Shown here piece by piece: positions 1-64,000 of a DNA stretch of 64,000 nucleotides. The stretch covers positions 228,724-292,723 of the IMG/VR virus record IMGVR_UViG_3300032053_000002. One strand, given 5' to 3'. A program made the position numbers and the translations under genes. The DNA is from a virus. Each line of letters starts with the position of its first letter. The first letter of the stretch is position 1. Under the pieces are notes generated by a model, which saw only the letters and a list, made by a program, of their open reading frames with translations, made no database searches and was not told where the DNA came from.

Positions 1-954
1 AAGATGCCCGTTGATTATAACTTTTTCTAAAAATTCCCATGTCACGAATATTAATGGTTTAGATAGGGATGTCGATGGATATACAACTCCCGGTAACGAT
101 GAAAACGAATAGCTACTAACCACTTCATTCGCAATAAAAATAGAACCCGGTTCAGGGTTTCCATCTTTTCCGGTGCAGCGTTTAATTTGAGACCGAAGAC
201 CTTCTTCTGAAAAAGTAGTATCTAGATATTCTTTAATAGTCACCGTTTTTTTATTCTTTTGTGCTTCATCAGTTCCCATCACATTACTTTCAATCTGTAT
301 ATTAAGCGCTAACATTGTCTCGCCAAGAGTGGTTAGTTCTGTCATACAACTAAAAGAACCGTCATCGTTTTGATTCCAAGAGAAATTTGTTATCAATCCA
401 ATATAAAAATCCTGATTACCATTTGATGCTAATATTATATCATCGTATATTTTTCGCGGACTAAAATAATAGTCGTGTAATTTGCCAGTATTTTCTACTG
501 ATGTTTGGATCGGGGTTTCCGCAATGTCTGCCCATCCCCACTCCACTATTACAGAAATTCCCGGGGATAACCAATATTTCATGAGTTCGTCCAAATCTTC
601 CGCACTGGGGCAAAACCAGTTTATTGTTACTTTTCTTAAAGAACCATATTCTCCTTTACTTTCAACTGATATATTTTCTATACCTGGAATTGGACGATCT
701 TGTATTTTTCTCCCCGGTCGCCTATATACCGGTTCAAATCCACTGGCAATCTTTCCCGATTTTGTCAATAGCCCGCCGACCATTACATTCTTAGAAGAGT
801 CAAACCCGGTTGGTGGAATACCATTTGATATGGCTCTTACCCATATCGATTTTGGCTTATTAGAAGAACCGAATGAACGAGATTTTCTACTGTCTAGTTC
901 TTTTATTATTTTTTCATCTATATTAGAAAGACGTGGGAAACTTTGAATAGCCAT
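1..954 (-). CDS. Tail/baseplate structural protein, 3' end outside window
   Basis: From an ATG at 954 the minus strand stays open for 318 codons to the window edge, so the C-terminus is missing. The start lies one base after the stop of the gp53-like gene, with AAGG about 8 nt upstream. The predicted protein begins MAIQSFPRLSNIDEKI and has no signal peptide. It has a beta-rich, hydrophobic stretch at about 130-141 (SPGISVIVEWGW). I do not recognise a named family. Its place directly after a baseplate wedge gene in the tail operon suggests a baseplate or hub component. Confidence 0.7.
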   Translation of the reverse strand, partial: MAIQSFPRLSNIDEKIIKELDSRKSRSFGSSNKPKSIWVRAISNGIPPTGFDSSKNVMVGGLLTKSGKIASGFEPVYRRPGRKIQDRPIPGIENISVESKGEYGSLRKVTINWFCPSAEDLDELMKYWLSPGISVIVEWGWADIAETPIQTSVENTGKLHDYYFSPRKIYDDIILASNGNQDFYIGLITNFSWNQNDDGSFSCMTELTTLGETMLALNIQIESNVMGTDEAQKNKKTVTIKEYLDTTFSEEGLRSQIKRCTGKDGNPEPGSIFIANEVVSSYSFSSLPGVVYPSTSLSKPLIFVTWEFLEKVIINGHL

Positions 955-955
955 T

Positions 956-1267
956 TTATCTAGCCTTATTTACGGTATCTAAATCGGAAAAAATCTTGCC
1001 CAAATTTTGCGGAATTCTTAATTGAGTTCCTGGGTCTATATTCAGCGTTCCTTTTCCAATGTGGTTTGCCTGAGCAATAATCCACCACAGAGTTACATCT
1101 CCGTAATAACGATACGCTAATAAATCCAGTCTATCCCCAACATTTGAATAAATATAAATATCATTTTCATCGTCTTCTATTTTTGGATAAATTGTGGAAC
1201 TAATTTTACGAAACCCGGAATCTGTATCATTTGCAACAATCGAACTTCTATATCTATCACTGGACAT
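956..1267 (-). CDS. gp53: Baseplate wedge protein, gp53-like (LysM-type fold)
   Basis: A 103-residue protein with the pattern D-x-L-A-Y-R-Y-Y-G-D-x-T-L-W-W-I-I-A-Q-A-N at about 46-68, followed by PGTQLRIP. This is the LysM-like core of T4 gp53, a wedge protein that joins the baseplate periphery to the hub. It is shorter than T4 gp53 (about 196 residues), so only the core is present. The start is set by CGGAGATAATAT before ATG. It sits between two tail structural genes, which fits. Family assignment is from the motif; the precise role is inferred. Confidence 0.75.
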   Translation of the reverse strand: MSSDRYRSSIVANDTDSGFRKISSTIYPKIEDDENDIYIYSNVGDRLDLLAYRYYGDVTLWWIIAQANHIGKGTLNIDPGTQLRIPQNLGKIFSDLDTVNKAR

Positions 1268-1285
1268 ATATTATCTCCGAAAAAA

Positions 1286-3349
1286 TTATACTTTCTTTGT
1301 TTTCCAATTTTTAATTGCTGAATAAAATGGACTTGTGGAACTAATGGGTGAATTATCCAATCCGAATATCGTGAATCCACTAATTGTTACTTCGATAAAT
1401 CTAGGTAATTTGGCTATATCAATTTCTTTTCCACTACTGTCTTTATTAGGCGTGGAGTCGCGAACCTCCCACGTCGCTTCATCAGGAATACTAATAGTTA
1501 TTCCACCGTTTAATATTCCAGGAACATTCGCAAATAAGTCGCCAATGGTTAATTTGACGAACGGGGCTTCCATATATTTACCTTCATTATCTGATAAATC
1601 TCTATATTTTGGATAGCACAATCCTATTAAGTAATTTACTTTTTCCCATACCGGTCGGACTTCTATTTCAGAATGAACAGATACCTTAAAACCGAAATTA
1701 ACAACACGAGTCGCACCTTTATAGATATAAACATTATCCGCTCTGCCAATATATTTTCTGGAATTCCAATCTGGGGTAATTGAGTCGGTTAATCCAGTCA
1801 AAGCGGCTCTAAATATAATCCACTTGGCATTATTCACATGATAAAACTTAAACGGGATTAAATCAGTTACTCCAGAAGGATAATCTTCGCCGTATGGAAT
1901 GGTGTTTATCTTATCAGCGAGCCGAGTTTCTTTTATGGCTGCCCCGGGATTGGCGAACCCGTAATCCACGTAAATAGTTTTTGTTTTATTTTTTTGTAAT
2001 TCTTTCGTGTAAGGTAATTTTTGGTCTGAACCTAAATCCACTATATTTGCGCCTCCGGCGGCATCCGCCCCTCTCTTCAAAACAATGTCTCCGTAACTCT
2101 GCAAATATCTTTTATTTAGTTTCGCGTTATCTTGCGGATTGCGAAGAATCCTATTATCTGGAATAGTAGTATTACCCAATTTACGCGCAAGTTCTTCTCT
2201 AGATTGGAACGTCCCAGTAGTTGGTTTTCCCTTATCGATAGTTTGTATTTTTTTAATCCCTTCCAGCATTGCGGCGAGAGGAGATTCAGAATTTAAAATA
2301 TCATATGTCGCAATAACGCGACCTTCTTTATTTAACATTCTAATAAACTTCGGAAGATTGGTATTATCAACATATCCGTAAGTTGGATTATATCTATTGA
2401 ATATTTTTATTTCTGTCGCCTTCGTTCCCATTATACCGTAACCGAGAAGTTTTAAGAGCACGTCTGAATACGGAATAGCTTTTAATAAGTTGGATAAAAA
2501 TCCCGCCCCTGCTTCCTGGTTCATAGTAATCTGCGCGTCTATGATCGGATTATATCCGGTAGACATAGTAAACCTAAACGCCTGAGTCGCCAATCCGATA
2601 TTTTTTTTCATTTCTTCGCGAGGACTTAATCTACTGGTTAAAGGTAGACCCGCCCCATCCGCCCCGATAGGATATAAATACTTATTCGGATTCAAATTAA
2701 AATAAGTCTGAGGCATAGTCATTATATCCCGACCAACATTTGCGTAATCTAACCCGGGATATTCGTCGCCTTTTCCAATGGAAACCTGCGGAGACTGATG
2801 TATATTTCGGCTTTTATATTCTGAAGAAAATACGGCCTGAGTATAAGTTTCAGGAACAGCACCTTTTATGAAACTAGTATCCAGCCCGAACAAAGAAGAG
2901 AGAGACATATGCCTTCTTTCATGATAACCAAACACTGGAAGTGTATTGCTAAATAGTGATAATGGATTCCATATCTTTGTTTCTATCGTCGGGTTAAACG
3001 TTTGTATCATTGTTTGATTAAAAATCATTTGTAAACCTTTTGGACTAACTAAATAATTCGCCAATCTTTTCGCGCTAGTAAGTGCATAACTTGTTTTATC
3101 GGAAAATCGTTCTTTCCCAGATGTTTCACTCGGAAGAGTCGAAAAAATCGTATCTCCCGCCAGAGCAGAGCGAACCGGTCTCGGCGCACTTTGATAAGAT
3201 TGTTCCGCCATTTTTAAGGAATTGGTTTCATTCATAGCCGGTGGCATATTTTGCACAGGTTTATCCAGCGTTGCGGTTTTCGGGGTCGGCATTGCCGAAC
3301 CCAGATTCCTAAAAATCGACCGTTCATATAGTCCTAAAATCGTTGCCAT
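1286..3349 (-). CDS. Large tail/baseplate structural protein of unknown family
   Basis: A 687-residue protein, soluble by appearance, without signal peptide or transmembrane segment. The N-terminal 100 residues are polar and Pro/Ser/Thr-rich; the rest is mixed alpha/beta with many Tyr, Asn and Pro, typical of virion proteins. Shine-Dalgarno GAGAGAAAA precedes the start. It lies 18 nt after the tape measure gene and before the gp53-like gene. T4 genes following the tape measure encode the tube initiator (gp48/gp54), so a role at the tube-baseplate junction is possible, but I see no diagnostic motif. Confidence 0.65.
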   Translation of the reverse strand: MATILGLYERSIFRNLGSAMPTPKTATLDKPVQNMPPAMNETNSLKMAEQSYQSAPRPVRSALAGDTIFSTLPSETSGKERFSDKTSYALTSAKRLANYLVSPKGLQMIFNQTMIQTFNPTIETKIWNPLSLFSNTLPVFGYHERRHMSLSSLFGLDTSFIKGAVPETYTQAVFSSEYKSRNIHQSPQVSIGKGDEYPGLDYANVGRDIMTMPQTYFNLNPNKYLYPIGADGAGLPLTSRLSPREEMKKNIGLATQAFRFTMSTGYNPIIDAQITMNQEAGAGFLSNLLKAIPYSDVLLKLLGYGIMGTKATEIKIFNRYNPTYGYVDNTNLPKFIRMLNKEGRVIATYDILNSESPLAAMLEGIKKIQTIDKGKPTTGTFQSREELARKLGNTTIPDNRILRNPQDNAKLNKRYLQSYGDIVLKRGADAAGGANIVDLGSDQKLPYTKELQKNKTKTIYVDYGFANPGAAIKETRLADKINTIPYGEDYPSGVTDLIPFKFYHVNNAKWIIFRAALTGLTDSITPDWNSRKYIGRADNVYIYKGATRVVNFGFKVSVHSEIEVRPVWEKVNYLIGLCYPKYRDLSDNEGKYMEAPFVKLTIGDLFANVPGILNGGITISIPDEATWEVRDSTPNKDSSGKEIDIAKLPRFIEVTISGFTIFGLDNSPISSTSPFYSAIKNWKTKKV

Positions 3350-3367
3350 TCATTTTCTCTCTGTTAT

Positions 3368-6300
3368 TTATTTACGGGCAGTTTTTGCTAAAAATTCTCC
3401 TATACGGGCGCCATTGAGCTTTAGCTCTACTCCGTTTTCCAACCGACTTGCAATGTTATCTAATCTATCAACCACTTCTCCCATATCTATTTCCGTCGAG
3501 GCCACTGTTCCAACGGCTTCAGCCGCAGGTGCTACTACGCCCCCAACCACCCCGCCAACTCCACCTGTCGCGATGATTTTTACTGCGTTAGCAGTTTCTT
3601 GCAATCCCGGTGCTAACGACGCAAGTTTTTCCAACTGCTCAATAAGTCCACCGCCAGGAAGCAAACCGGTTATAAATCCACCAACTCCCGCTACAGCATT
3701 CGCCGCTGAAAAAGCGACAAGCGCGGACGATAAAGAAAGTATGGCAACAGAAGCGGTCATAAGACTGGTCGCAATCTCACCCAATTTAGAAAGTGGGTCT
3801 ATTATTGCGTTTAATCCAGTAGATAAAATTTGAGTGGAGAATCCAAGTGCGGTAAATGCACCCGCTAGTGCAAACATAGCAACTATTCCCGCGCCAAATA
3901 AAACCGCTCCGACACCGGATGTTATTAATGCGCCCAACGCGAAGACCGCCGCAGTCAATCCAACTAACACAACCGCTGCTTTAGCTAAATCTCCCCAACC
4001 AACGTCAGTAAACTTTTGCATTGCGATTCCTAAAAGAAGCATTGATCCGGCCATTAAACCAATTGCGACCGCTCCAATGATAGCCTTTCCAGCAATTTTG
4101 GATAACACTTCAACGGCTACTACTAATCCGACTAAAGAAGCACCCGCCTTTGCCATGTCACCAACACCAACCGTCGCAAACTCTTGCATTGCTTTTGCCA
4201 GAATAAATACTGCTCCCGCAATCATAATCAGAGACGCTCCTGCCGCTAACATCTGAGTAGGTTTCATATCCCCAAAAATACTGCCAAGTATTCCGCGTTT
4301 CCCGCCGACTTTACCCGCCGCCCCTTTACCGCCAAGAAGACTTCCCAATCCAGTTTTTGCTAAACTAAATGTTTTGAATATCCCCCACAGCGCTCCAGCA
4401 GCTGCTGCTGCGTAAAGAAGTGCCTTTCCTATTCCAGTTATACTAATACCCGCTTCTTTGCTCACAGTAGTAGCTTTATCCCAACTACCCGTTAATTTGT
4501 CGATCCCTCCCATAACCCAACCAATACCGCTGGCGACCTTACTAAGCGTGGTCATAACCAGATTAAGCAAAGGTAATATGGTTTTGAGAACAACCGTTCC
4601 GATATTCGCCAGAGAGTTTTTTAATTGCGTTAACGGCGACAATACACCTTCTACATCGAGCGCTTCGGATAATGATAGCCCTTCAACTTCAAACGCGCTC
4701 ATCGCGTGTGTGGCGACTTTATCTAATTCTTTTGATCGAGAAATCATTTTTCCTAATTCAGAAACAGAAACTCCAATAGCATCAGCCATTGCTTTTCTTT
4801 GTATAACATTCATTCGTTGAAATTCCGCTTCAGAACCGATCACGTTCACTATTTCTTTTTGAAGACCCATCAAGTCGCCTTCCAATGCGAGTGCGCGAGC
4901 CCTATCCAAGTTGACATTTCTTCCAGTCAAAACCATTGCGTTCATTTGTGCTTCGATGGAACTTTCAAAGTCTAATAACTTATCCGCAATCCCAGTTACT
5001 GTAGCAAGATTCACTCCGAGTTTTCTGGCCGCAACCGCTGCCATGACGATATTCTGGCCCATTCCTTTCGAGTATTTTGCGGCTTCTTCTGAACTTTCAG
5101 CAATATCTCTCATTACCACACCCGGCGCGACACCGCTAGCTTCCGCAAACTTTTTCGTGATTTTAATCATATTTATCGCCGTTTCGCTAGATCCGGCAGT
5201 CATATTCATAAATGAAGCGACAAGTTTAGCGGATTCATCTGCGGACATACCCAATGCGACAGATATAACGGTCGCATCTTCTATCAATTTAGTGTTTATC
5301 ATATCAAGAGAACCAAACTCACCAACCAACGCTTGAGTTTGTTCGAGCGCTTCTTTTTGAGTTATTCCAAATCTTCCCAGTGTTGACGCGACAGCTGTTG
5401 CCTGGTCATTCAAAACAGTAAATTGCGCTCCAGTTATAGCTGTTGCTTTACGAAAATCTTCACCGGCCTGAACCCAATCCACAAAAATCTTTCCAATCCA
5501 GGTCGCGATTGCTAAGGCAGCAGTAAGCGGGTTAAAAATAAATCCCATTACTGCGCCTTTTACGCGCTCAATTTTATTTCGGAGTTCGTCTATTTTATTA
5601 GCCTGTTCTTTATATCCTTCCAAGTACGCATCTTGTATTGTTTTTACTTTTTGTAATTGTTTGATGTTTTCATTAAATAGTTCACCGGCCTTTTCTTCGG
5701 ACAGTACTTTTGCTTTTACTTTATCGAGTATCGATACCGAATCATCAAGAATTTCAGAAGACATTTTTTTAAATTGCTCAGTAATAACGCCTTCTTCGCG
5801 ATATGTTTTAATCATATCTATGTGTAAATCCCCAATTGTTTCGAATAGGTCTTTATATGATTCTTCGTCTCTAATCTTTTTTTCTAATTTTTTTACAATA
5901 TCTTCCTCAACTTTTTTTATTTTTTCGCGGGATCCCTTACTCCGTTCATCAATTTTTTGTTGTTCTTTTTTGGTTTTAACAAGTTCTCCACTTAATTTGA
6001 TTCTCTCTTTTGATTTTTTCGATAATTTTTCAGTAATTTTAAGAAGCTCTCCGGAAAGATTTGTTAGTATTTTTTCATAGCCACCCTGTTCCTTAATCAT
6101 GTCCAGCATACTATCACGTCTATCACCAATGTTATCTAGAGCATGAATAAGTATTCCCAAGTTCTTTATTTCTTTTTCGTAATTCTTTGAAAGATCGCCC
6201 TCTTCTTTTACTTTCATAACAGTTGAAAGCAATTCTTTTGCAAACCCAGTAAGTATTTGTAATTTTTTTGCACTTTCATTATACGTTTCAACCGAATCTT

Positions 6301-6964
6301 CTTGATAATTTCCAATTTTTTCCGATTCCGACGCAAACCCTTTTATTCTTTCCGTCAATTCATTTATGCGATTTTTATCATCAATATTAGCGTTGTCTTT
6401 GAGAGCCGTTTCTTTTTTTATGTTTTTTATTGCATCGTTTGTTATTTCATTATATTTTTCAGATATTTTTTCTTTATTTTTTATTTCGTTCTTATAGTGG
6501 TCATTTTCGGCTTTTGAAACTTTGCTTATATTTTCTATTTGGCTTAAAGATGTCTCGGATATTTCTTTCACTTTATCTCTAATACTAGTTAGGTAATCAA
6601 TTCTATCTCGATGTTTCTTTGCAACATCTTCTTCTAAATCCTGGGTTTTTTCAAGATTATTATATATTTCTTTATATTTTGAAATTTGGTCGTTTAATGA
6701 CTCTATCGCCCGAGGTAAAAGCTTAATAGTACTGACCATGCTTTTTAAAATTCCCTTTTCATTAAAGAATTGGGATTTTTTAAAATCCAATACTTTTTTA
6801 ACTTTTTTTATAATTCTATCCGTAAGATCTATATCGGCTTCAAGATAGTTGTTAGTTTTTTTACGTTCATCGGTTAATTTTTTAGTCAGCTTAACAACTC
6901 TATTAAGAGCCTTTTCGTGAGCGTCTAGTAATTTCTTTTGTTTTTCTAAATCTTCCATTGCCAT
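3368..6964 (-). CDS. Tape measure protein
   Basis: At 1198 residues this is the second-longest protein in the window. Residues 1-480 are almost entirely charged heptad-like coiled coil (Lys/Glu/Leu/Ile). A hydrophobic segment with FNPLTAALAIATWIG lies near 485, then an alpha-helical region. Long Gly/Ala/Val-rich hydrophobic stretches follow at about 840-1110 (LLYAAAAAGALWGIF, GVVGGVVAP). This is the usual build of a phage tape measure, which fills the tail tube lumen, fixes tail length and is ejected through the host membrane. The predicted chaperone gene lies just upstream, the expected order. Start: AAGGAAG before ATG GCA ATG; the second Met at residue 3 is an alternative. Confidence 0.88.
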   Translation of the reverse strand: MAMEDLEKQKKLLDAHEKALNRVVKLTKKLTDERKKTNNYLEADIDLTDRIIKKVKKVLDFKKSQFFNEKGILKSMVSTIKLLPRAIESLNDQISKYKEIYNNLEKTQDLEEDVAKKHRDRIDYLTSIRDKVKEISETSLSQIENISKVSKAENDHYKNEIKNKEKISEKYNEITNDAIKNIKKETALKDNANIDDKNRINELTERIKGFASESEKIGNYQEDSVETYNESAKKLQILTGFAKELLSTVMKVKEEGDLSKNYEKEIKNLGILIHALDNIGDRRDSMLDMIKEQGGYEKILTNLSGELLKITEKLSKKSKERIKLSGELVKTKKEQQKIDERSKGSREKIKKVEEDIVKKLEKKIRDEESYKDLFETIGDLHIDMIKTYREEGVITEQFKKMSSEILDDSVSILDKVKAKVLSEEKAGELFNENIKQLQKVKTIQDAYLEGYKEQANKIDELRNKIERVKGAVMGFIFNPLTAALAIATWIGKIFVDWVQAGEDFRKATAITGAQFTVLNDQATAVASTLGRFGITQKEALEQTQALVGEFGSLDMINTKLIEDATVISVALGMSADESAKLVASFMNMTAGSSETAINMIKITKKFAEASGVAPGVVMRDIAESSEEAAKYSKGMGQNIVMAAVAARKLGVNLATVTGIADKLLDFESSIEAQMNAMVLTGRNVNLDRARALALEGDLMGLQKEIVNVIGSEAEFQRMNVIQRKAMADAIGVSVSELGKMISRSKELDKVATHAMSAFEVEGLSLSEALDVEGVLSPLTQLKNSLANIGTVVLKTILPLLNLVMTTLSKVASGIGWVMGGIDKLTGSWDKATTVSKEAGISITGIGKALLYAAAAAGALWGIFKTFSLAKTGLGSLLGGKGAAGKVGGKRGILGSIFGDMKPTQMLAAGASLIMIAGAVFILAKAMQEFATVGVGDMAKAGASLVGLVVAVEVLSKIAGKAIIGAVAIGLMAGSMLLLGIAMQKFTDVGWGDLAKAAVVLVGLTAAVFALGALITSGVGAVLFGAGIVAMFALAGAFTALGFSTQILSTGLNAIIDPLSKLGEIATSLMTASVAILSLSSALVAFSAANAVAGVGGFITGLLPGGGLIEQLEKLASLAPGLQETANAVKIIATGGVGGVVGGVVAPAAEAVGTVASTEIDMGEVVDRLDNIASRLENGVELKLNGARIGEFLAKTARK

Positions 6965-6969
6965 TGGAT

Positions 6970-7260
6970 TTATTCTTCCTTAGATTTTCCTAACGATTTT
7001 ACATATTCAATATCATCATATTTCGCTAATCTTTGCGGTCTCTGTGCATCCCATTTTTTTGCGTAATTTTTTCCATATCTATCTTCCAGATACTTCAATA
7101 AATCTTTATAATTTTGATCTATTTTCGACACGATGGCTTTTAATTCCGGATCTTTTTGTATTTTACTTTTAACTCGTTCCAATTCTTGCCGTTTCATCGA
7201 GTCAATGATGCGGTCAATAAATCTAGTAATGATCCCCTCGTTCAGTTGTTTTTTAGGCAT
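6970..7260 (-). CDS. Small charged protein with N-terminal LNEG site
   Basis: A 96-residue, very basic/acidic helical protein (MPKKQLNEGIITRFIDRI...). A GGGAG site 8 nt before ATG sets the start. It lies between the chaperone extension and the tape measure gene (5 nt gap). The LNEG at residues 6-9 matches the LxE(G) sites seen near the N-termini of many proteins in this phage and may be a prohead protease site, although the gene lies in the tail module. Function unknown. Confidence 0.6.
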   Translation of the reverse strand: MPKKQLNEGIITRFIDRIIDSMKRQELERVKSKIQKDPELKAIVSKIDQNYKDLLKYLEDRYGKNYAKKWDAQRPQRLAKYDDIEYVKSLGKSKEE

Positions 7261-7296
7261 CGGTATTCTCCCATTTAGAATATATAATTTACTAAA

Positions 7297-7304
7297 TATA
7301 AATA
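7297..7304 (-). promoter_or_regulatory. TATTTATA late-promoter-like element
   Basis: The coding strand reads CTATTTATA 37 nt before the start at 7260. The same core occurs before many other gene starts in this window. A role as the -10 element of a late promoter is inferred. Confidence 0.4.
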
Positions 7305-7314
7305 GTTATATATC

Positions 7315-7596
7315 TTATTTTTTTGTTTTAGAAGATGGTTTTATGTTTTTATATCTGGATGGGGATGGAGGCGGCGAACTTTTTTTAGTGGATTGTTGTT
7401 CTATCTGTTGTTTTTCTTTTTGCTTGGCTTCAGTTAATTTTCGCAGAAAAAATCGTCTTTTATGAACAGGCATAAAATACACTTCGGAAAAACCAAATGC
7501 GCCCTCGGAATAATAGCACAGGTCAAAGATTTCTTCGTGGAAGGCGACGTTATAACCTTCCGGATGGCCAAAAAAAGGAGAGTTCCATTGGTATAG
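7315..7596 (-). CDS. Frame-shifted C-terminal extension of tail assembly chaperone
   Basis: An open frame from just after a TGA (7597-7599) to TAA at 7315-7317, overlapping the end of the gp26-like gene in the +1 frame. It has no ATG or usable start before a Met deep inside it, so it is probably read only by frameshift. After the T7 run it encodes 84 residues, including DLCYYSEGAFGFSEVYF, then MPVHKRRFFLRKL, then a Lys/Gln-rich tail. The aromatic-MP-x3-RRFF-x-RKL pattern resembles the T part of G/GT tail chaperones, which are made by frameshift and bind the tape measure. The position, between tail tube and tape measure, is the classic one. The predicted fusion would be 352 residues. Confidence 0.6.
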   Translation of the reverse strand, partial: LYQWNSPFFGHPEGYNVAFHEEIFDLCYYSEGAFGFSEVYFMPVHKRRFFLRKLTEAKQKEKQQIEQQSTKKSSPPPSPSRYKNIKPSSKTKK

Positions 7597-8374
7597 TCAT
7601 TGTTTGCTGATGCATACAGGAATTACATTCGAAATTAAAATCACTACTAATATCCGGGGAAACTCTGGCGATTTCAGATCGTAACGCTAATGAGTCTCTA
7701 CTGAGCATAGTATTGACTAAATTGGTTATAACGGCTTTTTCTTTATTCCCATCGACTTCCGTAATTGAATGTTTTAGACGAGTAGTGATTTCAAAGTCGG
7801 ATTCGGATCTCAACTTTTTTAATCCTTGTAAATCTTTTTCTATTTCTTTATCTTCGATGTGAGTTAGCAGTTTAAATTTTACTTGTTTTTTAGACGTTGG
7901 TAACTGAAAATCAAATTCTTGTTGACCTTTGACATATGTATTAAAATCGATTTCTTTCGCCTCTAATGACGTTAGATCAATCTTAACATCTTTATTAACC
8001 GCATTACATTTAGGGCAAGTAACTTCCACAGTATAATCTGACCCATATGCGAGTATTCTTGCGGAAAACATGATACCGTTCTTATCGCCTAATAATAAAG
8101 AATTATAATCAAGTTTGGTTACGATAATAGATTCGAAAAATTTATCCAATACGACACCTTTCTGAATTAAATTCTTTGATGTCAGAATATCTTCTTCCCG
8201 AGCAGTAGGATATTTTAATTCTATTCGCCCGTCCGATTCAAATAGTGGATGCCCCGAAGGATAGAAAAATCCTTTAGATGGGAGAGTGACTATTTCAGTC
8301 GGATAATCTATTTTGGTTTTCAGAGTTTCCTGATACTCTTTTAATGCTTTTTCTCTTAATTCTTTGTCATTCAT
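7550..8374 (-). CDS. gp26: gp26-like zinc-ribbon protein, probable tail assembly chaperone
   Basis: A 274-residue protein. The N-terminal part carries a P-S-K-G-F-F-Y-P-S-G motif (about 32-41), and two Cys pairs (CPKC near 136-139, CNSC near 252-255) form a predicted zinc ribbon. It ends in SFFWPSGRL; FFWP endings are typical of gp26-like baseplate-hub proteins of T4-like phages. Start set by AAAAGGAG before ATG. It sits between tail tube and tape measure, and its end contains a T7 run from which a second frame continues. I therefore favour a dual reading: short form ending at 7550 plus a frameshifted long form. Confidence 0.7.
   Translation of the reverse strand: MNDKELREKALKEYQETLKTKIDYPTEIVTLPSKGFFYPSGHPLFESDGRIELKYPTAREEDILTSKNLIQKGVVLDKFFESIIVTKLDYNSLLLGDKNGIMFSARILAYGSDYTVEVTCPKCNAVNKDVKIDLTSLEAKEIDFNTYVKGQQEFDFQLPTSKKQVKFKLLTHIEDKEIEKDLQGLKKLRSESDFEITTRLKHSITEVDGNKEKAVITNLVNTMLSRDSLALRSEIARVSPDISSDFNFECNSCMHQQTMTIPMELSFFWPSGRL
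7570..7576 (-). promoter_or_regulatory. T7 slippery run, candidate +1 (or -2) frameshift site
   Basis: Coding-strand TCC TTT TTT TGG near the end of the gp26-like gene. A Phe-tRNA in the P site can move one base forward and still read TTT, then continue GGC CAT CCG in the frame that encodes the conserved-looking extension. No -1 product is open beyond this point. Confidence 0.5.
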
Positions 8375-8442
8375 AAACTACTCCTTTTGAATTGATAATA
8401 ACTATTAAACTATAATAAAATCAAATTGTTCCCAAGTATATA

Positions 8443-8452
8443 TATAAATATA
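8443..8452 (-). promoter_or_regulatory. TATATTTATA late-promoter-like element
   Basis: Coding strand TATATTTATA 69 nt before the gp26-like start, in the gap after the tail-tube terminator. It would restart transcription for the chaperone and tape measure genes. Confidence 0.45.
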
Positions 8453-8486
8453 ACAAAAATGAATTTTTAGTTTCGCCAGAAAAAAT

Positions 8487-8517
8487 AAAGACCGCTCCAC
8501 CTGGGTGTGCGGTCTTT
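8487..8517 (-). terminator. Rho-independent terminator after tail tube gene
   Basis: AAAGACCGC ... GCGGTCTTT forms a 9-bp GC-rich stem. On the minus strand it is followed by TTTATTTTTT. It lies about 35 nt after the tail tube stop, isolating this highly expressed gene from the genes behind it. Confidence 0.85.
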
Positions 8518-8551
8518 TATATTGAAAACGTTTAAATTTAACACGGCAATT

Positions 8552-9046
8552 TTAGAATTCGAGTATCGCCCAATCGTAATTCAGTGTGACGTTGATTTCT
8601 ATCGGCGAATCACTGGTGTAATCATAACCACCAAAATCTACGGTTTCCAAAAAGGCACCATATAATTTCCATTTTTCTACCAAGTCGCCAACCGGCCCTA
8701 ATCCATATAAATCCAAATCTTTTTTATAAAAGTCTTGGTATCCATCGCGACCAGTTAAACTTTCATGATGCAATCTAAGCCATTCCATTATAGCTTGTGC
8801 GGCGGATGGGACTACCGGATCAATCAAAGTAATACTGATCGAATTCCAGGTCCATTTTCCAGCGAATTTTCTCTGCATGTTAATATAATCAATCGGAATT
8901 ACATTGGTTTGAGGTTGCGGTCTTTGAGCCGTTTTAATTACCCATGACGGAATTCCATCGATATACATAATAAACCTGTGCATCTGCTTTGGCTGGAAAC
9001 GGTCTATCATCAATTCGTTTGCTTCTACCATGCGTTCTGTAGGCAT
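8552..9046 (-). CDS. gp19: Tail tube protein, gp19-like
   Basis: A 164-residue protein of the T4 gp19/contractile tail tube family: N-terminal HRFIMYIDGIPSWVIKTAQRP, then the central KFAGKWTWNSISITLIDP and C-terminal NVTLNYDWAILEF strands of the tube beta-barrel. Length matches T4 gp19 (163). Six-fold rings of this protein form the inner tube. It has a strong TTAGGAGAAA site before ATG and its own terminator, consistent with very high expression. A homing endonuclease gene is inserted 10 nt upstream. Confidence 0.88.
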   Translation of the reverse strand: MPTERMVEANELMIDRFQPKQMHRFIMYIDGIPSWVIKTAQRPQPQTNVIPIDYINMQRKFAGKWTWNSISITLIDPVVPSAAQAIMEWLRLHHESLTGRDGYQDFYKKDLDLYGLGPVGDLVEKWKLYGAFLETVDFGGYDYTSDSPIEINVTLNYDWAILEF

Positions 9047-9056
9047 TTTATTTCTC

Positions 9057-9938
9057 CTAAATTTTTATTCTTATAAAATTACATCCAAGAAATTTTTTTA
9101 TTTCTTCTTGTCTATAAATATCTTTTTCTCTCAATTTTCCATCAATATAATGATGTTTTTCATCAATTTCTATTACTATATTCTTTTCTTTACTATATCC
9201 GTCTACCCAATATCCTAACTCTTTAATACAGTATTCGCCACCATTCTCGGCGTGTTGAAGATCCGTAATCCCAAGCTCTTTTGCTTTTTGCTCAAGTATT
9301 GGAATGGCGGTTGGATTATATCCAGGAATTATTTGAGAGCCATTAAATTTATTTTTTTCAATCCTTTTTATAGCAATTAATCTTAACTTTTCAATATTCT
9401 CCCTCGTTAATTTTTTCCCAGTGTTTGCCCGGCCAATTTTTATTTTAGTTTCAATACTTCTCGGTTTCCTCCAACAAGGATTTTTTTCCCCAATTTTTGT
9501 CATACTTAATTTTTTTCGATGCTCTTCTGATAATTTTTTCCCAAAGAACGGGTGATTTTCCATCTGTTTAGATATACTCATTCTTTTTCTTGATTCTGGG
9601 TTTTTCGCCGGATTTTCATTCCCATACATTCTCTTGCTCAATATCATTCTACAATTCTCCGAAACTTTATGCCCCCGAAGAGATTCACCAATCTTTCGTT
9701 TAACTTCTTCGGTACGATGTTTTCCAAACATTCCATTTTTTTCTCCACGCTGAGCATCACTCATTCTTTTTCTCGTTTCATTTGAACGTTTTACGCCCCA
9801 CCCAGGATTTTTCTTTCCGAGTTTAGCACAAACTCCGCACAATGAATTAGCTTTATTCGCGCGATTTAATGAGCTCTTTTGAGAATATTTTAATTCTGTT
9901 TTACATCCTGAGCATTCTCTTATAAATTGTCTATCCAT
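9057..9938 (-). CDS. Homing endonuclease, NUMOD3 repeats plus Vsr-like nuclease
   Basis: A 293-residue protein. Residues 1-45 hold a four-Cys zinc site (CSGC, CGVC). Residues 45-175 carry several NUMOD3-type DNA-binding repeats (GEKNGMFGKH, NHPFFGKKLSEEHRKKL, GEKNPCW). The C-terminus has a PD-(D/E)xK/Vsr-like nuclease core: YWVDGYSKEKNIVIEIDEKHH, then FLGCNFIRI. Such free-standing nucleases cut alleles that lack them and spread beside conserved phage genes. It sits tightly between two virion genes and shows no Shine-Dalgarno site (AAGTAAAAAAT before ATG), unlike its neighbours, so translation may depend on coupling. A recent insertion is inferred. Confidence 0.85.
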   Translation of the reverse strand: MDRQFIRECSGCKTELKYSQKSSLNRANKANSLCGVCAKLGKKNPGWGVKRSNETRKRMSDAQRGEKNGMFGKHRTEEVKRKIGESLRGHKVSENCRMILSKRMYGNENPAKNPESRKRMSISKQMENHPFFGKKLSEEHRKKLSMTKIGEKNPCWRKPRSIETKIKIGRANTGKKLTRENIEKLRLIAIKRIEKNKFNGSQIIPGYNPTAIPILEQKAKELGITDLQHAENGGEYCIKELGYWVDGYSKEKNIVIEIDEKHHYIDGKLREKDIYRQEEIKKFLGCNFIRIKI

Positions 9939-9943
9939 ATTTT

Positions 9944-10225
9944 TTACTTATTTAAAATTTTTTCTATTAACTCGGCTTTAGTCCCGACCGCAGCAACACC
10001 AACTGATTTGGCGTATGTTTTTAATTGAGCGTATGTAAGCGCATCAAGATCTTCCGCGGTGTTCTTTGGTTCTACCATTATGTCGGAAACTACTCCTTCT
10101 TCGGCTACCAACTCGTTCGTAAAATTCATCGGCGACATATCTTCACCTGCAAAAGTTTTTTTGTTGGCATTTTGAGCACGAAATTCTTTTATCATATTGC
10201 GTTTTTTATGTATTGCACTACCCAT
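9944..10225 (-). CDS. Small protein with C-terminal SAP/HeH-like helix domain
   Basis: A 93-residue protein. Residues 57-93 read DLDALTYAQLKTYAKSVGV then GTKAELIEKILNK, the two-helix pattern of SAP/HeH (LEM-like) domains that bind nucleic acids or termini. The N-terminal half is basic then acidic and unassigned. GGGAGATT precedes ATG. SAP/HeH modules are common at the ends of phage virion proteins. Function unknown. Confidence 0.65.
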   Translation of the reverse strand: MGSAIHKKRNMIKEFRAQNANKKTFAGEDMSPMNFTNELVAEEGVVSDIMVEPKNTAEDLDALTYAQLKTYAKSVGVAAVGTKAELIEKILNK

Positions 10226-10244
10226 AATACAATCTCCCAGTTAT

Positions 10245-10260
10245 TATAAATATAAATATA
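10245..10260 (-). promoter_or_regulatory. Tandem TATTTATA late-promoter-like elements
   Basis: Coding strand TATATTTATATTTATA, two overlapping copies of the core, 20 nt before the start at 10225. Confidence 0.4.
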
Positions 10261-10277
10261 AAGATTTTTAAAAAGTG

Positions 10278-11129
10278 TTATAAATATTTCTTCAGAAAGG
10301 TTATAAGTTTAGGAAGTTGTTCTTTTTTTATAAAAATTATTTCCCAGCGAGTTACTCCGTCCTGTTTCAGTACTATATCGTTTTCATTATCAACATACGC
10401 AATAATTGGCATCCCTTCCCCGACTTCTTTTGGATTGATGGTCTGCAAATCTTTTTTTTCTTTAATCAAATTTTTTAATTTCATTATGTTATCTCCCAGC
10501 CCTTTTTTCATTCTGAATCTTGTCGCCGCGGGAATCTCGCCAGGTAAGGCTCCAGGAACCCTATGTCGCGACCCCATTCCCGGCGGAACTTTTACGTTAC
10601 GTTTCAACATCGGCGACACCATGTGTTGAGCCCCCTTTTCAGAATCAGATCTTTCTTCACTTCCAACATAATCTTTTAGTGGAATGAACTGAATTTTATT
10701 TTTTCCGGCAGAAGAATCCCATTTATCGTTATTCCTTTTACTGTTGGGATTTATCATTTTTTCATGTTTACTTATAATAACTTCTATACGATATTTCGGG
10801 TCGTTAGAAATTTTTATATTTTTGCCAAGTTTTATATTTATTTCGGATTCCAGATCAGCGGCAACTTTTTTTATCATATTCTTTGGCGGATATTGCCAGA
10901 AAGAAATTATTTTCTTATTTGTCCATACTCTCCCAGGATATTTAAAATTTTCTCGATCTGCATGGGAGTGCATATCATCATAGTATTGACGAATATTATT
11001 ATGTGTCCCACTACTAACTCTCATTTTGTTTTTATAGTATCCAAAGCAAATTGCGCTATTGTCCCCCCAACTCAATCCCTTTTTGTCGATAAAATCCGGA
11101 CTTTCTAATATTTTTTTTAATTTAATCAT
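10278..11129 (-). CDS. Two-module protein: unknown N part fused to tagged C module
   Basis: A 283-residue frame. It starts MIKLKKILES, similar in style to the T4 internal-protein targeting peptide. Residues 60-150 look like a mixed alpha/beta enzyme-like domain that I cannot name. At residue 216 an in-frame ATG (10484) begins MKLKNLIKEKKDLQ, a tag-like helix, and is preceded by GGGAG 8 nt upstream. The 68-residue C-terminal module could thus be made alone as well as in the fusion. The gene is divergent from the lysine aminomutase gene. Confidence 0.65.
   Translation of the reverse strand: MIKLKKILESPDFIDKKGLSWGDNSAICFGYYKNKMRVSSGTHNNIRQYYDDMHSHADRENFKYPGRVWTNKKIISFWQYPPKNMIKKVAADLESEINIKLGKNIKISNDPKYRIEVIISKHEKMINPNSKRNNDKWDSSAGKNKIQFIPLKDYVGSEERSDSEKGAQHMVSPMLKRNVKVPPGMGSRHRVPGALPGEIPAATRFRMKKGLGDNIMKLKNLIKEKKDLQTINPKEVGEGMPIIAYVDNENDIVLKQDGVTRWEIIFIKKEQLPKLITFLKKYL
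10493..10497 (-). promoter_or_regulatory. Internal in-frame Shine-Dalgarno site for ATG at 10484
   Basis: Coding strand GGGAG-8 nt-ATG inside the open frame of the 283-residue protein. It would give a separate 68-residue product with a tag-like N-terminus. Confidence 0.5.
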
Positions 11130-11153
11130 TTTTTATTTTCTCACCTATCTCCT

Positions 11154-11163
11154 TATAAATATA
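11154..11163 (-). promoter_or_regulatory. TATATTTATA late-promoter-like element
   Basis: Coding strand TATATTTATA 25 nt before the start at 11129. It is divergent from the plus-strand copy at 11207. If it acts as a -10, the transcript would start close to the Shine-Dalgarno site. Confidence 0.35.
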
Positions 11164-11206
11164 AAGATTATTTGTTTTTTTAGAACCGAGTGTTTTTTTA
11201 TTTTTT

Positions 11207-11216
11207 TATATTTATA
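11207..11216 (+). promoter_or_regulatory. TATATTTATA element in plus orientation before kamA
   Basis: The same 10-mer that precedes many minus-strand genes occurs here in the opposite orientation, 32 nt before the ATG of the only plus-strand gene. This supports a directional promoter. Confidence 0.5.
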
Positions 11217-11247
11217 CACTACGTTTAAAATAAAAGAGGGAATAAAA

Positions 11248-12345
11248 ATGGAAAGATGGCAAAAAATTCTGCAAAAAAGTTTAACGAAACCCGAACAAAT
11301 TGCTAAAAAATTTAATTTACCGTTATCGGAAATTCAACAAGTAAATAAATCATTTAAGACTCGTATCACTCCGCATTTCGCCGCATTGATAAAAGAAAAC
11401 GGCGACGCACTGTATCGTCAAGTTATACCTGATAAAAACGAATTATTAGAAGGAGATTCTGACGAAGACCCGTTAGGAGAAGACGGAGATTCTCCCGTCC
11501 ACAACATCGTTCATCGCTATCCAGATAGAGTATTATTTTTAATCAGCCATGTATGCGCATCTTATTGCCGTTTCTGCACGCGCAAAAGAAAAGTAGGCGA
11601 CGCATCAAAAATCAGTTGGAAATATGTTGATGAAGGGATCGAATATATCTCCAATCATTCGGAGATTCGCGACGTTATTTTATCTGGTGGAGATCCATTA
11701 CTTTTATCTGATGACAAAATAGAATATGTTTTACGAAAACTTCGGGATATTCCGCACATTGACATCATCCGCATTCACACGCGCGTTCTCGCGTTTTTAC
11801 CGCAGCGCATCACGGCGAAACTATTAAAAATGCTAAAGAAGTATCATCCACTGTTTATGAACGTGCATTTTAATCATCCAGACGAATTGCATCCGATGGC
11901 AGTTAAAGCATTAAATAGATTGTCAGATTCAGGAATACCGTTGGGGAGTCAAACCGTTTTGCTCAAAGGAGTTAATGATGATCCGATTATCATGAAAAAA
12001 TTGATGCAAAAGTTATTAAAAGCCAGAGTAAAACCGTATTACATTTATCAGGCCGATAGAGTGTTTGGAACGGATCACTTTCGTACTAGTGTTGAACGTG
12101 GTTTAGAAATTATGGAAAATTTAAGGGGGTGGACGTCGGGATTGGCGAATCCTTATTACGTAATAGACGCGCCAGGTGGTGGTGGCAAGATACCACTTTT
12201 ACCTAACTACGTTATTCGCCTCACCGATGATGAAGTCGTGTTGAGAAACTATAAAGGGAAAATGTTTAGATATAAACAATCTGATAACGAACAAATAAAA
12301 GTGGAAGAATTGATAGGCGAAAATTTAGACTTATCGTTGGTTTAA
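11248..12345 (+). CDS. kamA: Lysine 2,3-aminomutase (radical SAM, PLP)
   Basis: A 365-residue enzyme predicted to convert L-lysine to L-beta-lysine using SAM, a 4Fe-4S cluster and PLP. Radical SAM cysteines are C103, C107 and C110 (CASYCRFC). SGGDP at 146-150 follows. The PLP lysine is K314 in DAPGGGGKIP, and the substrate carboxylates D270 (YQAD) and D307 (IDAP) are present, as in clostridial KamA; EpmB-type enzymes have a different end. ATG at 11248 has GAGGG upstream; the frame open further upstream has no such site. It is the only plus-strand gene and its stop overlaps the convergent neighbour's stop. Beta-lysine can serve in EF-P modification or as an osmolyte precursor; which applies here is unknown. 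Confidence 0.92.
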   Translation: MERWQKILQKSLTKPEQIAKKFNLPLSEIQQVNKSFKTRITPHFAALIKENGDALYRQVIPDKNELLEGDSDEDPLGEDGDSPVHNIVHRYPDRVLFLISHVCASYCRFCTRKRKVGDASKISWKYVDEGIEYISNHSEIRDVILSGGDPLLLSDDKIEYVLRKLRDIPHIDIIRIHTRVLAFLPQRITAKLLKMLKKYHPLFMNVHFNHPDELHPMAVKALNRLSDSGIPLGSQTVLLKGVNDDPIIMKKLMQKLLKARVKPYYIYQADRVFGTDHFRTSVERGLEIMENLRGWTSGLANPYYVIDAPGGGGKIPLLPNYVIRLTDDEVVLRNYKGKMFRYKQSDNEQIKVEELIGENLDLSLV

Positions 12346-12653
12346 CGATCTACATTTTTTGGAATATCGTCGCCTATTAAAAACCGGTATGTAAAATTGG
12401 AATTTATTACGTCATAAAACAAAAGTCTGGCCATTGTCCATTCCGAGTTATCATACATACGCATTTCACCGGTAGATGTAATACTTTTTTTAATCCCGTG
12501 TTTTTTCATAACAGAATAAAACTTTTTTCGTAATGTCGCCAGAGAATCATCGTCCTTGATATTCATTTTAATAATATCTTTGGCGACATTTTTCATAAAG
12601 TCGTGTTTTTGCGTAGATAAACTATTCCAGGCCGCAAGTTTTGGCGTTTTCAT
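12342..12653 (-). CDS. Small protein of unknown function
   Basis: A 103-residue basic, mostly helical protein with no membrane segment. TAGGAAAA precedes ATG. Its stop codon overlaps the stop of the convergent kamA. It is the last gene of a run of five or six short genes that I infer to be early-expressed. No family recognised. Confidence 0.6.
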   Translation of the reverse strand: MKTPKLAAWNSLSTQKHDFMKNVAKDIIKMNIKDDDSLATLRKKFYSVMKKHGIKKSITSTGEMRMYDNSEWTMARLLFYDVINSNFTYRFLIGDDIPKNVDR

Positions 12654-12654
12654 T

Positions 12655-12843
12655 TTATTTTCCTACATTTTTTAGTGGGCAACTTTTTTGAAAATCTCCC
12701 TTTCCAATAAAAAGAATCGGTATTCTGGCATCAACAGGTTCAAACATTAACCTTGTCCCATAGTCTTTAGATCCAATATATCGCATCGAATAAGTTTTTC
12801 CGGTTCGTTTATCAGTGAAAGTTATTATTTCTCCAATTTTCAT
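12655..12843 (-). CDS. Small beta-rich protein
   Basis: A 62-residue protein (MKIGEIITFTDKRTGKTYSMRY...) that looks like a single SH3-like small barrel. AAAGGAAT before ATG. Two cysteines are not arranged as a metal site. Tightly spaced (1 nt) with both neighbours. Function unknown. Confidence 0.6.
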   Translation of the reverse strand: MKIGEIITFTDKRTGKTYSMRYIGSKDYGTRLMFEPVDARIPILFIGKGDFQKSCPLKNVGK

Positions 12844-12844
12844 T

Positions 12845-13105
12845 TTATTCCTTTTCTATTTTTTCATATGGAAATTGCGTTTCCAAATCGTCATAAATAA
12901 CCAATTGACCACACAACAAACATCGGTCTTTTCTCTGTAAATGAAATGTGACAGCGTTTCGGCTAACCGGTAAAATCCCGTCTTTACACGCCGGACAAAT
13001 AGATTTATACAAGGAACTTTCATCGAGTCGTTCAAGTTCAGCATGATTTACGTGAATGGCTTCTTTATATATGTTTTTTGGAAATCCCGATTTCACCCTT
13101 TTCAT
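12845..13105 (-). CDS. Small zinc-ribbon protein
   Basis: An 86-residue protein with two knuckles, CPAC (about 37-40) and CLLC (about 62-65), forming a predicted four-Cys zinc ribbon around a basic segment. AAGGAATCG before ATG. Its start overlaps the end of the upstream gene by 4 nt. Such early phage zinc ribbons often bind host RNA polymerase or nucleic acid, but nothing here shows which. Confidence 0.65.
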   Translation of the reverse strand: MKRVKSGFPKNIYKEAIHVNHAELERLDESSLYKSICPACKDGILPVSRNAVTFHLQRKDRCLLCGQLVIYDDLETQFPYEKIEKE

Positions 13106-13290
13106 TTTTTCGATTCCTTTATATTTATTTTTGATTCATTCGCCCACGCCAAGAGTATATATCCGGCGTCACGAAATATTTTTTTGGCTTCGAATTCACC
13201 GACTTTTAGTGCGTCCGACAGGGAATGAGCCGTATAATTAAAGGAAATTTTGCGACCCATGTAGGACGCTGTGATTTTGTAATCTACCAT
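13102..13290 (-). CDS. Small protein of unknown function
   Basis: A 62-residue protein with a short beta hairpin followed by a helix (HSLSDALKVGEFEAKKIF). It is the first gene after a sigma70-type promoter and has an AGAGGG site. Probably expressed early. No family recognised. Confidence 0.6.
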   Translation of the reverse strand: MVDYKITASYMGRKISFNYTAHSLSDALKVGEFEAKKIFRDAGYILLAWANESKINIKESKK

Positions 13291-13319
13291 TTTATTTAAC
13301 CCTCTTTTTTATTTAATAC

Positions 13320-13348
13320 AATATACAAAATTAAACACTAAAAGTCAA
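13320..13348 (-). promoter_or_regulatory. Sigma70-type promoter
   Basis: Coding strand TTGACT, 17 nt, TATATT, about 30 nt upstream of the start at 13290. Near-consensus spacing and hexamers. Confidence 0.85.
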
Positions 13349-13385
13349 GTTTAATTTTTATTGCGCTCATTTTTTAATTGTTCTC

Positions 13386-13577
13386 CTAATAGTCCCAAGG
13401 CATTTCTTGAAATCTTTCTCTGCCCTCTTTAATGGAAATTTCTAACAAGTCATAAATGGCGCCAGCGTCTTCAACCGATAAAATCACCATCATTTTTTTA
13501 TTCACATGAATTTCTTCTGATTTAAGTATGGCGCGTTTAAGTATATCCCTAGCAAGTTTTAAGTTTTCTAAAATCAT
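13386..13577 (-). CDS. Small helical protein of unknown function
   Basis: A 63-residue acidic helical protein. TTGGAGATAAAG precedes ATG. It follows the membrane protein gene by 16 nt and probably shares its promoter. No family recognised. Confidence 0.55.
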   Translation of the reverse strand: MILENLKLARDILKRAILKSEEIHVNKKMMVILSVEDAGAIYDLLEISIKEGRERFQEMPWDY

Positions 13578-13593
13578 CTCTTTATCTCCAAAT

Positions 13594-13887
13594 TTAATAA
13601 TAATATTTTTTTACTTTATGCCGGTATTTACGTCCAACAATTCCGACAACCAGCATAGCAACAACCGCCAAAAAACAAAACCCTAAATAATATGGAATAT
13701 ATGTTTCCAAAAAATTACCGACTTTTGGATAATCTTTCGCCAACGCAGACCCCATAAATAATACTCCAATTAAAATACTCGTCGCGAATGCTGTTATCAC
13801 ATATAAAATATCATCAAGTTTTTCGATAGTTTTACTTGAATATTCAGTAAAGTATTTCGCTCGTTTATGATTTCTTGGTTGTCTCAT
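13594..13887 (-). CDS. Small membrane protein with two transmembrane helices
   Basis: A 97-residue protein with a basic N-terminus, transmembrane helices at about 27-50 and 65-86, and a very basic C-terminus (GRKYRHKVKKYYY). AAAGGG before ATG, and a sigma70-type promoter 28 nt upstream. Topology would put both ends in the cytoplasm. It could be a class II holin or an early membrane effector such as a superinfection block. The sigma70 promoter favours an early role, so I do not call it a holin. Confidence 0.65.
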   Translation of the reverse strand: MRQPRNHKRAKYFTEYSSKTIEKLDDILYVITAFATSILIGVLFMGSALAKDYPKVGNFLETYIPYYLGFCFLAVVAMLVVGIVGRKYRHKVKKYYY

Positions 13888-13914
13888 CAGATTATAACCC
13901 TTTCTTTATAACAG

Positions 13915-13943
13915 AATATACCAAATTAAAGAGTAACAGTCAA
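13915..13943 (-). promoter_or_regulatory. Sigma70-type promoter
   Basis: Coding strand TTGACT, 17 nt (ending AATTTGG), TATATT, just upstream of the two-helix membrane protein gene. Sequence closely resembles the promoter at 13320-13348. Confidence 0.85.
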
Positions 13944-13996
13944 GTAAAAAATAATATATTTTTACCACCTTTTAACTCAATGTGGGGCAAATATAT

Positions 13997-14638
13997 TTAT
14001 CGTTTTCTCGATACCGATGACCTTCCTGAAGACCGATGGGATTGTGATACACTTTGTTTGCTTGTGTTGCCAGTGGGTCGCGTATGAACTTTCGGAGTGT
14101 TATTTTCAACCCTTTGTCTACTTAATGGTTTGAATTCGGAACGTGAACGGGTAGGCTCCTTTCTCTTAATCGTTCCACGAGTATTTTGTTTAGCGACTCT
14201 ATTTCCATTTAATTCGCGAGTATTGTTATAGATTCGTTCTCTTTTAATAGGTTGTCGCCTAATTTGTTGCGCCGTATTGGATATCTGAGTTCGGTGAGTA
14301 TTCATCGGGCGACGATCATAAAAAGAGTAATGATGGTTAGCAGCTAAATAGTGTGGGCGACTATGATAATAATGGTCGTGGTAATAATAGTAATCGGGAT
14401 AATAATATGGATAATAGTAATAATAATCAGGCCAGTAATAATACGAATAATAATATGGATAATAATAGTACGGAGCCCATCCCCAATAAAGTTCTAAATA
14501 AACTCGGGAATAACTTTCCGTGTCAACGCAGGTTACACTATCACTGTATACATCGTTGTCAGTCTGGGCGACAACCCACGGTGTGCAAGACGACAAAAGT
14601 AAACCTAACATCAATACAAATAATAATTTAATTTTCAT
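13997..14638 (-). CDS. Tyrosine-rich lipoprotein
   Basis: A 213-residue protein starting MKIKLLFVLMLGLLLSSC: a type II signal peptide with lipobox LSSC, so Cys18 should be lipidated. Start chosen at 14638 because GGAGAAAG lies just upstream; an earlier ATG would bury that site. Residues 50-100 are an extreme Tyr/Pro/Trp/His tract with many YYY runs, and the rest is a basic Arg/Asn/Ser/Thr tail. It would sit in the host envelope facing the periplasm or surface. Phage lipoproteins commonly block superinfection. A late-type TATATTTATA lies 27 nt upstream. Confidence 0.75.
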   Translation of the reverse strand: MKIKLLFVLMLGLLLSSCTPWVVAQTDNDVYSDSVTCVDTESYSRVYLELYWGWAPYYYYPYYYSYYYWPDYYYYYPYYYPDYYYYHDHYYHSRPHYLAANHHYSFYDRRPMNTHRTQISNTAQQIRRQPIKRERIYNNTRELNGNRVAKQNTRGTIKRKEPTRSRSEFKPLSRQRVENNTPKVHTRPTGNTSKQSVSQSHRSSGRSSVSRKR

Positions 14639-14664
14639 GGCGACTTTCTCCATCTATTTACTAC

Positions 14665-14674
14665 TATAAATATA
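14665..14674 (-). promoter_or_regulatory. TATATTTATA late-promoter-like element
   Basis: Coding strand TATATTTATA 27 nt before the lipoprotein ATG. Confidence 0.45.
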
Positions 14675-14705
14675 CTACAAATATCATACCAACTTTGAGA
14701 AATAA

Positions 14706-14733
14706 AAAAAAGCCGCTTTATGGGCGGCTTTTT
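14706..14733 (-). terminator. Rho-independent terminator after cold-shock gene
   Basis: AAAAAGCCGC-loop-GCGGCTTTTT stem, followed on the minus strand by a T8 run. It ends the cold-shock gene before the lipoprotein gene. The flanking A and T runs would also let it work on the plus strand. Confidence 0.85.
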
Positions 14734-14756
14734 CCAATCAACAAAAGATAAACGGC

Positions 14757-14960
14757 TTATACTATTACTTTAACATTTACAGCCTGTAAACCTTTTGCAG
14801 TTTTTTCAACATCAAATTCAACTTTATTTCCTTCACTTAAAGATTTGAAGCCATCGCTTACGATACTTTTAAAATGAACAAATACGTCTTCTCCCTCTTC
14901 GCGAGAGATGAAGCCAAAGCCCTTACTTGAGTTGAACCACTTTACGGTTCCTTGTTCCAT
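14757..14960 (-). CDS. csp: Cold-shock domain protein
   Basis: A 67-residue single cold-shock domain, the normal CspA-family length. RNP1 is KGFGFI (about 14-19) and RNP2 is VFVHF (about 26-30); it starts [16 protein letters not shown]. It binds single-stranded RNA/DNA and melts secondary structure. CGAGGAAG precedes ATG. It is transcribed alone: a TATATTTATA and a TATAAT-like hexamer (15007-15012) lie upstream and a strong terminator follows. Confidence 0.95.
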
Positions 14961-15044
14961 AGTTCTTCCTCGTTTGTTTATTGTTTCCGTTAATTACTCT
15001 ATAACTATTATACTCACATATAAGTAGTTAGTTCCCAATAATAA

Positions 15045-15054
15045 TATAAATATA
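15045..15054 (-). promoter_or_regulatory. TATATTTATA late-promoter-like element
   Basis: Coding strand TATATTTATA 85 nt upstream of the cold-shock gene. A TATAAT nearer the gene has no good -35 box. Confidence 0.4.
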
Positions 15055-15064
15055 TTTTTTCGGC

Positions 15065-15586
15065 TTACTTTTCTACGTAGAGTGGTGTTCTCGCACTTTT
15101 TTGAATTTCGGCTCTTTCTGTCATTCTTCCACGAGAATGCGCATGGCTAATAGCAAGATCCGACAATAAATGAGATTCCCACGCACCTGCGCAGTTTGTG
15201 TAGTTATACTTTTCAATCAAATCTATTGAGCCCATCGGATTCAAAAAACAATGAACTATTCTATGAAAAAGAGGCAGAATTTCATCTTCTTCATAAGTCA
15301 TAGCCAAAACCGAATATCCATGAAAAATTTGAAGGAAAACTTTTAGATATTTTTTGGTTATCTCTTGATCTTCCTCATAATCCGATATTAAGTAATATAC
15401 CGCCCTTTCATCCAGAAATTTAGTTATTCCTCTTACATATTTCCCTTTACACCGAATAACTGAAAAAGTTCCTTCATAAAAGAAATGCCAAGTATCATCT
15501 TTATGGAGAATTTTTTCATAGAGAGTCTTAAAAAGTTCTCTATCATAAATCGTAGTTTCTAGTAACTTTATTTCTTTTAATTCCAT
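15065..15586 (-). CDS. Protein of unknown function
   Basis: A 173-residue acidic protein (MELKEIKLLETTIYDRELF...). The start is placed at 15586, where GGGAACGAG precedes ATG and overlaps the stop of the zinc-ribbon gene; the longer open frame would run back through that gene. Aromatic and charged residues are mixed, with no membrane segment and no recognised motif. It probably belongs to the early transcript from the promoter at 15902-15930. Confidence 0.55.
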   Translation of the reverse strand: MELKEIKLLETTIYDRELFKTLYEKILHKDDTWHFFYEGTFSVIRCKGKYVRGITKFLDERAVYYLISDYEEDQEITKKYLKVFLQIFHGYSVLAMTYEEDEILPLFHRIVHCFLNPMGSIDLIEKYNYTNCAGAWESHLLSDLAISHAHSRGRMTERAEIQKSARTPLYVEK

Positions 15587-15873
15587 CGTGTGCTCGTTCC
15601 CATTAAACCGGTTTCTAAACCTTGAATCCAGTGCGGTTCGCCATTTAGCCATTCTATTTCGTCGGGAATATCCCAAACAATATTGCCGCAATCATAACAC
15701 CGCGTTCCCATGGCTCCGACTCCTTGAGCACCGCCACCTAACGTATTTGAGCCACGGCGCCAATGTGAATACTTCAGTTTTGCTGAACCGCACTTTTTAC
15801 ATTTGGGCAATCTGAGATAGGCGACAATCGGTAAAAGAATAATAACTAAAACTACTAAGAGAAAAATATACAT
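15577..15873 (-). CDS. Membrane-anchored zinc-ribbon protein
   Basis: A 98-residue protein with one N-terminal transmembrane helix (about 2-21, FLLVVLVIILLPIVAYL), then a four-Cys zinc ribbon (CKKCGS near 25, CYDCG near 59) and a Trp-rich tail. TGGGGAGT precedes ATG, and a consensus sigma70 promoter lies 29 nt upstream, so early expression is likely. The ribbon would sit in the cytoplasm or periplasm depending on topology. Function unknown. Confidence 0.65.
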   Translation of the reverse strand: MYIFLLVVLVIILLPIVAYLRLPKCKKCGSAKLKYSHWRRGSNTLGGGAQGVGAMGTRCYDCGNIVWDIPDEIEWLNGEPHWIQGLETGLMGTSTRWN

Positions 15874-15901
15874 AGGCGACTCCCCATTTTTATTTTAATA
15901 T

Positions 15902-15930
15902 AATATACAAAATAAAAAAGGAAATGTCAA
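15902..15930 (-). promoter_or_regulatory. Sigma70-type promoter
   Basis: Coding strand TTGACA, 17 nt (ending TATTTTG), TATATT. Third copy of the same promoter class in this island; consensus -35. Confidence 0.88.
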
Positions 15931-15938
15931 GGTTTATT

Positions 15939-17768
15939 TTACCTGCTATATATCAACTCATATTTTAGGTTTCCGCAATCCCAAACTCTATCGTATTCGT
16001 TTAGTTGCATATTTTGCCATTCGGTAAGGTTAGGATCGTATTTTTTTAATTTCTTATGTAAGACTTTTTTCCTAAAATTAAAACGATGTATTCTACTACT
16101 GCCGTTCATATTAAAATACCAATAACTAGGAGATGTTTCTGATACTTTTGTAAATCCCATCTTATTGTATAGATTGCTGCCGGATTTTGTCCAACGGCGA
16201 TCGGCGAAACTTATTATTTTTTCTGGAGAATATTCGCGCACAAAAAAATTGAGTAATTTACTAGCTAATCCATTTGACCGGACAGATGTTGCAAATCTCA
16301 TCAATTCATATTCTCCTTTATTTTTTCCAGACCCAACAGACCTTTTTGATTTTCCAAAAGTCATCACGGCAACCAACTCATTATCATAAAATGCACCTAA
16401 TTTTATTTTGGTATTGTCACTTCCTTGTATGTGATTTTCGTTTAGGAATTTGTTTTTTGATGCGTTGTCTATTTCTTTTATATCACAATTTCTAGCATAA
16501 ACTTTTCTGGTTTCATCGGACAATATGTATTCTAATCTGTTTTTTACTATATTTTGTTTTTCTATCCATTCATCTTCAAATATCTGAATTAAATGAATTC
16601 CCTTGCTCTCGGCTAATGAAGTCTTACTTAGATGATATTTTTTATCTTTGTTTCCATTTATTTCGGAATGCCAAAATATACCATTATATTCTATACCAAT
16701 TTTTTTATCTGGAATGTAAAAATCTAGCTCCTTCCCGTTCAATGTTTTTCTATCATTTCTTATTATTTCGCCAGAATATATTTTCTTCAAGAAGTTATTT
16801 ATTTCGTCTTCGGCTTTAGAAACACCGCTCCACAATAACGGATAACACGTTAAACATCTTGGAATGCGCCCATTTTCCAAGCTGCCAAAAAATATATTAT
16901 TGCACTTTTTACAACGAAATTCATATTTTTTATTTTTAACTCCCTGATAATCATTTAAGGTAAATAACACTTCAACGTATTCGCGTATTTTAGGTGAGCT
17001 TAAAAAATTATTATACACCGTTTCAAATAATGATTTTTTAATCTGCGCCATTCCTTCTTCGGTTTGAGTAAAAGAATTTGCACCGTATTTCTCTTGGTTG
17101 GTTTTCTTTATTTTTGCAACCATCATTTGTTTAATCATTGGGTCGTTAGCTTTCAACGATTGTAGTTTACTGGTTTTATTAGATGTGGTTTTTTTTATTC
17201 CATATTTAACAATGTAATCCAATGGCAAGATATTATGTTTTTTTAGATGAGTATTGCTCAATTTAAAAAAATGTTCTTGACAAATTTCGCATTTAATTCT
17301 ATTATCTGGAATTAGTAGTTTATCTTTTCTATCCTTTTTTATATGATATAATTTCCAGAGATATTTATATCGCGGGTATTTATTCAGAAAGTCGTCTACG
17401 TTTATGTTGTGAATACTTTTTAGATGCGCAGTAAACACGCCAGATTTATTCTGTGTATCAGAAGTTTTCCATTCTTGGCACATTGGGCAGGAAAAACTTT
17501 CTTTTTTAATCGCGTTCTTTATTATGAAATTTTCTATGAAAAACGGAGAATTGTGCAAAGATGTTGAATGTGTAGTCAATGCTCCAGATAAATTATTTAT
17601 ATCAATACTTTCCCAATCGCATAATTTACATTTTATTATTTTTGAATTATCGTTGATTTTCCTCTTTACTGTTCGTTGTTTATTATATTCTTTGTCGGAA
17701 AACTTGCATTCATTTGAACAGTATATTCTTTTTTTGAAAATTTCTTTTTTACATATCTTACACTTCAT
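15939..17768 (-). CDS. Large homing endonuclease, zinc fingers plus Vsr-like nuclease
   Basis: A 609-residue protein. Start at 17768, where AAAGGAGTG precedes ATG; the frame open further upstream runs back through the terminator. Order: N-terminal Cys knuckles (CKICKK, CSNEC), repeated C2H2-like fingers to about 200, a four-Cys ribbon (CKKC, CLTC) near 300, a Vsr/PD-(D/E)xK nuclease core (ELDFYIPDKKIGIEYNGIFW), and a C-terminal GNAT-like fold (LGAFYDNELVAVMTFG ... SNLYNKMGF). This resembles the Hef-type mobile nucleases of T4-like phages. It sits directly after the major capsid gene and its terminator, the expected place for a nuclease targeting a conserved gene. Confidence 0.85.
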   Translation of the reverse strand: MKCKICKKEIFKKRIYCSNECKFSDKEYNKQRTVKRKINDNSKIIKCKLCDWESIDINNLSGALTTHSTSLHNSPFFIENFIIKNAIKKESFSCPMCQEWKTSDTQNKSGVFTAHLKSIHNINVDDFLNKYPRYKYLWKLYHIKKDRKDKLLIPDNRIKCEICQEHFFKLSNTHLKKHNILPLDYIVKYGIKKTTSNKTSKLQSLKANDPMIKQMMVAKIKKTNQEKYGANSFTQTEEGMAQIKKSLFETVYNNFLSSPKIREYVEVLFTLNDYQGVKNKKYEFRCKKCNNIFFGSLENGRIPRCLTCYPLLWSGVSKAEDEINNFLKKIYSGEIIRNDRKTLNGKELDFYIPDKKIGIEYNGIFWHSEINGNKDKKYHLSKTSLAESKGIHLIQIFEDEWIEKQNIVKNRLEYILSDETRKVYARNCDIKEIDNASKNKFLNENHIQGSDNTKIKLGAFYDNELVAVMTFGKSKRSVGSGKNKGEYELMRFATSVRSNGLASKLLNFFVREYSPEKIISFADRRWTKSGSNLYNKMGFTKVSETSPSYWYFNMNGSSRIHRFNFRKKVLHKKLKKYDPNLTEWQNMQLNEYDRVWDCGNLKYELIYSR

Positions 17769-17850
17769 TTTCACTCCTTTAGTAGTTATTTTGACCTTAT
17801 ATGTATAGATATGAAATAAAATAAAAAAAGTTCCATTTTTTGTAAAATAA

Positions 17851-17876
17851 AAAACCCGCTCCGAAGAGCGGGTTTT
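17851..17876 (-). terminator. Rho-independent terminator after major capsid gene
   Basis: AAAACCCGCTC-TTCG-GAGCGGGTTTT on the minus strand, followed by TTATTT. A very stable UUCG tetraloop stem about 40 nt after the capsid stop. The symmetric A/T flanks allow action on both strands. Confidence 0.92.
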
Positions 17877-17913
17877 CATTAGATTTTATAGTTTAACTGT
17901 TAAGTGTCAGAAA

Positions 17914-19545
17914 TTAGACGGTTTCCAACCCATGAACTACTATTTTTCCGTAAAATTCCGGACGCACGATTTTCTTTGCGTATCGCGTCATAACCCCGCG
18001 TCTTGGCGTGAAGTTATCCGGGTCGTATACAAGAGGAGTCATGATTAATGGAATGTATGGAGCATAAACAGCGCCAGTTTCCAAGAAACTAGTTCCTCTG
18101 AATCCGACTAGAATTACGTTTTCAACCATATAAGGATTCTTATATACTGTAAAACGTGAATTCAACATACCGACTTTTTGAACGCCCATCGCGAACGACA
18201 TGGCGGTTCCATCAGTATCAGCCGCATATCCAGGAATAGATTCAATAATCGTAGCAATATCCGGTGATAAAACTATGAAGTTTGCACCACCGCGAAGAGT
18301 CAATTGATGAATCTTGTTGGATACTTTTTGAATCTTGTTGCCAAGAGTTTGATACCATTCGTTCTTTGTACCAGTGTGAGAAGTTGCATCATAGAACGAC
18401 GCTTTATCGGAAGAGATTTCCCACCCAGGAATGGCTGACCAGTATTCTTTAGTAACGGCATTCACCATTAACATATCAAGAATTTCGAGGTCAATTTCCA
18501 TACCAATATATTCGCTTAACAGAGCGGTAAGCTCGGCTTCAGCGTCTATTGAATGGTATGCATTCAAGTCTTGGGCAAGTTCAGGAGTCCATACGGCTTT
18601 CATCTTACGAGTTTTCGAGACGATGGATTCTTGAGCGACCGATAGGTCAATTTCAGGAATGTCAAGTTTTAATGCACTACCGGATTCAGACGTATCTTCG
18701 AAATCACCGCGAGCAGTAGCCGTTGGTTGTTTATGATAACGAATTACATACGAACTTCCAGAAAAATCAGTTAATTTGGCACTACCAGAAACAACCCACA
18801 TAATATTTGCACCGACAATTTTGGTAAATTGTGGCAAATAAGAATGAATACTACTACCAGAAACGGAAAATGCGCGAACGCCTTCCAAATCCAGATCGGA
18901 TAATGAACCGGTGTTATAGAAGATTTTTACTAGCTGGCCCGCAGAAAGTGAAGCTGAAACTAATCCGGTTGTAAAATCAATATCAGCGTATGCACACGCA
19001 GCAGATGCAAATGTATTTGTGGCAGCCGTTGCGCCCCAAATAGGTATACCACCAACACTAGTATCATTGACGGAATAACCGAATTTTCCAGCGCCATAGA
19101 GACCGCCGACCGTATCATCAGTTGTTCCCGGGGTTTTTCCAACACCTGAACCACCATATACGGATTTGTTCTGGGTAAACCCAGGTTGATGACCGCTTCC
19201 ATATTTAAAATCGATATAGAATACGAGTCCAGAAGGAAGATTCATCGGCTGAATAGAAACGAATTCCTTAGCAGCCACTTCGCCGAAAATACGGCGAACC
19301 AATGGAAGAGCGACACCAGACCATTGTTCAGCACCACCCCCGCCGGTTTGCGATACTTCATGCAATACCTGACGAGCTTGGTTTTCCAAAAGGATTGCCA
19401 TTCCGTATACTTCATGTTCTTTTTCCAGACCATCAAGTAAACCGGTTGGCTCCCATTTCTTTACTAAACCACGAGTCTGCTCAATAAGAGCGTCGTAAGG
19501 GTTTTTCCCTTCCATTAACTTTTTTAAGTTGAGCAATGTACTCAT
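17914..19545 (-). CDS. gp23: Major capsid protein precursor, gp23-like
   Basis: A 543-residue HK97-fold capsid protein aligning with T4 gp23. The stretch PLVRRIFGEVAAKEFVSIQP then MNLPSGLVFYIDFKYGSG matches gp23 VRRAIPN...VQPMNSPTGQVFALRAVYG. Later ELAQDLNAYHSIDAEAELT and YAPYIPLIMTPLVYDPDNF also match. The N-terminal propeptide holds LHE at 61-63 followed by VSQTGGGG, in the same place as the T4 cleavage LTE/AEIGG after residue 65, so I predict cleavage after Glu63. A second LxE site (LMEG, 10-13) lies in the propeptide. TTAGGAG before ATG; terminator follows. Confidence 0.95.
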   Translation of the reverse strand: MSTLLNLKKLMEGKNPYDALIEQTRGLVKKWEPTGLLDGLEKEHEVYGMAILLENQARQVLHEVSQTGGGGAEQWSGVALPLVRRIFGEVAAKEFVSIQPMNLPSGLVFYIDFKYGSGHQPGFTQNKSVYGGSGVGKTPGTTDDTVGGLYGAGKFGYSVNDTSVGGIPIWGATAATNTFASAACAYADIDFTTGLVSASLSAGQLVKIFYNTGSLSDLDLEGVRAFSVSGSSIHSYLPQFTKIVGANIMWVVSGSAKLTDFSGSSYVIRYHKQPTATARGDFEDTSESGSALKLDIPEIDLSVAQESIVSKTRKMKAVWTPELAQDLNAYHSIDAEAELTALLSEYIGMEIDLEILDMLMVNAVTKEYWSAIPGWEISSDKASFYDATSHTGTKNEWYQTLGNKIQKVSNKIHQLTLRGGANFIVLSPDIATIIESIPGYAADTDGTAMSFAMGVQKVGMLNSRFTVYKNPYMVENVILVGFRGTSFLETGAVYAPYIPLIMTPLVYDPDNFTPRRGVMTRYAKKIVRPEFYGKIVVHGLETV

Positions 19546-19561
19546 TGTTTTTCTCCTAAAT

Positions 19562-20743
19562 TTATTTTTTAAGTTTAATGTTCGCCAATTTGTGAATACG
19601 AGATTTCATATCAGCGTTAGCGTTGACAATTGGATCATCAACTTTCGGCTTGGTCGTACCGACCGATCTCGATGCGCCTTCTACAATCCTTTGGGTTCTG
19701 TTTGGCGAGTCGCCAGAACCGAGATTTTCCATCAAAGTGGCGTAAACCAGTTTGATTTCGCGAATTGATTTTGCGCGGTCAAAGTTTTCAACAACTTTCA
19801 TTTTGCTTTTGTTATCGAGAGCAAAATTACGGAAAACTTTGTTTGTGAATAGTAATTTAGCGTTGAGCACATTAATTTCGTTCAATTTACTTTTCATAAA
19901 TCTCACTACTTCAATAGCTTTCGCAAGTTTGTTTTTGGTTTTTGCCAATTCCGTTCGAAGAGATTTGATTTTGGCTTCACCGACGAAATTATCAACTTCG
20001 TCTTCGTCATCATCTTCTTCTTCCGGCACTTCGGCAGGAACTTCTTCTTCGGCTTCACCGACCGGTTCTTCTTCAGGAACTTCTTCATCTTCCTCGATGT
20101 CGATGTCTAACTCTTCATCATCATCAGCAGCGGGAACTTCTTCGGCTTCACCAACCGGCTCTTCAGGAACTTCTTCCTCGTCATCTTCAACGTCGAAATC
20201 TAAATCGTCGTCTTCATCAACAACGGGTTCTTCCAGAGGTTCATCTTCTTCACCGGCTTCGGCTTCCAATTCGGCGACAACTTGTTCCAAATCAAGGTCA
20301 TCTTCTTCCGGCGCTTCTTCGTCTTCAGGTTCGTCCTGTTCAGTCAACTCAGACTCTTTCGCGTCTTCATGGTCAGACTTTACTTTGGTCGCACCTTCTT
20401 CGTCATCAGTAGTCGTTTCAGATGATTCTTTGGATGGTTCTTTGTTATCACCAGTTCCGATATCAGAAGTGTCTTCTTGTTCGGTTAATCCAGAATCTTC
20501 TTCCGCTTTTTCGTGATCATCATCGGTTCCGATTTGAGCACCAGCGTCATTCGTGACTTCTTCTTCTACAGGTTCTTCCAATTCTTTTTCTTCTTCATCT
20601 TCCATTTCCTGTTGAATCTTGCGAGAAATCATCGACTTAACTTGCGGAGCAAAAGCTTCTTCCAAAAACGCCTTGGCTTGCTTTAACGCCATTTCACGAA
20701 TCGTTTTTGCTTCAGCAATCGATTCTTTAAGTAATTTAGTCAT
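19562..20743 (-). CDS. gp22: Prohead core scaffolding protein, gp22-like
   Basis: A 393-residue protein directly upstream of the capsid gene, as gene 22 precedes 23 in T4. The N-terminus (MTKLLKESIAEAKTIREMAL...) is helical. Residues 50-260 are extremely acidic with repeated EEVPEEPVGEAEE units, then a coiled coil (about 265-350) and a basic end (HKLANIKLKK), which could contact capsid as scaffold tails do. Start at 20743 because TAGGAGAACC precedes ATG; an upstream Met in frame has no such site. Many LxE and IxE sites suit proteolysis during maturation. Sequence identity to gp22 is not evident; the call rests on position and composition. Confidence 0.78.
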   Translation of the reverse strand: MTKLLKESIAEAKTIREMALKQAKAFLEEAFAPQVKSMISRKIQQEMEDEEEKELEEPVEEEVTNDAGAQIGTDDDHEKAEEDSGLTEQEDTSDIGTGDNKEPSKESSETTTDDEEGATKVKSDHEDAKESELTEQDEPEDEEAPEEDDLDLEQVVAELEAEAGEEDEPLEEPVVDEDDDLDFDVEDDEEEVPEEPVGEAEEVPAADDDEELDIDIEEDEEVPEEEPVGEAEEEVPAEVPEEEDDDEDEVDNFVGEAKIKSLRTELAKTKNKLAKAIEVVRFMKSKLNEINVLNAKLLFTNKVFRNFALDNKSKMKVVENFDRAKSIREIKLVYATLMENLGSGDSPNRTQRIVEGASRSVGTTKPKVDDPIVNANADMKSRIHKLANIKLKK

Positions 20744-20787
20744 TACGGTTCTCCTAATACATTTATCCAATATTATTGGTTTGGATT

Positions 20788-20810
20788 TTAACACTATTGA
20801 TGAGTGTTAA
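20788..20810. other. Hairpin upstream of scaffold gene
   Basis: TTAACACT-ATTGATG-AGTGTTAA: perfect 8-bp stem with a 7-nt loop in the leader of the scaffold gene, not followed by a T run. Possible mRNA stabilising or control element. Confidence 0.5.
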
Positions 20811-20836
20811 TGAATTACTAACATCATTTATTTCGG

Positions 20837-20859
20837 TACACTATATCGTAGATAGTGTA
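20837..20859. other. Second hairpin upstream of scaffold gene
   Basis: TACACTAT-ATCGTAG-ATAGTGTA: perfect 8-bp stem, 7-nt loop, 26 nt from the first hairpin and of equal size. Confidence 0.5.
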
Positions 20860-20873
20860 TTCGGTAGGTTAAA

Positions 20874-20883
20874 TATAAATATA
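20874..20883 (-). promoter_or_regulatory. TATATTTATA late-promoter-like element for scaffold/capsid genes
   Basis: Coding strand TATATTTATA about 130 nt before the scaffold ATG, placing both hairpins in the 5' leader of the capsid transcript. Confidence 0.5.
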
Positions 20884-20928
20884 TGTAAAAAATAAAAACA
20901 TATTAAAAATGATATATTTTCTTCATAC

Positions 20929-21156
20929 TTATTGGTTTCGCCTCATTTCACTTCGCATCCTCGCTTTCGCGCGATTGCGTTTTTCGCGTTTTATAGCAGA
21001 TGGTTTACGAAAATTTGATTTTTCCTGTATATGGAGCATCAACTCTTCTTTTTTAATCATTTGTTTTAATTTTTTCAGTGCTCCATCAATATTTTTGTCA
21101 CGTACAGTTACTTGTAATCCAGTAAACCTTGATAAAACTTCTTCATTTGGGATCAT
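20929..21156 (-). CDS. rpsU: Ribosomal protein bS21
   Basis: A 75-residue protein. Residues 15-65 match the bS21 pattern: VTVRDKNIDGALKKLKQMI, then a helix, then a basic KSNFRKPSAIKREKRNRAKAR tail. It carries about 12 extra N-terminal residues. In bacteria bS21 lies next to the anti-Shine-Dalgarno end of 16S rRNA and helps initiation. Phage copies are known and are thought to replace the host protein and favour phage mRNA. AGGAGGG precedes ATG, and it lies just upstream of scaffold and capsid. Confidence 0.85.
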   Translation of the reverse strand: MIPNEEVLSRFTGLQVTVRDKNIDGALKKLKQMIKKEELMLHIQEKSNFRKPSAIKREKRNRAKARMRSEMRRNQ

Positions 21157-21168
21157 ATTCCCTCCTAT

Positions 21169-22017
21169 TTATTTCACTTGATTATATTTTCTTTCTTCTA
21201 CACTGTCGCCAAGAACATAGGTATTAAAAAGAACTTCTAATTTTCTACCTTTGTCGCCTTTAATCATTTTTAACTGGGAAGTCAGGAATTTATCACCTTC
21301 CATATAGCGTTCCATTTTTTTAGCGTCAAACTTTATTAGTTCATTTATTATTCTTTCTTTCGCCTTTCTTAATGCGATTGTCGGAATTCTAACTTCAAAT
21401 AGATTGTATTCCGAGCCAGAAACATACGCATACTTTCCTTCAAACGCCTGAACTTTTACTGTACCGTGTCCTCGGTTTACTTCGTCTTTTACTTTACGAA
21501 TATAATGCGGTGTCGGGTCTACTTTTCTAACGGCGTTCATATCAACTGTCGCCTTGTCGCCGACTCTTAGTATGTCGTCTTCCTGCACGACAGGTTGTTC
21601 TGGTTGCGGATCATCAATCTCAAAATAACGATTGAGAACGTTACCCATGTCTTCGTATAGCGCGTTCATTCTGTCCTGTAACGATTGCGCTTCGTTGGCG
21701 ACTTTCATAAAATTACCGGATAAGCCTTTCAACTCTTTCATATTTCTTTTAATAGTAACCTGATCAAACCAATCATTCGCACTTTCTACTGTAAATCTTT
21801 CGGCAAATGTCGCAATTTCGTGTAATGTTTTTGCAATTTCTGATAAATTATTTTTACGATAAATCATTTTTCCGAAATTATTGTATTCGCGAATAGAACT
21901 CATAATCCTTTGTTTATCTTCTTCCGTTATTTTTGGCGGATCTGTAATAGAACTTTCGTTTACTTTATTCAGTTCCTTTTTTGTGAAGAAAATTTCTTTT
22001 AAGCTTCGTTTAGTCAT
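21169..22017 (-). CDS. Probable head protein with KOW-like C-terminal domain
   Basis: A 282-residue protein. The N-terminus (MTKRSLKEIFFTKKELNKVNESS) is a basic helix followed by NES, similar in layout to the tagged proteins. Residues 30-150 are helical and coiled. Residues 145-225 form a beta-rich domain (VGDKATVDMNAVRKV ... NRGHGTVKV ... VRIPTIALRKAKE) that also occurs in the protein at 22797-23411. AAGGAGAT precedes ATG. It lies in the head operon between protease and scaffold; an internal or core role is inferred. Confidence 0.65.
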   Translation of the reverse strand: MTKRSLKEIFFTKKELNKVNESSITDPPKITEEDKQRIMSSIREYNNFGKMIYRKNNLSEIAKTLHEIATFAERFTVESANDWFDQVTIKRNMKELKGLSGNFMKVANEAQSLQDRMNALYEDMGNVLNRYFEIDDPQPEQPVVQEDDILRVGDKATVDMNAVRKVDPTPHYIRKVKDEVNRGHGTVKVQAFEGKYAYVSGSEYNLFEVRIPTIALRKAKERIINELIKFDAKKMERYMEGDKFLTSQLKMIKGDKGRKLEVLFNTYVLGDSVEERKYNQVK

Positions 22018-22029
22018 TTTAGTATCTCC

Positions 22030-22470
22030 TTATTGTTTCTTAATAAATTTTGCTATTTGGAACGCTTTGTCTAAAGAACCGACCAATTTAATAAATTCCT
22101 CCGTTTTTTTATTATATTCTTTATCGTATGCCCCATTTTCATAATCTTCTTGCGCCCAACCCGCCGGACGTCCAGAATAAAAAAGAAAATCCCGAACCGC
22201 AACAAATCTCTTATCGCCCACATCTTTATCTCTCCAATCTTTCAACACTTCTTCGCGAACTATTTTGCGTATCATTTCTTTTATCTCTTTCTCAACTTTG
22301 TCGGGCAAACCTTTATGTTTTGTTTTCGCAAATTTTTTTGCATCTTCTGGGTCTATTGACTTCGCAACATCTTTTGCTTTTTTAGTAACATCCGACGGCT
22401 TAACCGTTCCTTTTTGCAATCCGTGCACAATTCCGAAAAATTGTTGCTGTTTTTTACTTACTGCCGGCAT
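22030..22470 (-). CDS. DUF3008-like protein with C-terminal tag-like helix
   Basis: A 146-residue protein. Residues 1-60 match the DUF3008 pattern found in many phages: MPAVSKKQQQFFGIVHGLQK, then DPEDAKKFAKTKHKGLP. Residues 64-80 (EIKEMIRKIVREEVLKDW) resemble the helix tag seen at the N-termini of neighbours, here internal. The C-terminal part contains RFVAVRDFLFYSGRPAGWAQE. AAAGGAG before ATG. DUF3008 function is unknown; a virion association is inferred from the neighbourhood. Confidence 0.75.
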   Translation of the reverse strand: MPAVSKKQQQFFGIVHGLQKGTVKPSDVTKKAKDVAKSIDPEDAKKFAKTKHKGLPDKVEKEIKEMIRKIVREEVLKDWRDKDVGDKRFVAVRDFLFYSGRPAGWAQEDYENGAYDKEYNKKTEEFIKLVGSLDKAFQIAKFIKKQ

Positions 22471-22484
22471 CTTATTTCTCCTTT

Positions 22485-22784
22485 TTATACGGTAATACCA
22501 TAATTATTGCAGAAGATATATAATTTATTGGTTGCGTCATCAACAAGTTTGGAAACGACTTTGAATTCAGATTTGGCTTTCGCTCTACTTAGCTTGGGCA
22601 TTTTCTTTCCAGTAAACCGAGGTTCTTCGTCAAAATCTATTTCTTCCTCCAAATCAATGTCCTTTAATGCGTCCATAGTGTTTTCCAGACGATAATAGAG
22701 TTCTCCAAGAGAATCCGCATATCCTTCCTTTAACAATTTTTGTTTTTCTTCTTTAATTATTTTCACCAATTCGGATTTTTTCAT
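22485..22784 (-). CDS. Tagged small protein (MKKSEL family)
   Basis: A 99-residue protein beginning MKKSELVKIIKEEKQKLLKEG: a basic amphipathic helix ending in LLKEG, a possible LxE/G cleavage site. The remainder is acidic and helical with DLEEEIDFDEE in the middle. AAGGGGAAA precedes ATG. Function of the body is unknown; packaging into the prohead is inferred from the tag and position. Confidence 0.7.
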   Translation of the reverse strand: MKKSELVKIIKEEKQKLLKEGYADSLGELYYRLENTMDALKDIDLEEEIDFDEEPRFTGKKMPKLSRAKAKSEFKVVSKLVDDATNKLYIFCNNYGITV

Positions 22785-22796
22785 TTTAATTTCCCC

Positions 22797-23411
22797 TTAA
22801 ATATATCCCATTACCATCAACCACGACGGCGAACCGTAAGGATCGACACCATCCGGTTCAACCGTTTTTCCCACCACACTTTTCGATCTACCACTATTAA
22901 CCATTCTTTCAAGCGCTGAAAGTGATGGTGGTTTGCTTACACCGCGAACATATTTATACAAATTCTGAGTTAAGACGGCAATTTTGTTTTCATTGCCACC
23001 GCTAATTTTATAAATATACGTAACTCTATAATCTTTTGGCGTCCACTCTAGCACAACGTCTTCGCCAGATTTTATTTCAAACCCCTTTTTGCTCTTAACA
23101 TCTTTTAACGTAGTTGTCGTGAATGTTAAATGATGAGACACTCCTTCGTTCTTTGACTCTTCTATTCGCGTAAGAAGTTCTACAGGAACAGATGGGATGC
23201 CCATGACTAACGATACAGGATTTCCAGAGTAAACATCCGCAGTTACTCCATTAACAGTTTTCACTATCAGCACGCCTCTTCCGCGTTGAATCTCAGATTT
23301 AACTATTCTCAGCCAGTGTTTACCGACAACAGGTCCCATTTCTTTTGCGACTTTATTTAACTTCACATTATCAATTTTTACTTTGTCGCCAGGTTTAATT
23401 TTTTGTTGCAT
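22797..23411 (-). CDS. KOW-like domain protein
   Basis: A 204-residue protein. Residues 1-85 (KPGDKVKIDNVKLNKV ... IQRGRGVLIVK ... GIPSVPVELLTRIEES) share pattern and order with residues 145-225 of the protein at 21169-22017, so the two carry a common beta domain. The C-terminal part ends DPYGSPSWLMVMGYI. CGGGAGAG before ATG; the start overlaps the stop of the next gene upstream by one base. Unknown function in the head operon. Confidence 0.6.
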   Translation of the reverse strand: MQQKIKPGDKVKIDNVKLNKVAKEMGPVVGKHWLRIVKSEIQRGRGVLIVKTVNGVTADVYSGNPVSLVMGIPSVPVELLTRIEESKNEGVSHHLTFTTTTLKDVKSKKGFEIKSGEDVVLEWTPKDYRVTYIYKISGGNENKIAVLTQNLYKYVRGVSKPPSLSALERMVNSGRSKSVVGKTVEPDGVDPYGSPSWLMVMGYI

Positions 23412-23641
23412 TAGTTACTCTCCCGTTTAATTTTATTTTTATAAAAAGGATATTTTGCAGAGATTAAATCTTTTACGTTTGCAAGATCTTTTTTATCTAC
23501 AAACAAATACCCGTTTTCAAAATAGAAATTCTTTTTATCTATTCCATTTTCTTCCAAGTAACTCGTTACTTCTCTTTCCAGACCTTCTTTCAGCAGAGTA
23601 AATTCTTCTTTAATTATTTTATGGAGCTCGGATCTTTTCAT
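23411..23641 (-). CDS. Tagged small protein (MKKSEL family)
   Basis: A 76-residue protein beginning MKRSELHKIIKEEFTLLKEG, the common helix tag with an LLKEG site at 16-20. The body after the site is only about 55 residues, with alternating helix and strand. GTAAGGAGAAA precedes ATG. Unknown function. Confidence 0.7.
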   Translation of the reverse strand: MKRSELHKIIKEEFTLLKEGLEREVTSYLEENGIDKKNFYFENGYLFVDKKDLANVKDLISAKYPFYKNKIKRESN

Positions 23642-23653
23642 TTAATTTTCTCC

Positions 23654-24304
23654 TTACATTTCGTCATCTTTTCGCCAGTATTTCGCGAGTTCTTTTTCGG
23701 CTTTTGGAGCGGCGCTATTTATATCATCTTTCAGATTTTGCATCACATCTTTCAGATATTGTTGTTTAGCAAAAGCGATTGCGCCTTTAACATCTCTCTT
23801 TTCGTAAAACTTTCGCTCGTTCATACCGATAGCGATTAAACCATCAACAATTTTTGGCTCTGGAAAATTCAGGAATTCTTCTTTGGAAAGTTCTTTCAAC
23901 AGTTGTTCTTTGATAAGACTTCGCAATTCGGATTTTTTCATTTTATTTCTCTCCTCAGCAATAATTCCGGCGTATCCATAAGATGTTCGTTTCCCTTTAG
24001 GCGCGATGGAGTGTCCATCAAACCACCATTTATCGGGATTATTTACAATGGCATCAACTTTTCCGAAATACTTTTTTTTATCAATGACGCCGTATCCCTT
24101 GATATAATAAAGTTTATTATCGGAATCCATCATAAACTTCCCGCTTCTCTGAACATCTATTTTAATATAGCTTTTTCCGGGTTTGACTTTAACCTGCCAG
24201 TCCGGCTCGAAAATTTGCCATTTATCTGGCGAAAAGTTCATATAGTATTCTTTTACTCGCTTCTCTAGAATTTCAGCGAATTTTTTCGCAAGTTGAACGT
24301 CCAT
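23654..24304 (-). CDS. Fusion: unknown domain plus tagged module
   Basis: A 216-residue frame. Residues 1-118 form a beta-rich domain (FEPDWQVKVKPGKSYIKIDV ... GHSIAPKGKRTSYGYAG) starting at an ATG with only a weak CAGAG site. At residue 122 an in-frame ATG (23941) starts MKKSELRSLIKEQLLKEL with a strong GAGGAGAG site. No stop separates the parts. The 95-residue C-terminal module can therefore be translated alone, or both parts as one chain whose tag would lie internally. Confidence 0.68.
   Translation of the reverse strand: MDVQLAKKFAEILEKRVKEYYMNFSPDKWQIFEPDWQVKVKPGKSYIKIDVQRSGKFMMDSDNKLYYIKGYGVIDKKKYFGKVDAIVNNPDKWWFDGHSIAPKGKRTSYGYAGIIAEERNKMKKSELRSLIKEQLLKELSKEEFLNFPEPKIVDGLIAIGMNERKFYEKRDVKGAIAFAKQQYLKDVMQNLKDDINSAAPKAEKELAKYWRKDDEM
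23949..23956 (-). promoter_or_regulatory. Internal in-frame Shine-Dalgarno site for ATG at 23941
   Basis: GAGGAGAG 7 nt before ATG within the open frame. It is stronger than the site of the upstream start of the same frame. Confidence 0.65.
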
Positions 24305-24305
24305 A

Positions 24306-24680
24306 TTACATACTCTGTTTCTTTTTGGTGCTGAATTGCGAGAACTTATTTTTATCCAAGTCCAACATATCAGTTAATCTTTTGAAAAGATATTCCAGTT
24401 TGTTTCTTGGAAAATTATATTTCGCCAATTCTTTTGACAATCTACCGAGTAAAAGTTCTACGTTCCCCGGAAGAGTAACTTCGGTTTCATTTACTTCTGT
24501 TTTTATCGGATTGCCTTCTTCATCAAGAACTTTTTTTCCATCTTTATCAAATTGACCTGGAAGCCCTTTGAAAGTAAAATTATCTTTTCTTTTCGGGGTT
24601 AATCCGAAAACACCGCCAACAGGTAGAAGCGAAGTAAGTAATACTATTCCTTCATTCAATTTTTTCTTATTCTTTTTCAT
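24306..24680 (-). CDS. Small head-region protein with LNEG site
   Basis: A 124-residue protein beginning MKKNKKKLNEGIVLLTSL. Start placed at 24680 because ATAGGAGAAACC precedes that ATG; an in-frame Met 13 codons upstream lies inside the previous gene. LNEG at 8-11 is a possible LxE/G cleavage site, followed by a hydrophobic stretch (IVLLTSLLPVGGVFGL). The C-terminal half is helical. Unknown function. Confidence 0.65.
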   Translation of the reverse strand: MKKNKKKLNEGIVLLTSLLPVGGVFGLTPKRKDNFTFKGLPGQFDKDGKKVLDEEGNPIKTEVNETEVTLPGNVELLLGRLSKELAKYNFPRNKLEYLFKRLTDMLDLDKNKFSQFSTKKKQSM

Positions 24681-24696
24681 TTTGGTTTCTCCTATA

Positions 24697-25017
24697 TTAT
24701 TTATGAGTTGTTTTTCCAATAGTTACATCGAGAGATACATGCGCATCATCTGACCCCACCGCGGCCGCGTCTATCATAACGGTATACCCGCTATCAAAAA
24801 TGAATTCAACCACTTCACTGTCCCAAGTAGTATACGTGATTATTTTTTTAATTTTAGCGCCGCTGATTCTTGTTATCATGGCTTTATTTATCTTACCCAA
24901 CTTATCTCTGAGAACAATACCGGTATCATCCTCTTCAGCTTCATTTAATGCATCGGCTCTAAAATTCAGCCACTTTCTCCAGTCATATCCTTTTTTTTCT
25001 TCTACTTTTTTATTCAC
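24697..25017 (-). CDS. Small protein with GTG start and LNE site
   Basis: A 106-residue protein. The start is GTG at 25017 with AAAGGAGAACG upstream; it overlaps the previous stop by 4 nt. DALNEAEED (about 23-31) offers an LxE/A site similar to the T4 capsid cleavage. The C-terminal 70 residues are beta-rich (IKKIITYTTWDSEVVEFIF). Unknown function. Confidence 0.6.
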   Translation of the reverse strand: MNKKVEEKKGYDWRKWLNFRADALNEAEEDDTGIVLRDKLGKINKAMITRISGAKIKKIITYTTWDSEVVEFIFDSGYTVMIDAAAVGSDDAHVSLDVTIGKTTHK

Positions 25018-25505
25018 AATCGTTCTCCTTTTCTAAATCGTTCTAGCGGTCTAAGTGCGTTTTCCCACGATGGCTCCCCGAGTTTTTCAACAAACTTTAA
25101 TGCCTTGCCTACATCATCAACGTGAATCGCCAACGTTTTCAACCCGGGATGCGGTGACGTATTCATTATTTTCGCCCTAATTCCCCCGCCATTCAAATTG
25201 GCGACAAGATAACCTAATTGCTGTCTGGTATCAGAGAAAAAATTAACAACGTAATTTCCGATTACGCGATAAGTTGACGAATACTTTTCTGTTATTATTT
25301 CTCTAATTATCTCCCGAACAATTTCTTTTATTTTCGCCTTTTCCAAGTTTGCGTCATCCCATCCTTTGAGCCATTGCGCAAAAGTTTTTTCATTTTCACC
25401 GACTTCTCCGCGTATCAGTTTAATTAAAGTCGGGTCGTAAATCGGGATTCGTCTTTTTCTTTTCTTAAACGCATTTTTTCCAAGTTCGTATGCACGATTA
25501 CTCAT
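25014..25505 (-). CDS. Protein with internal tag-like helix
   Basis: A 163-residue protein. The N-terminal 55 residues are basic (FKKRKRRIPIYDPTLIKLI). Residues 56-75 (KIKEIVREIIREIITEKY) repeat the helix-tag pattern internally. The C-terminus is an alpha/beta domain (YRVIGNYVVNFF ... GLKTLAIHVDDVGKALKF). The ribosome site is weak. It may be an older fusion in which the internal start was lost. Confidence 0.6.
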   Translation of the reverse strand: MSNRAYELGKNAFKKRKRRIPIYDPTLIKLIRGEVGENEKTFAQWLKGWDDANLEKAKIKEIVREIIREIITEKYSSTYRVIGNYVVNFFSDTRQQLGYLVANLNGGGIRAKIMNTSPHPGLKTLAIHVDDVGKALKFVEKLGEPSWENALRPLERFRKGERL

Positions 25506-25506
25506 T

Positions 25507-25806
25507 TTATTTTCGCCCGAAATACTTCTTATAAATATCTAACGCCTCTTTTTCATCAACAATTCCGGCTTTGACTAATTTGGAGTAATAATCCGATTTT
25601 TCAGAAAGATGATCTAGTGCGATTTCTGTAGCAACTTTTTCATCGTCAGTATGCTCTTTTTCTACAGCGACACCAATCTCAAGCTCTTTTGGATCAACAT
25701 CTTTCGGATTTAATTTGTCGCCCTTGCCTCCGGATATTTTGTCGCCCTCTATCTCGTTGACCAATGAATTTTTATAAAGCAATCTATTCCAGAGTTTTTT
25801 GTCCAT
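25507..25806 (-). CDS. Small protein, DUF5661-like
   Basis: A 99-residue protein. N-terminus MDKKLWNRLLYKNSLVNE is a second recurring leader type, shared with 25810-26064 and 36577-36822. The body carries DVDPKELEIGVAVEKEHTD then ATEIALDHLSEKSDYYSKL, a pattern I associate with DUF5661-type proteins of phages and bacteria. GTGGAGAT precedes ATG. Function unknown. Confidence 0.65.
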   Translation of the reverse strand: MDKKLWNRLLYKNSLVNEIEGDKISGGKGDKLNPKDVDPKELEIGVAVEKEHTDDEKVATEIALDHLSEKSDYYSKLVKAGIVDEKEALDIYKKYFGRK

Positions 25807-25809
25807 AGA

Positions 25810-26064
25810 TTATCTCCACTTTTTAATATATTCACGAGCGCATATTTCGTTTGGAAATACCCACACTCCATCGCCACTTCTTGCCGGTTTTCCATTTTCA
25901 TCTATTGGAACAAACCCAACCGTATTTCCGTAGCCCTTAGCAATTACTGGAACTTCATCGAGCGTATATTTTTTACCGCTTTGAGTTTTGTATACTGTTT
26001 CTTCCGTTAAAATACTTTCTTTAAGTTCTTTTCCGAGAAGTTTATACCATCGTTTTTTGTCCAT
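25810..26064 (-). CDS. Small protein with MDKKxW leader
   Basis: An 84-residue protein starting MDKKRWYKLLGKELKESILT, followed by an EE that completes an LTE site. The body is a small beta-rich domain ending CAREYIKKWR; the protein at 36577 ends similarly (AKRAAETWR), so the two may be distant paralogues. TTGGAGAAAA precedes ATG. Unknown function. Confidence 0.62.
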   Translation of the reverse strand: MDKKRWYKLLGKELKESILTEETVYKTQSGKKYTLDEVPVIAKGYGNTVGFVPIDENGKPARSGDGVWVFPNEICAREYIKKWR

Positions 26065-26079
26065 TATGTTTTCTCCAAT

Positions 26080-26292
26080 TTACCAACTTTTTAGCCCTGC
26101 GTCCTTAGCGGCCGCTTGCAACTCTTTAACAAAATCTTGGAATTTTTTATGAACTTCTTTATAATCTTTTCCAGAAATATTTAATTTTAAGAGTTCCATC
26201 TCCATGTCTTCAATTATACCAGACAAATATCCACCAGTGCTCTCTTTTAGCAATTCTTCTTCAATTATTTTTCTCAACTCTGATTTTTTCAT
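26080..26292 (-). CDS. Tagged small protein (MKKSEL family)
   Basis: A 70-residue helical protein beginning MKKSELRKIIEEELLKESTG. The tag takes up a quarter of the protein; the rest is one or two helices (EDMEMELLKLNI ... FQDFVKELQAAAKDAG). AAGGGAGAA precedes ATG. Confidence 0.68.
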   Translation of the reverse strand: MKKSELRKIIEEELLKESTGGYLSGIIEDMEMELLKLNISGKDYKEVHKKFQDFVKELQAAAKDAGLKSW

Positions 26293-26304
26293 TCGTCTTC
26301 TCCC

Positions 26305-26532
26305 TTACAGATTATTTTTCTTTTTGTATTCTTTTCTGAGCAGAAACGCAAAGAAAATTAAAAATAACGGAACGATTAAAGCGAACGGCCACCCGAAAAA
26401 TGCCGAGAGCAATCCACCACCAGCTACCAGCGCACCAACTACCCAGATAGTTCCCCATTTTTTATACGAGAACTCTCCCAATTCCGCAACCCACGATTTC
26501 CATTTCTCTAAAAATTTTTGCCATATATTCAT
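26305..26532 (-). CDS. Small membrane protein, two transmembrane helices
   Basis: A 75-residue protein with a Trp/Lys-rich amphipathic N-terminus, then two adjoining hydrophobic segments (about 27-46 and 48-68) and a basic end (RKEYKKKNNL). GTGGGAG precedes ATG. It lies among tagged genes but has no tag. A role as holin or ejected membrane protein is possible and undecided. Confidence 0.6.
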   Translation of the reverse strand: MNIWQKFLEKWKSWVAELGEFSYKKWGTIWVVGALVAGGGLLSAFFGWPFALIVPLFLIFFAFLLRKEYKKKNNL

Positions 26533-26533
26533 A

Positions 26534-26770
26534 TTATTTCTCCCACTCTTTAAAATTATTTCTCATTGAAATAATCAATGCTTCCAAATGTTCAAGATCC
26601 TGCTCAAATGATAGCATGTCAAGCGATTTTAATGCTTGCTCACTCCATTTCATATATTGACCCATTAAATTTAATTGACTTTTAAGTCTTAGTGCTATAG
26701 TGTTCGGCGACCATTCCAGTAATTTCTCTCTTTCTTCGCGAATAATTTTTTTCAGTTCCGATTTTTTCAT
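26534..26770 (-). CDS. Tagged small protein (MKKSEL family)
   Basis: A 78-residue helical protein beginning MKKSELKKIIREEREKLLEW. The body (LRLKSQLNLMGQYMKWSEQALKSLDM in part) looks like a helical hairpin. CAAGGAGCACAACG precedes ATG; its start overlaps the upstream gene's stop by 4 nt. Confidence 0.68.
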   Translation of the reverse strand: MKKSELKKIIREEREKLLEWSPNTIALRLKSQLNLMGQYMKWSEQALKSLDMLSFEQDLEHLEALIISMRNNFKEWEK

Positions 26771-27300
26771 CGTTGTGCTCCTTGCGAATAATCGTTTTCA
26801 ATTATATCCTCAGCAACTTCTACGGCATCTTTTTCATTTATTAACGGGTCTTCTGACAACACCGACCAATGATACCCATCAACTTTTCCAACTACTTGCC
26901 ATGTATCATAAAACACTTCTCGTCCAAAATCACGAATAGACGCGGCTTTAATTTTCTTTTTCGCCGCATCATCAAACTCCTTTTCTACAGTAATAGTAAA
27001 TTTTGATGCATCGTGTCGCCATTTATTTTTACCAGTTTTTTTCCATCCATTAGGTAAATTACCTTCATTCAGGTTAAGCAACCGTAAAATTTCTTCCTTT
27101 ATAATTTGTCGCAATTCGGATTTTTTCATTTTGTGCTCCTTTTTAGTTTCATTCTTTTTTATCCGAAAAGTAACCACCTTTCTTCCGTTAATAGTAGGCA
27201 TTCCGTGTTCGTCTTTACCTATACTTTTTATTTCCGTTGATTTGTTCTTAAATTTTCCGGTAAGTATTATGTCGCCTATTTCTACAGGTATTGTTATCAT
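26767..27300 (-). CDS. Fusion: small beta domain plus tagged module
   Basis: A 177-residue frame starting at 27300, where GGGGAA precedes ATG (a Met 4 codons upstream is possible). Residues 1-55 form a small beta domain (IPVEIGDIILTGKFKNK ... GMPTINGRKVVTFRI). At the in-frame ATG 27129 a tagged module begins, MKKSELRQIIKEEILRLLNL, then NEG, giving an LNEG site. That ATG has its own AAAGGAGC site and no stop precedes it. The 120-residue second part is alpha/beta and unassigned. Confidence 0.68.
   Translation of the reverse strand: MITIPVEIGDIILTGKFKNKSTEIKSIGKDEHGMPTINGRKVVTFRIKKNETKKEHKMKKSELRQIIKEEILRLLNLNEGNLPNGWKKTGKNKWRHDASKFTITVEKEFDDAAKKKIKAASIRDFGREVFYDTWQVVGKVDGYHWSVLSEDPLINEKDAVEVAEDIIENDYSQGAQR
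27136..27140 (-). promoter_or_regulatory. Internal in-frame Shine-Dalgarno site for ATG at 27129
   Basis: AAAGGAG 6 nt before ATG inside an open frame; would give a separate 120-residue tagged protein. Confidence 0.65.
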
Positions 27301-27326
27301 ATTATTCCCCATCTATATATCTGATT

Positions 27327-27638
27327 TCAATTATATCTTGCATCTTCTCTATTATATTCGGATTTTTCTTCTTTTGCTAATTGTTTAATGTAATTTTTAA
27401 CTTCCGCCGGAAGATTTTTATTGACCCAACTAATAACTCCAGTTTCAGTTTGTACATGAGCCAGTTTTTCGTAATTGCCGTGTACTTCTCTATTTCTATT
27501 CCATATTGTCAATCCATTTCCCATACGCCCCGATCCAATATCATATTTTCCAATAATCTTTCCTTCTACTAGTTGTTTTTTTAATAGATCATATTCTTCT
27601 CTTATTATTCGTCGGATCGTTGACACTTTAATTTTCAT
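27327..27638 (-). CDS. Tagged small protein
   Basis: A 103-residue protein beginning MKIKVSTIRRIIREEYDLLK and reaching QLVEG at 22-26, a possible LxE/G site. Start at 27638 because TGGAGAAGT precedes that ATG and it overlaps the protease stop by 2 bases or so. The body is beta-rich then helical. It directly follows the prohead protease gene. Confidence 0.68.
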   Translation of the reverse strand: MKIKVSTIRRIIREEYDLLKKQLVEGKIIGKYDIGSGRMGNGLTIWNRNREVHGNYEKLAHVQTETGVISWVNKNLPAEVKNYIKQLAKEEKSEYNREDARYN

Positions 27639-27639
27639 T

Positions 27640-28257
27640 TTACTTCTCCATATCAACTAAAATTTCAGTAATAATTTCCTGTATTTTATCATATTTGTCG
27701 CTTTTTTTGGAAGACCTTTTATTTACCGACTCATGCAACGATTTCATAAACGCACCCTGTGTACTCGGATTGCTCACAGTATCAAATGCGATTAGCTCAA
27801 AGTCGTCCTGAACCTGATTTGCACCATCGGTGGATTCTTTTACAGAACCGAGACCACGAGAAGAAATCCCGATCCGTATTCCAGATTTTAATAATTCTTT
27901 CAGAATATTTCCAGACGGAGTCCCCAATATTTCCAGCGTGCCTATCAGATCATCGTTAGTCCAGTGCATCTCCACGATATTATGACTAACGTTTGATAAG
28001 TTGACTACACTACTGTCCGGGTGGTCTAATTCACCGAGAGCGCGTTTTTGATCGACGAATTCTTGCAAATATCGTTTAACTTCTCGGGATAATATTTCTT
28101 TTGGATATATTCTTCCGTTCTGATTTTTTGAGTTTGCGCGTTGTAGCACTCCGGTGATTAAAATTCGCCCGTTGTTTTTTTCGAGCGACTCGTTAATCAT
28201 TGAAGGCGACACATCAAACGGAACATAATCCACTAATAATTGTCTATTGTCACTCAT
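27640..28257 (-). CDS. gp21: Prohead core protease, gp21-like
   Basis: A 205-residue serine protease of the T4 gp21 family (herpes-assemblin-like fold). GRIYPKEIL (49-57) is the conserved substrate-loop region. The catalytic His is H79 in LGELDHP and the catalytic Ser is in GISSRGLG (S132/S133). In T4 this enzyme assembles in the core, activates itself and cuts head proteins after (L/I)xE. INESL at 21-25 and a charged C-terminal tail could be self-cleavage regions. It sits between portal and scaffold as in T4, surrounded by tagged genes that are its likely substrates. Confidence 0.92.
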   Translation of the reverse strand: MSDNRQLLVDYVPFDVSPSMINESLEKNNGRILITGVLQRANSKNQNGRIYPKEILSREVKRYLQEFVDQKRALGELDHPDSSVVNLSNVSHNIVEMHWTNDDLIGTLEILGTPSGNILKELLKSGIRIGISSRGLGSVKESTDGANQVQDDFELIAFDTVSNPSTQGAFMKSLHESVNKRSSKKSDKYDKIQEIITEILVDMEK

Positions 28258-28830
28258 TTATTTTCTCCACTGGTTATATTTACTTTTCCAATCTTTTGGA
28301 GCATATTTTCTCCAAACATCTTGCACTTCTTTTTTTCTTCCAGATTTTTCTATTTTTGAAATCAAATCCATAATGTCGCTCTTTATTGCACTACCGGATG
28401 ACCACGACCGATAATCATCACTGTATTCGTATGTCCAATCAAAGTTTTTAAGCAAACTCTTTAGTTGCTCCAAATCATCAACAAGTTTTCCGGATAAGTG
28501 TTTTTCCATCTGATAAGTATGACCCGAATCAAATTTTTGCCCATCCACTTCAAACATCCACCAACTTCTCCAAACATCTTTTTTAATCGCTTTAATTTTC
28601 GTCCCGTCTATCAGAATAATTTCAAACTCGGCCGGAAATTCTTTTGTCTTTTTGGTTGACTTCACCCATTTTTTTAGTCGCGAGTTTCGGTCATCTTTTT
28701 TATCTGTATCTTCTGGAAGGCACCAATATAATTTAATTTCCATATCTTCTTTTACATCGTAGCCGTAATCTTTGTCAGTTACTTCCCTTAAAATTTTCTT
28801 GTTTATTAAAGTTTTTAATTTCATATTCAT
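28258..28830 (-). CDS. Small head-region protein, tag-like N-terminus
   Basis: A 190-residue protein beginning MNMKLKTLINKKILREVTDK, a variant of the helix tag. The body is alpha/beta with many Trp and charged residues (RSWWMFEVDGQKFDSGHTY). TTGGAGTA precedes ATG, whose bases overlap the previous stop (TAATG). Function unknown; lies just before the protease. Confidence 0.62.
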   Translation of the reverse strand: MNMKLKTLINKKILREVTDKDYGYDVKEDMEIKLYWCLPEDTDKKDDRNSRLKKWVKSTKKTKEFPAEFEIILIDGTKIKAIKKDVWRSWWMFEVDGQKFDSGHTYQMEKHLSGKLVDDLEQLKSLLKNFDWTYEYSDDYRSWSSGSAIKSDIMDLISKIEKSGRKKEVQDVWRKYAPKDWKSKYNQWRK

Positions 28831-29276
28831 TACTCCAAATCATTATATGATGCCTTGGAAGCTTTATAAATATCATCGAATAACTCCAATTCGTTTTTGT
28901 CTAACACACTGGTTAAAATCGTCTTCAATTCTTTTATGGTTGCGGTTCTTTCCTTGCCTTCTTTTTGTTTACTAAGAGTGAGAACCAACTCTTTGAATTT
29001 GTTATTCTTTTTCAATTTTTCTACAGCACTTTTAACAGTTTCCCGATTTTTCTTCGCTAACGCTCTAACTTTCATATTACCAAATTTGTCTTTCAACGTG
29101 TCAAGTCCCATAAGAGCACCGAGTCCAAGCACTTTAAGAAGGCCCAATCCAGCAATTGACCCAACTACACCTAATACGATATTAAGCGCCAATCCCAAAT
29201 CTTCATTTATTTTTTGTTTATACAAATAAGAGTCGATCTCTTCTTTTATAATCCGTTTTAATTCTGATTTTTTCAT
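28830..29276 (-). CDS. Tagged protein with hydrophobic segment
   Basis: A 148-residue protein beginning MKKSELKRIIKEEIDSYLYK, then KINED, an IxE-type site at about 23-25. Residues 27-57 are hydrophobic and Gly-rich (LALNIVLGVVGSIAGLGLL), so it may insert in membrane on ejection. The C-terminal half is helical and charged. AAGGAGTAAC precedes ATG. Confidence 0.68.
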   Translation of the reverse strand: MKKSELKRIIKEEIDSYLYKQKINEDLGLALNIVLGVVGSIAGLGLLKVLGLGALMGLDTLKDKFGNMKVRALAKKNRETVKSAVEKLKKNNKFKELVLTLSKQKEGKERTATIKELKTILTSVLDKNELELFDDIYKASKASYNDLE

Positions 29277-29299
29277 TTTGTTACTCCTTATATTAAATA

Positions 29300-29674
29300 T
29301 TAAACCCAGACCGTGCGTTTTTTATAAAGGTCAAATAGAACCGCCGCTATTTCCGCTCTAATCAGACTCTTTATCTCTTCATAATCCGCACTATCTAATA
29401 CCTCGTTTAGTTTTTCGCCTTTTTTTGTATTCGTATTTTCATATACTACTAAAGTATTTTTGTTAAGTTCTGCGGCGACATCTTGACCATCATACCAGGT
29501 AAATCCACTAACTTCTTTTTCTTCTTTTCCATATTTTACTTTTAGTTTTTCTAAATATTTTTCAGCTTCCGCTTTATCTTTTACACGAACCATAATTTTT
29601 CCTTTTAATGGAAATCCCTTGAATTCTTTTAAGATTTCATTTTTAATTATTTTCGCAAGTTCCAATTTTTTCAT
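29300..29674 (-). CDS. Tagged small protein
   Basis: A 124-residue protein beginning MKKLELAKIIKNEILKEFKG. Start at 29674, where TTGGAGAATACC precedes ATG; the longer open frame overlaps the previous gene. The body contains a ferredoxin-like piece (GKIMVRVKDKAEAEKYLEKL) and a charged C-terminal helix. Function unknown. Confidence 0.66.
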   Translation of the reverse strand: MKKLELAKIIKNEILKEFKGFPLKGKIMVRVKDKAEAEKYLEKLKVKYGKEEKEVSGFTWYDGQDVAAELNKNTLVVYENTNTKKGEKLNEVLDSADYEEIKSLIRAEIAAVLFDLYKKRTVWV

Positions 29675-29704
29675 CCGGTATTCTCCAATAATCAATCAAA
29701 GACT

Positions 29705-30055
29705 TTATTTTTTTACCTTTATCCTCGTAAATTCGGAACAATTTCCCCAAAATTTTTCAATTAGTCGATCTATTTGCACCGATAATTTACGTATCTCTTT
29801 ATAATCCGCTACCAATTTATCATAGTCATCGCGATTTAATATTCTCTTTATTCTAGTCAAGTTGCTTGCAAAATATTCAGTTCCTGTTTCAAGTGAAATT
29901 GATTTTTCATTTAGTATTTTCACGCTTTGCATAAATCCTTTCACAACAAATTTAATATTTTTTATATGATCTCCAACTCCGTGTAAAAAAAAGTTATCGG
30001 CGGCATTAACTTCAATTTCTTCCCTAATTATTTTTTTTAATTCTGATTTTTTCAT
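29705..30055 (-). CDS. Tagged small protein (MKKSEL family)
   Basis: A 116-residue, mainly helical protein beginning MKKSELKKIIREEIEVNAAD. CCGGAGAATAC precedes ATG. The body contains helices around DHIKNIKFVVKGFMQSV and IRKLSVQIDRLIEKF. Unknown function. Confidence 0.67.
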   Translation of the reverse strand: MKKSELKKIIREEIEVNAADNFFLHGVGDHIKNIKFVVKGFMQSVKILNEKSISLETGTEYFASNLTRIKRILNRDDYDKLVADYKEIRKLSVQIDRLIEKFWGNCSEFTRIKVKK

Positions 30056-30072
30056 TTAGTATTCTCCGGCAA

Positions 30073-30327
30073 TCAATCAAAGATTTTCTTTTTGTTGGCG
30101 TTGAGTGCGTTTTTAATGACTTTTAGCACAAACTCTACATTCACGTGCGACCCACCAACATTATAGCTTGTCGCCAAGTCCTGAACGGTATAATGAACCT
30201 TTTTAATAAAGTCGTCTTCCAGTGAATAATCTTTTCCGACTTCTTTTATAGTGTAAATCAAAGAACGATCATACGCATCTCTTTTTCCCAGAAGTTTATA
30301 CCATTCTCGCATCGTCATTTTTCCCAC
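30073..30327 (-). CDS. Small protein with WYKLLGK leader, GTG start
   Basis: An 84-residue protein with GTG start at 30327, supported by GGAGAGTCGCC; ATG codons at residues 4 and 6 are alternatives. The N-terminus (REWYKLLGK) resembles the leader of 25810-26064. The body is helical with a DNA-binding-like look but no clear motif. Confidence 0.58.
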   Translation of the reverse strand: MGKMTMREWYKLLGKRDAYDRSLIYTIKEVGKDYSLEDDFIKKVHYTVQDLATSYNVGGSHVNVEFVLKVIKNALNANKKKIFD

Positions 30328-30337
30328 GGCGACTCTC

Positions 30338-31138
30338 CTAATAAAATTTTTTAATCTTTGTAATTATTCGCCCCATTTTTTCTTCTATTCGCTGTAATGC
30401 GCGATGACTTTGTTTCCAGTAATCTCCGGAATCCAATTCTGATTCTGTTTTCAATCGTAAGTTTATATCAATCATATCGTCTATTTCGCATAGATTGTCG
30501 CGGATCATTCGTAAAGAATAACCAAGTTTTTGTTTTGGAGTCAGAGTAGAATCTTCTTTGAATTCTCTGTAGCGACCCTCAGCAATTTTATTTTCGTTTT
30601 TTGATGCATCCTTATACATTTGAATTGTATATAATCCAACACTCCCGGTTTTCCAACCCTGTTTTTGTAATTTTTCGGCTTCCTTAAATCCTTTTTCAGA
30701 ACGCAGGTCAATTGTTTTATATTGTATGGCTTCATTTATAGATTCAGCAACATGCGCGGAAGCTAAACTATAAACAAACGATTCTAATTCGTGCGGGGAA
30801 ACTTTAAGTTTTTCGGCAAGCGCGTGAACCTTCTCATCAGGGATTTCTTTACCATTGTATTGTTTCAGAAGAGACATTACTTCATCTTTCGCCTCTTTAC
30901 TAACCACTTCATTCATTTTATCCGGTTTATCAACGTCACCGATCACTTCCCAATCAGTCGCCGTATCTTTGGCCTTTTTCTTGCCCCATTTTTTCGCCTT
31001 TTCAGGATCCATCGGGCCGGTAAATGCGTATGGCGTGTTATATCCAGCAACATCTCCGGTTTGCGTAACTTCTTTTAACAATTCATCTATAAGTTCGCGA
31101 ATGATGTCGCGAAGTTTTTGTTCAGTGAGTTTTGCCAT
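30338..31138 (-). CDS. Tagged head-region protein
   Basis: A 266-residue protein beginning MAKLTEQKLRDIIRELIDEL, then LLKEVTQTG: an LKE/VTQTG site that resembles the predicted capsid cleavage site LHE/VSQTG. It is followed by DVAGYNTPYAFTGP. The body is helical, with a second domain after about 140 (AIQYKTIDLRSEKGFKEAEK). TGGGGAGAA precedes ATG, and the start overlaps the upstream stop. Placement after the portal gene fits a core protein such as T4 gp67/gp68; that role is inferred. Confidence 0.66.
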   Translation of the reverse strand: MAKLTEQKLRDIIRELIDELLKEVTQTGDVAGYNTPYAFTGPMDPEKAKKWGKKKAKDTATDWEVIGDVDKPDKMNEVVSKEAKDEVMSLLKQYNGKEIPDEKVHALAEKLKVSPHELESFVYSLASAHVAESINEAIQYKTIDLRSEKGFKEAEKLQKQGWKTGSVGLYTIQMYKDASKNENKIAEGRYREFKEDSTLTPKQKLGYSLRMIRDNLCEIDDMIDINLRLKTESELDSGDYWKQSHRALQRIEEKMGRIITKIKKFY

Positions 31139-32031
31139 TATTTTTTCTCCCCAACGACTTTTTTAATCTCTCTTAGCAATTCGTAATAACGCATCAACTG
31201 TAAAATTTGACTTTCCTTAACCACTTTTCCGTGTTTTACTTTTTCAATATGTTTGATAACTTCATCCACTTTTATTTTTATCGCCTTGTCGTCTATTTTT
31301 GGCGACAATTTAAGTAAAGACGTTTTAACTTTGTCGGCTGATAAATCAACATATTCGCGAAAATGTTTTGTATCTGATACATTGTAAATATATTCACGCA
31401 GCAATGCTTTTTGCTCCGCTTCCAGCCCATTATATTTTTCGTTGAATTTATCAAGCATAATTTTATACGCAAGAGCGCGAAGATCATCGTTCTGTTTCTG
31501 GAATTCTTCTAAAACACTGGATTCTTCTTCGGTAAGAAGTTTTGGGGGAGACGTTATCGTTTTTCCAGTAATATATTCAATTAAATTATGGCGGCACTTT
31601 ACTATTTCAGATGGTGCCAAGTCCCCCTTTTCATTTGTCGCCGCTTCAAATAGTTGATATATCGAGGCGAAACTTTTGTAATTCGGGATCTTGTTGCTAA
31701 AAAATGATTCTATATCATACCGATTTTTTATTTCTTTTATTAGTTCATATTTTTCTTTACGCAATTTAACCGTACTAATTTTTTTTCTGGCGTCAATGGT
31801 TTCCTGTATCAGTTCTTTCGCCTTATCTTCTGAATTGAATTTCGTGTCCGTCAATCCACGGTATAACTGCAACTCTCTTGCTAACGTAGTATTTTTACCA
31901 AAATACTTTTTGATAAGTTTAACCGCTACGGAATCATTATTTTCATTTAGGACATCGGCCGTGGTTTGTCTGATTAATAACTCAAATAAAATTCCCGTAT
32001 TTCTGTATTTTGAATGTTTTATGCGTGTCAT
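31138..32031 (-). CDS. Conserved-looking portal-adjacent protein
   Basis: A 297-residue helical protein (MTRIKHSKYRNTGILFELLI...) with an LNENN site at about 28-32. It lies between the portal and the first tagged gene, close to where T4 has gp67/gp68. It reads as a soluble all-helical protein with a C-terminal coiled coil (VIKHIEKVKHGKVVKESQIL). TTAAGGAGTAAC precedes ATG. I recall similar proteins beside portals in marine T4-like phages, but cannot name the family. Confidence 0.65.
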   Translation of the reverse strand: MTRIKHSKYRNTGILFELLIRQTTADVLNENNDSVAVKLIKKYFGKNTTLARELQLYRGLTDTKFNSEDKAKELIQETIDARKKISTVKLRKEKYELIKEIKNRYDIESFFSNKIPNYKSFASIYQLFEAATNEKGDLAPSEIVKCRHNLIEYITGKTITSPPKLLTEEESSVLEEFQKQNDDLRALAYKIMLDKFNEKYNGLEAEQKALLREYIYNVSDTKHFREYVDLSADKVKTSLLKLSPKIDDKAIKIKVDEVIKHIEKVKHGKVVKESQILQLMRYYELLREIKKVVGEKK

Positions 32032-32102
32032 TTAGTTACTCCTTAATTATTAGATTATTTTAAATCTAAATTCACTACCAATAAATATATTACCGAAATC
32101 TT

Positions 32103-35100
32103 TTACTCATCATTTTCATTATTATTTACTTCTTTATTTTCTTTAGGTTTAGTTTTTGATTCTGAAAAGAAGTCTTTTAATTTGATTTCAAAATCGCCCT
32201 CAAATTCTTTTAGAATATCAGGTTTTGAAGTGGTGATAAGTCTTCTTCCCAAAACGGCTTCAGCGTGTTTTAACCTTCTGCTCAGGTGCTTATTTTTGTT
32301 TGCGTCATAATTTAGCTGAGTATCCAACTTTAATATCTTTTCATAATCTCGCTGCCCAAGTGGGTCGTCTCCAAACGGTTCATCCTTGTCGCGAGTTCTA
32401 AGTTTTTTTCCACGGCGACCATCATCGGATGGATTTACCGGTTCGTATTCTTCTTTCTTTTTATCTGCGGAACCACTACTTTCAGTCTTATCATAATTTA
32501 AATTAAACTTTTCATTTCTTCCCGCTTCATCAGTCTCTTCCCCGCCAAATGTCTGGTCTGTTTTCGCCGGGTCGTTTCCTTCGGTTTCTATTTGCGATAA
32601 CCTAAACGCTAATTTTGCGTCTTCTACTACCTGTTCTTTTTCTTCCGCAATTTCATCTTCCGTCATATTGAAAATATTTTTGTAAATCCAATATGTGCTT
32701 CTCATTTTTGTATCTTTCGCGTCTCTGGCGAGAGAAATTTTAGAGTTCCACAATTCAACCTTTTCTTGTTCGTAAATAATGCTCGGAATGGTCAGCTCCA
32801 ATTCAAAATCAACAAGGTCGCTCCCCTTAAATCCCTGAATGAATAAATGAACCAATGCAATTTTAGTCAGTTCAGAAATAATTACTTTTTGAAGTCGTTC
32901 AACAGTGCGACTAAACCGAACATCCTGGGATGCAAGAGTTGCTTTGCTATTATGCACAATCACTCCGGCGTCAGTTGCAAAATTAGAATACTCTTCTATT
33001 GTTATATCGCAAGTATTTTTTCGTTCAGTTAAAAACTCAACACTAACTACTTTATGATTTAATACGTATTTATGAATAAATCTTTTATTATTCATCGCCA
33101 ATAACATATTTTCGCAAATAAATGTTTCTTTATTGATGCCGAATCTGTCAAAAAGTTTGTATAATGTTTTAATGTCGGTGAGACCTAACCGATGTCTTAA
33201 TTCCTTAAATGATTTACTGTTTTTTGCAGCATCCAATAAGTTTTCATATTGTACTTTTGTATATTTTATATTATCAATTCTATCGTTGCCATAATCTTTG
33301 CAAGAACATTCAAATGAACAATACTTCCTATTTCTACCAAGTTCTGCCCAAAATTCTTTTCCGCAACATACACATTTTCTATTTTCTCCAGTTTTCATAT
33401 CATTATGATAACATTCATAACTACAGTATTTAGCATTTCTATCTCTATATGGGTAAGTATAAAATGACTTACCACACGATTCGCAATTAATATATTTTCC
33501 ACTTTTTTGACCTTTTTTAAGATTTTGATGGTATCGCCTATGCCCCCAATAATCCATCGAGCAATCAAAGTTTTCAGGATAATTATTTTCTTTTGTAAAA
33601 TCTTTATGATGAACCACACATCCGCTACCCTTTTTGACTAATCCATAATGTTCGGCAACAACTCTGTGTACTTCTTTGTATTTCTCATTATTTGGTTGAT
33701 AAACAGTGGAATACCCCCTATCAGTTTCATTCAAATACAACGGCATTAAACTTTGACCGACCAATAAGTCTTTCGCCTCGACCCATCTTCCATCGCGAGT
33801 CAGAAACTTATGGTCAGAAGTGCAATCAATATATTTTTCGTTATCTAATTTTACTCTTACCAATTCCGCATTTTTTCTAGTGAATCCGGCCCAAGTAATT
33901 TTTCCAGGAACAATGCTATTCGTTTTTTGGTTTATAGAATATGCATAATTAGTTATTCCATTTTCATAATCTTTGATAAGTTCCGCAACAGTTTTAGTTT
34001 TACCATTCAATAGAGGTATTTTTGTTTCAGGAACTATACAATTAAGCGCTTCTTCGTAGCCAAGAAAAGCTTTCGGAACTTTTAACGCGGCCATTAATTT
34101 ATCTTTTAAATACGCGATATCGTCTATCGCGTTATATTCAAGCCCCGCCAACGATTCGATAGAAGTCCCGCTATCTCCACCACGAACCGGTAAATAAAAG
34201 TCTTCCGTGATATTTTGCATATTAAATTTTAGGTTATATTCGCCAGTGGATTCGTCAATATACGGAATCTTTTTAACTTTATTCATAATCACTTCCATAT
34301 ACGCATCAACTTCGTTAGGCGCAAGATTTCCAACGTCTATTTTGAATACCCTTTTTTCTGGCGCACGCATAATACGATGAATAAGCATTGCGTCTTCCAT
34401 AAGTATAAGTTGTTTCCAGACTCGGCGAGCACCTTCTATTATCGAGTTATGTACCACAAATCCTTCAGCGACAAAATTGTGCAAACTATTATCTATCTGA
34501 ATATCATATACATCATCTTTTCCGATATATTCTATGCTTTGTACTTTTTCTACAGCATAATTTTCGCTGATTTTTTTATAGTCGCGAGATTTTTCTCTAA
34601 AAGTAAATAAACACATTCCTTTATTTTCTGATTTAGCACCCCAGGTGCGAGTAACCGAAAATCCCGCCTGGACTGCTAAGGCGCGGGAATCTTGCATCAA
34701 TTTATAATTCACAGTTCCGATTTGCCAAAGTCCTTCGCTAATATCACAACCATCGGCATCGGCAAATCCATACAAAAATTCTTTTTTGGTATTGGCATCT
34801 AATCTCCAAATCCACTCCGGAACTTCTTTATTAAAAGAACCTGTTATAAATCCCAACTGTTCAAATAATTTATAAAAATAAACAGAATTCACAACACAAG
34901 ATGAATCCGATTTCAACTCATTTGTTAATCTATAATTTATACCTAATTTTTCTATAAAATCTAAATACTTTTTGCTTTTATCTAGTCTGTCGCCAATAGA
35001 AAAACAAACTGTTTTATTTGACTTGTCTAACCAACCATCTCCAATCATAAAACCGAAAAATCTGACAAAATCATTAAAATTATCTTTTAATATGTTTTCA

Positions 35101-36125
35101 TCAATAATTTTTAATTTGGAATCGTATTTCCAATTTTCGCTTTCTTCCACTATCAACTTAGGATATGACTTTTCTATATTCGCAACTGGAAACATCAAAT
35201 GGTCGTTTACTGTAAGTTCAGAAACCAGTTTATATTTACCGTCTTCAGTCATTATTGGATGACTTTCAGTAGCATATAAAGTTTGATGAGCAGTTTTAAT
35301 TTTGTATATTTCCTTTCTTCCAGAATAAATAGTTTTTATAACACGAGATTTCAACAATTTTTCATCGTTATAATCAAACGAAAAAACTTCGTCGTTTTCT
35401 TCCACGTCTTTTATATTTTTAATTCCAGAAGAAGTCCAGACTTTACTGTCCCATCTTAAACATTTACCATACGGAAGAAAGTTACTATCACTATTCAGTC
35501 TAAAATGCGCAACCTGAAATTTTTCAAATTCCGCTTTTCCGGTCATTCCTTGTAAAACAAACTTCACCTCGTCGGGCTTTTTCGGGTCTATTCCTTCCAA
35601 CCGTGTCACTTCATAAACCGGAAGAGGCATTACTCCAGTTACACCATATTCTTTCGCCAAGTCCAAGTATAAAAAATAATCGCCATATTTGCACATTCCC
35701 CGAACCCACGTCGGTAAATTAAATTCTATATTCATTATATCGTAAAAAAGATTTTCTAACACTTCTCGAACACTTTTTGTTCCCGATTTTATTCTCAAAA
35801 TATATCCCATTTCATTTTTTAATGTGCTCTCTTCTGAGAAAACATCGAGTGCAGCAGATATAATTGCGTCCATATCCATAACTTCATAATCTCTAAACAG
35901 TTGCAATCTTGCAGCAGTAACTCCGTAGGGAGTTCCCTGGGCGAAAGTTCCATAACTTAGCGTAGAATACAAACGAGTGTATTTATCATTCATTCGTCTG
36001 TCGCCGATTTTCTGCACCGAGTCTATATCAACTACGCGCAGACGGCGACCACCGATGTTACGAACTACTACATCACTGGAAAAAAATCTTTTTAATCTAT
36101 TAAAAATGTTGTCATTAGTTGCCAT
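32103..36125 (-). CDS. gp20: Portal vertex protein, gp20-like, interrupted by two inteins
   Basis: A 1340-codon frame encoding a 637-residue portal plus two in-frame inteins. The spliced sequence reads SNFLPYGK-SIIEGARRVWKQL and GYEEALN-SKATLASQDVRF, both highly typical of T4 gp20 (EGARRPWKQL, GYEEGIGGKATLAAQD). The portal forms the dodecameric DNA gate and starts head assembly. Exteins: residues 1-221, 561-695 and 1060-1340; the C-terminal 120 residues are charged. Both inteins sit at strongly conserved positions, which is normal for inteins that home. AAAGGAATT precedes ATG. A correct product needs two splicing events. Confidence 0.95.
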   Translation of the reverse strand: MATNDNIFNRLKRFFSSDVVVRNIGGRRLRVVDIDSVQKIGDRRMNDKYTRLYSTLSYGTFAQGTPYGVTAARLQLFRDYEVMDMDAIISAALDVFSEESTLKNEMGYILRIKSGTKSVREVLENLFYDIMNIEFNLPTWVRGMCKYGDYFLYLDLAKEYGVTGVMPLPVYEVTRLEGIDPKKPDEVKFVLQGMTGKAEFEKFQVAHFRLNSDSNFLPYGKCLRWDSKVWTSSGIKNIKDVEENDEVFSFDYNDEKLLKSRVIKTIYSGRKEIYKIKTAHQTLYATESHPIMTEDGKYKLVSELTVNDHLMFPVANIEKSYPKLIVEESENWKYDSKLKIIDENILKDNFNDFVRFFGFMIGDGWLDKSNKTVCFSIGDRLDKSKKYLDFIEKLGINYRLTNELKSDSSCVVNSVYFYKLFEQLGFITGSFNKEVPEWIWRLDANTKKEFLYGFADADGCDISEGLWQIGTVNYKLMQDSRALAVQAGFSVTRTWGAKSENKGMCLFTFREKSRDYKKISENYAVEKVQSIEYIGKDDVYDIQIDNSLHNFVAEGFVVHNSIIEGARRVWKQLILMEDAMLIHRIMRAPEKRVFKIDVGNLAPNEVDAYMEVIMNKVKKIPYIDESTGEYNLKFNMQNITEDFYLPVRGGDSGTSIESLAGLEYNAIDDIAYLKDKLMAALKVPKAFLGYEEALNCIVPETKIPLLNGKTKTVAELIKDYENGITNYAYSINQKTNSIVPGKITWAGFTRKNAELVRVKLDNEKYIDCTSDHKFLTRDGRWVEAKDLLVGQSLMPLYLNETDRGYSTVYQPNNEKYKEVHRVVAEHYGLVKKGSGCVVHHKDFTKENNYPENFDCSMDYWGHRRYHQNLKKGQKSGKYINCESCGKSFYTYPYRDRNAKYCSYECYHNDMKTGENRKCVCCGKEFWAELGRNRKYCSFECSCKDYGNDRIDNIKYTKVQYENLLDAAKNSKSFKELRHRLGLTDIKTLYKLFDRFGINKETFICENMLLAMNNKRFIHKYVLNHKVVSVEFLTERKNTCDITIEEYSNFATDAGVIVHNSKATLASQDVRFSRTVERLQKVIISELTKIALVHLFIQGFKGSDLVDFELELTIPSIIYEQEKVELWNSKISLARDAKDTKMRSTYWIYKNIFNMTEDEIAEEKEQVVEDAKLAFRLSQIETEGNDPAKTDQTFGGEETDEAGRNEKFNLNYDKTESSGSADKKKEEYEPVNPSDDGRRGKKLRTRDKDEPFGDDPLGQRDYEKILKLDTQLNYDANKNKHLSRRLKHAEAVLGRRLITTSKPDILKEFEGDFEIKLKDFFSESKTKPKENKEVNNNENDE
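32949..34040 (-). mobile_element. Intein 2 in portal, with HNH nuclease and zinc motifs
   Basis: 364 residues from Cys696 (ALN/CIVPETKIPLLNG) to His-Asn1059 before Ser1060 (IVHN/SKATLA). The N-terminal splicing block has CTSDHKFLT (block B, with T-x-x-H). The centre has an HNH-like nuclease (CVVHHKDF, EN, NFDC, WGHRRYHQN) and two Cys pairs (CESCG/CSYEC, CVCCG/CSFEC). The C-terminal blocks F and G are CDITIEEYSNFATDAGVIVHN in part. All residues needed for splicing (Cys1, His-Asn, Ser+1) are present. Confidence 0.93.
34446..35462 (-). mobile_element. Intein 1 in portal, with LAGLIDADG nuclease
   Basis: 339 residues from Cys222 (PYGK/CLRWDSKVWTSSG) to His-Asn560 before Ser561 (VVHN/SIIEGARR). 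Block B is YATESHPIM (T/S-x-x-H). Two LAGLIDADG helices are seen: FVRFFGFMIGDGWLD and KEFLYGFADADGCD. Blocks F/G are VYDIQIDNSLHNFVAEGFVV then HN. All splicing residues are present. It differs in nuclease type from intein 2, so the two were acquired separately. Confidence 0.95.
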
Positions 36126-36144
36126 ATAATTCCTTTATTTTTAT

Positions 36145-36573
36145 TTATCCTTCGTCCATCGCGTCTATAAACTTATGAATATCTCTTGTCGTCTTTGGAA
36201 GTTTAGTTCCTGTAATGTCTTCAAATGCATCCTTCATAAAAGGCTGATTATAACGCAGGTGGCTTTTTAACCACCCCTTATTATTTGTTTCTATGTTTCT
36301 CGCCAACTGGCGATACATTGTCTCAACCGCATCTTTATTATTTTTTCTTACAAAATCTTCAACATCTTTTTCGGTATATTTAAGAGCATTTTTATCGCCA
36401 CGTTTTTGCGCTACGTTCAATTCTTTTTTCTTTAGCGCAAGTAAGTCATTCAGTTTCCAATAATCAATTTCATCTAGTTTATCATATAATTTATCAAACG
36501 ATTCTTTTAATTTTGATTCTCTAATTTTTTGTATCTCTTCTCTTATAATCCGTCTAAATTCTGATTTTTTCAT
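36145..36573 (-). CDS. Tagged small protein (MKKSEL family)
   Basis: A 142-residue, highly charged helical protein beginning MKKSEFRRIIREEIQKIRES, then KLKESF. It precedes the portal gene by 20 nt. CTTGGAGATAAAA precedes ATG. The body has KDVEDFVRKNNKDAVETMY and ends in DEG. A role as internal head protein is inferred. Confidence 0.67.
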   Translation of the reverse strand: MKKSEFRRIIREEIQKIRESKLKESFDKLYDKLDEIDYWKLNDLLALKKKELNVAQKRGDKNALKYTEKDVEDFVRKNNKDAVETMYRQLARNIETNNKGWLKSHLRYNQPFMKDAFEDITGTKLPKTTRDIHKFIDAMDEG

Positions 36574-36576
36574 TTT

Positions 36577-36822
36577 TTATCTCCAAGTTTCCGCAGCTCG
36601 TTTCGCATCTTCTATGGTAGTATAATACTGCCCACCCTTATCATTTCCATTTTTATCCGTAACATTTAACAGCGCCGCTTCCCCAAGCGCATAATAACTT
36701 ATGTGATAATTATATTTATCATCTTTTGCTGATAATTCTTTTCCCATCTTTTTCCAAATTAAAGCCGATTCAGTTACTAATTTATTGTATTTAAGTATTT
36801 TATTCCAAAGTGATTTATCCAT
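36577..36822 (-). CDS. Small protein with MDKSxW leader
   Basis: An 81-residue protein beginning MDKSLWNKILKYNKLVTES, the second leader type (compare 25507 and 25810). The body is a small beta domain (YHISYYALGEAALLNV) ending AKRAAETWR. CGAGAAAA precedes ATG. Unknown function. Confidence 0.6.
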   Translation of the reverse strand: MDKSLWNKILKYNKLVTESALIWKKMGKELSAKDDKYNYHISYYALGEAALLNVTDKNGNDKGGQYYTTIEDAKRAAETWR

Positions 36823-36823
36823 T

Positions 36824-37189
36824 TTATTTTTCTCGCATAACTTCTTTTACTAACTCGCGAATAATGTCGCGAAGTTTCAATTCTTTTATCTTCATTTCAT
36901 CTCTTCTTTTACTGTCGCGAATAATCTGCGCATATTTGCTCCAATCGGGTGGAAGCACAGGTGTTCCATCATTCGGTAAATCTCTGAGAACCTTTACATT
37001 ATCTATCGTAAACCGTAGCAATTGCCCACCCGGCATTTTGCCGATTATACCTCTGTTCGTATTAAATGATCTCGCAAGTTTATTTTTTTCATCTGCCGGT
37101 ATAGGCATTTTTTCTATTCTAAAGTCTATTAGGCCAATACCCTTCGCATTATAAACGGCGTGCGGAGTCTCCAGTATTTGTTTATTCAT
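36824..37189 (-). CDS. Small protein ending in a tag-like helix
   Basis: A 121-residue protein. Residues 1-98 form a mixed domain (GIGLIDFRIEKMPIPADEKN ... GQLLRFTIDNVKVLRDLP). From Met99 (ATG at 36895, weak AAGAGAT upstream) to the stop only MKIKELKLRDIIRELVKEVM-REK follows, which is the helix tag with nothing behind it. The tag is thus C-terminal here. The upstream start has a weak AAAGAAAG site. Confidence 0.6.
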   Translation of the reverse strand: MNKQILETPHAVYNAKGIGLIDFRIEKMPIPADEKNKLARSFNTNRGIIGKMPGGQLLRFTIDNVKVLRDLPNDGTPVLPPDWSKYAQIIRDSKRRDEMKIKELKLRDIIRELVKEVMREK

Positions 37190-37190
37190 T

Positions 37191-37373
37191 TCAATTTAAC
37201 TTTCTTTTTCCACTTTTCTTTTCTGCCAATAATATATTTTCCACATCTTCTATTGGTATTTGTAACGCATATCTCATTTTTTCCTTTATTGACCAGTGTT
37301 TGTTTTTCACCTCGTTCCAGCGTTTTTTAGTTTCTTTAGTCATTTGCACTTTTTCAACAGTAAAAACATCCAT
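37191..37373 (-). CDS. Small basic protein of unknown function
   Basis: A 60-residue basic protein (MDVFTVEKVQMTKETKKRW...) with two predicted helices. ATGGAGAAATAAG precedes ATG. It lies 16 nt after the terminase gene. It could be a DNA- or protein-binding accessory, but no family is recognised. Confidence 0.55.
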   Translation of the reverse strand: MDVFTVEKVQMTKETKKRWNEVKNKHWSIKEKMRYALQIPIEDVENILLAEKKSGKRKLN

Positions 37374-37389
37374 CTTATTTCTCCATTTT

Positions 37390-38988
37390 TTATAAATATT
37401 CTTTCAAATCTATTCTAGTTTTTCCCACGCCATAGTCAAATGGGTTTACCCGCAAATCCGTGGATTTATAGACGCCGTCATAAGAAACTTTTCCTATCCT
37501 GCCTAAAACAATTTTTGTCAGCTCAATTCCCTGGGTTTTTAACTTTAACGCTGTGTCGCGAACCCATAATAATATACCCAACGACATAACCAGATCATCA
37601 TTTCTTCCCGTCATGGCTTCAGCTCGCCCATCTTTCCAAATAAATGTTTCTAATTCGTTTATAGTTCGTATTGAACGAACAATTATTTCTCTATCTAAAA
37701 AATATCTTTCTACTTTTGAAATAAGCAACGGACGAGTTCTCATCGTGGTCGCGAAACCAGGTTTCATTTTTTTCTCTTCCCGATGTATTTTATTTTTAAT
37801 TTGGTGAGTCGTATCAACATATTTTAGATCTTCCGTAGAATAGAAAACGTTCGGATAATTCAGATTAATAATTTCCTGCAATGTTCCCCAACCGAGATTT
37901 TCTCTTTCCACAACTATCATCGCGTTATTATATGTTATCCCGAGACTGGCGAGTAATCTTCCAAATGCGCGAGTGTCTATTTTCCCCCGATATTCCGCTA
38001 CTTGTATTACATTTTCCACATCAAAAACTTGCGCGGCGGAAAAATCAGACCCGTCTCCGCGAGCAACGTCCGCCGATATTACATATGCTTTAGTATAATC
38101 TGGATAATCCCAGATCCATAATCCGTTATCAATTCCGCTTTTTTCTTTCGGTTCGGCTACGTGAGTCGCCTTATAGAACTGAAGTATTCCCATATCCACG
38201 ACAGTATTTCCAGATGTTAAGAAATCTGCGTCGCACTCTTGCGCGGCCTTTCGTTTTCCGAGTTTAAGGTCTTGCTCATCTCTCCACATCTGATCTCGTT
38301 CTGGATGCACGTACCACGGCAACTTCATCGTCGCAAACCCGTTTATCCCGTCTTCAGCGTCTGTCCACATTTTATGAAACCAGTTACCGATACCATTCGG
38401 TGTTGAAAGAACGATACAATCTCCACCTGTCGCCAACGTTTGTTGAGCGGCGACCCATATTTCGTCAATGTATTCTATGAATGCGGCTTCGTCTAAAATT
38501 AGCAGAGACAAGGCTTCAGAACGACCGGCGGTCGGAGAAGAAGAAATTGCTTTAACAATTGAACCGTTACTTAACGCTAAAGACATTTTGTTGTTTTCAG
38601 TTTCAACCGTTTTTAACCATCCGGGCAAGTTATCATACATAACTCGTATTTTTGTAATCATATTTTTGGCGACATCTCGTACTGTTGCAATAACTAAAAT
38701 GTTTTGATCCGACTTGAAAAGGATTCTCCACAATGCGTATCCGGCCGTTAAAGTGGATAACCCCAACTGGCGAGATTTCAGAATTAAATTATAACGATTC
38801 TTTTTAATTTCTTCTAGAGTTTTTTCCTGAAACGGGAATAAAATGAACGGTATTTTCCCAGCACTTACGGGATGTTGTATTTTCGCATATTTTTTTAAGA
38901 AATAGGCGGTATCCACAGAACATCGTTTGTATTCTTCGGCAACAATATCTTTTAGTGACTTTGCTACTATGGGTAATGTTTCATTCAT
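37390..38988 (-). CDS. gp17: Terminase large subunit, gp17-like
   Basis: A 532-residue packaging motor protein. The ATPase half has the adenine motif FPFQEKTL (51-58), Walker A SRQLGLST (72-79), Walker B LLILDEAA (162-169, D166 and E167) and coupling motif STPNG (195-199). The nuclease half has the first acidic residue D307 in SADVARGDGSD, VVERENLGWG, and the last acidic motif GRNDDLVMS. It pumps DNA into the prohead through the portal and cuts it. Length is somewhat below T4 gp17 (610). AAGAG precedes ATG. No small subunit was identified. Confidence 0.95.
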   Translation of the reverse strand: MNETLPIVAKSLKDIVAEEYKRCSVDTAYFLKKYAKIQHPVSAGKIPFILFPFQEKTLEEIKKNRYNLILKSRQLGLSTLTAGYALWRILFKSDQNILVIATVRDVAKNMITKIRVMYDNLPGWLKTVETENNKMSLALSNGSIVKAISSSPTAGRSEALSLLILDEAAFIEYIDEIWVAAQQTLATGGDCIVLSTPNGIGNWFHKMWTDAEDGINGFATMKLPWYVHPERDQMWRDEQDLKLGKRKAAQECDADFLTSGNTVVDMGILQFYKATHVAEPKEKSGIDNGLWIWDYPDYTKAYVISADVARGDGSDFSAAQVFDVENVIQVAEYRGKIDTRAFGRLLASLGITYNNAMIVVERENLGWGTLQEIINLNYPNVFYSTEDLKYVDTTHQIKNKIHREEKKMKPGFATTMRTRPLLISKVERYFLDREIIVRSIRTINELETFIWKDGRAEAMTGRNDDLVMSLGILLWVRDTALKLKTQGIELTKIVLGRIGKVSYDGVYKSTDLRVNPFDYGVGKTRIDLKEYL

Positions 38989-38999
38989 TTATTTTTCTC

Positions 39000-39383
39000 T
39001 TACTTTAACGTAAGACCGACCGTTGTAATTATTAGCAATGAAGTGGCAATCCGATATATCCATATTTCTATATCTTTATCTTTTAGCTGTTTGTTTACTA
39101 CCGCAAGTTGCTCTTTTCTGAATTCTAGTTGAATATCTTTTTTTGCCATAATAGAATCAGCAAGCTGATTTGCTCTTTGTAACTCATATACTTCTGATTG
39201 GAATAAAGAGCATCGCTGTTCGTATAAATTATTCAAATATTCGCAATTTGATAGTTCGGAATCCACTTCAGTATATGTATGTTTCAGAAATTCCCAATCT
39301 TCCCTCGCGACTTTTATAGAATCTTGCGCAAATAAATTAACAGAAAGAAATAATAATAAAACTAAAAATATAAACTTTTTCAT
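39000..39383 (-). CDS. Exported coiled-coil protein with C-terminal membrane anchor
   Basis: A 127-residue protein with a cleavable-looking signal peptide (MKKFIFLVLLLFLSVNLFAQ/D), a periplasmic coiled coil (about 25-100) and a C-terminal transmembrane helix (IWIYRIATSLLIITTVGLTL). TTTGGAGAAG precedes ATG, which overlaps the upstream stop (ATGA). Together with the upstream gene it forms a two-gene membrane coiled-coil pair, which could act as a spanin-like lysis pair; this is inference only. Confidence 0.6.
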   Translation of the reverse strand: MKKFIFLVLLLFLSVNLFAQDSIKVAREDWEFLKHTYTEVDSELSNCEYLNNLYEQRCSLFQSEVYELQRANQLADSIMAKKDIQLEFRKEQLAVVNKQLKDKDIEIWIYRIATSLLIITTVGLTLK

Positions 39384-39700
39384 TTATACTTCTCCAAAAT
39401 ACTTTTCGCCAAATCACGTTTTTCTTTTAAGTTTTGTTGTTTCTTTTTATGTTCTTCAATTTGTTTATCTAGAAGTTTTCCTTGTTCGTCCAATTGATTA
39501 GCGTTATCTAAATGCAACTTTCGCTCATTTTCCAGTGCCTTTATCGTGTTTTGTAAGTACGCAATTTCTTTTTCCAGTTGTTTTAATCTTTCTTCACTAC
39601 CATCTTTTTTCAAAATCAACCGATAAAGAATTATCATGCCAATAAGGACGAGCGCTCCCCATACCCATTGAAGAACGGATTTCAATTTTTGACAAAACAT
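39380..39700 (-). CDS. Membrane-anchored coiled-coil protein, spanin-like
   Basis: A 106-residue protein: one N-terminal transmembrane helix (VLQWVWGALVLIGMIILYRL) followed by a long coiled coil to the end, the layout of an inner-membrane spanin (Rz). Start at 39700, as CAGGAGAAAAA precedes that ATG; a TTG further up is in frame. The stop overlaps the next start by 4 nt, showing translational coupling with the exported partner. Confidence 0.6.
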   Translation of the reverse strand: MFCQKLKSVLQWVWGALVLIGMIILYRLILKKDGSEERLKQLEKEIAYLQNTIKALENERKLHLDNANQLDEQGKLLDKQIEEHKKKQQNLKEKRDLAKSILEKYK

Positions 39701-39722
39701 TTTATTTTTCTCCTGCGGCAAC

Positions 39723-41300
39723 TTATATCGCTTTATTGGTTTCGGCGCTTCCTATCTGAGTCACTCTTTTTTTCGCACGTTTACGGCTAAGCCCTCCAGG
39801 AATTTCGTTAAACATAACGAATTTTAGCTCTTCCCGAACCAACTGACGAACTTTCTGAACTTCTTTGCTTTCTTTCGCAACGATTTGATCGCGTTTTTTT
39901 GCTTTCAATCTTTTTGTCGGGTTATATTCTGGCTCACCCGCTGCCTGAGAAACTGGCTCAAGAGTTTCTTTTTTAATTTTTTCATCTTTGCATTCAGATT
40001 TGCCTTTCCAATTTTTTTCCACGTATGAAAAGAATTCATCTTTTTTGTCGCCTAAGTCGGCTGGCGATTTTGCACCGAACTTCTCAAGTGCGTCTTTGAA
40101 GAATTGCTGATATTCATTGGTTTCTTCTGCCAAGACTTCTTTGATAAGCCCTTTTAATTCTGACATTTTGATCTTCATCGTATTTTCTCCTAGTTGATTA
40201 TTTTCGTTCTTTTTATTTTTTATTGCGTGTCCTTCAAATCCATACGCAATTTTCCAAGCATCGTCTCTGTCAATTTGCGGATTTGCTTTCATTATCGCTC
40301 TTGCCATTGAAGTAGCATCGGGATATACGACAGCTAAAGCGGATTTAATTGCGTTTTCAAATTTCTTTTCCTGAGCTGCGGAAACTTCCTTTATCATCGT
40401 ATTCTCTCCTTGTTGTATATTTTCTTTTATCATCACAGTATTATTGCCACTAAATTGCAAATCTAATACTGTTTTATGTCCTTGTTGTTGCATATATTTT
40501 GCAAATTTTTGAGCGTCGGTTTTGTCGCTAAAACGGAATTCCAATCCTTCTTTTCCTTTACTAACCGGTTTCCCAACAGATACCAATTTCATTTTTTTAG
40601 CAACTGGTAAACCGTCGTCAAGTGCCTTTTTGAATTTTTTTGGAATAGGACTCGTTATGCGAAATTTAGGTTTTTGTTTAGCACCGGTTACGTCACCCGC
40701 TTTCGTTTTTTGTCCCGAAACAGTTACTACGGTATTGGGTCTAACCTCGTGTTTTTCAGAGTATTTTGTAAATTCATCTTTATCCGCAAATTCTAATTCT
40801 TTCAATGAATTTTCTTTTATTGCCACATAATCTTTAGTCCGTAATTTATCTTCCAAATTTATCGGGGATATTCTTGCAGATTTTATTTGTTTATCATCTG
40901 GAATAATCATATAATTAAAATTTTTATCGTCATATTTTATTGTCGCAGTCAACCACCCCTTTCCAGAACCTTTGTAGAATTTTTCAAACTTTATTCTAAA
41001 CGGTTTCAAATGCGCAGAAAGTTTATTTAATCGCGACAAATTATATTTTCCGCCTTCATTCATTTTATTTTCTCCTAATCGTTTTATATTCGCCGGTATT
41101 TTACCGCCTTTTTTCGCCATGTCTTTTTTCAGATCGTCATAGGCGTCAGCGTCAATACCGTGTTCAGTCTCGTTCCATTCTTTCGCTTTGGCGACCAACC
41201 CATCTAAAGTTAAATCACCATTTTCTACATCTACCAAGCCTTCCATATCAGCCTTTCGTTTCGCGTTTTTATTCTTAAAATAATTTATTGGATAGCTCAT
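39723..41300 (-). CDS. Four-module in-frame gene fusion, head-associated
   Basis: A 525-residue frame in which four modules follow each other with no stop. Module 1 (1-79): MSYPINYFKNKNAKRKADM... Module 2 starts at Met80 (41063) after TTAGGAG; module 3 at Met302 (40397) after CAAGGAG; module 4 at Met375 (40178) after CTAGGAG. The linkers all read G-E-N-(K/T)-M because GGAGAAAAT is translated. Module 4 carries a tag (MKIKMSELKGLIKEVLAEE) and FKDALEKFGAKSPADLGD; near its end is another tag-like helix (QKVRQLVREELKF). Modules 2 and 3 are unassigned. It is either a polyprotein or four genes lacking separate stops. Confidence 0.7.
   Translation of the reverse strand: MSYPINYFKNKNAKRKADMEGLVDVENGDLTLDGLVAKAKEWNETEHGIDADAYDDLKKDMAKKGGKIPANIKRLGENKMNEGGKYNLSRLNKLSAHLKPFRIKFEKFYKGSGKGWLTATIKYDDKNFNYMIIPDDKQIKSARISPINLEDKLRTKDYVAIKENSLKELEFADKDEFTKYSEKHEVRPNTVVTVSGQKTKAGDVTGAKQKPKFRITSPIPKKFKKALDDGLPVAKKMKLVSVGKPVSKGKEGLEFRFSDKTDAQKFAKYMQQQGHKTVLDLQFSGNNTVMIKENIQQGENTMIKEVSAAQEKKFENAIKSALAVVYPDATSMARAIMKANPQIDRDDAWKIAYGFEGHAIKNKKNENNQLGENTMKIKMSELKGLIKEVLAEETNEYQQFFKDALEKFGAKSPADLGDKKDEFFSYVEKNWKGKSECKDEKIKKETLEPVSQAAGEPEYNPTKRLKAKKRDQIVAKESKEVQKVRQLVREELKFVMFNEIPGGLSRKRAKKRVTQIGSAETNKAI
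40187..40192 (-). promoter_or_regulatory. Internal in-frame Shine-Dalgarno site for ATG at 40178
   Basis: TAGGAG 8 nt before ATG; start of module 4 (151 residues, tagged) of the four-module frame. Confidence 0.65.
40406..40411 (-). promoter_or_regulatory. Internal in-frame Shine-Dalgarno site for ATG at 40397
   Basis: AAGGAG 8 nt before ATG; start of module 3 (MIKEVSAAQEKKF...). Confidence 0.65.
41072..41077 (-). promoter_or_regulatory. Internal in-frame Shine-Dalgarno site for ATG at 41063
   Basis: TAGGAG 8 nt before ATG; start of module 2 (MNEGGKYNLSRLNKL...). Confidence 0.65.
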
Positions 41301-41833
41301 CTTACCAACTCATTTTTTTTACAAAAATCAATAATCAGTTTTATATCTTTATCAGAAAAATCTTTTCCGTAGATATTTCTTGCGTAGCCTTTCGTAAGAT
41401 ATTTTTCAAAGTCACCATCAAAGCGACCCTTTGCCGATTCTATTGCGAGCGCAATAAAATGTCTTTCGTCTTCATTCGCCATGTCGCCATCGCTCAACAT
41501 TAAACTTTTTAATCTAGGAAAAGTTGTTGAATAATACTGACCTTGCGTTTTGAAACTTATATTTGGTTTCGGTTTCTCTTCTTCGCCTTTTCCTTCAGGA
41601 GATTGCGGCTCTTTCGGTAAAGACATTCCGCCACCGCCGCCACCACTGGCCTGTTTTACATTGGATTGTCTTTTATCAAAGTTTAATTTTTCTTTGTTAA
41701 AATCTGTTTTTTCTTTATCCACATCAATTTTTTGTTTTTGTAACTTATTTTTTTCTTTTTCCGATTTATCTACGGAAGAAGTTTGTTCTTTTAAAATATT
41801 CCGTATCAATTTCTTTAATTCATTTATTTTCAT
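41297..41833 (-). CDS. Tagged protein with coiled coil and poly-Gly linker
   Basis: A 178-residue protein beginning MKINELKKLIRNILKEQTSS, a tag with an LKE/Q site. Residues 20-58 are a Lys/Asp/Glu coiled coil, then a GGGGGG linker and a Pro/Glu-rich stretch (PKEPQSPEGKGEEEKPKP), and a globular C-terminal domain (FIALAIESAKGRFDGDFEKY). Start at 41833 with GGTGAG upstream; an ATG five codons earlier is possible. Start overlaps nothing; stop overlaps the next start by 4 nt. Confidence 0.65.
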   Translation of the reverse strand: MKINELKKLIRNILKEQTSSVDKSEKEKNKLQKQKIDVDKEKTDFNKEKLNFDKRQSNVKQASGGGGGGMSLPKEPQSPEGKGEEEKPKPNISFKTQGQYYSTTFPRLKSLMLSDGDMANEDERHFIALAIESAKGRFDGDFEKYLTKGYARNIYGKDFSDKDIKLIIDFCKKNELVR

Positions 41834-41853
41834 CGTTTTTCTCACCATATATG

Positions 41854-41862
41854 TATAAATAT
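41854..41862 (-). promoter_or_regulatory. TATTTATA late-promoter-like element
   Basis: Coding strand CATATTTATA about 21 nt before the ATG at 41833. Confidence 0.4.
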
Positions 41863-41879
41863 GATATTTTAATAAAACA

Positions 41880-42125
41880 TCACAATCCTAAAACAATTTT
41901 GATTACGAACGCCAAAAGAACTCCGCCGGCACCTGCCAATAGGCCCCACAACCCGGATTTTATTTGTAAAGAAGTTATATCATTATCCAGTGCACTTATC
42001 TTGTTCAGCAACTCGATCACGTTTTTTCGCAAGTTTTCGTTCTCCGTTTTGAGTTCCCGTACACTTTCAATGATATAAATTTTATATTTATCCCAATCAG
42101 TTCCGTTACTAAGTTCATTACCCAT
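41880..42125 (-). CDS. XhlA-like coiled-coil protein with C-terminal membrane helix
   Basis: An 81-residue protein: an acidic coiled coil (about 15-55, VRELKTENENLRKNVIELLN) followed by one transmembrane helix (WGLLAGAGGVLLAFVIKIVL). This is the layout of the XhlA haemolysin/holin-associated family. It overlaps the upstream putative holin gene by 8 nt. A role in lysis is inferred from this pairing. Confidence 0.62.
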   Translation of the reverse strand: MGNELSNGTDWDKYKIYIIESVRELKTENENLRKNVIELLNKISALDNDITSLQIKSGLWGLLAGAGGVLLAFVIKIVLGL

Positions 42126-42465
42126 TATCTTCGTCTTCTTCTGATCCGAGTATTTTCAGTTTTCCAGGGTTGTTCGGATCGGGAATAACATCACCATCCG
42201 ATTTATTACACAACGAATCAACCGTATATCCGGCCGTAAATACACCAACCACACTCAACCCACCCGTCGCGATCAATGATGCGTATAAAACTATTGCGGA
42301 AATACAGGTAACAAGCGTATTCTTAAAATGACTACTAAAATACTGTTTAATATCTGCGAATGTTTCGCCCAATATTTTTTTCTTTAGAAAGTGACTAAGA
42401 ACTCCCAGCCACAATACAATAAAGTATAAAAAATAAATTAAAATTTGCATCCAATCGATATTCAT
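42118..42465 (-). CDS. Putative holin, multi-spanning membrane protein
   Basis: A 115-residue protein with two or three hydrophobic segments (about 8-28, 48-68, and a Gly-rich 66-82) and a polar acidic C-terminus (GSEEDEDNG). TTGGGAGAAAA precedes ATG. Size, topology and its overlap with an XhlA-like gene suggest a holin. No endolysin is seen nearby, so this remains tentative. Confidence 0.55.
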   Translation of the reverse strand: MNIDWMQILIYFLYFIVLWLGVLSHFLKKKILGETFADIKQYFSSHFKNTLVTCISAIVLYASLIATGGLSVVGVFTAGYTVDSLCNKSDGDVIPDPNNPGKLKILGSEEDEDNG

Positions 42466-43037
42466 GACTTTTCTCCCAATTCTTGTTTTTCTTCTTTTTC
42501 TATTTTTTCAAGTTCAGAGTCAACAAATTTTAGCTCATTTTCCCAGAACTCTTTTATTTTTTCGTCGACCGTCCACTTTTCAAATTCGCCTTTTTCATTT
42601 ACAAACTCAATATATCCTTTTTTCATTTCTTCAAGATAATTCCCGATCTCCGCTTTCGCTTCCGAATAAAACCCCCTTTGTTTGCTTCTAATATATTGTT
42701 TTTCATATTGCTGAAAAGTTCCTTCGGTTATCATTTTCGCGTCTCGTTCAATTAAGCAACTTAAGCAAAATCCGAACTTCCAGTAAACATGCATATCTTT
42801 TGATGCTTTACCGAGAACATTTTTGCATTTAGGGCAAAACAATGGAATATTCGCATCTATTTTCGGAACTTTTACTTTATAACCGTTTTTTTGTTCCCAT
42901 TCCCCATTCTCGTCTTCCCACACATCACCTATTTGATGCAACGTTCTTATATTTGGATTGATATACCCAACTTGGACTTTGGGATTTTCTCCGCGCAAAA
43001 CCGAGCGGATTCGTTTAGGATAAATATATTTGCTCAT
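42462..43037 (-). CDS. Zinc-ribbon protein of the structural region
   Basis: A 191-residue protein. Residues 66-92 hold a four-Cys ribbon (FCPKCKNVLG ... FCLSCLIE). Flanking it are RTLHQIGDVWEDENGEWEQ and a long C-terminal helix, strongly charged. TAGGAGTT precedes ATG. I recall zinc-ribbon proteins of this look near packaging genes in T4-like marine phages, but no function is known to me. A homing endonuclease gene overlaps its first 23 bases. Confidence 0.65.
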   Translation of the reverse strand: MSKYIYPKRIRSVLRGENPKVQVGYINPNIRTLHQIGDVWEDENGEWEQKNGYKVKVPKIDANIPLFCPKCKNVLGKASKDMHVYWKFGFCLSCLIERDAKMITEGTFQQYEKQYIRSKQRGFYSEAKAEIGNYLEEMKKGYIEFVNEKGEFEKWTVDEKIKEFWENELKFVDSELEKIEKEEKQELGEKS

Positions 43038-43815
43038 TTTTAACTCCTATAAATTTCTTTTTGGTCATTGATAATTTATATTTTTCATTTCTTTCTTTTT
43101 GTCTTTTATCGGCTTCATTTTTACCATACTTATTTAACCAAATAGAGTATATTGATCTACCATACATAGGATTCTTTTTGCCTCTATTTAAACCTGGATG
43201 CTTTTTACCATAATTAGGATTATCATTATTTGCTCCATATTTTTTATGCCATTCACTCATTTTCTTTTTAGTTTCTTCTGGGTGATGTTTTCCGAAAAAT
43301 GGATTGTTTTCTCCAGACATTCGTATTGATAATTCCGGAAATTTCTTCCCAAAATTAGGATGATTCTTACCTATTCTTTTTTTATTTATTTCTGATAGAT
43401 CAGGTCTTTTCTTACCGTACATGGGATGATTTTTTCCAGTTCTACCATACATACCATTTTTTTTACCACGGCAACTCATCGCGGGCCACGCGCCATTATT
43501 TGCCCAATCATTCCTCTTATAAATTTTTTTATTTACTTTGACTTCATATTTTCGCGCTTCGTCTATTGTATCAAAAGTCCAACGCAATTTCCACTCAAAA
43601 TTATTAGGATTTTTCTTAAATTCCTCTTGAAATGTGCCACTTGTAAAATAATTTTTAGAAAAATCATCCGCCGGACAGATTTTAGAAAAAACGTTAGCAT
43701 ATCTCAATCCATGATATTTTAACCCATCAGATTTCCGTTTAATAAAATATGTATATGGTTTTATTTTAGTAAAATGTTTTGTCTTCAATTTGTTCGCTCT
43801 TTTTTTATAATGCAT
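43015..43815 (-). CDS. NUMOD3-containing homing endonuclease, GIY-YIG-like
   Basis: A 266-residue protein. The N-terminus (YTYFIKRKSDGLKYHGLRYA, then EARKYE) resembles a degenerate GIY-YIG or SegE-type nuclease domain. The rest is at least six NUMOD3-type repeats (GKNHPMYGKKRPDLSE, GENNPFFGKHHPEETKKKM and similar). No Shine-Dalgarno site precedes its ATG, as with the nuclease at 9057. Its end overlaps the start of the zinc-ribbon gene by 23 nt, a sign of insertion. Confidence 0.72.
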   Translation of the reverse strand: MHYKKRANKLKTKHFTKIKPYTYFIKRKSDGLKYHGLRYANVFSKICPADDFSKNYFTSGTFQEEFKKNPNNFEWKLRWTFDTIDEARKYEVKVNKKIYKRNDWANNGAWPAMSCRGKKNGMYGRTGKNHPMYGKKRPDLSEINKKRIGKNHPNFGKKFPELSIRMSGENNPFFGKHHPEETKKKMSEWHKKYGANNDNPNYGKKHPGLNRGKKNPMYGRSIYSIWLNKYGKNEADKRQKERNEKYKLSMTKKKFIGVKNEQIYLS

Positions 43816-43842
43816 TTCATTTTTCTAGCCATAATAACTCCT

Positions 43843-44787
43843 TTATGATAATACTACGGTGATGTCGTATCTGTCTAGTGGATCTTCTACACTTCCCGCT
43901 CCAGCGGCGTGTAAACTTCCGTATATTTTTTTAATCTTGCCTTGTTTATCGTGGAACTCAATTTCAAAATTCCAAATTTTACCGGTGGGAGTATTCCAAC
44001 CGATAGAGCCATCTTTCGCATGTGTGTATGTGGCTTTTGTTGTATTCCACTGCAAATTCATTTTTTCAAATTCTTTCCAGATTTTATTTACGCCTTCCCA
44101 GCTATCATCTTTGAAAATCCCCTTTGTAAGCGGGGTTATTTTTTTATAGATGTATCGTTTCGCAGTCTCTTTATCTTTTCCATCTATTTCAGATTCAGTT
44201 TGTTCTCTGAGAACTTTTTTAATTTCTTCGCGAATGATTTCCCTAAGTTTTAAATTTTTCATTGTAGTGTTTTCCTTTACTTTTTTTATTTTTTTCGCCT
44301 TGTTTTTTACTATTTCGTATGGAACTAATTTCTTTCCAGTTGGGATTTTTAATCCTTTCATCCCACCGATAAAATCTATATTTCCGCCCGGAATAGTCAT
44401 TCTTTCCCTATGGTTCATTTCAACATAATCTTCGCTACCGTCTTTATATTTTACTCTGTAAAGAACCTTGGGCGACACTTCTTCTTTTAGTATACCGCGA
44501 TTCCTGAACCATTGTTTATAAAATTGCGGAATAAATCCTTCAAATTTTACATCATACTCTTTTAAGAGCGTCCAATACGCTTCCATTTGCATACTCGGTC
44601 GCTCGTTATTTTGCGATGTGCTCGGCACCAACTTATACCAATTATCTTTTTTCTCAACAACTAAATGATGCGCAAACATACTATCAAATTTAACTCCCAT
44701 TTCATCTATTTTATATTTTTTAGTAATTTCATTAAAAAATTCTTCGTTTACCCACAGTTGATAATTTTCAAACTTTGCGACATACAT
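43843..44787 (-). CDS. Fusion: unknown domain plus tagged module
   Basis: A 314-residue frame. Residues 1-170 contain an alpha/beta domain and a beta module (VLYRVKYKDGSEDYVEM ... RMTIPGGNIDFIGG). At Met176 (ATG 44262) a tagged module starts, MKNLKLREIIREEIKKVLRE, with AAAGGAA upstream. No stop lies between. The 139-residue second module contains GSIGWNTPTGKIWNFEIEFH and ends in a beta-rich fold. AGGGAAAA precedes the first ATG. Confidence 0.66.
   Translation of the reverse strand: MYVAKFENYQLWVNEEFFNEITKKYKIDEMGVKFDSMFAHHLVVEKKDNWYKLVPSTSQNNERPSMQMEAYWTLLKEYDVKFEGFIPQFYKQWFRNRGILKEEVSPKVLYRVKYKDGSEDYVEMNHRERMTIPGGNIDFIGGMKGLKIPTGKKLVPYEIVKNKAKKIKKVKENTTMKNLKLREIIREEIKKVLREQTESEIDGKDKETAKRYIYKKITPLTKGIFKDDSWEGVNKIWKEFEKMNLQWNTTKATYTHAKDGSIGWNTPTGKIWNFEIEFHDKQGKIKKIYGSLHAAGAGSVEDPLDRYDITVVLS
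44272..44278 (-). promoter_or_regulatory. Internal in-frame Shine-Dalgarno site for ATG at 44262
   Basis: AAAGGAA 9 nt before ATG within the open frame; weaker than the other internal sites. Confidence 0.5.
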
Positions 44788-44799
44788 AATAATTTTCCC

Positions 44800-45462
44800 T
44801 CAATCATTTATAAAAATTATTCGCCTTTTCATTTTTATTTCAACCGCTGACGCTATATTATAATCACTATCCGCAAGCACGGCCGTTTTAATTCCAGTAG
44901 TACCTGTCGCAGTATAAGTTGCCCAACTCATTGCCAATATTTGATTGGATGCAGCTGCGGCGGTATTTCTATCCAGTATTTCTGCAAAAGTTGGAGAACC
45001 TGTTGGCGGGGTGCTGGTTGTTCCATACATAGCAGAACCGATATGAAGATATACATCACCGATATATTGTATATTTAATGGCGGAGCTGTATTCCATGTA
45101 TCAGACACGTTATTCACGTTTACACTACTACTTACTATTGGAGCGGTTTTGTCGGCTCCGCTAAACACCACCATTCCAACACAGGATTCATCAGTTGCCG
45201 AAGCATAAACATTATAAGATGTTGCTTCAGCGACTCCTGCGACTTTCCACCAAACATACTGATGATGTGTTCTGGTAGATAACGGAGCATCAACTATTTT
45301 AGTCCAGGGGGCGGACATGCTTAAAGTATTTGTCGCATCTTTAATAACTCCACCAACAATCATCAGATTTCCAACTCCCACGGCCGGATTGCTGCCAATA
45401 GTTATCGGATTTGCTTGCGACGTCGCACCGGCGAAAGAAGATGTGACAAATGATATTGCCAT
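44800..45462 (-). CDS. Tail appendage protein, beta-sandwich domain
   Basis: A 220-residue beta-rich protein (MAISFVTSSFAGATSQANPI...). The order of strands, with GNLMIVGGVIKDA, YVWWKVAG and GMVVFSGAD, matches the N-terminal domains of the proteins at 56767 and 62050, so all three share one jelly-roll-like surface domain. GAGAGAT precedes ATG. It follows the collagen-like fibre gene by 15 nt. Host adsorption or fibre decoration is inferred. Confidence 0.65.
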   Translation of the reverse strand: MAISFVTSSFAGATSQANPITIGSNPAVGVGNLMIVGGVIKDATNTLSMSAPWTKIVDAPLSTRTHHQYVWWKVAGVAEATSYNVYASATDESCVGMVVFSGADKTAPIVSSSVNVNNVSDTWNTAPPLNIQYIGDVYLHIGSAMYGTTSTPPTGSPTFAEILDRNTAAAASNQILAMSWATYTATGTTGIKTAVLADSDYNIASAVEIKMKRRIIFIND

Positions 45463-45477
45463 TTTATATCTCTCTTA

Positions 45478-47229
45478 TTAAGGTATTGAACTGCTGTAAA
45501 ATACGGTATAACCTATTGAAGTAACAGTTCCGGTAGTAGCACCAGTCTTTAACCACGCGAATGACCCGGATGTTATTTTCGCGTTCGTAAATGTTTTATA
45601 GAAATCGCCCGTGGTTGTACTTGTACTGGTTGAACTAGTTACATACGTTGGCGCAGTATTCGTTCTGGTTGGATCAAATACTAATGACCACGAGACCGTT
45701 GGTGTTGTTCCAACTAATATAACGGCTATTTCCTGAACCGTCATATCTCTTTTCGCCCTAAACAGTGTTATATTTTCTGTTGCGGATGGACTTTCTATTG
45801 TCACCGCTTTCATTTCAGTCGGTGTCACTCCCGCTGCACCAGCCGCGCCACTGGTTCCCGAAGTTCCGCTTGTTCCACTAGTTCCCGAAGTTCCGCTACT
45901 ACCTCCAGTTCCTGCAGTACCGCTACTACCTCCAGTTCCAGCAGTACCGCTTGTTCCACTACTACCTCCAGTTCCAGCAGTTCCGCTACTACCACCCGTT
46001 CCAGCAGTTCCACTAGTCCCGTCCGTTCCGCTACTACCTCCAGTTCCAGCAGTTCCACTAGTCCCATCCGTTCCGCTACTACCTCCAGTTCCGGCAGTAC
46101 CCGATGTTCCGCTACTACCTCCAGTTCCTGCAGTACCGCTACTACCTCCAGTTCCAGCAGTACCGCTTGTTCCGCTACTACCTCCAGTTCCAGCAGTTCC
46201 GCTACTGCCTCCAGTTCCAGCAGTTCCGCTACTTCCTCCAGTTCCAGCAGTTCCACTAGTCCCGTCCGTTCCACTACTACCACCAGTTCCCGCAGTTCCG
46301 CTGGTTCCGCTACTACCTCCAGTTCCAGCAGTTCCACTAGTACCACTCGTACCACTAGTTCCTGAAGTTCCAGTTCCACCTGTAAGAGTTTGTTTTCTTT
46401 TAACCTGACCGCTTCCAGATTCCCAAACCAATACGTCAGTAAGTCCTTCATTGATACTCGCGGTTGATAGATAAAAAACACTTGCGGAAACTGCTCCAAA
46501 AGAACCCGTTCCGGTAATACTTGCAGTAACGGCCTGAATTTCTTCTATCGATAATATATTACCACCGACATCTAAATATCCAAATGAACCAGTAGCGCTA
46601 GTATATAAACTTCCAGTAATATAAACGTCATGAGTTGTCGCCAGATAACTTCCAGAGTCACTCCACGAACCAGCCCCGCCAACCCCCGAAGTACCACTAG
46701 TTCCGCTGCTACCACCCGTTCCAGCAGTTCCACTTGTTCCGCTACTACCACCCGTTCCCGCAGTTCCGCTACTACCACCAGTTCCAGCCGTACCAGATGT
46801 TCCGCTACTACCACCCGTTCCCGCAGTTCCGCTACTACCACCAGTTCCAGCAGTTCCACTTGTTCCGCTGCTACCACCCGTTCCAGCAGTTCCGCTGCTA
46901 CCTCCAGTTCCGGCGGTTCCAGATGTTCCGCTACTACCTCCAGTTCCAGCCGTTCCGCTTGAACCGCCAGTTCCCGCTGTACCGGATGTTCCACTAGTTC
47001 CTGAAGTTCCACTACCACTGCTTTCACTATTTAACGCATACGATGCAGTTAATGCATAATTCGCATAACTTGAACTGCCAACTATATTTGCAGAAACGTA
47101 TAAACTTCCAGTTATATATACATCACGGGAAATCGCTACATAACTTCCACTGTCAGACCATGCACCGGTGCCAGCTCCAGAAGTCCCGCTTGTACCACTA
47201 CTTCCGAATCTTCCGATAACTAATGACAT
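45478..47229 (-). CDS. Collagen-like tail fibre protein
   Basis: A 583-residue protein. The N-terminus (MSLVIGRFGSSGTSGTSG) leads to a WSDSGSYVAISRDVYITGSL module, then a Gly-rich block (about 70-190), a second WSDSGSY...DVYITGSL module, a second block (about 285-470) and a C-terminal beta head (MKAVTIESPSATENITLFRA...). The blocks are built from GTSGTAGTGGSSGTAGTGG units, a collagen-like G-x-x triplet pattern with Thr/Ser/Ala and no proline. Such blocks form triple-helical fibre shafts. The incomplete gene at the right edge has the same modules. Confidence 0.8.
   Translation of the reverse strand: MSLVIGRFGSSGTSGTSGAGTGAWSDSGSYVAISRDVYITGSLYVSANIVGSSSYANYALTASYALNSESSGSGTSGTSGTSGTAGTGGSSGTAGTGGSSGTSGTAGTGGSSGTAGTGGSSGTSGTAGTGGSSGTAGTGGSSGTSGTAGTGGSSGTAGTGGSSGTSGTAGTGGSSGTSGTSGVGGAGSWSDSGSYLATTHDVYITGSLYTSATGSFGYLDVGGNILSIEEIQAVTASITGTGSFGAVSASVFYLSTASINEGLTDVLVWESGSGQVKRKQTLTGGTGTSGTSGTSGTSGTAGTGGSSGTSGTAGTGGSSGTDGTSGTAGTGGSSGTAGTGGSSGTAGTGGSSGTSGTAGTGGSSGTAGTGGSSGTSGTAGTGGSSGTDGTSGTAGTGGSSGTDGTSGTAGTGGSSGTAGTGGSSGTSGTAGTGGSSGTAGTGGSSGTSGTSGTSGTSGTSGAAGAAGVTPTEMKAVTIESPSATENITLFRAKRDMTVQEIAVILVGTTPTVSWSLVFDPTRTNTAPTYVTSSTSTSTTTGDFYKTFTNAKITSGSFAWLKTGATTGTVTSIGYTVFYSSSIP
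45840..46375 (-). repeat. DNA repeat encoding collagen-like block 2
   Basis: Tandem units of about 27-36 nt encoding GTSGTAGTGGSS, varied at third codon positions and often copied exactly (CCAGTTCCAGCAGT on the plus strand). Prone to expansion and contraction. Confidence 0.85.
46680..47015 (-). repeat. DNA repeat encoding collagen-like block 1
   Basis: Same unit family as the block at 45840-46375, in the N-terminal part of the same gene. Confidence 0.85.
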
Positions 47230-47257
47230 GCACTATCCCCAAAATTAAAATTTTATT

Positions 47258-48286
47258 TTATATATATTTTTTCTTTCTAAGTTCCCACGCCCTTCTTAGT
47301 GCGCTTTTATGTTCTTCACTTTTCGGTTTCCCTTTTAATGACAAAGAAAGTTTTTCACTTATTTTTCTTTTGTGTTCTTCTGATTGATGTTTCCCCTTCC
47401 AATATGCGCACTTCTTTCTTATTTCAGGATCTTTCATCGCTTCTTTTGTCGCCCGTGAAATTTTTTCACTCATTTCTGATGACTTCATAATTTCAGAATG
47501 TTTTGAGTTTTTTATTCCTGTTTTTATTCTTTGTTTTGTTTCTTCACTTCTTTTACGACCCGTATGTAATTCTTTTGCGTATTGCGCGAATAACTTTTTA
47601 TTTTCTTCGGTGTGTGTTTTTCCATAGAACGGATTATTTTCACCAAAAAAATTTATACTTCTCATTTTTTCAAGACCGGATTTACTATAAATCTCTTCCC
47701 ACGTTTTTCCTTTTCTTATTTCACTTATTTTTCTACGGCGCTCTTGAGAAAACACTTTCCCCTTTAGAGAGTTGCTTATTTTTTCTCTAACTTCAGGTCG
47801 TTTTACTGGACTATTTTCTCCACTAAGTTTTTCACTCATTTTTTTTCTAAATTCTTTATTTTTCCACCTTTCTTTCATAACTTTACTTATTGATTTAGAT
47901 ATAAGATCTTTAGTATAATCACTCATTTTATAGTTACCATTTTTTCTTCTGGTATTTACTATTTTTCCGACAACCTCGTTTGTAGCTCTTAAACCTTCTC
48001 CTCCATAAGTAAGATTGCATAAGCTATCAATTCCTATTTCATTTATTCTTTTAATCTCTTTTTCATACGCATCATTCTCGTTTTCGGTAATAAAGATTTT
48101 TTTATATTTTATTTTCATGTTCCCATTCATTATCTTTTTAATTTTATTAAAAAGTTTTTTATTTCCATGCGGGATCTTTCCTCTTTTAACATTTTTAGCA
48201 TGAAAATACATTCGTAATCCCGTCCCCTTTCCTATATAAAAAGGTTTGTTATTTCTTGGGTCTATAAGCTCATATACGTAATACAT
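47258..48286 (-). CDS. GIY-YIG homing endonuclease with NUMOD3 repeats
   Basis: A 342-residue protein. The N-terminal domain has YYVYELIDPRN...PFYIGKGTGLRMYFH, the GIY-YIG motif in the form V-Y ... Y-I-G, with catalytic Arg in LRMYFH and Glu in NENDAYEKE, then NLTYGGEG. Residues 120-342 hold NUMOD3-type repeats (GENNPFYGKTHTEENKKLF, GENSPVKRPEVREKI). AAGGAGAAAT precedes ATG, unlike the two nucleases lacking a site. It is inserted between the fibre gene and the trifunctional enzyme gene. Confidence 0.9.
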   Translation of the reverse strand: MYYVYELIDPRNNKPFYIGKGTGLRMYFHAKNVKRGKIPHGNKKLFNKIKKIMNGNMKIKYKKIFITENENDAYEKEIKRINEIGIDSLCNLTYGGEGLRATNEVVGKIVNTRRKNGNYKMSDYTKDLISKSISKVMKERWKNKEFRKKMSEKLSGENSPVKRPEVREKISNSLKGKVFSQERRRKISEIRKGKTWEEIYSKSGLEKMRSINFFGENNPFYGKTHTEENKKLFAQYAKELHTGRKRSEETKQRIKTGIKNSKHSEIMKSSEMSEKISRATKEAMKDPEIRKKCAYWKGKHQSEEHKRKISEKLSLSLKGKPKSEEHKSALRRAWELRKKKYI

Positions 48287-48316
48287 TTCAATTTCTCCTT
48301 ATCTCTATATCTTCAA

Positions 48317-48324
48317 TATAAATA
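48317..48324 (-). promoter_or_regulatory. TATTTATA late-promoter-like element
   Basis: Coding strand CTATTTATA 31 nt before the GIY-YIG gene start. Confidence 0.4.
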
Positions 48325-48343
48325 GTAAGAAATAAAAAAATTT

Positions 48344-51010
48344 TTACCTAATGAACTTAGTTATACCAAGCAACCGATTCAACGGGGCAAACGCGCCCGT
48401 CAGTTTAAAAAGTTTCCCGTTATACATAAAAGTTATTCCTTCGGCAGGAACTACGGCGTCAATCCCACCTATTGCGTTTAATCGTTCCAATTGTTTTCTA
48501 AACTCTTCCATTTTTTTAACATCTTTCGCCTTTTCCAGTTCTTTTATTGTTCTATCAAACTCGTCTTTAATTTTTTGAACGGCGACATCGGGATTATTAG
48601 TTAAAAACGTATTCAGATTTTTTAGCACTTCCACTCCGAGTTTCAGAAATAGCACTTCAAACGGTTTCATATTTTCTTCCATTTGCGCATCGTGATCTTT
48701 TTTATCAAAGTTTATCACCCAGTTCGCAAAATCTTCGTTTGGTATGTCGCCTTTGACATTGCGAATTCCGTAAGATTTGTCGCCAAATGCCCAACGATTT
48801 ACGAGCGACTGAAATAAATTATTCGGTAATTCATACCCGAACTCTTGCGACTTTTCCGTTATAAAATTTTCCCACCATCGCTGATGATACAGAGTAATCT
48901 GGTCGGTGTCTTTCAGATTAAATTGTTTTTGCAACTTACTTAATTCCGCAAAGTATTTATTTTTCTTTCTGGAAAAATCTTTTACTTGCGACAAATTTAT
49001 TTTTGGAACATCATTTATATTAAAATGTTTCTGAGTGTTTTGATTTACCTGTTTTATCATTCCCGACAGAATTCTCGCATCTTCCTTACTTCCCCCTGTC
49101 GCCATCCCGTTTTCATCGTATTCTATTGAACCGTGAAATAATAGCATTGAAAATCCATACGGTATAACATTGGCGGTTTGCGGATAAATGACTTCCAGGC
49201 TCATAAACTTTTTACCTTCCTGAAAAATCTTATTTCTTTGTTTTTCAGTCAACTTGGAAATGGCGTTTTCCAAATCATCAACCGCGAAAACAAACGCGTT
49301 TTGTATTTCTCCGCGACCGCTAAACATCTGAGAAATACCGCTCTTATCTAATGCATTTTCGCCAAAGTTTTTTAGGTGCGACTTATTTCTTGCGGCGACT
49401 AACTTACCGTTTTTCCAGCTGATTAAAATGTTCTGCCCATCCGTCTTTTCTGCCGCCACTTCCAGCTTCCCCTGAAGCGCTGCGTCTATTATGGTTTTTA
49501 GGTCTCCAAAAGTCAGACTCCAGTCTTCAAATGGATGAGCGAGATGTCCATATGCTCCACCGCACAATAATAATTGTCTATATTCTTTTTTTGCATTTTC
49601 TGTAATTATTCCGCTTTCATCCCCCAGCAACCAATCCACTATACGGTAACCAACAGATGTAGCGGCTTTTTCAATAAATCTTTTATATTTACCTACTACG
49701 TCGCCAGGATAATCATAAACTCCGACTTTACCTGGCGAAATAAACGGTTCAGTATCATATTTGTATGTTTCATCAACATATCCATTTTTTTCGCCCGTAA
49801 GATAATCAACTATTTGCCATCCGAGATCCCGACAGATTTTACCCGACCGTTTATCATATTCTTTTTTGTTGCGATAATAGTCTGAAGGCCCGTCATCTAC
49901 AGAAACCGCTATATCGGTCATAGAAGATTCTGTTATTATTTTTTTTATATTATTTTTTTCTATAAACGTTTCAATAACTTCGCCAGAAAGTATTATACTT
50001 TCATTTAACTTATTTACTATTAAATCATATATTTGCGGATCAAACTTTCCGTACAATTTTTTGAATAAAGTTTTCTTTGCATTAACGCTAACATTTGAAC
50101 CGAACACTTTTCGTATCTGGCTTCCGCTTATAGTTTTTCCGCCGACTTTTACTTCCAGTTGCGGAACGGTTATAACATAACCTTCGTCCTCAAATCCTTT
50201 CGTCGCCGTTCCCGTCCACTTTTTGAAATACTTTCCAGTTAGTCGCGATTCATCTTTTACGCCAACTGCGGCGACATAAGCGGTTTTCTTAGGATCAAAC
50301 TTTTTCAGCAACTCTTCCGCTTTATATGGGTTTTTTGTCAGAACTATTTTGTCTTTCGGGATACCGAACATGCGCGACATAATCAGTCTTTTTTCAGCGA
50401 AGTTAAATGGAGAATCGTCAGGATTGACTATGTTGGATGTTGCAACATAAACATTTTCTTTTCCGAACTTTTTAACCAAATAATCATACGAAAAATAATG
50501 CCCAGAGTGGAATGGCTGAAAGCGCCCAGAAAACACCGCGACAACTTTTTCTACCTGATCTAATAAAAGATTTTTATCATTTTTATTTTTTTCGCCTTCA
50601 TTCACATCGTTGGCGACATTTGAAAACATATAAAGTGATACATTTTTCGGATACGCGATTTTAATACACGGGATCAAATAATCTTCTCCATACGCTTCTT
50701 TGCAGGCGAGCCATCGATGATGCCCATCCAGAATGTAGCCATCACTGGAAACAAAAATCGGGTTTATTTTTTTATTTATGTGCAAATCGCCCTTCATACT
50801 TCCGACTTTAATCGGATTGTAGTCTTCTTGCGTCGGTTTTAATTCGGCGCAAGAGATTCGCCCCTTTTCGTATTTAATGTTTTCATTGTCAAATATGCGC
50901 AATGTTTCGGTGACATCCTTACTGCGAACTTGCGGCATATCGGCACGACCTATTTCCATCAAATAGATCGGTAAAAGTGCTTGTTCAACTAACGTATTTA
51001 ATGATTTCAT
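48344..51010 (-). CDS. Multidomain enzyme: ParB-like, NMN adenylyltransferase-like, ligase-like
   Basis: An 888-residue protein; ATG at 51010 preferred over an upstream TTG. Residues 60-130 are ParB/Srx-like (SSDGYILDGHHRWLACKEAY). Residues 156-330 are a nucleotidyltransferase of the NMNAT/cytidylyltransferase type: GRFQPFHSGH (162-171) and ISGSQIR (294-300). Residues 365-470 hold a doubled helix motif (GWQIVDYLTG, GYRIVDWLLG) after SVDDGPSDYY. Residues 480-888 start LLCGGAYGHLAHPFED and carry a ligase-type KxDG (EKTDG, K522), SLEVIYP and a late EGITFMYNGKLFKLTG motif; I relate this to DUF6267/RNA-ligase-like phage proteins. It may be a fusion of genes that are separate elsewhere. Its place among virion genes suggests packaging or late action; substrates are unknown. 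Confidence 0.78.
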   Translation of the reverse strand: MKSLNTLVEQALLPIYLMEIGRADMPQVRSKDVTETLRIFDNENIKYEKGRISCAELKPTQEDYNPIKVGSMKGDLHINKKINPIFVSSDGYILDGHHRWLACKEAYGEDYLIPCIKIAYPKNVSLYMFSNVANDVNEGEKNKNDKNLLLDQVEKVVAVFSGRFQPFHSGHYFSYDYLVKKFGKENVYVATSNIVNPDDSPFNFAEKRLIMSRMFGIPKDKIVLTKNPYKAEELLKKFDPKKTAYVAAVGVKDESRLTGKYFKKWTGTATKGFEDEGYVITVPQLEVKVGGKTISGSQIRKVFGSNVSVNAKKTLFKKLYGKFDPQIYDLIVNKLNESIILSGEVIETFIEKNNIKKIITESSMTDIAVSVDDGPSDYYRNKKEYDKRSGKICRDLGWQIVDYLTGEKNGYVDETYKYDTEPFISPGKVGVYDYPGDVVGKYKRFIEKAATSVGYRIVDWLLGDESGIITENAKKEYRQLLLCGGAYGHLAHPFEDWSLTFGDLKTIIDAALQGKLEVAAEKTDGQNILISWKNGKLVAARNKSHLKNFGENALDKSGISQMFSGRGEIQNAFVFAVDDLENAISKLTEKQRNKIFQEGKKFMSLEVIYPQTANVIPYGFSMLLFHGSIEYDENGMATGGSKEDARILSGMIKQVNQNTQKHFNINDVPKINLSQVKDFSRKKNKYFAELSKLQKQFNLKDTDQITLYHQRWWENFITEKSQEFGYELPNNLFQSLVNRWAFGDKSYGIRNVKGDIPNEDFANWVINFDKKDHDAQMEENMKPFEVLFLKLGVEVLKNLNTFLTNNPDVAVQKIKDEFDRTIKELEKAKDVKKMEEFRKQLERLNAIGGIDAVVPAEGITFMYNGKLFKLTGAFAPLNRLLGITKFIR

Positions 51011-51036
51011 CTTTATCTCTATTTTTTCCAACTATC

Positions 51037-51046
51037 TATAAATATA
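51037..51046 (-). promoter_or_regulatory. TATATTTATA late-promoter-like element
   Basis: Coding strand TATATTTATA 27 nt before the multidomain enzyme ATG at 51010. Confidence 0.45.
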
Positions 51047-51071
51047 AAAGTTTATTATTGTTATCTGTATT

Positions 51072-51446
51072 TTATCTAAAATATTCGCCGTTTGTAATAT
51101 CCCATAAAAAGAAATCCAAATCGTTCAATCCATCATTTAATTTTATTCTATCATTGAATACAAAATGTCCGTCGGAGAAACTAAACTGAACCCAGTAACA
51201 TTCCCCGTCGTCTTCTTCTATCAGTATAACATCAGACAAATTATTTACATTCCTATCCCGATTTTGTAAAAAAGTTCTAATTCTATCAGCAATCAGATTT
51301 ATATGTTTTTTTACTGCGGCTCTAATTTCTCTTATTTCGCTTACTATTATCAGCACCCGATTATTATGCCAAATTATTTTTATACTAGGCGTTATGTCGC
51401 CGTCAGGTGTTGAAACAGTATAAAATCTATGTAATAAAACTTCCAT
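51072..51446 (-). CDS. Small protein of unknown function
   Basis: A 124-residue alpha/beta protein (MEVLLHRFYTVSTPDGDITP...) with an acidic C-terminal half (DVILIEEDDGECYWVQFSFS). It starts 2 nt after the stop of the propeller protein gene. No clear ribosome site; translation may be coupled. No family recognised. Confidence 0.55.
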   Translation of the reverse strand: MEVLLHRFYTVSTPDGDITPSIKIIWHNNRVLIIVSEIREIRAAVKKHINLIADRIRTFLQNRDRNVNNLSDVILIEEDDGECYWVQFSFSDGHFVFNDRIKLNDGLNDLDFFLWDITNGEYFR

Positions 51447-51448
51447 AT

Positions 51449-53875
51449 TTAATTAAAAAGCTTTTTTAATTGTGTATAATTTTGTTGGATTTCTGCATCC
51501 GTTAATGCTCGATTGTATCTCATTATCGCTCCAATACTGCCGGTACACCATTGCGTTAAAGTTGTTGAATGAGCAGGCATGAACCATTTACCGATTGTCA
51601 TATCTAAACCGCTAGCGTAATACTTAAAATTATATGGAACGCTGTTAGATGTGTTCGGTTCTCCGTTTACGTATATTTTTAGAGAACCGCTGGCAATTAT
51701 CAAAGAAATGTTTGTCCATTCAGAAGATGTTAAATTAGTTATTGGTTTTGAGACTATTGTATTAGTCATTACGTCTTGCATATTGACGCAGGTGAAATCA
51801 TTCTTATTTAATACCGATACTCTATAAGACGCACCAGCCGCCACATAAATATAATTTTCATCCATCTTTCTATCATATACGGCATAATATCCGCCGCCGC
51901 AACTATGATAACCGAATTCTTCTGTTGTATTTGTCGCCAGATATTGCCGTTGCATATTTATTTTTTTCTCCAATATAGGGTCATCTTGTAATGTATAATA
52001 TGCATTGTATTCTCCGGCTCCGCCACCGGTTAAATATATTCTATCAGAATATCTATCATAACGAACACAAAATGGATATTGCATTAAATAACTTTGCGAC
52101 ACATAATTTAAGTCGGTATCTAGTATTTTAACTGGTTGATATTGGCCGCTTGAGCCAACAAACAAATAACTGCCAGATATATCCATCCACGCCGGAGACA
52201 ACACCGTTCCAGAAATTGAACAGGTTACATATGTTAAATCTTCTTTGTTTAATTTTTTTATGCGATGATTACCTACATCAGAAACATATGCGTAACTGCC
52301 ACTGAATACAATATCTCGCGGATTGTTGTACGAATAAATATCAGACCCCGCCGCTCCGTGAACTCCGCTGCGTGTTACAAAAGTAATAATTGGGCAAGTA
52401 TATTTTTGTATAGAATGTTGGTCATAACAAACAACATAATAATTTCCGTTATCTACTCGGCATGCATGGCTATCAGCATAATATCCGGTAGGTAATAGAG
52501 AACGAGAAACAAATATCATATTGCCATAGCTGTCTTTTTGCCAAATAGATTGGTATCTACTTCTATCAAATAAATGAACATATCCGTCGCCAGCGTCCAC
52601 TTCTATTGACTTTCCTGCGGCAGTTAAATTATAATAATTATAAGAAGGCGGTTCATTCATAGAAATATCCACAAAAGTTGTTTTATCTATTTTATAGATA
52701 CCGTATAAATATGTAGTATAATAGATACTATTATCATCAACCGTTAATCCAAATATCGGGCGACTGACTGAATGAGATGCTACAAAAGTTAAATCTGATT
52801 TATTAAATACTTTTATGTATTTGGCTTGATCTGTTACATATACATAATTCCCGTATACTTTTAGATTTGCAAAGGCAGTAGAAGAACTTACAGTCGTACC
52901 AAATCCAAACTTGTACGGTTCCTGAGCAGTCGCCGAACCAGTAGTCATAACAAAAGATAAATCGGATTTATTAAATATATAGATAGATTGGCTTCCATAA
53001 GAAAGTGCATAAACATAATCATCGTCAATATCCAATCCAGTCGCATATCTGCATAATGAATGCGTATAATATGTGCCATTTGATGCTGTTGCTTTACAAA
53101 CTCTATGATTACTATAATCTGAATAGTAAACATAATCATCGTCAACGGCGACTCCCATTATAGAACTTGCGTACGTTTCTGGAACACCAACACCGTTGGT
53201 TCTGCTTACTAACGTAGAATACGCTTGAGTGTTCATATAGGAAAGAATTTTTGCAACAGGTAAATTGCGAATGTTGCTATAATTAGCACAAATAAGAGAT
53301 CTCGACCATTTAGAAGTATAACCAGAATTTATATGATAGTTATTTGATAATAGGCTTCTATTTGTCGCAAGCGCCCATCTTGAAGCCGAAAGTTCCAAAC
53401 TATTGCTATCGTAGCAACAGTATTCTACAGAATTATTACCACCAACAGAATTTATAGACCATAATTGCCCTTGAACTATGGCCGGATTATAAGAGCGATA
53501 CACTGAATTCGGTTTCAGGGTAAAATTTAATTGGTTTTCGGATGTTAAATAACAACTGAAATGATCTCCATTTTTTCCAAACAAATACTGATTGTTAGTG
53601 TTTGTCCTGAACCAGAAATTTAATGTCGCTCCAACTTCATGCGTTCCTAAATTGAAAGTATCATAATTAGTATTCATTGTTAGCGTCATTGATTCTGAAA
53701 CTTTCATATTTTTTTTATATAAAGACGCACTCATCTGAAAATAATTAGACTGGTTTATTCTATCAGTCCAGGTTGTTGACCCGGACGTATAATATCGGGA
53801 ATTATCAAGCGGCGCAAAATAAGACGTAAGACCGCCAGTCACTATTGAAACGTCACTTCCCCGTGTAATAGTCAT
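51449..53875 (-). CDS. Tail protein: LamG-like domain containing an NHL-type propeller
   Basis: An 808-residue protein; ATG at 53875 with TGGGGAT upstream preferred over a TTG 11 codons earlier. The N-terminal part has LamG-type strands (LNFWFRTNTNNQYLFGKNGD). Residues 200-640 are about eight NHL-like blades of the form (A/V)DDDYVYYSDYSNHRV / SGSYAYVSDVGNHRIKKLN. The C-terminal part returns to LamG (WTNISLIIASGSLKIYVNGE ... AIMRYNRALTDAEIQQNY). So a beta-propeller appears inserted in a concanavalin-like receptor-binding domain. Tail adsorption role inferred. Confidence 0.75.
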   Translation of the reverse strand: MTITRGSDVSIVTGGLTSYFAPLDNSRYYTSGSTTWTDRINQSNYFQMSASLYKKNMKVSESMTLTMNTNYDTFNLGTHEVGATLNFWFRTNTNNQYLFGKNGDHFSCYLTSENQLNFTLKPNSVYRSYNPAIVQGQLWSINSVGGNNSVEYCCYDSNSLELSASRWALATNRSLLSNNYHINSGYTSKWSRSLICANYSNIRNLPVAKILSYMNTQAYSTLVSRTNGVGVPETYASSIMGVAVDDDYVYYSDYSNHRVCKATASNGTYYTHSLCRYATGLDIDDDYVYALSYGSQSIYIFNKSDLSFVMTTGSATAQEPYKFGFGTTVSSSTAFANLKVYGNYVYVTDQAKYIKVFNKSDLTFVASHSVSRPIFGLTVDDNSIYYTTYLYGIYKIDKTTFVDISMNEPPSYNYYNLTAAGKSIEVDAGDGYVHLFDRSRYQSIWQKDSYGNMIFVSRSLLPTGYYADSHACRVDNGNYYVVCYDQHSIQKYTCPIITFVTRSGVHGAAGSDIYSYNNPRDIVFSGSYAYVSDVGNHRIKKLNKEDLTYVTCSISGTVLSPAWMDISGSYLFVGSSGQYQPVKILDTDLNYVSQSYLMQYPFCVRYDRYSDRIYLTGGGAGEYNAYYTLQDDPILEKKINMQRQYLATNTTEEFGYHSCGGGYYAVYDRKMDENYIYVAAGASYRVSVLNKNDFTCVNMQDVMTNTIVSKPITNLTSSEWTNISLIIASGSLKIYVNGEPNTSNSVPYNFKYYASGLDMTIGKWFMPAHSTTLTQWCTGSIGAIMRYNRALTDAEIQQNYTQLKKLFN

Positions 53876-53892
53876 TCTATTTTGATCCCCAG

Positions 53893-53991
53893 TTAAAAAA
53901 TGCCCCAAACAATGAACTGTGCATCTGATGAAGATAATACTATATCAAAGGTATTCGCCCCTTTTGATTTCAATGCGATATTAAATACCAT
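53893..53991 (-). CDS. 32-residue small protein between tail genes
   Basis: ATG at 53991 with AAAGGAAAAA 6 nt upstream, open for 32 codons to TAA. The peptide starts MVFNIALKSKGANTFDIVL and ends VWGIF. The KSKGANTFDI-x-L pattern looks like the C-terminal or linker segment of phage fibre proteins, so it may be a free-standing remnant or a small tail component. Confidence 0.5.
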   Translation of the reverse strand: MVFNIALKSKGANTFDIVLSSSDAQFIVWGIF

Positions 53992-54003
53992 TTTATTTTT
54001 CCT

Positions 54004-55968
54004 TTACGCCGGTTTTCCACTATCACTGCGACCGAGATGCGTAGAATCCTGATATGCGACGCAATAAATATCTTCTGTATTATCGTACCAGTTTCCAGTA
54101 AAACCACCACCGACTGCACTGGTTAAACTTAAAAGTTTTTTATCATCACTATCTCTAAATACATCTACTGTAATACCGCTTCCATCTCCAGTATATCCTG
54201 TTAAAGTTCCGCTTACAGTGTAATCAATCGTGTGATACGTTGTCCAAAACCCGATTGAACCATTGTATGCCGTTCCTGGAACATTTAGTCGCCAAGAATA
54301 CGGAGATTTTACGCTCAATTTATTTGTTTCAGTAGAGTTTGCCCATTGTTGAAACTTATTAGTAGAGTCGCCAATAATATCAAATGCGTATTCTTCAGTA
54401 GTTGCCATACCGTTCAGACTAAGCACATCTCGCCAACCAAGTCCTGTAAAAAGTTCGCCAGCCGCAACAGTATATCCAGACACGCCTTGAGCAGCGGTTG
54501 AACCTTGACATCTTGCGCCGATACCCGTAATAAAATAACTATCTTCAGGAATATGTGAAGCACTTAAACTTGCGCTGAAACACCATCTATTGCGTGCGCC
54601 AGCAGTTTGACCGAAGACGGATTCTATATTTCTATAAACTGAATGATTATGCGCACCATCACCATCAGTATATTTTCCTGACTTATAGTTTATTAAATAA
54701 TATCCATTTCTTGCCCATAGTTGAGACCCATTTGCCGTATTAGATACAACTCTTGTTGTTAAATTATTTTTACCACGTTTCAGTGTTCCGAAAGCAGTTC
54801 CATGGCGACCTGTATTATCAATTTTATGCACAAAAGAACCGAGTGCTGCAACACCCATTTTCTGATAATATGTGCAAGTAGCAAGTGTCATAGAACCAGT
54901 TTGTGCCCCACATGCTATAAGAGTTGGATTTAATGTACTACCTTGCGCTTCCAAATAAAAAAGATTAAGCGATGAGGTCTGTAAAGTAATAGTTTCTGGT
55001 TCCTGAATATAAAAATCTTGCGAATCCTGAGAACAGGAAACTATTGCATTAGCAAGAGTTATATCTCCACCTGCGACACCAGTATTTACTGGCGCATACG
55101 GTATAAGAATACTGTTCCAGATTGTTGTTGATGTGTCGTGATTATAGGTATAAGTAATACCGTTCATTCCGCCTAAACCTGCTAATCTGAATCCTTGTCC
55201 ACTCATTGAAACTTCTAACAGTTGAGCACTGTTAGCCAAAGATGTAGTTATAGCGGCATAGCAATTAAGACCAGTCGCTAATGTAGTTTCTTTTTTATGA
55301 AAATCAATTACATTAAGAGCGCTTGCTCTATTAACTACTAGCGATGCAGTCCAGTTTTTAACCGTACCGTCGCCAGTTGGTGCCCATAATTCAACCCAAG
55401 ATTGTTTTACTGAACATTCTGCTTCGGGTAAACTTGAAGATGCGAATATTGCACCTTTTCCACCAAGTTCGCACCACGAACCAGATTTAATATATGAACC
55501 CGTGCTTTCAATCGGAATATAAATTGTTTTTGTCCGAGTTGTCGCCGAAGTATCGTCAAATGCGTATGAAAGCGTAAGTTTTCCAGTTCCATTTACATTA
55601 TTTGTTCCGACAGTAGCATAACTGGCAGTACATCCCATATTAGTGCCAGTCCAATTTGTTCTAAAATAATTTGTATAATCAAATACATATAATATATTTT
55701 TGTTTTCACCAGCGGCAGTTATTGTTATTGAACAAGTTTGTGGAGAAACAGCAACAGTTCCGAGTCCTAAAGAAACTTGTCCTGCTGTTGTATCCGCTGC
55801 TGCTGTAACTGCATCGGATACTACCAATTCTAAAATAACACTTGTAAAAGCAGGTGTCGGTTCAGCAACCCAAACTGTGATCGGTGGCCACACTGTATTT
55901 ATGGCAGCTGCCCTTGTATTTGTGTCGGTGTTAAAAATATATGATATTGTTCGTGTTCTATTAGCCAT
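54004..55968 (-). CDS. Large beta-rich tail structural protein
   Basis: A 654-residue protein rich in Thr, Ser, Ala, Gly and Asn with no signal peptide. Alternating short strands throughout (KTIYIPIESTGSYIKSGSW), a C-terminal segment with SGTLTGYTGDGSGITVDVFR that looks like an Ig/CNA-type or carboxypeptidase-regulatory-like beta domain, and end YQDSTHLGRSDSGKPA. AAAAAGGAT precedes ATG. Fibre or adhesin role inferred. Confidence 0.65.
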   Translation of the reverse strand: MANRTRTISYIFNTDTNTRAAAINTVWPPITVWVAEPTPAFTSVILELVVSDAVTAAADTTAGQVSLGLGTVAVSPQTCSITITAAGENKNILYVFDYTNYFRTNWTGTNMGCTASYATVGTNNVNGTGKLTLSYAFDDTSATTRTKTIYIPIESTGSYIKSGSWCELGGKGAIFASSSLPEAECSVKQSWVELWAPTGDGTVKNWTASLVVNRASALNVIDFHKKETTLATGLNCYAAITTSLANSAQLLEVSMSGQGFRLAGLGGMNGITYTYNHDTSTTIWNSILIPYAPVNTGVAGGDITLANAIVSCSQDSQDFYIQEPETITLQTSSLNLFYLEAQGSTLNPTLIACGAQTGSMTLATCTYYQKMGVAALGSFVHKIDNTGRHGTAFGTLKRGKNNLTTRVVSNTANGSQLWARNGYYLINYKSGKYTDGDGAHNHSVYRNIESVFGQTAGARNRWCFSASLSASHIPEDSYFITGIGARCQGSTAAQGVSGYTVAAGELFTGLGWRDVLSLNGMATTEEYAFDIIGDSTNKFQQWANSTETNKLSVKSPYSWRLNVPGTAYNGSIGFWTTYHTIDYTVSGTLTGYTGDGSGITVDVFRDSDDKKLLSLTSAVGGGFTGNWYDNTEDIYCVAYQDSTHLGRSDSGKPA

Positions 55969-55987
55969 ATATTAAAAATCCTTTTTA

Positions 55988-55995
55988 TATAAATA
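55988..55995 (-). promoter_or_regulatory. TATTTATA late-promoter-like element
   Basis: Coding strand CTATTTATA 20 nt before the start at 55968. Confidence 0.35.
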
Positions 55996-55996
55996 G

Positions 55997-56755
55997 TTAA
56001 TCCATTATTATTTTTCTTCCGGATAATGTTGTTTGGTCTTCCCCAATCCAACCTTCAGTTGAAACGGCAAATAAATCATAATATGTTGTAAAACTGACCG
56101 TTGATGTTGAATAACCACCATACCCGATATACCAATATCGAGGAGCTCCACGGTCAAGATTCCCGGCTAAAATTCCTTGTGAATCTCCGTCGACCAATAA
56201 TTGATGAGAACCGGTTCCGCTATCATCAATTTTTATTTCTACTCTATACCAAGTATCAGTAGATATTGATGAAGATGAATATGCATTAGACCAACCGGCT
56301 CCGAAATGAACTGCCAATCTCCAGCGATGTGTGCCCGCATCATTATAAATTCCAAAATTCATCGTAGTATTTGCATCCTCATCACTATCATTACTCATTG
56401 CTAATATACACCCATCTTCTTGTGATACACTACTAGATAATGCTGAAAAATATATATAGAATCTTGTATACGATGTATTTACTTGAGAACCGTAATCACG
56501 TCTTGCATACGCATTTGCTCCAGAAATTTTTACATAATTAAGGCATTGAGAACCGGCGTTTGGCGGAGTTGCGCCAGGTATTGCAGAATCTTCGTTTAGA
56601 GTACACCCACCACTATTATATTCTGTCCAACTCTCTTCATACCCCGTTCCCTCAAAACTTTCATCGATGATTTTAGCGACACCAATAGGAAATGCAATAG
56701 AAAGCGTTTTCATTCGCTGAGTAGTAAATATAGAAGACCTTTTGCTCATTAACAT
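55997..56755 (-). CDS. Tail protein with LamG/polysaccharide-lyase-like jelly roll
   Basis: A 252-residue protein. After a short basic N-terminus, residues 28-250 form a jelly roll: DESFEGTGYEESWTEY, SYTRFYIYFSALSSS, TDTWYRVEIKIDDSGTGSHQ and LVDGDSQG. This W-Y-R-V-E-I ... L-V-D-G-D pattern is common in concanavalin-like sugar-binding domains. AAGGAAAA precedes ATG. Binding of host surface glycan is inferred; no catalytic residues identified. Confidence 0.68.
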   Translation of the reverse strand: MLMSKRSSIFTTQRMKTLSIAFPIGVAKIIDESFEGTGYEESWTEYNSGGCTLNEDSAIPGATPPNAGSQCLNYVKISGANAYARRDYGSQVNTSYTRFYIYFSALSSSVSQEDGCILAMSNDSDEDANTTMNFGIYNDAGTHRWRLAVHFGAGWSNAYSSSSISTDTWYRVEIKIDDSGTGSHQLLVDGDSQGILAGNLDRGAPRYWYIGYGGYSTSTVSFTTYYDLFAVSTEGWIGEDQTTLSGRKIIMD

Positions 56756-56766
56756 TTAATTTTTCC

Positions 56767-58404
56767 TTATCTAAATCTGAATCTAGCGGTGCCGATTCCT
56801 TGAAATACAACTTTCGGTAAAATTACTGATGGAGTTCCGGCCGTGTATTCAAACGCACCAATATCCCAGACAGTATTATACGGTCTAGTTGTTCCGATTA
56901 TATCAACACTAAAAGAACAAAACGCATTTGCAGATAAATCCGCTCCTATGTCTCTTGCGCCAGCATCTGTAGCTGCTAAACAAAAATTATCAGCGTCTCT
57001 ATCAACAAACGTAAAAGTCTGACTTGCATAATTAGTTCCACCGGGATTATCCGTCTGGTTGCTGGAGTTATTGGTTGATAGCGCGTCGTAAGTACCGATA
57101 AAAACATCGCCATCAGCAGAACCAGTTATCAGATTATTTATTACAATTGCATCCCCCGCTGTGCGGCGAATCCCTCGATTGCAATTTATTATCGTGTTAT
57201 TATAGACCGAAGCAGTCGCAAGAGTCGCAATTGAAATTAAAATACCTGTATTTTCAGAACCCTTTGCATCATAAATAATATTATTATATATTTTATAGAA
57301 TTGCCCAGGTTCCCCAATCGCACTTACAATGTTTATATACAAAGTATTTGAACCGCGTAAAATACAATTTTTAACTATCGGATTTCCAACCGAATCTGTC
57401 GCCCCGGTCTGAAAATCTAATGCTTGTGACGACGAACCCCACAATTGTAACCCATCAATCGTCACCCACGTATCATATATCACCATTGATGTCAGGTCAG
57501 CCGTTATTGAAACATTTCTATATTTTGTGTCGTCCCAGACTCCATTGTGTCTGTCGCTTCCAGTTGAAGTAATAACAACACCTTTACCGCTTGCCATTAC
57601 CCAACCGAGAACACGGCAGCGTGCTGTATCAGCAACCCCGTCCGAAGATTTACAATATACCCATTTTTGGCATCCGTCACCGACCGTTAAATCGGCCTCT
57701 TCAGTCGATTCCCACGTTGTTAAGCTTGTATAATTTCCAGTTCCGCCGGTATCTACCAGTGACATAGACACACTTACTACCACGGGGACATCTGGTTCCG
57801 GTTTTAGTGCTAATAAAATAGTACCCCAACCACGTTCAGTTCCAAGAGTTGCCGACTTTGCTCCACTTGAACCCGCTACTGCTTGAACATCTCCCGCTGC
57901 AAATATAGTTATACCGTCATCTAATCTTTCTGTTAAAGTAGAAAGTGTAAGTGATGTATAATCATTACTTGTTGCGCCTACTAGAATTACTCCAGCTCCA
58001 GCTGTCGCCGTTGTAATAGCCGAACACGATACAATCGTGCTGCCATCGCTCCACGCCGAACCCGTCGGTGCATCAAGTGGATTGCCGGTAGAAACTACTC
58101 CAGTCATTCTCCAAATAAAGCCATCAGTATAAACAGCACCCACAGTACTCCACGAATAAGAAGTACCCTCACTTGATGCGCGTTTATACCACAACCGTAA
58201 ACGATATTCGTTTGCAGCTGGATAAAAATCATAGTTTTGGAATTCTGTCCATCCTGCTGGAGGAGTCATTACTTGATCAGATGTATATATAACTCCAGCT
58301 AGCATGAAATCGCCATTAACAACACCAGTGGGTTTGTTAATAGATGTTATATTTGCACCTGCTGATTGCGAAACCTGTATATTAAGAGTTAAATCTATTG
58401 CCAT
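56767..58404 (-). CDS. Tail protein: surface beta domain plus right-handed beta-helix
   Basis: A 545-residue protein. Residues 1-205 are the jelly-roll-like surface domain shared with 44800 and 62050 (NGDFMLAGVIYTS ... GWGTILLALKP). Residues 212-510 are a beta-helix module starting SMSLVDTGGTGNYTSLTTWE and containing GSDRHNGVWDDTKYR; the same module occurs twice in the protein at 60094. It ends VVFQGIGTARFRFR, a short Arg/Phe end shared with 60094. GAGATAAT precedes ATG. Glycan binding or depolymerase fold inferred. Confidence 0.75.
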   Translation of the reverse strand: MAIDLTLNIQVSQSAGANITSINKPTGVVNGDFMLAGVIYTSDQVMTPPAGWTEFQNYDFYPAANEYRLRLWYKRASSEGTSYSWSTVGAVYTDGFIWRMTGVVSTGNPLDAPTGSAWSDGSTIVSCSAITTATAGAGVILVGATSNDYTSLTLSTLTERLDDGITIFAAGDVQAVAGSSGAKSATLGTERGWGTILLALKPEPDVPVVVSVSMSLVDTGGTGNYTSLTTWESTEEADLTVGDGCQKWVYCKSSDGVADTARCRVLGWVMASGKGVVITSTGSDRHNGVWDDTKYRNVSITADLTSMVIYDTWVTIDGLQLWGSSSQALDFQTGATDSVGNPIVKNCILRGSNTLYINIVSAIGEPGQFYKIYNNIIYDAKGSENTGILISIATLATASVYNNTIINCNRGIRRTAGDAIVINNLITGSADGDVFIGTYDALSTNNSSNQTDNPGGTNYASQTFTFVDRDADNFCLAATDAGARDIGADLSANAFCSFSVDIIGTTRPYNTVWDIGAFEYTAGTPSVILPKVVFQGIGTARFRFR

Positions 58405-58416
58405 TTTATTATCTCA

Positions 58417-59307
58417 TTAAAATTGTTCATCTAATCTATTTAATAACCACAATTTTAGAGTCGCCAAATCAGTAGTTATACTTCCACCCTGACCCACGAT
58501 TGTATCTATTTGCGCTTCCGAAATTCTAAATTGTCGTCTAAACACCGGTCTTTCAACCGCCCGTGCAACTTCTCTTTTGAAAACTTGCAAAACATCTTGG
58601 CGGGTAATACTCATTGTAATAATTTTATTAGTCGTGTCGTGAGCAGTTACCGTGCCGCGATTTCCCTTTACAATATCTTCTGCTCGTTTCGGTTCAACAT
58701 TAGCAAAAGCAGAATAATCAACTTCCACCATATGAATTCCGCCAGCTTGCGTATAACTGGTTTCGTTAAAAACCAATTGACCTGTCGCAAATCCCCAGAA
58801 TCCTTGCGATTGCAATGCACCCGGATTGTTACTTCCATCTTTGAAAATGGCGACATCAAAAGTAACGGAATTGTTGCCAAAAGTAACTACTGAACCATTC
58901 CACTTGGTGATAAAACTTTCAACTTGAGCACGAGTTATTCCTGCTTTCCCACCAGGATAGTTGGTAGAAGCCGCACCGGCATTTGTTGCATAAAATCGTA
59001 GACGCCAACCGTCAATCGTTAAGTTCTGATTGACCACCTCATAATCAATTTTTTTGTCCCACGATTGGTCTAATCGATTTGCACCAAAATCGGTTTGTAT
59101 CATTGCGTTTATTTCGGCGACTGTTGTACCGGGAATATTGACGTGAACGAAATATGGTAGCCATTCTTTACTGCCCCATACTGCGCCGTCATCTTTCATG
59201 ATAACTGGATACCCCTTTTTATAAACCCCCTGTTCATCTTTTTCAGGATCGGGATGAACGTAAATACCATTCGCATGATATTCGGTTTTGAATAAAATCT
59301 CTGCCAT
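58417..59307 (-). CDS. Virion/tail protein of unknown family
   Basis: A 296-residue protein (MAEILFKTEYHANGIYVHPD...). Residues 1-90 and 100-200 look alpha/beta; the C-terminal third is helical with paired Arg (KREVARAVERPVFRRQFRI). AAGGAGATT precedes ATG and a TATATTTATA element lies 28 nt upstream, so it begins a transcript of its own. No family recognised; virion role from context. Confidence 0.6.
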   Translation of the reverse strand: MAEILFKTEYHANGIYVHPDPEKDEQGVYKKGYPVIMKDDGAVWGSKEWLPYFVHVNIPGTTVAEINAMIQTDFGANRLDQSWDKKIDYEVVNQNLTIDGWRLRFYATNAGAASTNYPGGKAGITRAQVESFITKWNGSVVTFGNNSVTFDVAIFKDGSNNPGALQSQGFWGFATGQLVFNETSYTQAGGIHMVEVDYSAFANVEPKRAEDIVKGNRGTVTAHDTTNKIITMSITRQDVLQVFKREVARAVERPVFRRQFRISEAQIDTIVGQGGSITTDLATLKLWLLNRLDEQF

Positions 59308-59334
59308 TGTTAAATCTCCTTTTTGTTTATTTCA

Positions 59335-59344
59335 TATAAATATA
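59335..59344 (-). promoter_or_regulatory. TATATTTATA late-promoter-like element
   Basis: Coding strand TATATTTATA 28 nt before the start at 59307. Confidence 0.45.
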
Positions 59345-59345
59345 A

Positions 59346-60083
59346 TTATTTATCATCAACCCAATCAACATACATAACTTGCGCGATTGACGTTGACATA
59401 TAAAATCTTGTATATGAATCATTGTAATATCCATTATCAATCCATGTCTCATATCTAAATTCTTCGGTGGAAACCGACGTAGAGTACGCGGCGACTAACG
59501 TACTATCAATATAAAAAGATGCGGTGCCGTTGTATCGTCTTGTTTCATATGTGTGCCATTCACTCAGGTCATATCCAACTATCGTTTCATTAAAACTGGG
59601 TGCTCCATTATTAATAACCTGAGCTCTAAGTCCACGCATAAGCACCGTGTTTTTTAGACCGCCGTACCAAAACCAAATAACATCCGCCGAGCCCATATTT
59701 ACGTTCCACATTCCGGCTCCCCATGTGCCACTCGGAGCAGTAGTATTCAATCTCATATTAAATTTGGCGATATTGTTTCCATTTCTATCGGTCGCATCTT
59801 CATGAAAAGACGCATCGTGATAGCCGGCATCGCTTGATATTACCGGAATCCCGGCTTCCACGACTGACTTATATTTTCCATCAACCGTTACAGGACAAAT
59901 AAAATAATTATTTCCCTGCGAATAACTCCATTCCCAAACACTTGACTCATAAAAGAAATGGTCGAATCGCGGTATATCTATTTCTTCTCGCATCTTAAAT
60001 ACATTTAGCCAATTATTATTTTTGCTCCGTATTTTGAATGTATTGGTATTTCCGATTCTATTACTAATTGATAATGTTACCAT
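59346..60083 (-). CDS. Tail protein with concanavalin-like jelly roll
   Basis: A 245-residue protein whose C-terminal 170 residues form a lectin/GH16-like jelly roll: YFICPVTVDGKYKSVVEAGI, AKFNMRLNTTAPSGTWGAGM, EWHTYETRRYNGTASFYIDS and the end YVDWVDDK. The S-E-W-H-T-Y-E ... F-Y-I-D-S pattern is typical. AAGGAGTA precedes ATG. No catalytic E-x-D-x-x-E is seen, so binding rather than cleavage is more likely. Confidence 0.65.
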   Translation of the reverse strand: MVTLSISNRIGNTNTFKIRSKNNNWLNVFKMREEIDIPRFDHFFYESSVWEWSYSQGNNYFICPVTVDGKYKSVVEAGIPVISSDAGYHDASFHEDATDRNGNNIAKFNMRLNTTAPSGTWGAGMWNVNMGSADVIWFWYGGLKNTVLMRGLRAQVINNGAPSFNETIVGYDLSEWHTYETRRYNGTASFYIDSTLVAAYSTSVSTEEFRYETWIDNGYYNDSYTRFYMSTSIAQVMYVDWVDDK

Positions 60084-60093
60084 TTTTTACTCC

Positions 60094-62049
60094 TTAAAAT
60101 CTAATTTTAATTCTTGCGCCTAATCCTCTGAATAATATTCTATTGGCTGTCGCCGTATATTCATCCGCTTCATACGCACCGATGTCCCAACTTGCGCCAA
60201 TCGGGCGACTTCTTCCGGCAATATCAGTCGTAAATGATATATACGCATCATTTGATAAATCGGCACCTTTGTCTTTTGCAGCGGTATCAGTGGATGATAG
60301 CCTGAAATCCCCGCTTCCAGAATCCTGAAATTGAACCATACTTCCTGAATAAGCGTAACTTCCAGGAGCCGTATTATCGTTTGAAATATTATTAATAGAA
60401 TCATCAGAAATACCAAGATAATTCTCTCCCATTGTATTCTGAACTATAATATTTTTACAAGTAGCCGTTCCACTAGTTCGTCGCACTCCATAAAATCCAC
60501 CTATTACGGTACAATTATAAATTTTTGCGGATGTACCTCCAAAATTAATTTGACGATTGTTATTATTATTAAGAGCACTATTCATATTATAAAGAATAGA
60601 ATTAAAAACTTTTAAATTTATATTGTCATTTTCTTCAGCGGTAATACTTCTACCCCAATATGTAGTATCGTTATGGTGCTTACAAATTAAACTTTCCAAC
60701 CAAATTTCATTAGATACACCCTGACTAGATATATAAACATTGTTTCTCCCATTGCCCGTTGGTGAACTTGTTTCCATTTGAATACCTATTACTTTAACAT
60801 AATCATCTAATATAGCCATACAAGAATCGTCGGTGATAGAAATTCTATACTTATTGGTATTCCATATTCCAGAATGGCGATTGCTTCCAGAAGTATAAAT
60901 TTTTATATAGTTTGTCGCCGATGTGTCCCATCCATTGATAGTAGTTCCGGCCGTATCAGCCGCTCCGTTTGTTGCTCTACATTCTGCAATAGCAATTTTA
61001 TTACTAGCTGTCAGATTTGTTTGTTCACCACTTTCCCAAGTTGCTAAAGTGGAATAGTGCCCAGTTCCTCCGGTATCAACTATTCTTGCGCTTTCGGTTA
61101 CGTGGAAGGCACCGATGTCCCAGTTCTGCGTACCGCGACTAGTTCCTAAAATATCTGTACTGAAAGAACAATTAGCGTCCGCATAAAGTGGAGTACCGTT
61201 CATACTTGCAGAATAATCATACGGCGACAACCTAAAGTCGCAACTGGCAGAGTTTATAAATAAAACCGTTGTACTTCCAGAATATGCATAACTTCCGGGA
61301 GCAGTATTGTCTTTACTTATATTATTAGCAGAATATGTCGAAAATGTACCCACATAATCATTAGTATTTCCGTAACATAAATTGTTTTTAGAGACAACAA
61401 CATTAGAATATCCCGCCGACGATAAAATACCCGTCGAACAACTTATAATTGTATTATTATATATGTAAAAGGGATTCGAAGTCCATACTGCGATACCACC
61501 ACAATCAGTACCTCTCCAGTTATATAATATATTATTATAAATATAATAAGTTTTTCCACTTCCATCAGAATATCCCTGAATTCCATCAGAATATTGCGAC
61601 GTTGCAGTTGTTCCTCTTATAATAGCGTTTGATACAGAATTAATTCCAGATTCGCCAGACGAATCTCTAAATTCAATCGCGCTATCATGATAACCAGTAG
61701 CACTTTTACTTATCTGTATTCCGTCAATCCTAACATTGCCGCCTACATTTATATAAACTGTTGCACCATTACTTCCATCAGTTTGCAATCTGTATTTGGT
61801 ATCATCCCAAAATCCGTTATGTTTGTCGCTACCAGTACACGCAATTTTTATATAATTCCCCGCAGCAGTTGTCCATCCGCTTATATAAACATCCAACGCA
61901 TCTGCACTACCATTAGAAGATTTACAATAAACGGTATGAATACATCCTTCACCAACTGTAAGATTGGTTTGTTCTGTACTTTCCCAAGTTGTTAAATTAG
62001 TATAATTTCCTGTTCCGCCGGTATCAACCAGCGACATACTTACTGACAT
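60094..62049 (-). CDS. Tail protein with two tandem beta-helix modules
   Basis: A 651-residue protein made of two copies of the VDTGGTG(N/H)Y-module: residues 5-320 (SMSLVDTGGTGNYTNLTTWE ... GSDKHNGFWDDTKYR) and about 325-640 (RIVDTGGTGHYSTLATWE ... GSNRHSGIWNTNKYR). Each ends with DF(R)LS and WDIGA. It finishes RILFRGLGARIKIRF. GGGGAGATTT precedes ATG. These pectate-lyase-like helices are frequent in phage tailspikes. Confidence 0.75.
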   Translation of the reverse strand: MSVSMSLVDTGGTGNYTNLTTWESTEQTNLTVGEGCIHTVYCKSSNGSADALDVYISGWTTAAGNYIKIACTGSDKHNGFWDDTKYRLQTDGSNGATVYINVGGNVRIDGIQISKSATGYHDSAIEFRDSSGESGINSVSNAIIRGTTATSQYSDGIQGYSDGSGKTYYIYNNILYNWRGTDCGGIAVWTSNPFYIYNNTIISCSTGILSSAGYSNVVVSKNNLCYGNTNDYVGTFSTYSANNISKDNTAPGSYAYSGSTTVLFINSASCDFRLSPYDYSASMNGTPLYADANCSFSTDILGTSRGTQNWDIGAFHVTESARIVDTGGTGHYSTLATWESGEQTNLTASNKIAIAECRATNGAADTAGTTINGWDTSATNYIKIYTSGSNRHSGIWNTNKYRISITDDSCMAILDDYVKVIGIQMETSSPTGNGRNNVYISSQGVSNEIWLESLICKHHNDTTYWGRSITAEENDNINLKVFNSILYNMNSALNNNNNRQINFGGTSAKIYNCTVIGGFYGVRRTSGTATCKNIIVQNTMGENYLGISDDSINNISNDNTAPGSYAYSGSMVQFQDSGSGDFRLSSTDTAAKDKGADLSNDAYISFTTDIAGRSRPIGASWDIGAYEADEYTATANRILFRGLGARIKIRF

Positions 62050-63348
62050 TTATAAATCTCCCCCCTCCCAATCATCACCGGCAAAATTTACATTTCCTGC
62101 AGCGTTATACAGATTAACACCAACTCCTCTATATGTTCCTGGAAAAGCACTACCAGTATCGGTATAACTTCCAACTTGAACGTCATTTATGTATGCGTAT
62201 AAAATGCTACCATCGACAGATAATTTAATAGTATCATTCGCAACAATTGTATCAACTGAAAAAGATGCAAGTTGAGAATATGTTGTATTGTTAGAACATT
62301 TATATATTCTTACATTACTCGTAGACGCTATTGCCAACGCATAAAAATAACTCGGAGCATCTAAATTCATTCTAACAATTACTGATTGCCATAAAACAGA
62401 GCCTACTACTTTTAATTTACTATAATGGTCGCCAGTATTGCATGGAATAGTATAATAAGAAACGGTATCTTCACCTGTTTCAGAAGTTGATATTCTATTA
62501 TTTAATAATTGAACCCCGCTCCATAATGTACCCGCCGCCCAACTTCCACTTAAAGGATTTTGATTACCACGATTAAAATCATCAGAAAAATACATCTTTT
62601 TCGTAATGGGTTGGGTATTAAATGTCGCTAAATGATGTATCGGTTTCCGCGACATTATTAAATAATTTTGATTTGTAGATTTTCTGCCAAATTTAGCAAG
62701 ACGAGAAGAAATCGCGGCTCTAAACGCAGCTATTGCTCCGACTTTGCGACAAGTCTCCGTGGTAGTCCATTTAGGATCAACAGTATCGCCACCTATTAAA
62801 TATGCCATCGTACCACTCATATCATTACCGTTATATTGACTGGTAGCTATACTAAAATTATCATCAATGGTCGGTTGTTCATTTGTACTGTACCCATCAG
62901 AATATAAACATATCAGTAAACTGCCGGCTTCAGATGGAGTAAAACTCGGTAATTGGATAGAAACATTTGCACTAGAACTTATACTGCCACTTTCTCTGTC
63001 AAATACGGTTTCATCGGTACGGCTACCTTTCCACGCACTTACCGTTATGGTTTTATAACTTTGACCTGATGTAAGTGTAAAAGTATGGTCAGACCCAACA
63101 CTCAATGCACTACCACTAACATCATACGAATAAAATATTTGGGCACCGCCAGCTTGAGCGGTATCCAAATATCTATTAAGTCCATACCATGTATTTCCTT
63201 TATTATCAGAAATGCTTCCGCTTTGTTCTCTCCAACAATGACTTCCGACAACCAATAAAGTAGCATCGGTAGTATCTATTGTAGTTCTAACCGGCGAGCC
63301 GACACTATTGGTCAACGCGCCGCTTGCTGTTATAAAAGTTATTACCAT
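62050..63348 (-). CDS. Tail protein: surface beta domain plus LamG-like domain
   Basis: A 432-residue protein. Residues 1-215 share the surface domain of 44800 and 56767 (TLLVVGSHCW, TITVSAWKGSR, SLLICLYSDGY, VGAIAAFRA). After a linker, residues 250-430 form a jelly roll (YFSDDFNRGNQNPLSGSWAA ... LKVVGSVLWQSVIVRMNL ... ILYAYINDVQVGSY). CGGGAT precedes ATG. Stop abuts the next start. Adsorption role inferred. Confidence 0.68.
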   Translation of the reverse strand: MVITFITASGALTNSVGSPVRTTIDTTDATLLVVGSHCWREQSGSISDNKGNTWYGLNRYLDTAQAGGAQIFYSYDVSGSALSVGSDHTFTLTSGQSYKTITVSAWKGSRTDETVFDRESGSISSSANVSIQLPSFTPSEAGSLLICLYSDGYSTNEQPTIDDNFSIATSQYNGNDMSGTMAYLIGGDTVDPKWTTTETCRKVGAIAAFRAAISSRLAKFGRKSTNQNYLIMSRKPIHHLATFNTQPITKKMYFSDDFNRGNQNPLSGSWAAGTLWSGVQLLNNRISTSETGEDTVSYYTIPCNTGDHYSKLKVVGSVLWQSVIVRMNLDAPSYFYALAIASTSNVRIYKCSNNTTYSQLASFSVDTIVANDTIKLSVDGSILYAYINDVQVGSYTDTGSAFPGTYRGVGVNLYNAAGNVNFAGDDWEGGDL

Positions 63349-63366
63349 ATTAAATCCCGACTTATT

Positions 63367-64000
63367 TTAAGCAATATTTACTGATTTACTTGTAATCACA
63401 TTAAAAGTCAAATCTTGCGCCGCATTTGTGGTACTTACCAGAATCCTTAATCTATCATATTGTGCTAACGATTGGCTTAGCGTCATACTGCTCGAATACC
63501 ACATAGAATTGCTTACTGGAATTGGTTCTCCGAAAGATACTTCGTTGTGTTCCATCGTCACAGTTAATGAACCGCTAATCGTTTTCGCTCTTACTGAATA
63601 TAAATTCATACTATCTGGAATTATTACTCGAGGCGAATGAAAGTCGGTAATAGTTCCGCGAACAACAAAAGGAATGTTTGAGTTAAATGTCGCCTTGAAT
63701 GGCGTATTACTTTGCGAATGTTGTAATAATCCGAAAGAACCGGTTTGTACTATTATTTCGGCAGCATTTACGTTGATATATCCGTAAGAACCTGTTTGTG
63801 AAACAACTAAACTCCCGGTAATATAAATATCATGAGTGGTCGCCATATAACTACCGGAATCAGACCATTTTCCATCTCCCGCCGCACCAGAGGTTCCGCT
63901 TGTTCCGCTACTACCTCCGGTTCCTGCGGTACCGCTACTACCACCCGTTCCCGCCGTACCCGAAGTTCCGCTACTACCACCGGTTCCGGCTGTACCGCTC
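63367..64000 (-). CDS. Collagen-like tail fibre protein, 5' end outside window
   Basis: The frame runs from the stop at 63367 through 64000 without a start, so the N-terminal part is missing. The visible part starts with a GTAGTGGSSGTSGTAG block, then KWSDSGSYMATTHDIYITGSL, then a beta head (FKATFNSNIPFVVRGTITDF ... VTMEHNEVSFGEPIPV). It is a paralogue of the fibre at 45478-47229 with a different head. A Met inside (63846) is not preceded by a ribosome site and is not the true start. Confidence 0.75.
   Translation of the reverse strand, partial: SGTAGTGGSSGTSGTAGTGGSSGTAGTGGSSGTSGTSGAAGDGKWSDSGSYMATTHDIYITGSLVVSQTGSYGYINVNAAEIIVQTGSFGLLQHSQSNTPFKATFNSNIPFVVRGTITDFHSPRVIIPDSMNLYSVRAKTISGSLTVTMEHNEVSFGEPIPVSNSMWYSSSMTLSQSLAQYDRLRILVSTTNAAQDLTFNVITSKSVNIA
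63889..64000 (-). repeat. DNA repeat encoding collagen-like block, cut by window edge
   Basis: Same unit family as the two repeat blocks at 45840-47015 (GTSGTAGTGGSS codons), continuing beyond the window. Confidence 0.8.

Follow-up and report, generated by a model that had tools for sequence, protein, structure and literature searches.

Stop-less chain of phage gene modules retaining their own Shine-Dalgarno sites and start codons

I found that a 525-codon ORF without internal stop codons joins four modules in one frame in a large, T4-like phage, and that the second, third, and fourth modules each begin with an ATG preceded by its own Shine-Dalgarno (SD) site. The chain probably gives rise both to read-through fusions and to nested products that start internally, and it carries leader peptides that would target the capsid and be cleaved by a protease of the T4 gp21 type. 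The window, that is, the whole stretch of 64,000 nucleotides analysed here, forms the last part of a virus record of 292,723 bp; its features written below with two dots between the coordinates lie on the minus strand.

The ORF occupies positions 39723..41300. The ATG of module M1 (41064..41300, residues 1-79) overlaps with the TGA of the upstream gene as ATGA. M1 is followed by M2 (40398..41063, residues 80-301), M3 (40179..40397, residues 302-374), and M4 (39723..40178, residues 375-525), the last of which consists of a leader, a YQKFF helical domain, and a C-terminal tail. There is no stop codon between any internal ATG and the preceding one, and codon usage scores all five segments of the ORF as coding in frame 0 only. 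The first internal site (41061..41076, ATG 41063) reads TTAGGAGAAAATAAA before the ATG and is translated as the linker L-G-E-N-K-M. The second (40395..40410, ATG 40397) reads CAAGGAGAGAATACG with the linker Q-G-E-N-T-M, and the third (40176..40191, ATG 40178) reads CTAGGAGAAAATACG with the linker L-G-E-N-T-M. All three have the form AGGAG-N8-ATG. Thus, the description in the earlier note, with one 525-codon frame, three ATGs each 8 nucleotides after AGGAG, and G-E-N-(K/T)-M linkers, was confirmed throughout. Its view of four joined genes holds for the stop-less modules with their own SD-ATG sites and needs one refinement, because M2 is itself composite. M2C, the C-terminal part of M2 (40398-40688), has 58% amino-acid identity to the upstream module of the relative L025, where this half forms the start of a homologous ORF.

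The regular design had been judged unlikely to be due to chance, and this was borne out. The pattern AGGAGARAATANRATG has four matches in the window at up to one mismatch, while 0.05 are expected from shuffling, and its three exact matches are the three internal starts. In the whole genome (292,723 bp), 98 strong-SD ATGs are followed by at least 60 codons; only 10 of them are also preceded by an open stretch of at least 60 codons, three of the 10 being inside this ORF. AGGAG is found 5-9 nucleotides before 3 of the 13 internal Met codons of the ORF versus 3 of 273 in 40 other ORFs of the window (Fisher P ~0.001), and two of the latter three belong to ORFs of the same design. Each of the three internal starts lies in a 45-nucleotide stretch that lacks structure (0, 0, and -0.9 kcal/mol), the reference for the ORF being a mean of -4.3 kcal/mol with an sd of 2.75. 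The AlphaFold2 model of the whole ORF is a low-confidence one (pLDDT 51, pTM 0.25) and not strong evidence, with dips in confidence at residues 294-311 and 356-384, which are joints two and three. M4 was modelled as helices only (pLDDT 70, pTM 0.33), which is not strong evidence either. Phage polyvalent proteins (PMC5512222) likewise carry several unrelated domains per polypeptide in a late-gene context. Unlike them, this ORF has no recognised protease or enzymatic domain, and its modules retain their own starts.

The third internal start is kept in four lineages. M4 begins with MKIKMSELKGLIKEVLAEE, and its YQKFF helical domain is widespread among uncultured phages. Distant phages have a free M4 gene starting at the homologous Met, namely LR756508 (L006) and marine-type contigs, L075 and L082 among them; in LR756508, it sits between homologues of the neighbours of M4 in the window. 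In the window phage, L025, L002, and L062, whose amino-acid identities are 61-70%, M4 is fused in frame to one of three different upstream partners. The partner is M1-M2-M3 in the window and M2C in L025; L002 and L062 share a KOW-like module in this position. M3 is absent from L025, L002, and L062, and M4 lies directly behind M2C in L025. AGGAG-N8-ATG is nevertheless present at every fused M4 joint, where the sequence is CAAGGAGAAAATACAATG, CAAGGAGATAATACAATG, CAAGGAGAAAACACAATG, or CTAGGAGAAAATACGATG. Pairwise DNA identity is 0.83-0.94 at the joint (-15 to +3), compared with 0.40-0.80 upstream and 0.49-0.77 downstream. The linker before M4 is KQGENT or KQGDNT in the relatives; the SD falls on its glycine codon, which is GGA in every case, whereas the other wobble positions of the linker vary. 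A stop at the codon overlapping with the SD (TAAGGAG) is only one or two changes away, but this codon is a sense codon at all M4 joints. Changes at third positions are in excess in M4, M2C, and the KOW module, which indicates that both sides of the joint are coding.

The earlier note had suggested looking in related phages for the modules as separate genes and for conserved internal ribosome sites. The third internal start was indeed conserved beyond its flanks in four lineages, and M4 is free in L006 and L075. In contrast, no free or informative relatives of M1, M2N, or M3 were found, M3 being seen in the near-identical contig L001. Thus, conservation beyond L001 covers the third internal start only. 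A scan of the genome contigs with M4 gave zero cellular relatives. M4 was also considered as a T4-like antiholin (PF24205), and this was rejected (E 0.016, 15.4 bits versus a cut-off of 27); no antiholin structures were among the PDB profile matches of M4.

Is this design found elsewhere? A second ORF in the window (26767..27312) has a 61-aa upstream module followed by AGGAG, ATG 27129, and the leader MKKSELRQIIKEE; its upstream module occurs in LR756502 as a separate 60-aa gene that ends in a stop codon. A third ORF (23654..24304) has a 121-aa upstream module followed by AGGAG, ATG 23941, and the leader MKKSELRSLIKEQ. In a second orthologous family, located near the terminase, the MPIP module is joined to a leader gene; the joints in L062, L025, and L144 have GGAG-type sites, and their linkers (HLGEIT, DWSIN, and NMEDIN) are unrelated. 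In the window member of this family (36824..37189, ATG 36895), the SD is degenerate, and the downstream part is a 24-codon leader only. Thus, the SD, the ATG, and the leader are retained in three of the four lineages, though the linker peptide differs. This conservation of SD, ATG, and leader but not of the linker peptide favours internal initiation. The MPIP module had zero matches in the phage collection. Among 2122 internal Met codons in four related records, 14 have AGGAG, 33 are leader-like, and 6 are both, versus 0.22 expected. As the leader-start regex was written post hoc, after the cases had been seen, and four of the six overlaps are M4 orthologues, this count amounts to about three independent cases. 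Judging from these comparisons, the stop-less SD-ATG design is recurrent and is not an error.

The M4 leader MKIKMSELKGLIKEVLAE (40125..40178) ends with an LxE motif (VLAE), a predicted cleavage site. The leaders that open small genes of these phages fall into two types, A (MDKKLWNKLFRENTL..E) and B (MKKSELRQIIREE..LNE). An [LIVM]xE motif, which is characteristic of T4 capsid-targeting sequences, lies at residues 11-26 in 25 of the 26 listed leaders versus 3 of 22 control proteins. The gene upstream of the chain (41297..41848) has a type B leader in the window, and its orthologues have type B in L025 and L062 and type A in L002. Since the same protein carries either type in different phages, the leaders are exchangeable. 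The window encodes a Peptidase_S77 prohead protease of the T4 gp21 type (27640..28257; PF03420, E 1.4e-30; phrog_207) and a gp23-type major capsid protein (17914..19545; PF07068, E 1.7e-75). QVLHE|V, near the expected N-terminal cleavage position of the latter, is a putative site. In T4, gp21 cleaves after L/I-X-E, and the targeting sequence is a short N-terminal peptide that is cleaved off (PMC9026906). Given the [LIVM]xE leaders, the S77 protease, the gp23-type protein, and the specificity of T4 gp21, capsid targeting is most likely the role of the leaders, and the prohead protease could plausibly cut within the leader. The T4 proteins IPI-IPIII and Alt, which are cleaved by gp21, show the same arrangement of a short N-terminal [LIVM]xE leader before varied small proteins, and T4 has the same combination of an S77 protease and a gp23-type capsid protein. 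Unlike the 10-residue sequence of T4 IPIII, the leaders here have ~17-25 residues and are of two sequence types. Furthermore, unlike those of T4 head proteins, some are internal to a longer frame, and their targeting and cleavage are predicted. Since M4 has membrane-protein genes with a possible role in lysis as its neighbours, it is not necessarily head cargo. Small membrane or coiled-coil proteins flank the ORF on both sides (41880-42465 and 39000-39721); they are holin-/spanin-like, with weak family matches.

How might such a chain work? It probably arose from formerly separate small late genes. Ribosomes starting at 41300 would translate the modules without interruption into long fusion proteins, and those binding at the internal SD sites would restart in frame and yield shorter, nested products. 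Since no stop codon intervenes, read-through products must arise if the first start is used. The shortest nested product would be M4 with its leader exposed at the N-terminus, where it would most likely serve as a T4-kind capsid-targeting sequence and be removed by the gp21-type protease through a cut after [LIVM]xE. The leader would lie in mid-chain in the long products. It could still target the prohead, and a cut there could separate the upstream modules from M4. I infer initiation at the internal sites, the leader role, and the cleavage from the sequences. The lineages number only four, and some of the fusions could be recent relics. A more speculative extension, which I consider possible but rather doubtful, is that the chain delivers cargo in two modes: internal initiation would provide an N-terminal leader, and read-through would provide an internal leader that targets and releases the upstream modules. 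Since the partners are exchangeable at the SD-ATG joint, one anchor gene might gather new cargo in this manner.

The strongest competitor of nested products, though still an improbable one, is that the 525-aa chain is the main product and is cut by the gp21-type protease at [LI]xE near the joints, the SD-like sequences being secondary. The genome encodes the S77 protease, and [LI]xE is found within 12 residues before the internal Met at all six GEN-linker joints and at five of seven independent joints (background 0.08-0.13 per joint). Module chains with possible protease sites do exist in related phages, as far as their sequences tell. An ORF of L167 (406-3528, 1040 aa) looks like a phage polyprotein, having 11 ES(V/K)xE linkers between modules of ~40-110 aa and a last segment of 180 aa. 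Among its modules is a homologue of the KOW partner (27% identical to that of L002), and the YQKFF domain occurs within a similar chain in L118. The L167 chain had zero matches in the phage collection, and a search of one literature library for repeated ESVTEA/ESVNE linkers gave no paper. Against cleavage at the joints, the position and the residues of [LI]xE vary, the SD itself makes [LI]xE at two joints (CTAGGAGAA = LGE), and the motif is absent at two of the three SD-bearing joints of the MPIP family. Where the linker peptide diverges, the SD is retained. LxE in the GEN linker was thus discarded as a conserved design, the counterparts being KQGENT or KQGDNT in the relatives and the three unrelated peptides in the MPIP family. 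Of the two outcomes offered in the earlier note, nested products gained support from the SD-ATG site kept in four lineages, the swapped partners, and the free M4, whereas LxE cleavage at the GEN linker did not hold. A polyprotein in a broader sense is conceivable, with the T4-type S77 protease, the LxE at the end of the M4 leader, and the L167 chain in its favour.

It is less likely still that the modules now form one multidomain protein in which the internal SD-ATG sites are relics of separate genes. Complete fusion does occur here, because the inner M2N/M2C joint in the window has neither an SD nor a Met, and the degenerate SD of the window MPIP copy points in the same direction. However, the SD-ATG of M4 is better conserved than its flanks among lineages that are 61-70% identical in amino acids and differ in partner. 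Lastly, a sequencing or assembly error that deleted stops between separate genes, to which A-rich runs close to the M3/M4 joint might predispose, is very improbable, because the same frame is found in L001 at two joints and the in-frame M4 joint recurs in three other lineages, with two contigs each. L001 spans residues 247-525 and differs there by one synonymous and zero amino-acid changes; it encodes the same frame from residue 247, and an error is therefore unlikely at the second and third joints. Together with the other contigs, it rules out an error at these last two joints, while the first joint (41063) has a single source. Thus, the junction error that the earlier note had named as refuting its reading is itself largely refuted.

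The lambda C/Nu3 genes are an in-frame nested phage gene pair with an internal ribosome site. T4 gene 21 has a second in-frame start at Met45 (PMC9026906), and Ms6 lysA/lysA241 are in-frame nested phage genes with an internal ribosome site (PMC3111421). Nested products from the present chain would resemble these three systems in using the same frame and an internal ribosome site to make a shorter product with a common C-terminus. While in-frame nesting is already known from T4 gene 21 and Ms6 lysA, the three systems are single nested pairs inside one gene. The present ORF instead strings distinct modules together with three internal starts in succession; its nested gene has different upstream partners in different relatives and also exists as a gene of its own. 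The consecutive starts, the swapping of partners at a ribosome site that is conserved, and the association with leader peptides are new. Gene finders call such a chain one protein, and short products with a functional leader would thus be missed. If the nested reading is true, fusing genes at the ribosome site is a way for phages to acquire and exchange small head (or late) proteins, and SD, ATG, and leader inside an ORF would be a sequence rule for hidden genes in large phages.

The T4-type portal gene of the window (32103-36125, minus strand) has an intein splicing domain at residues 703-1059 (E 6.8e-34), and residues 229-311 give a second HINT match; thus, it probably carries two inteins. 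Homing endonuclease genes (NUMOD3, phrog_314) are located among the late genes at 43015-43815 and 47258-48286.
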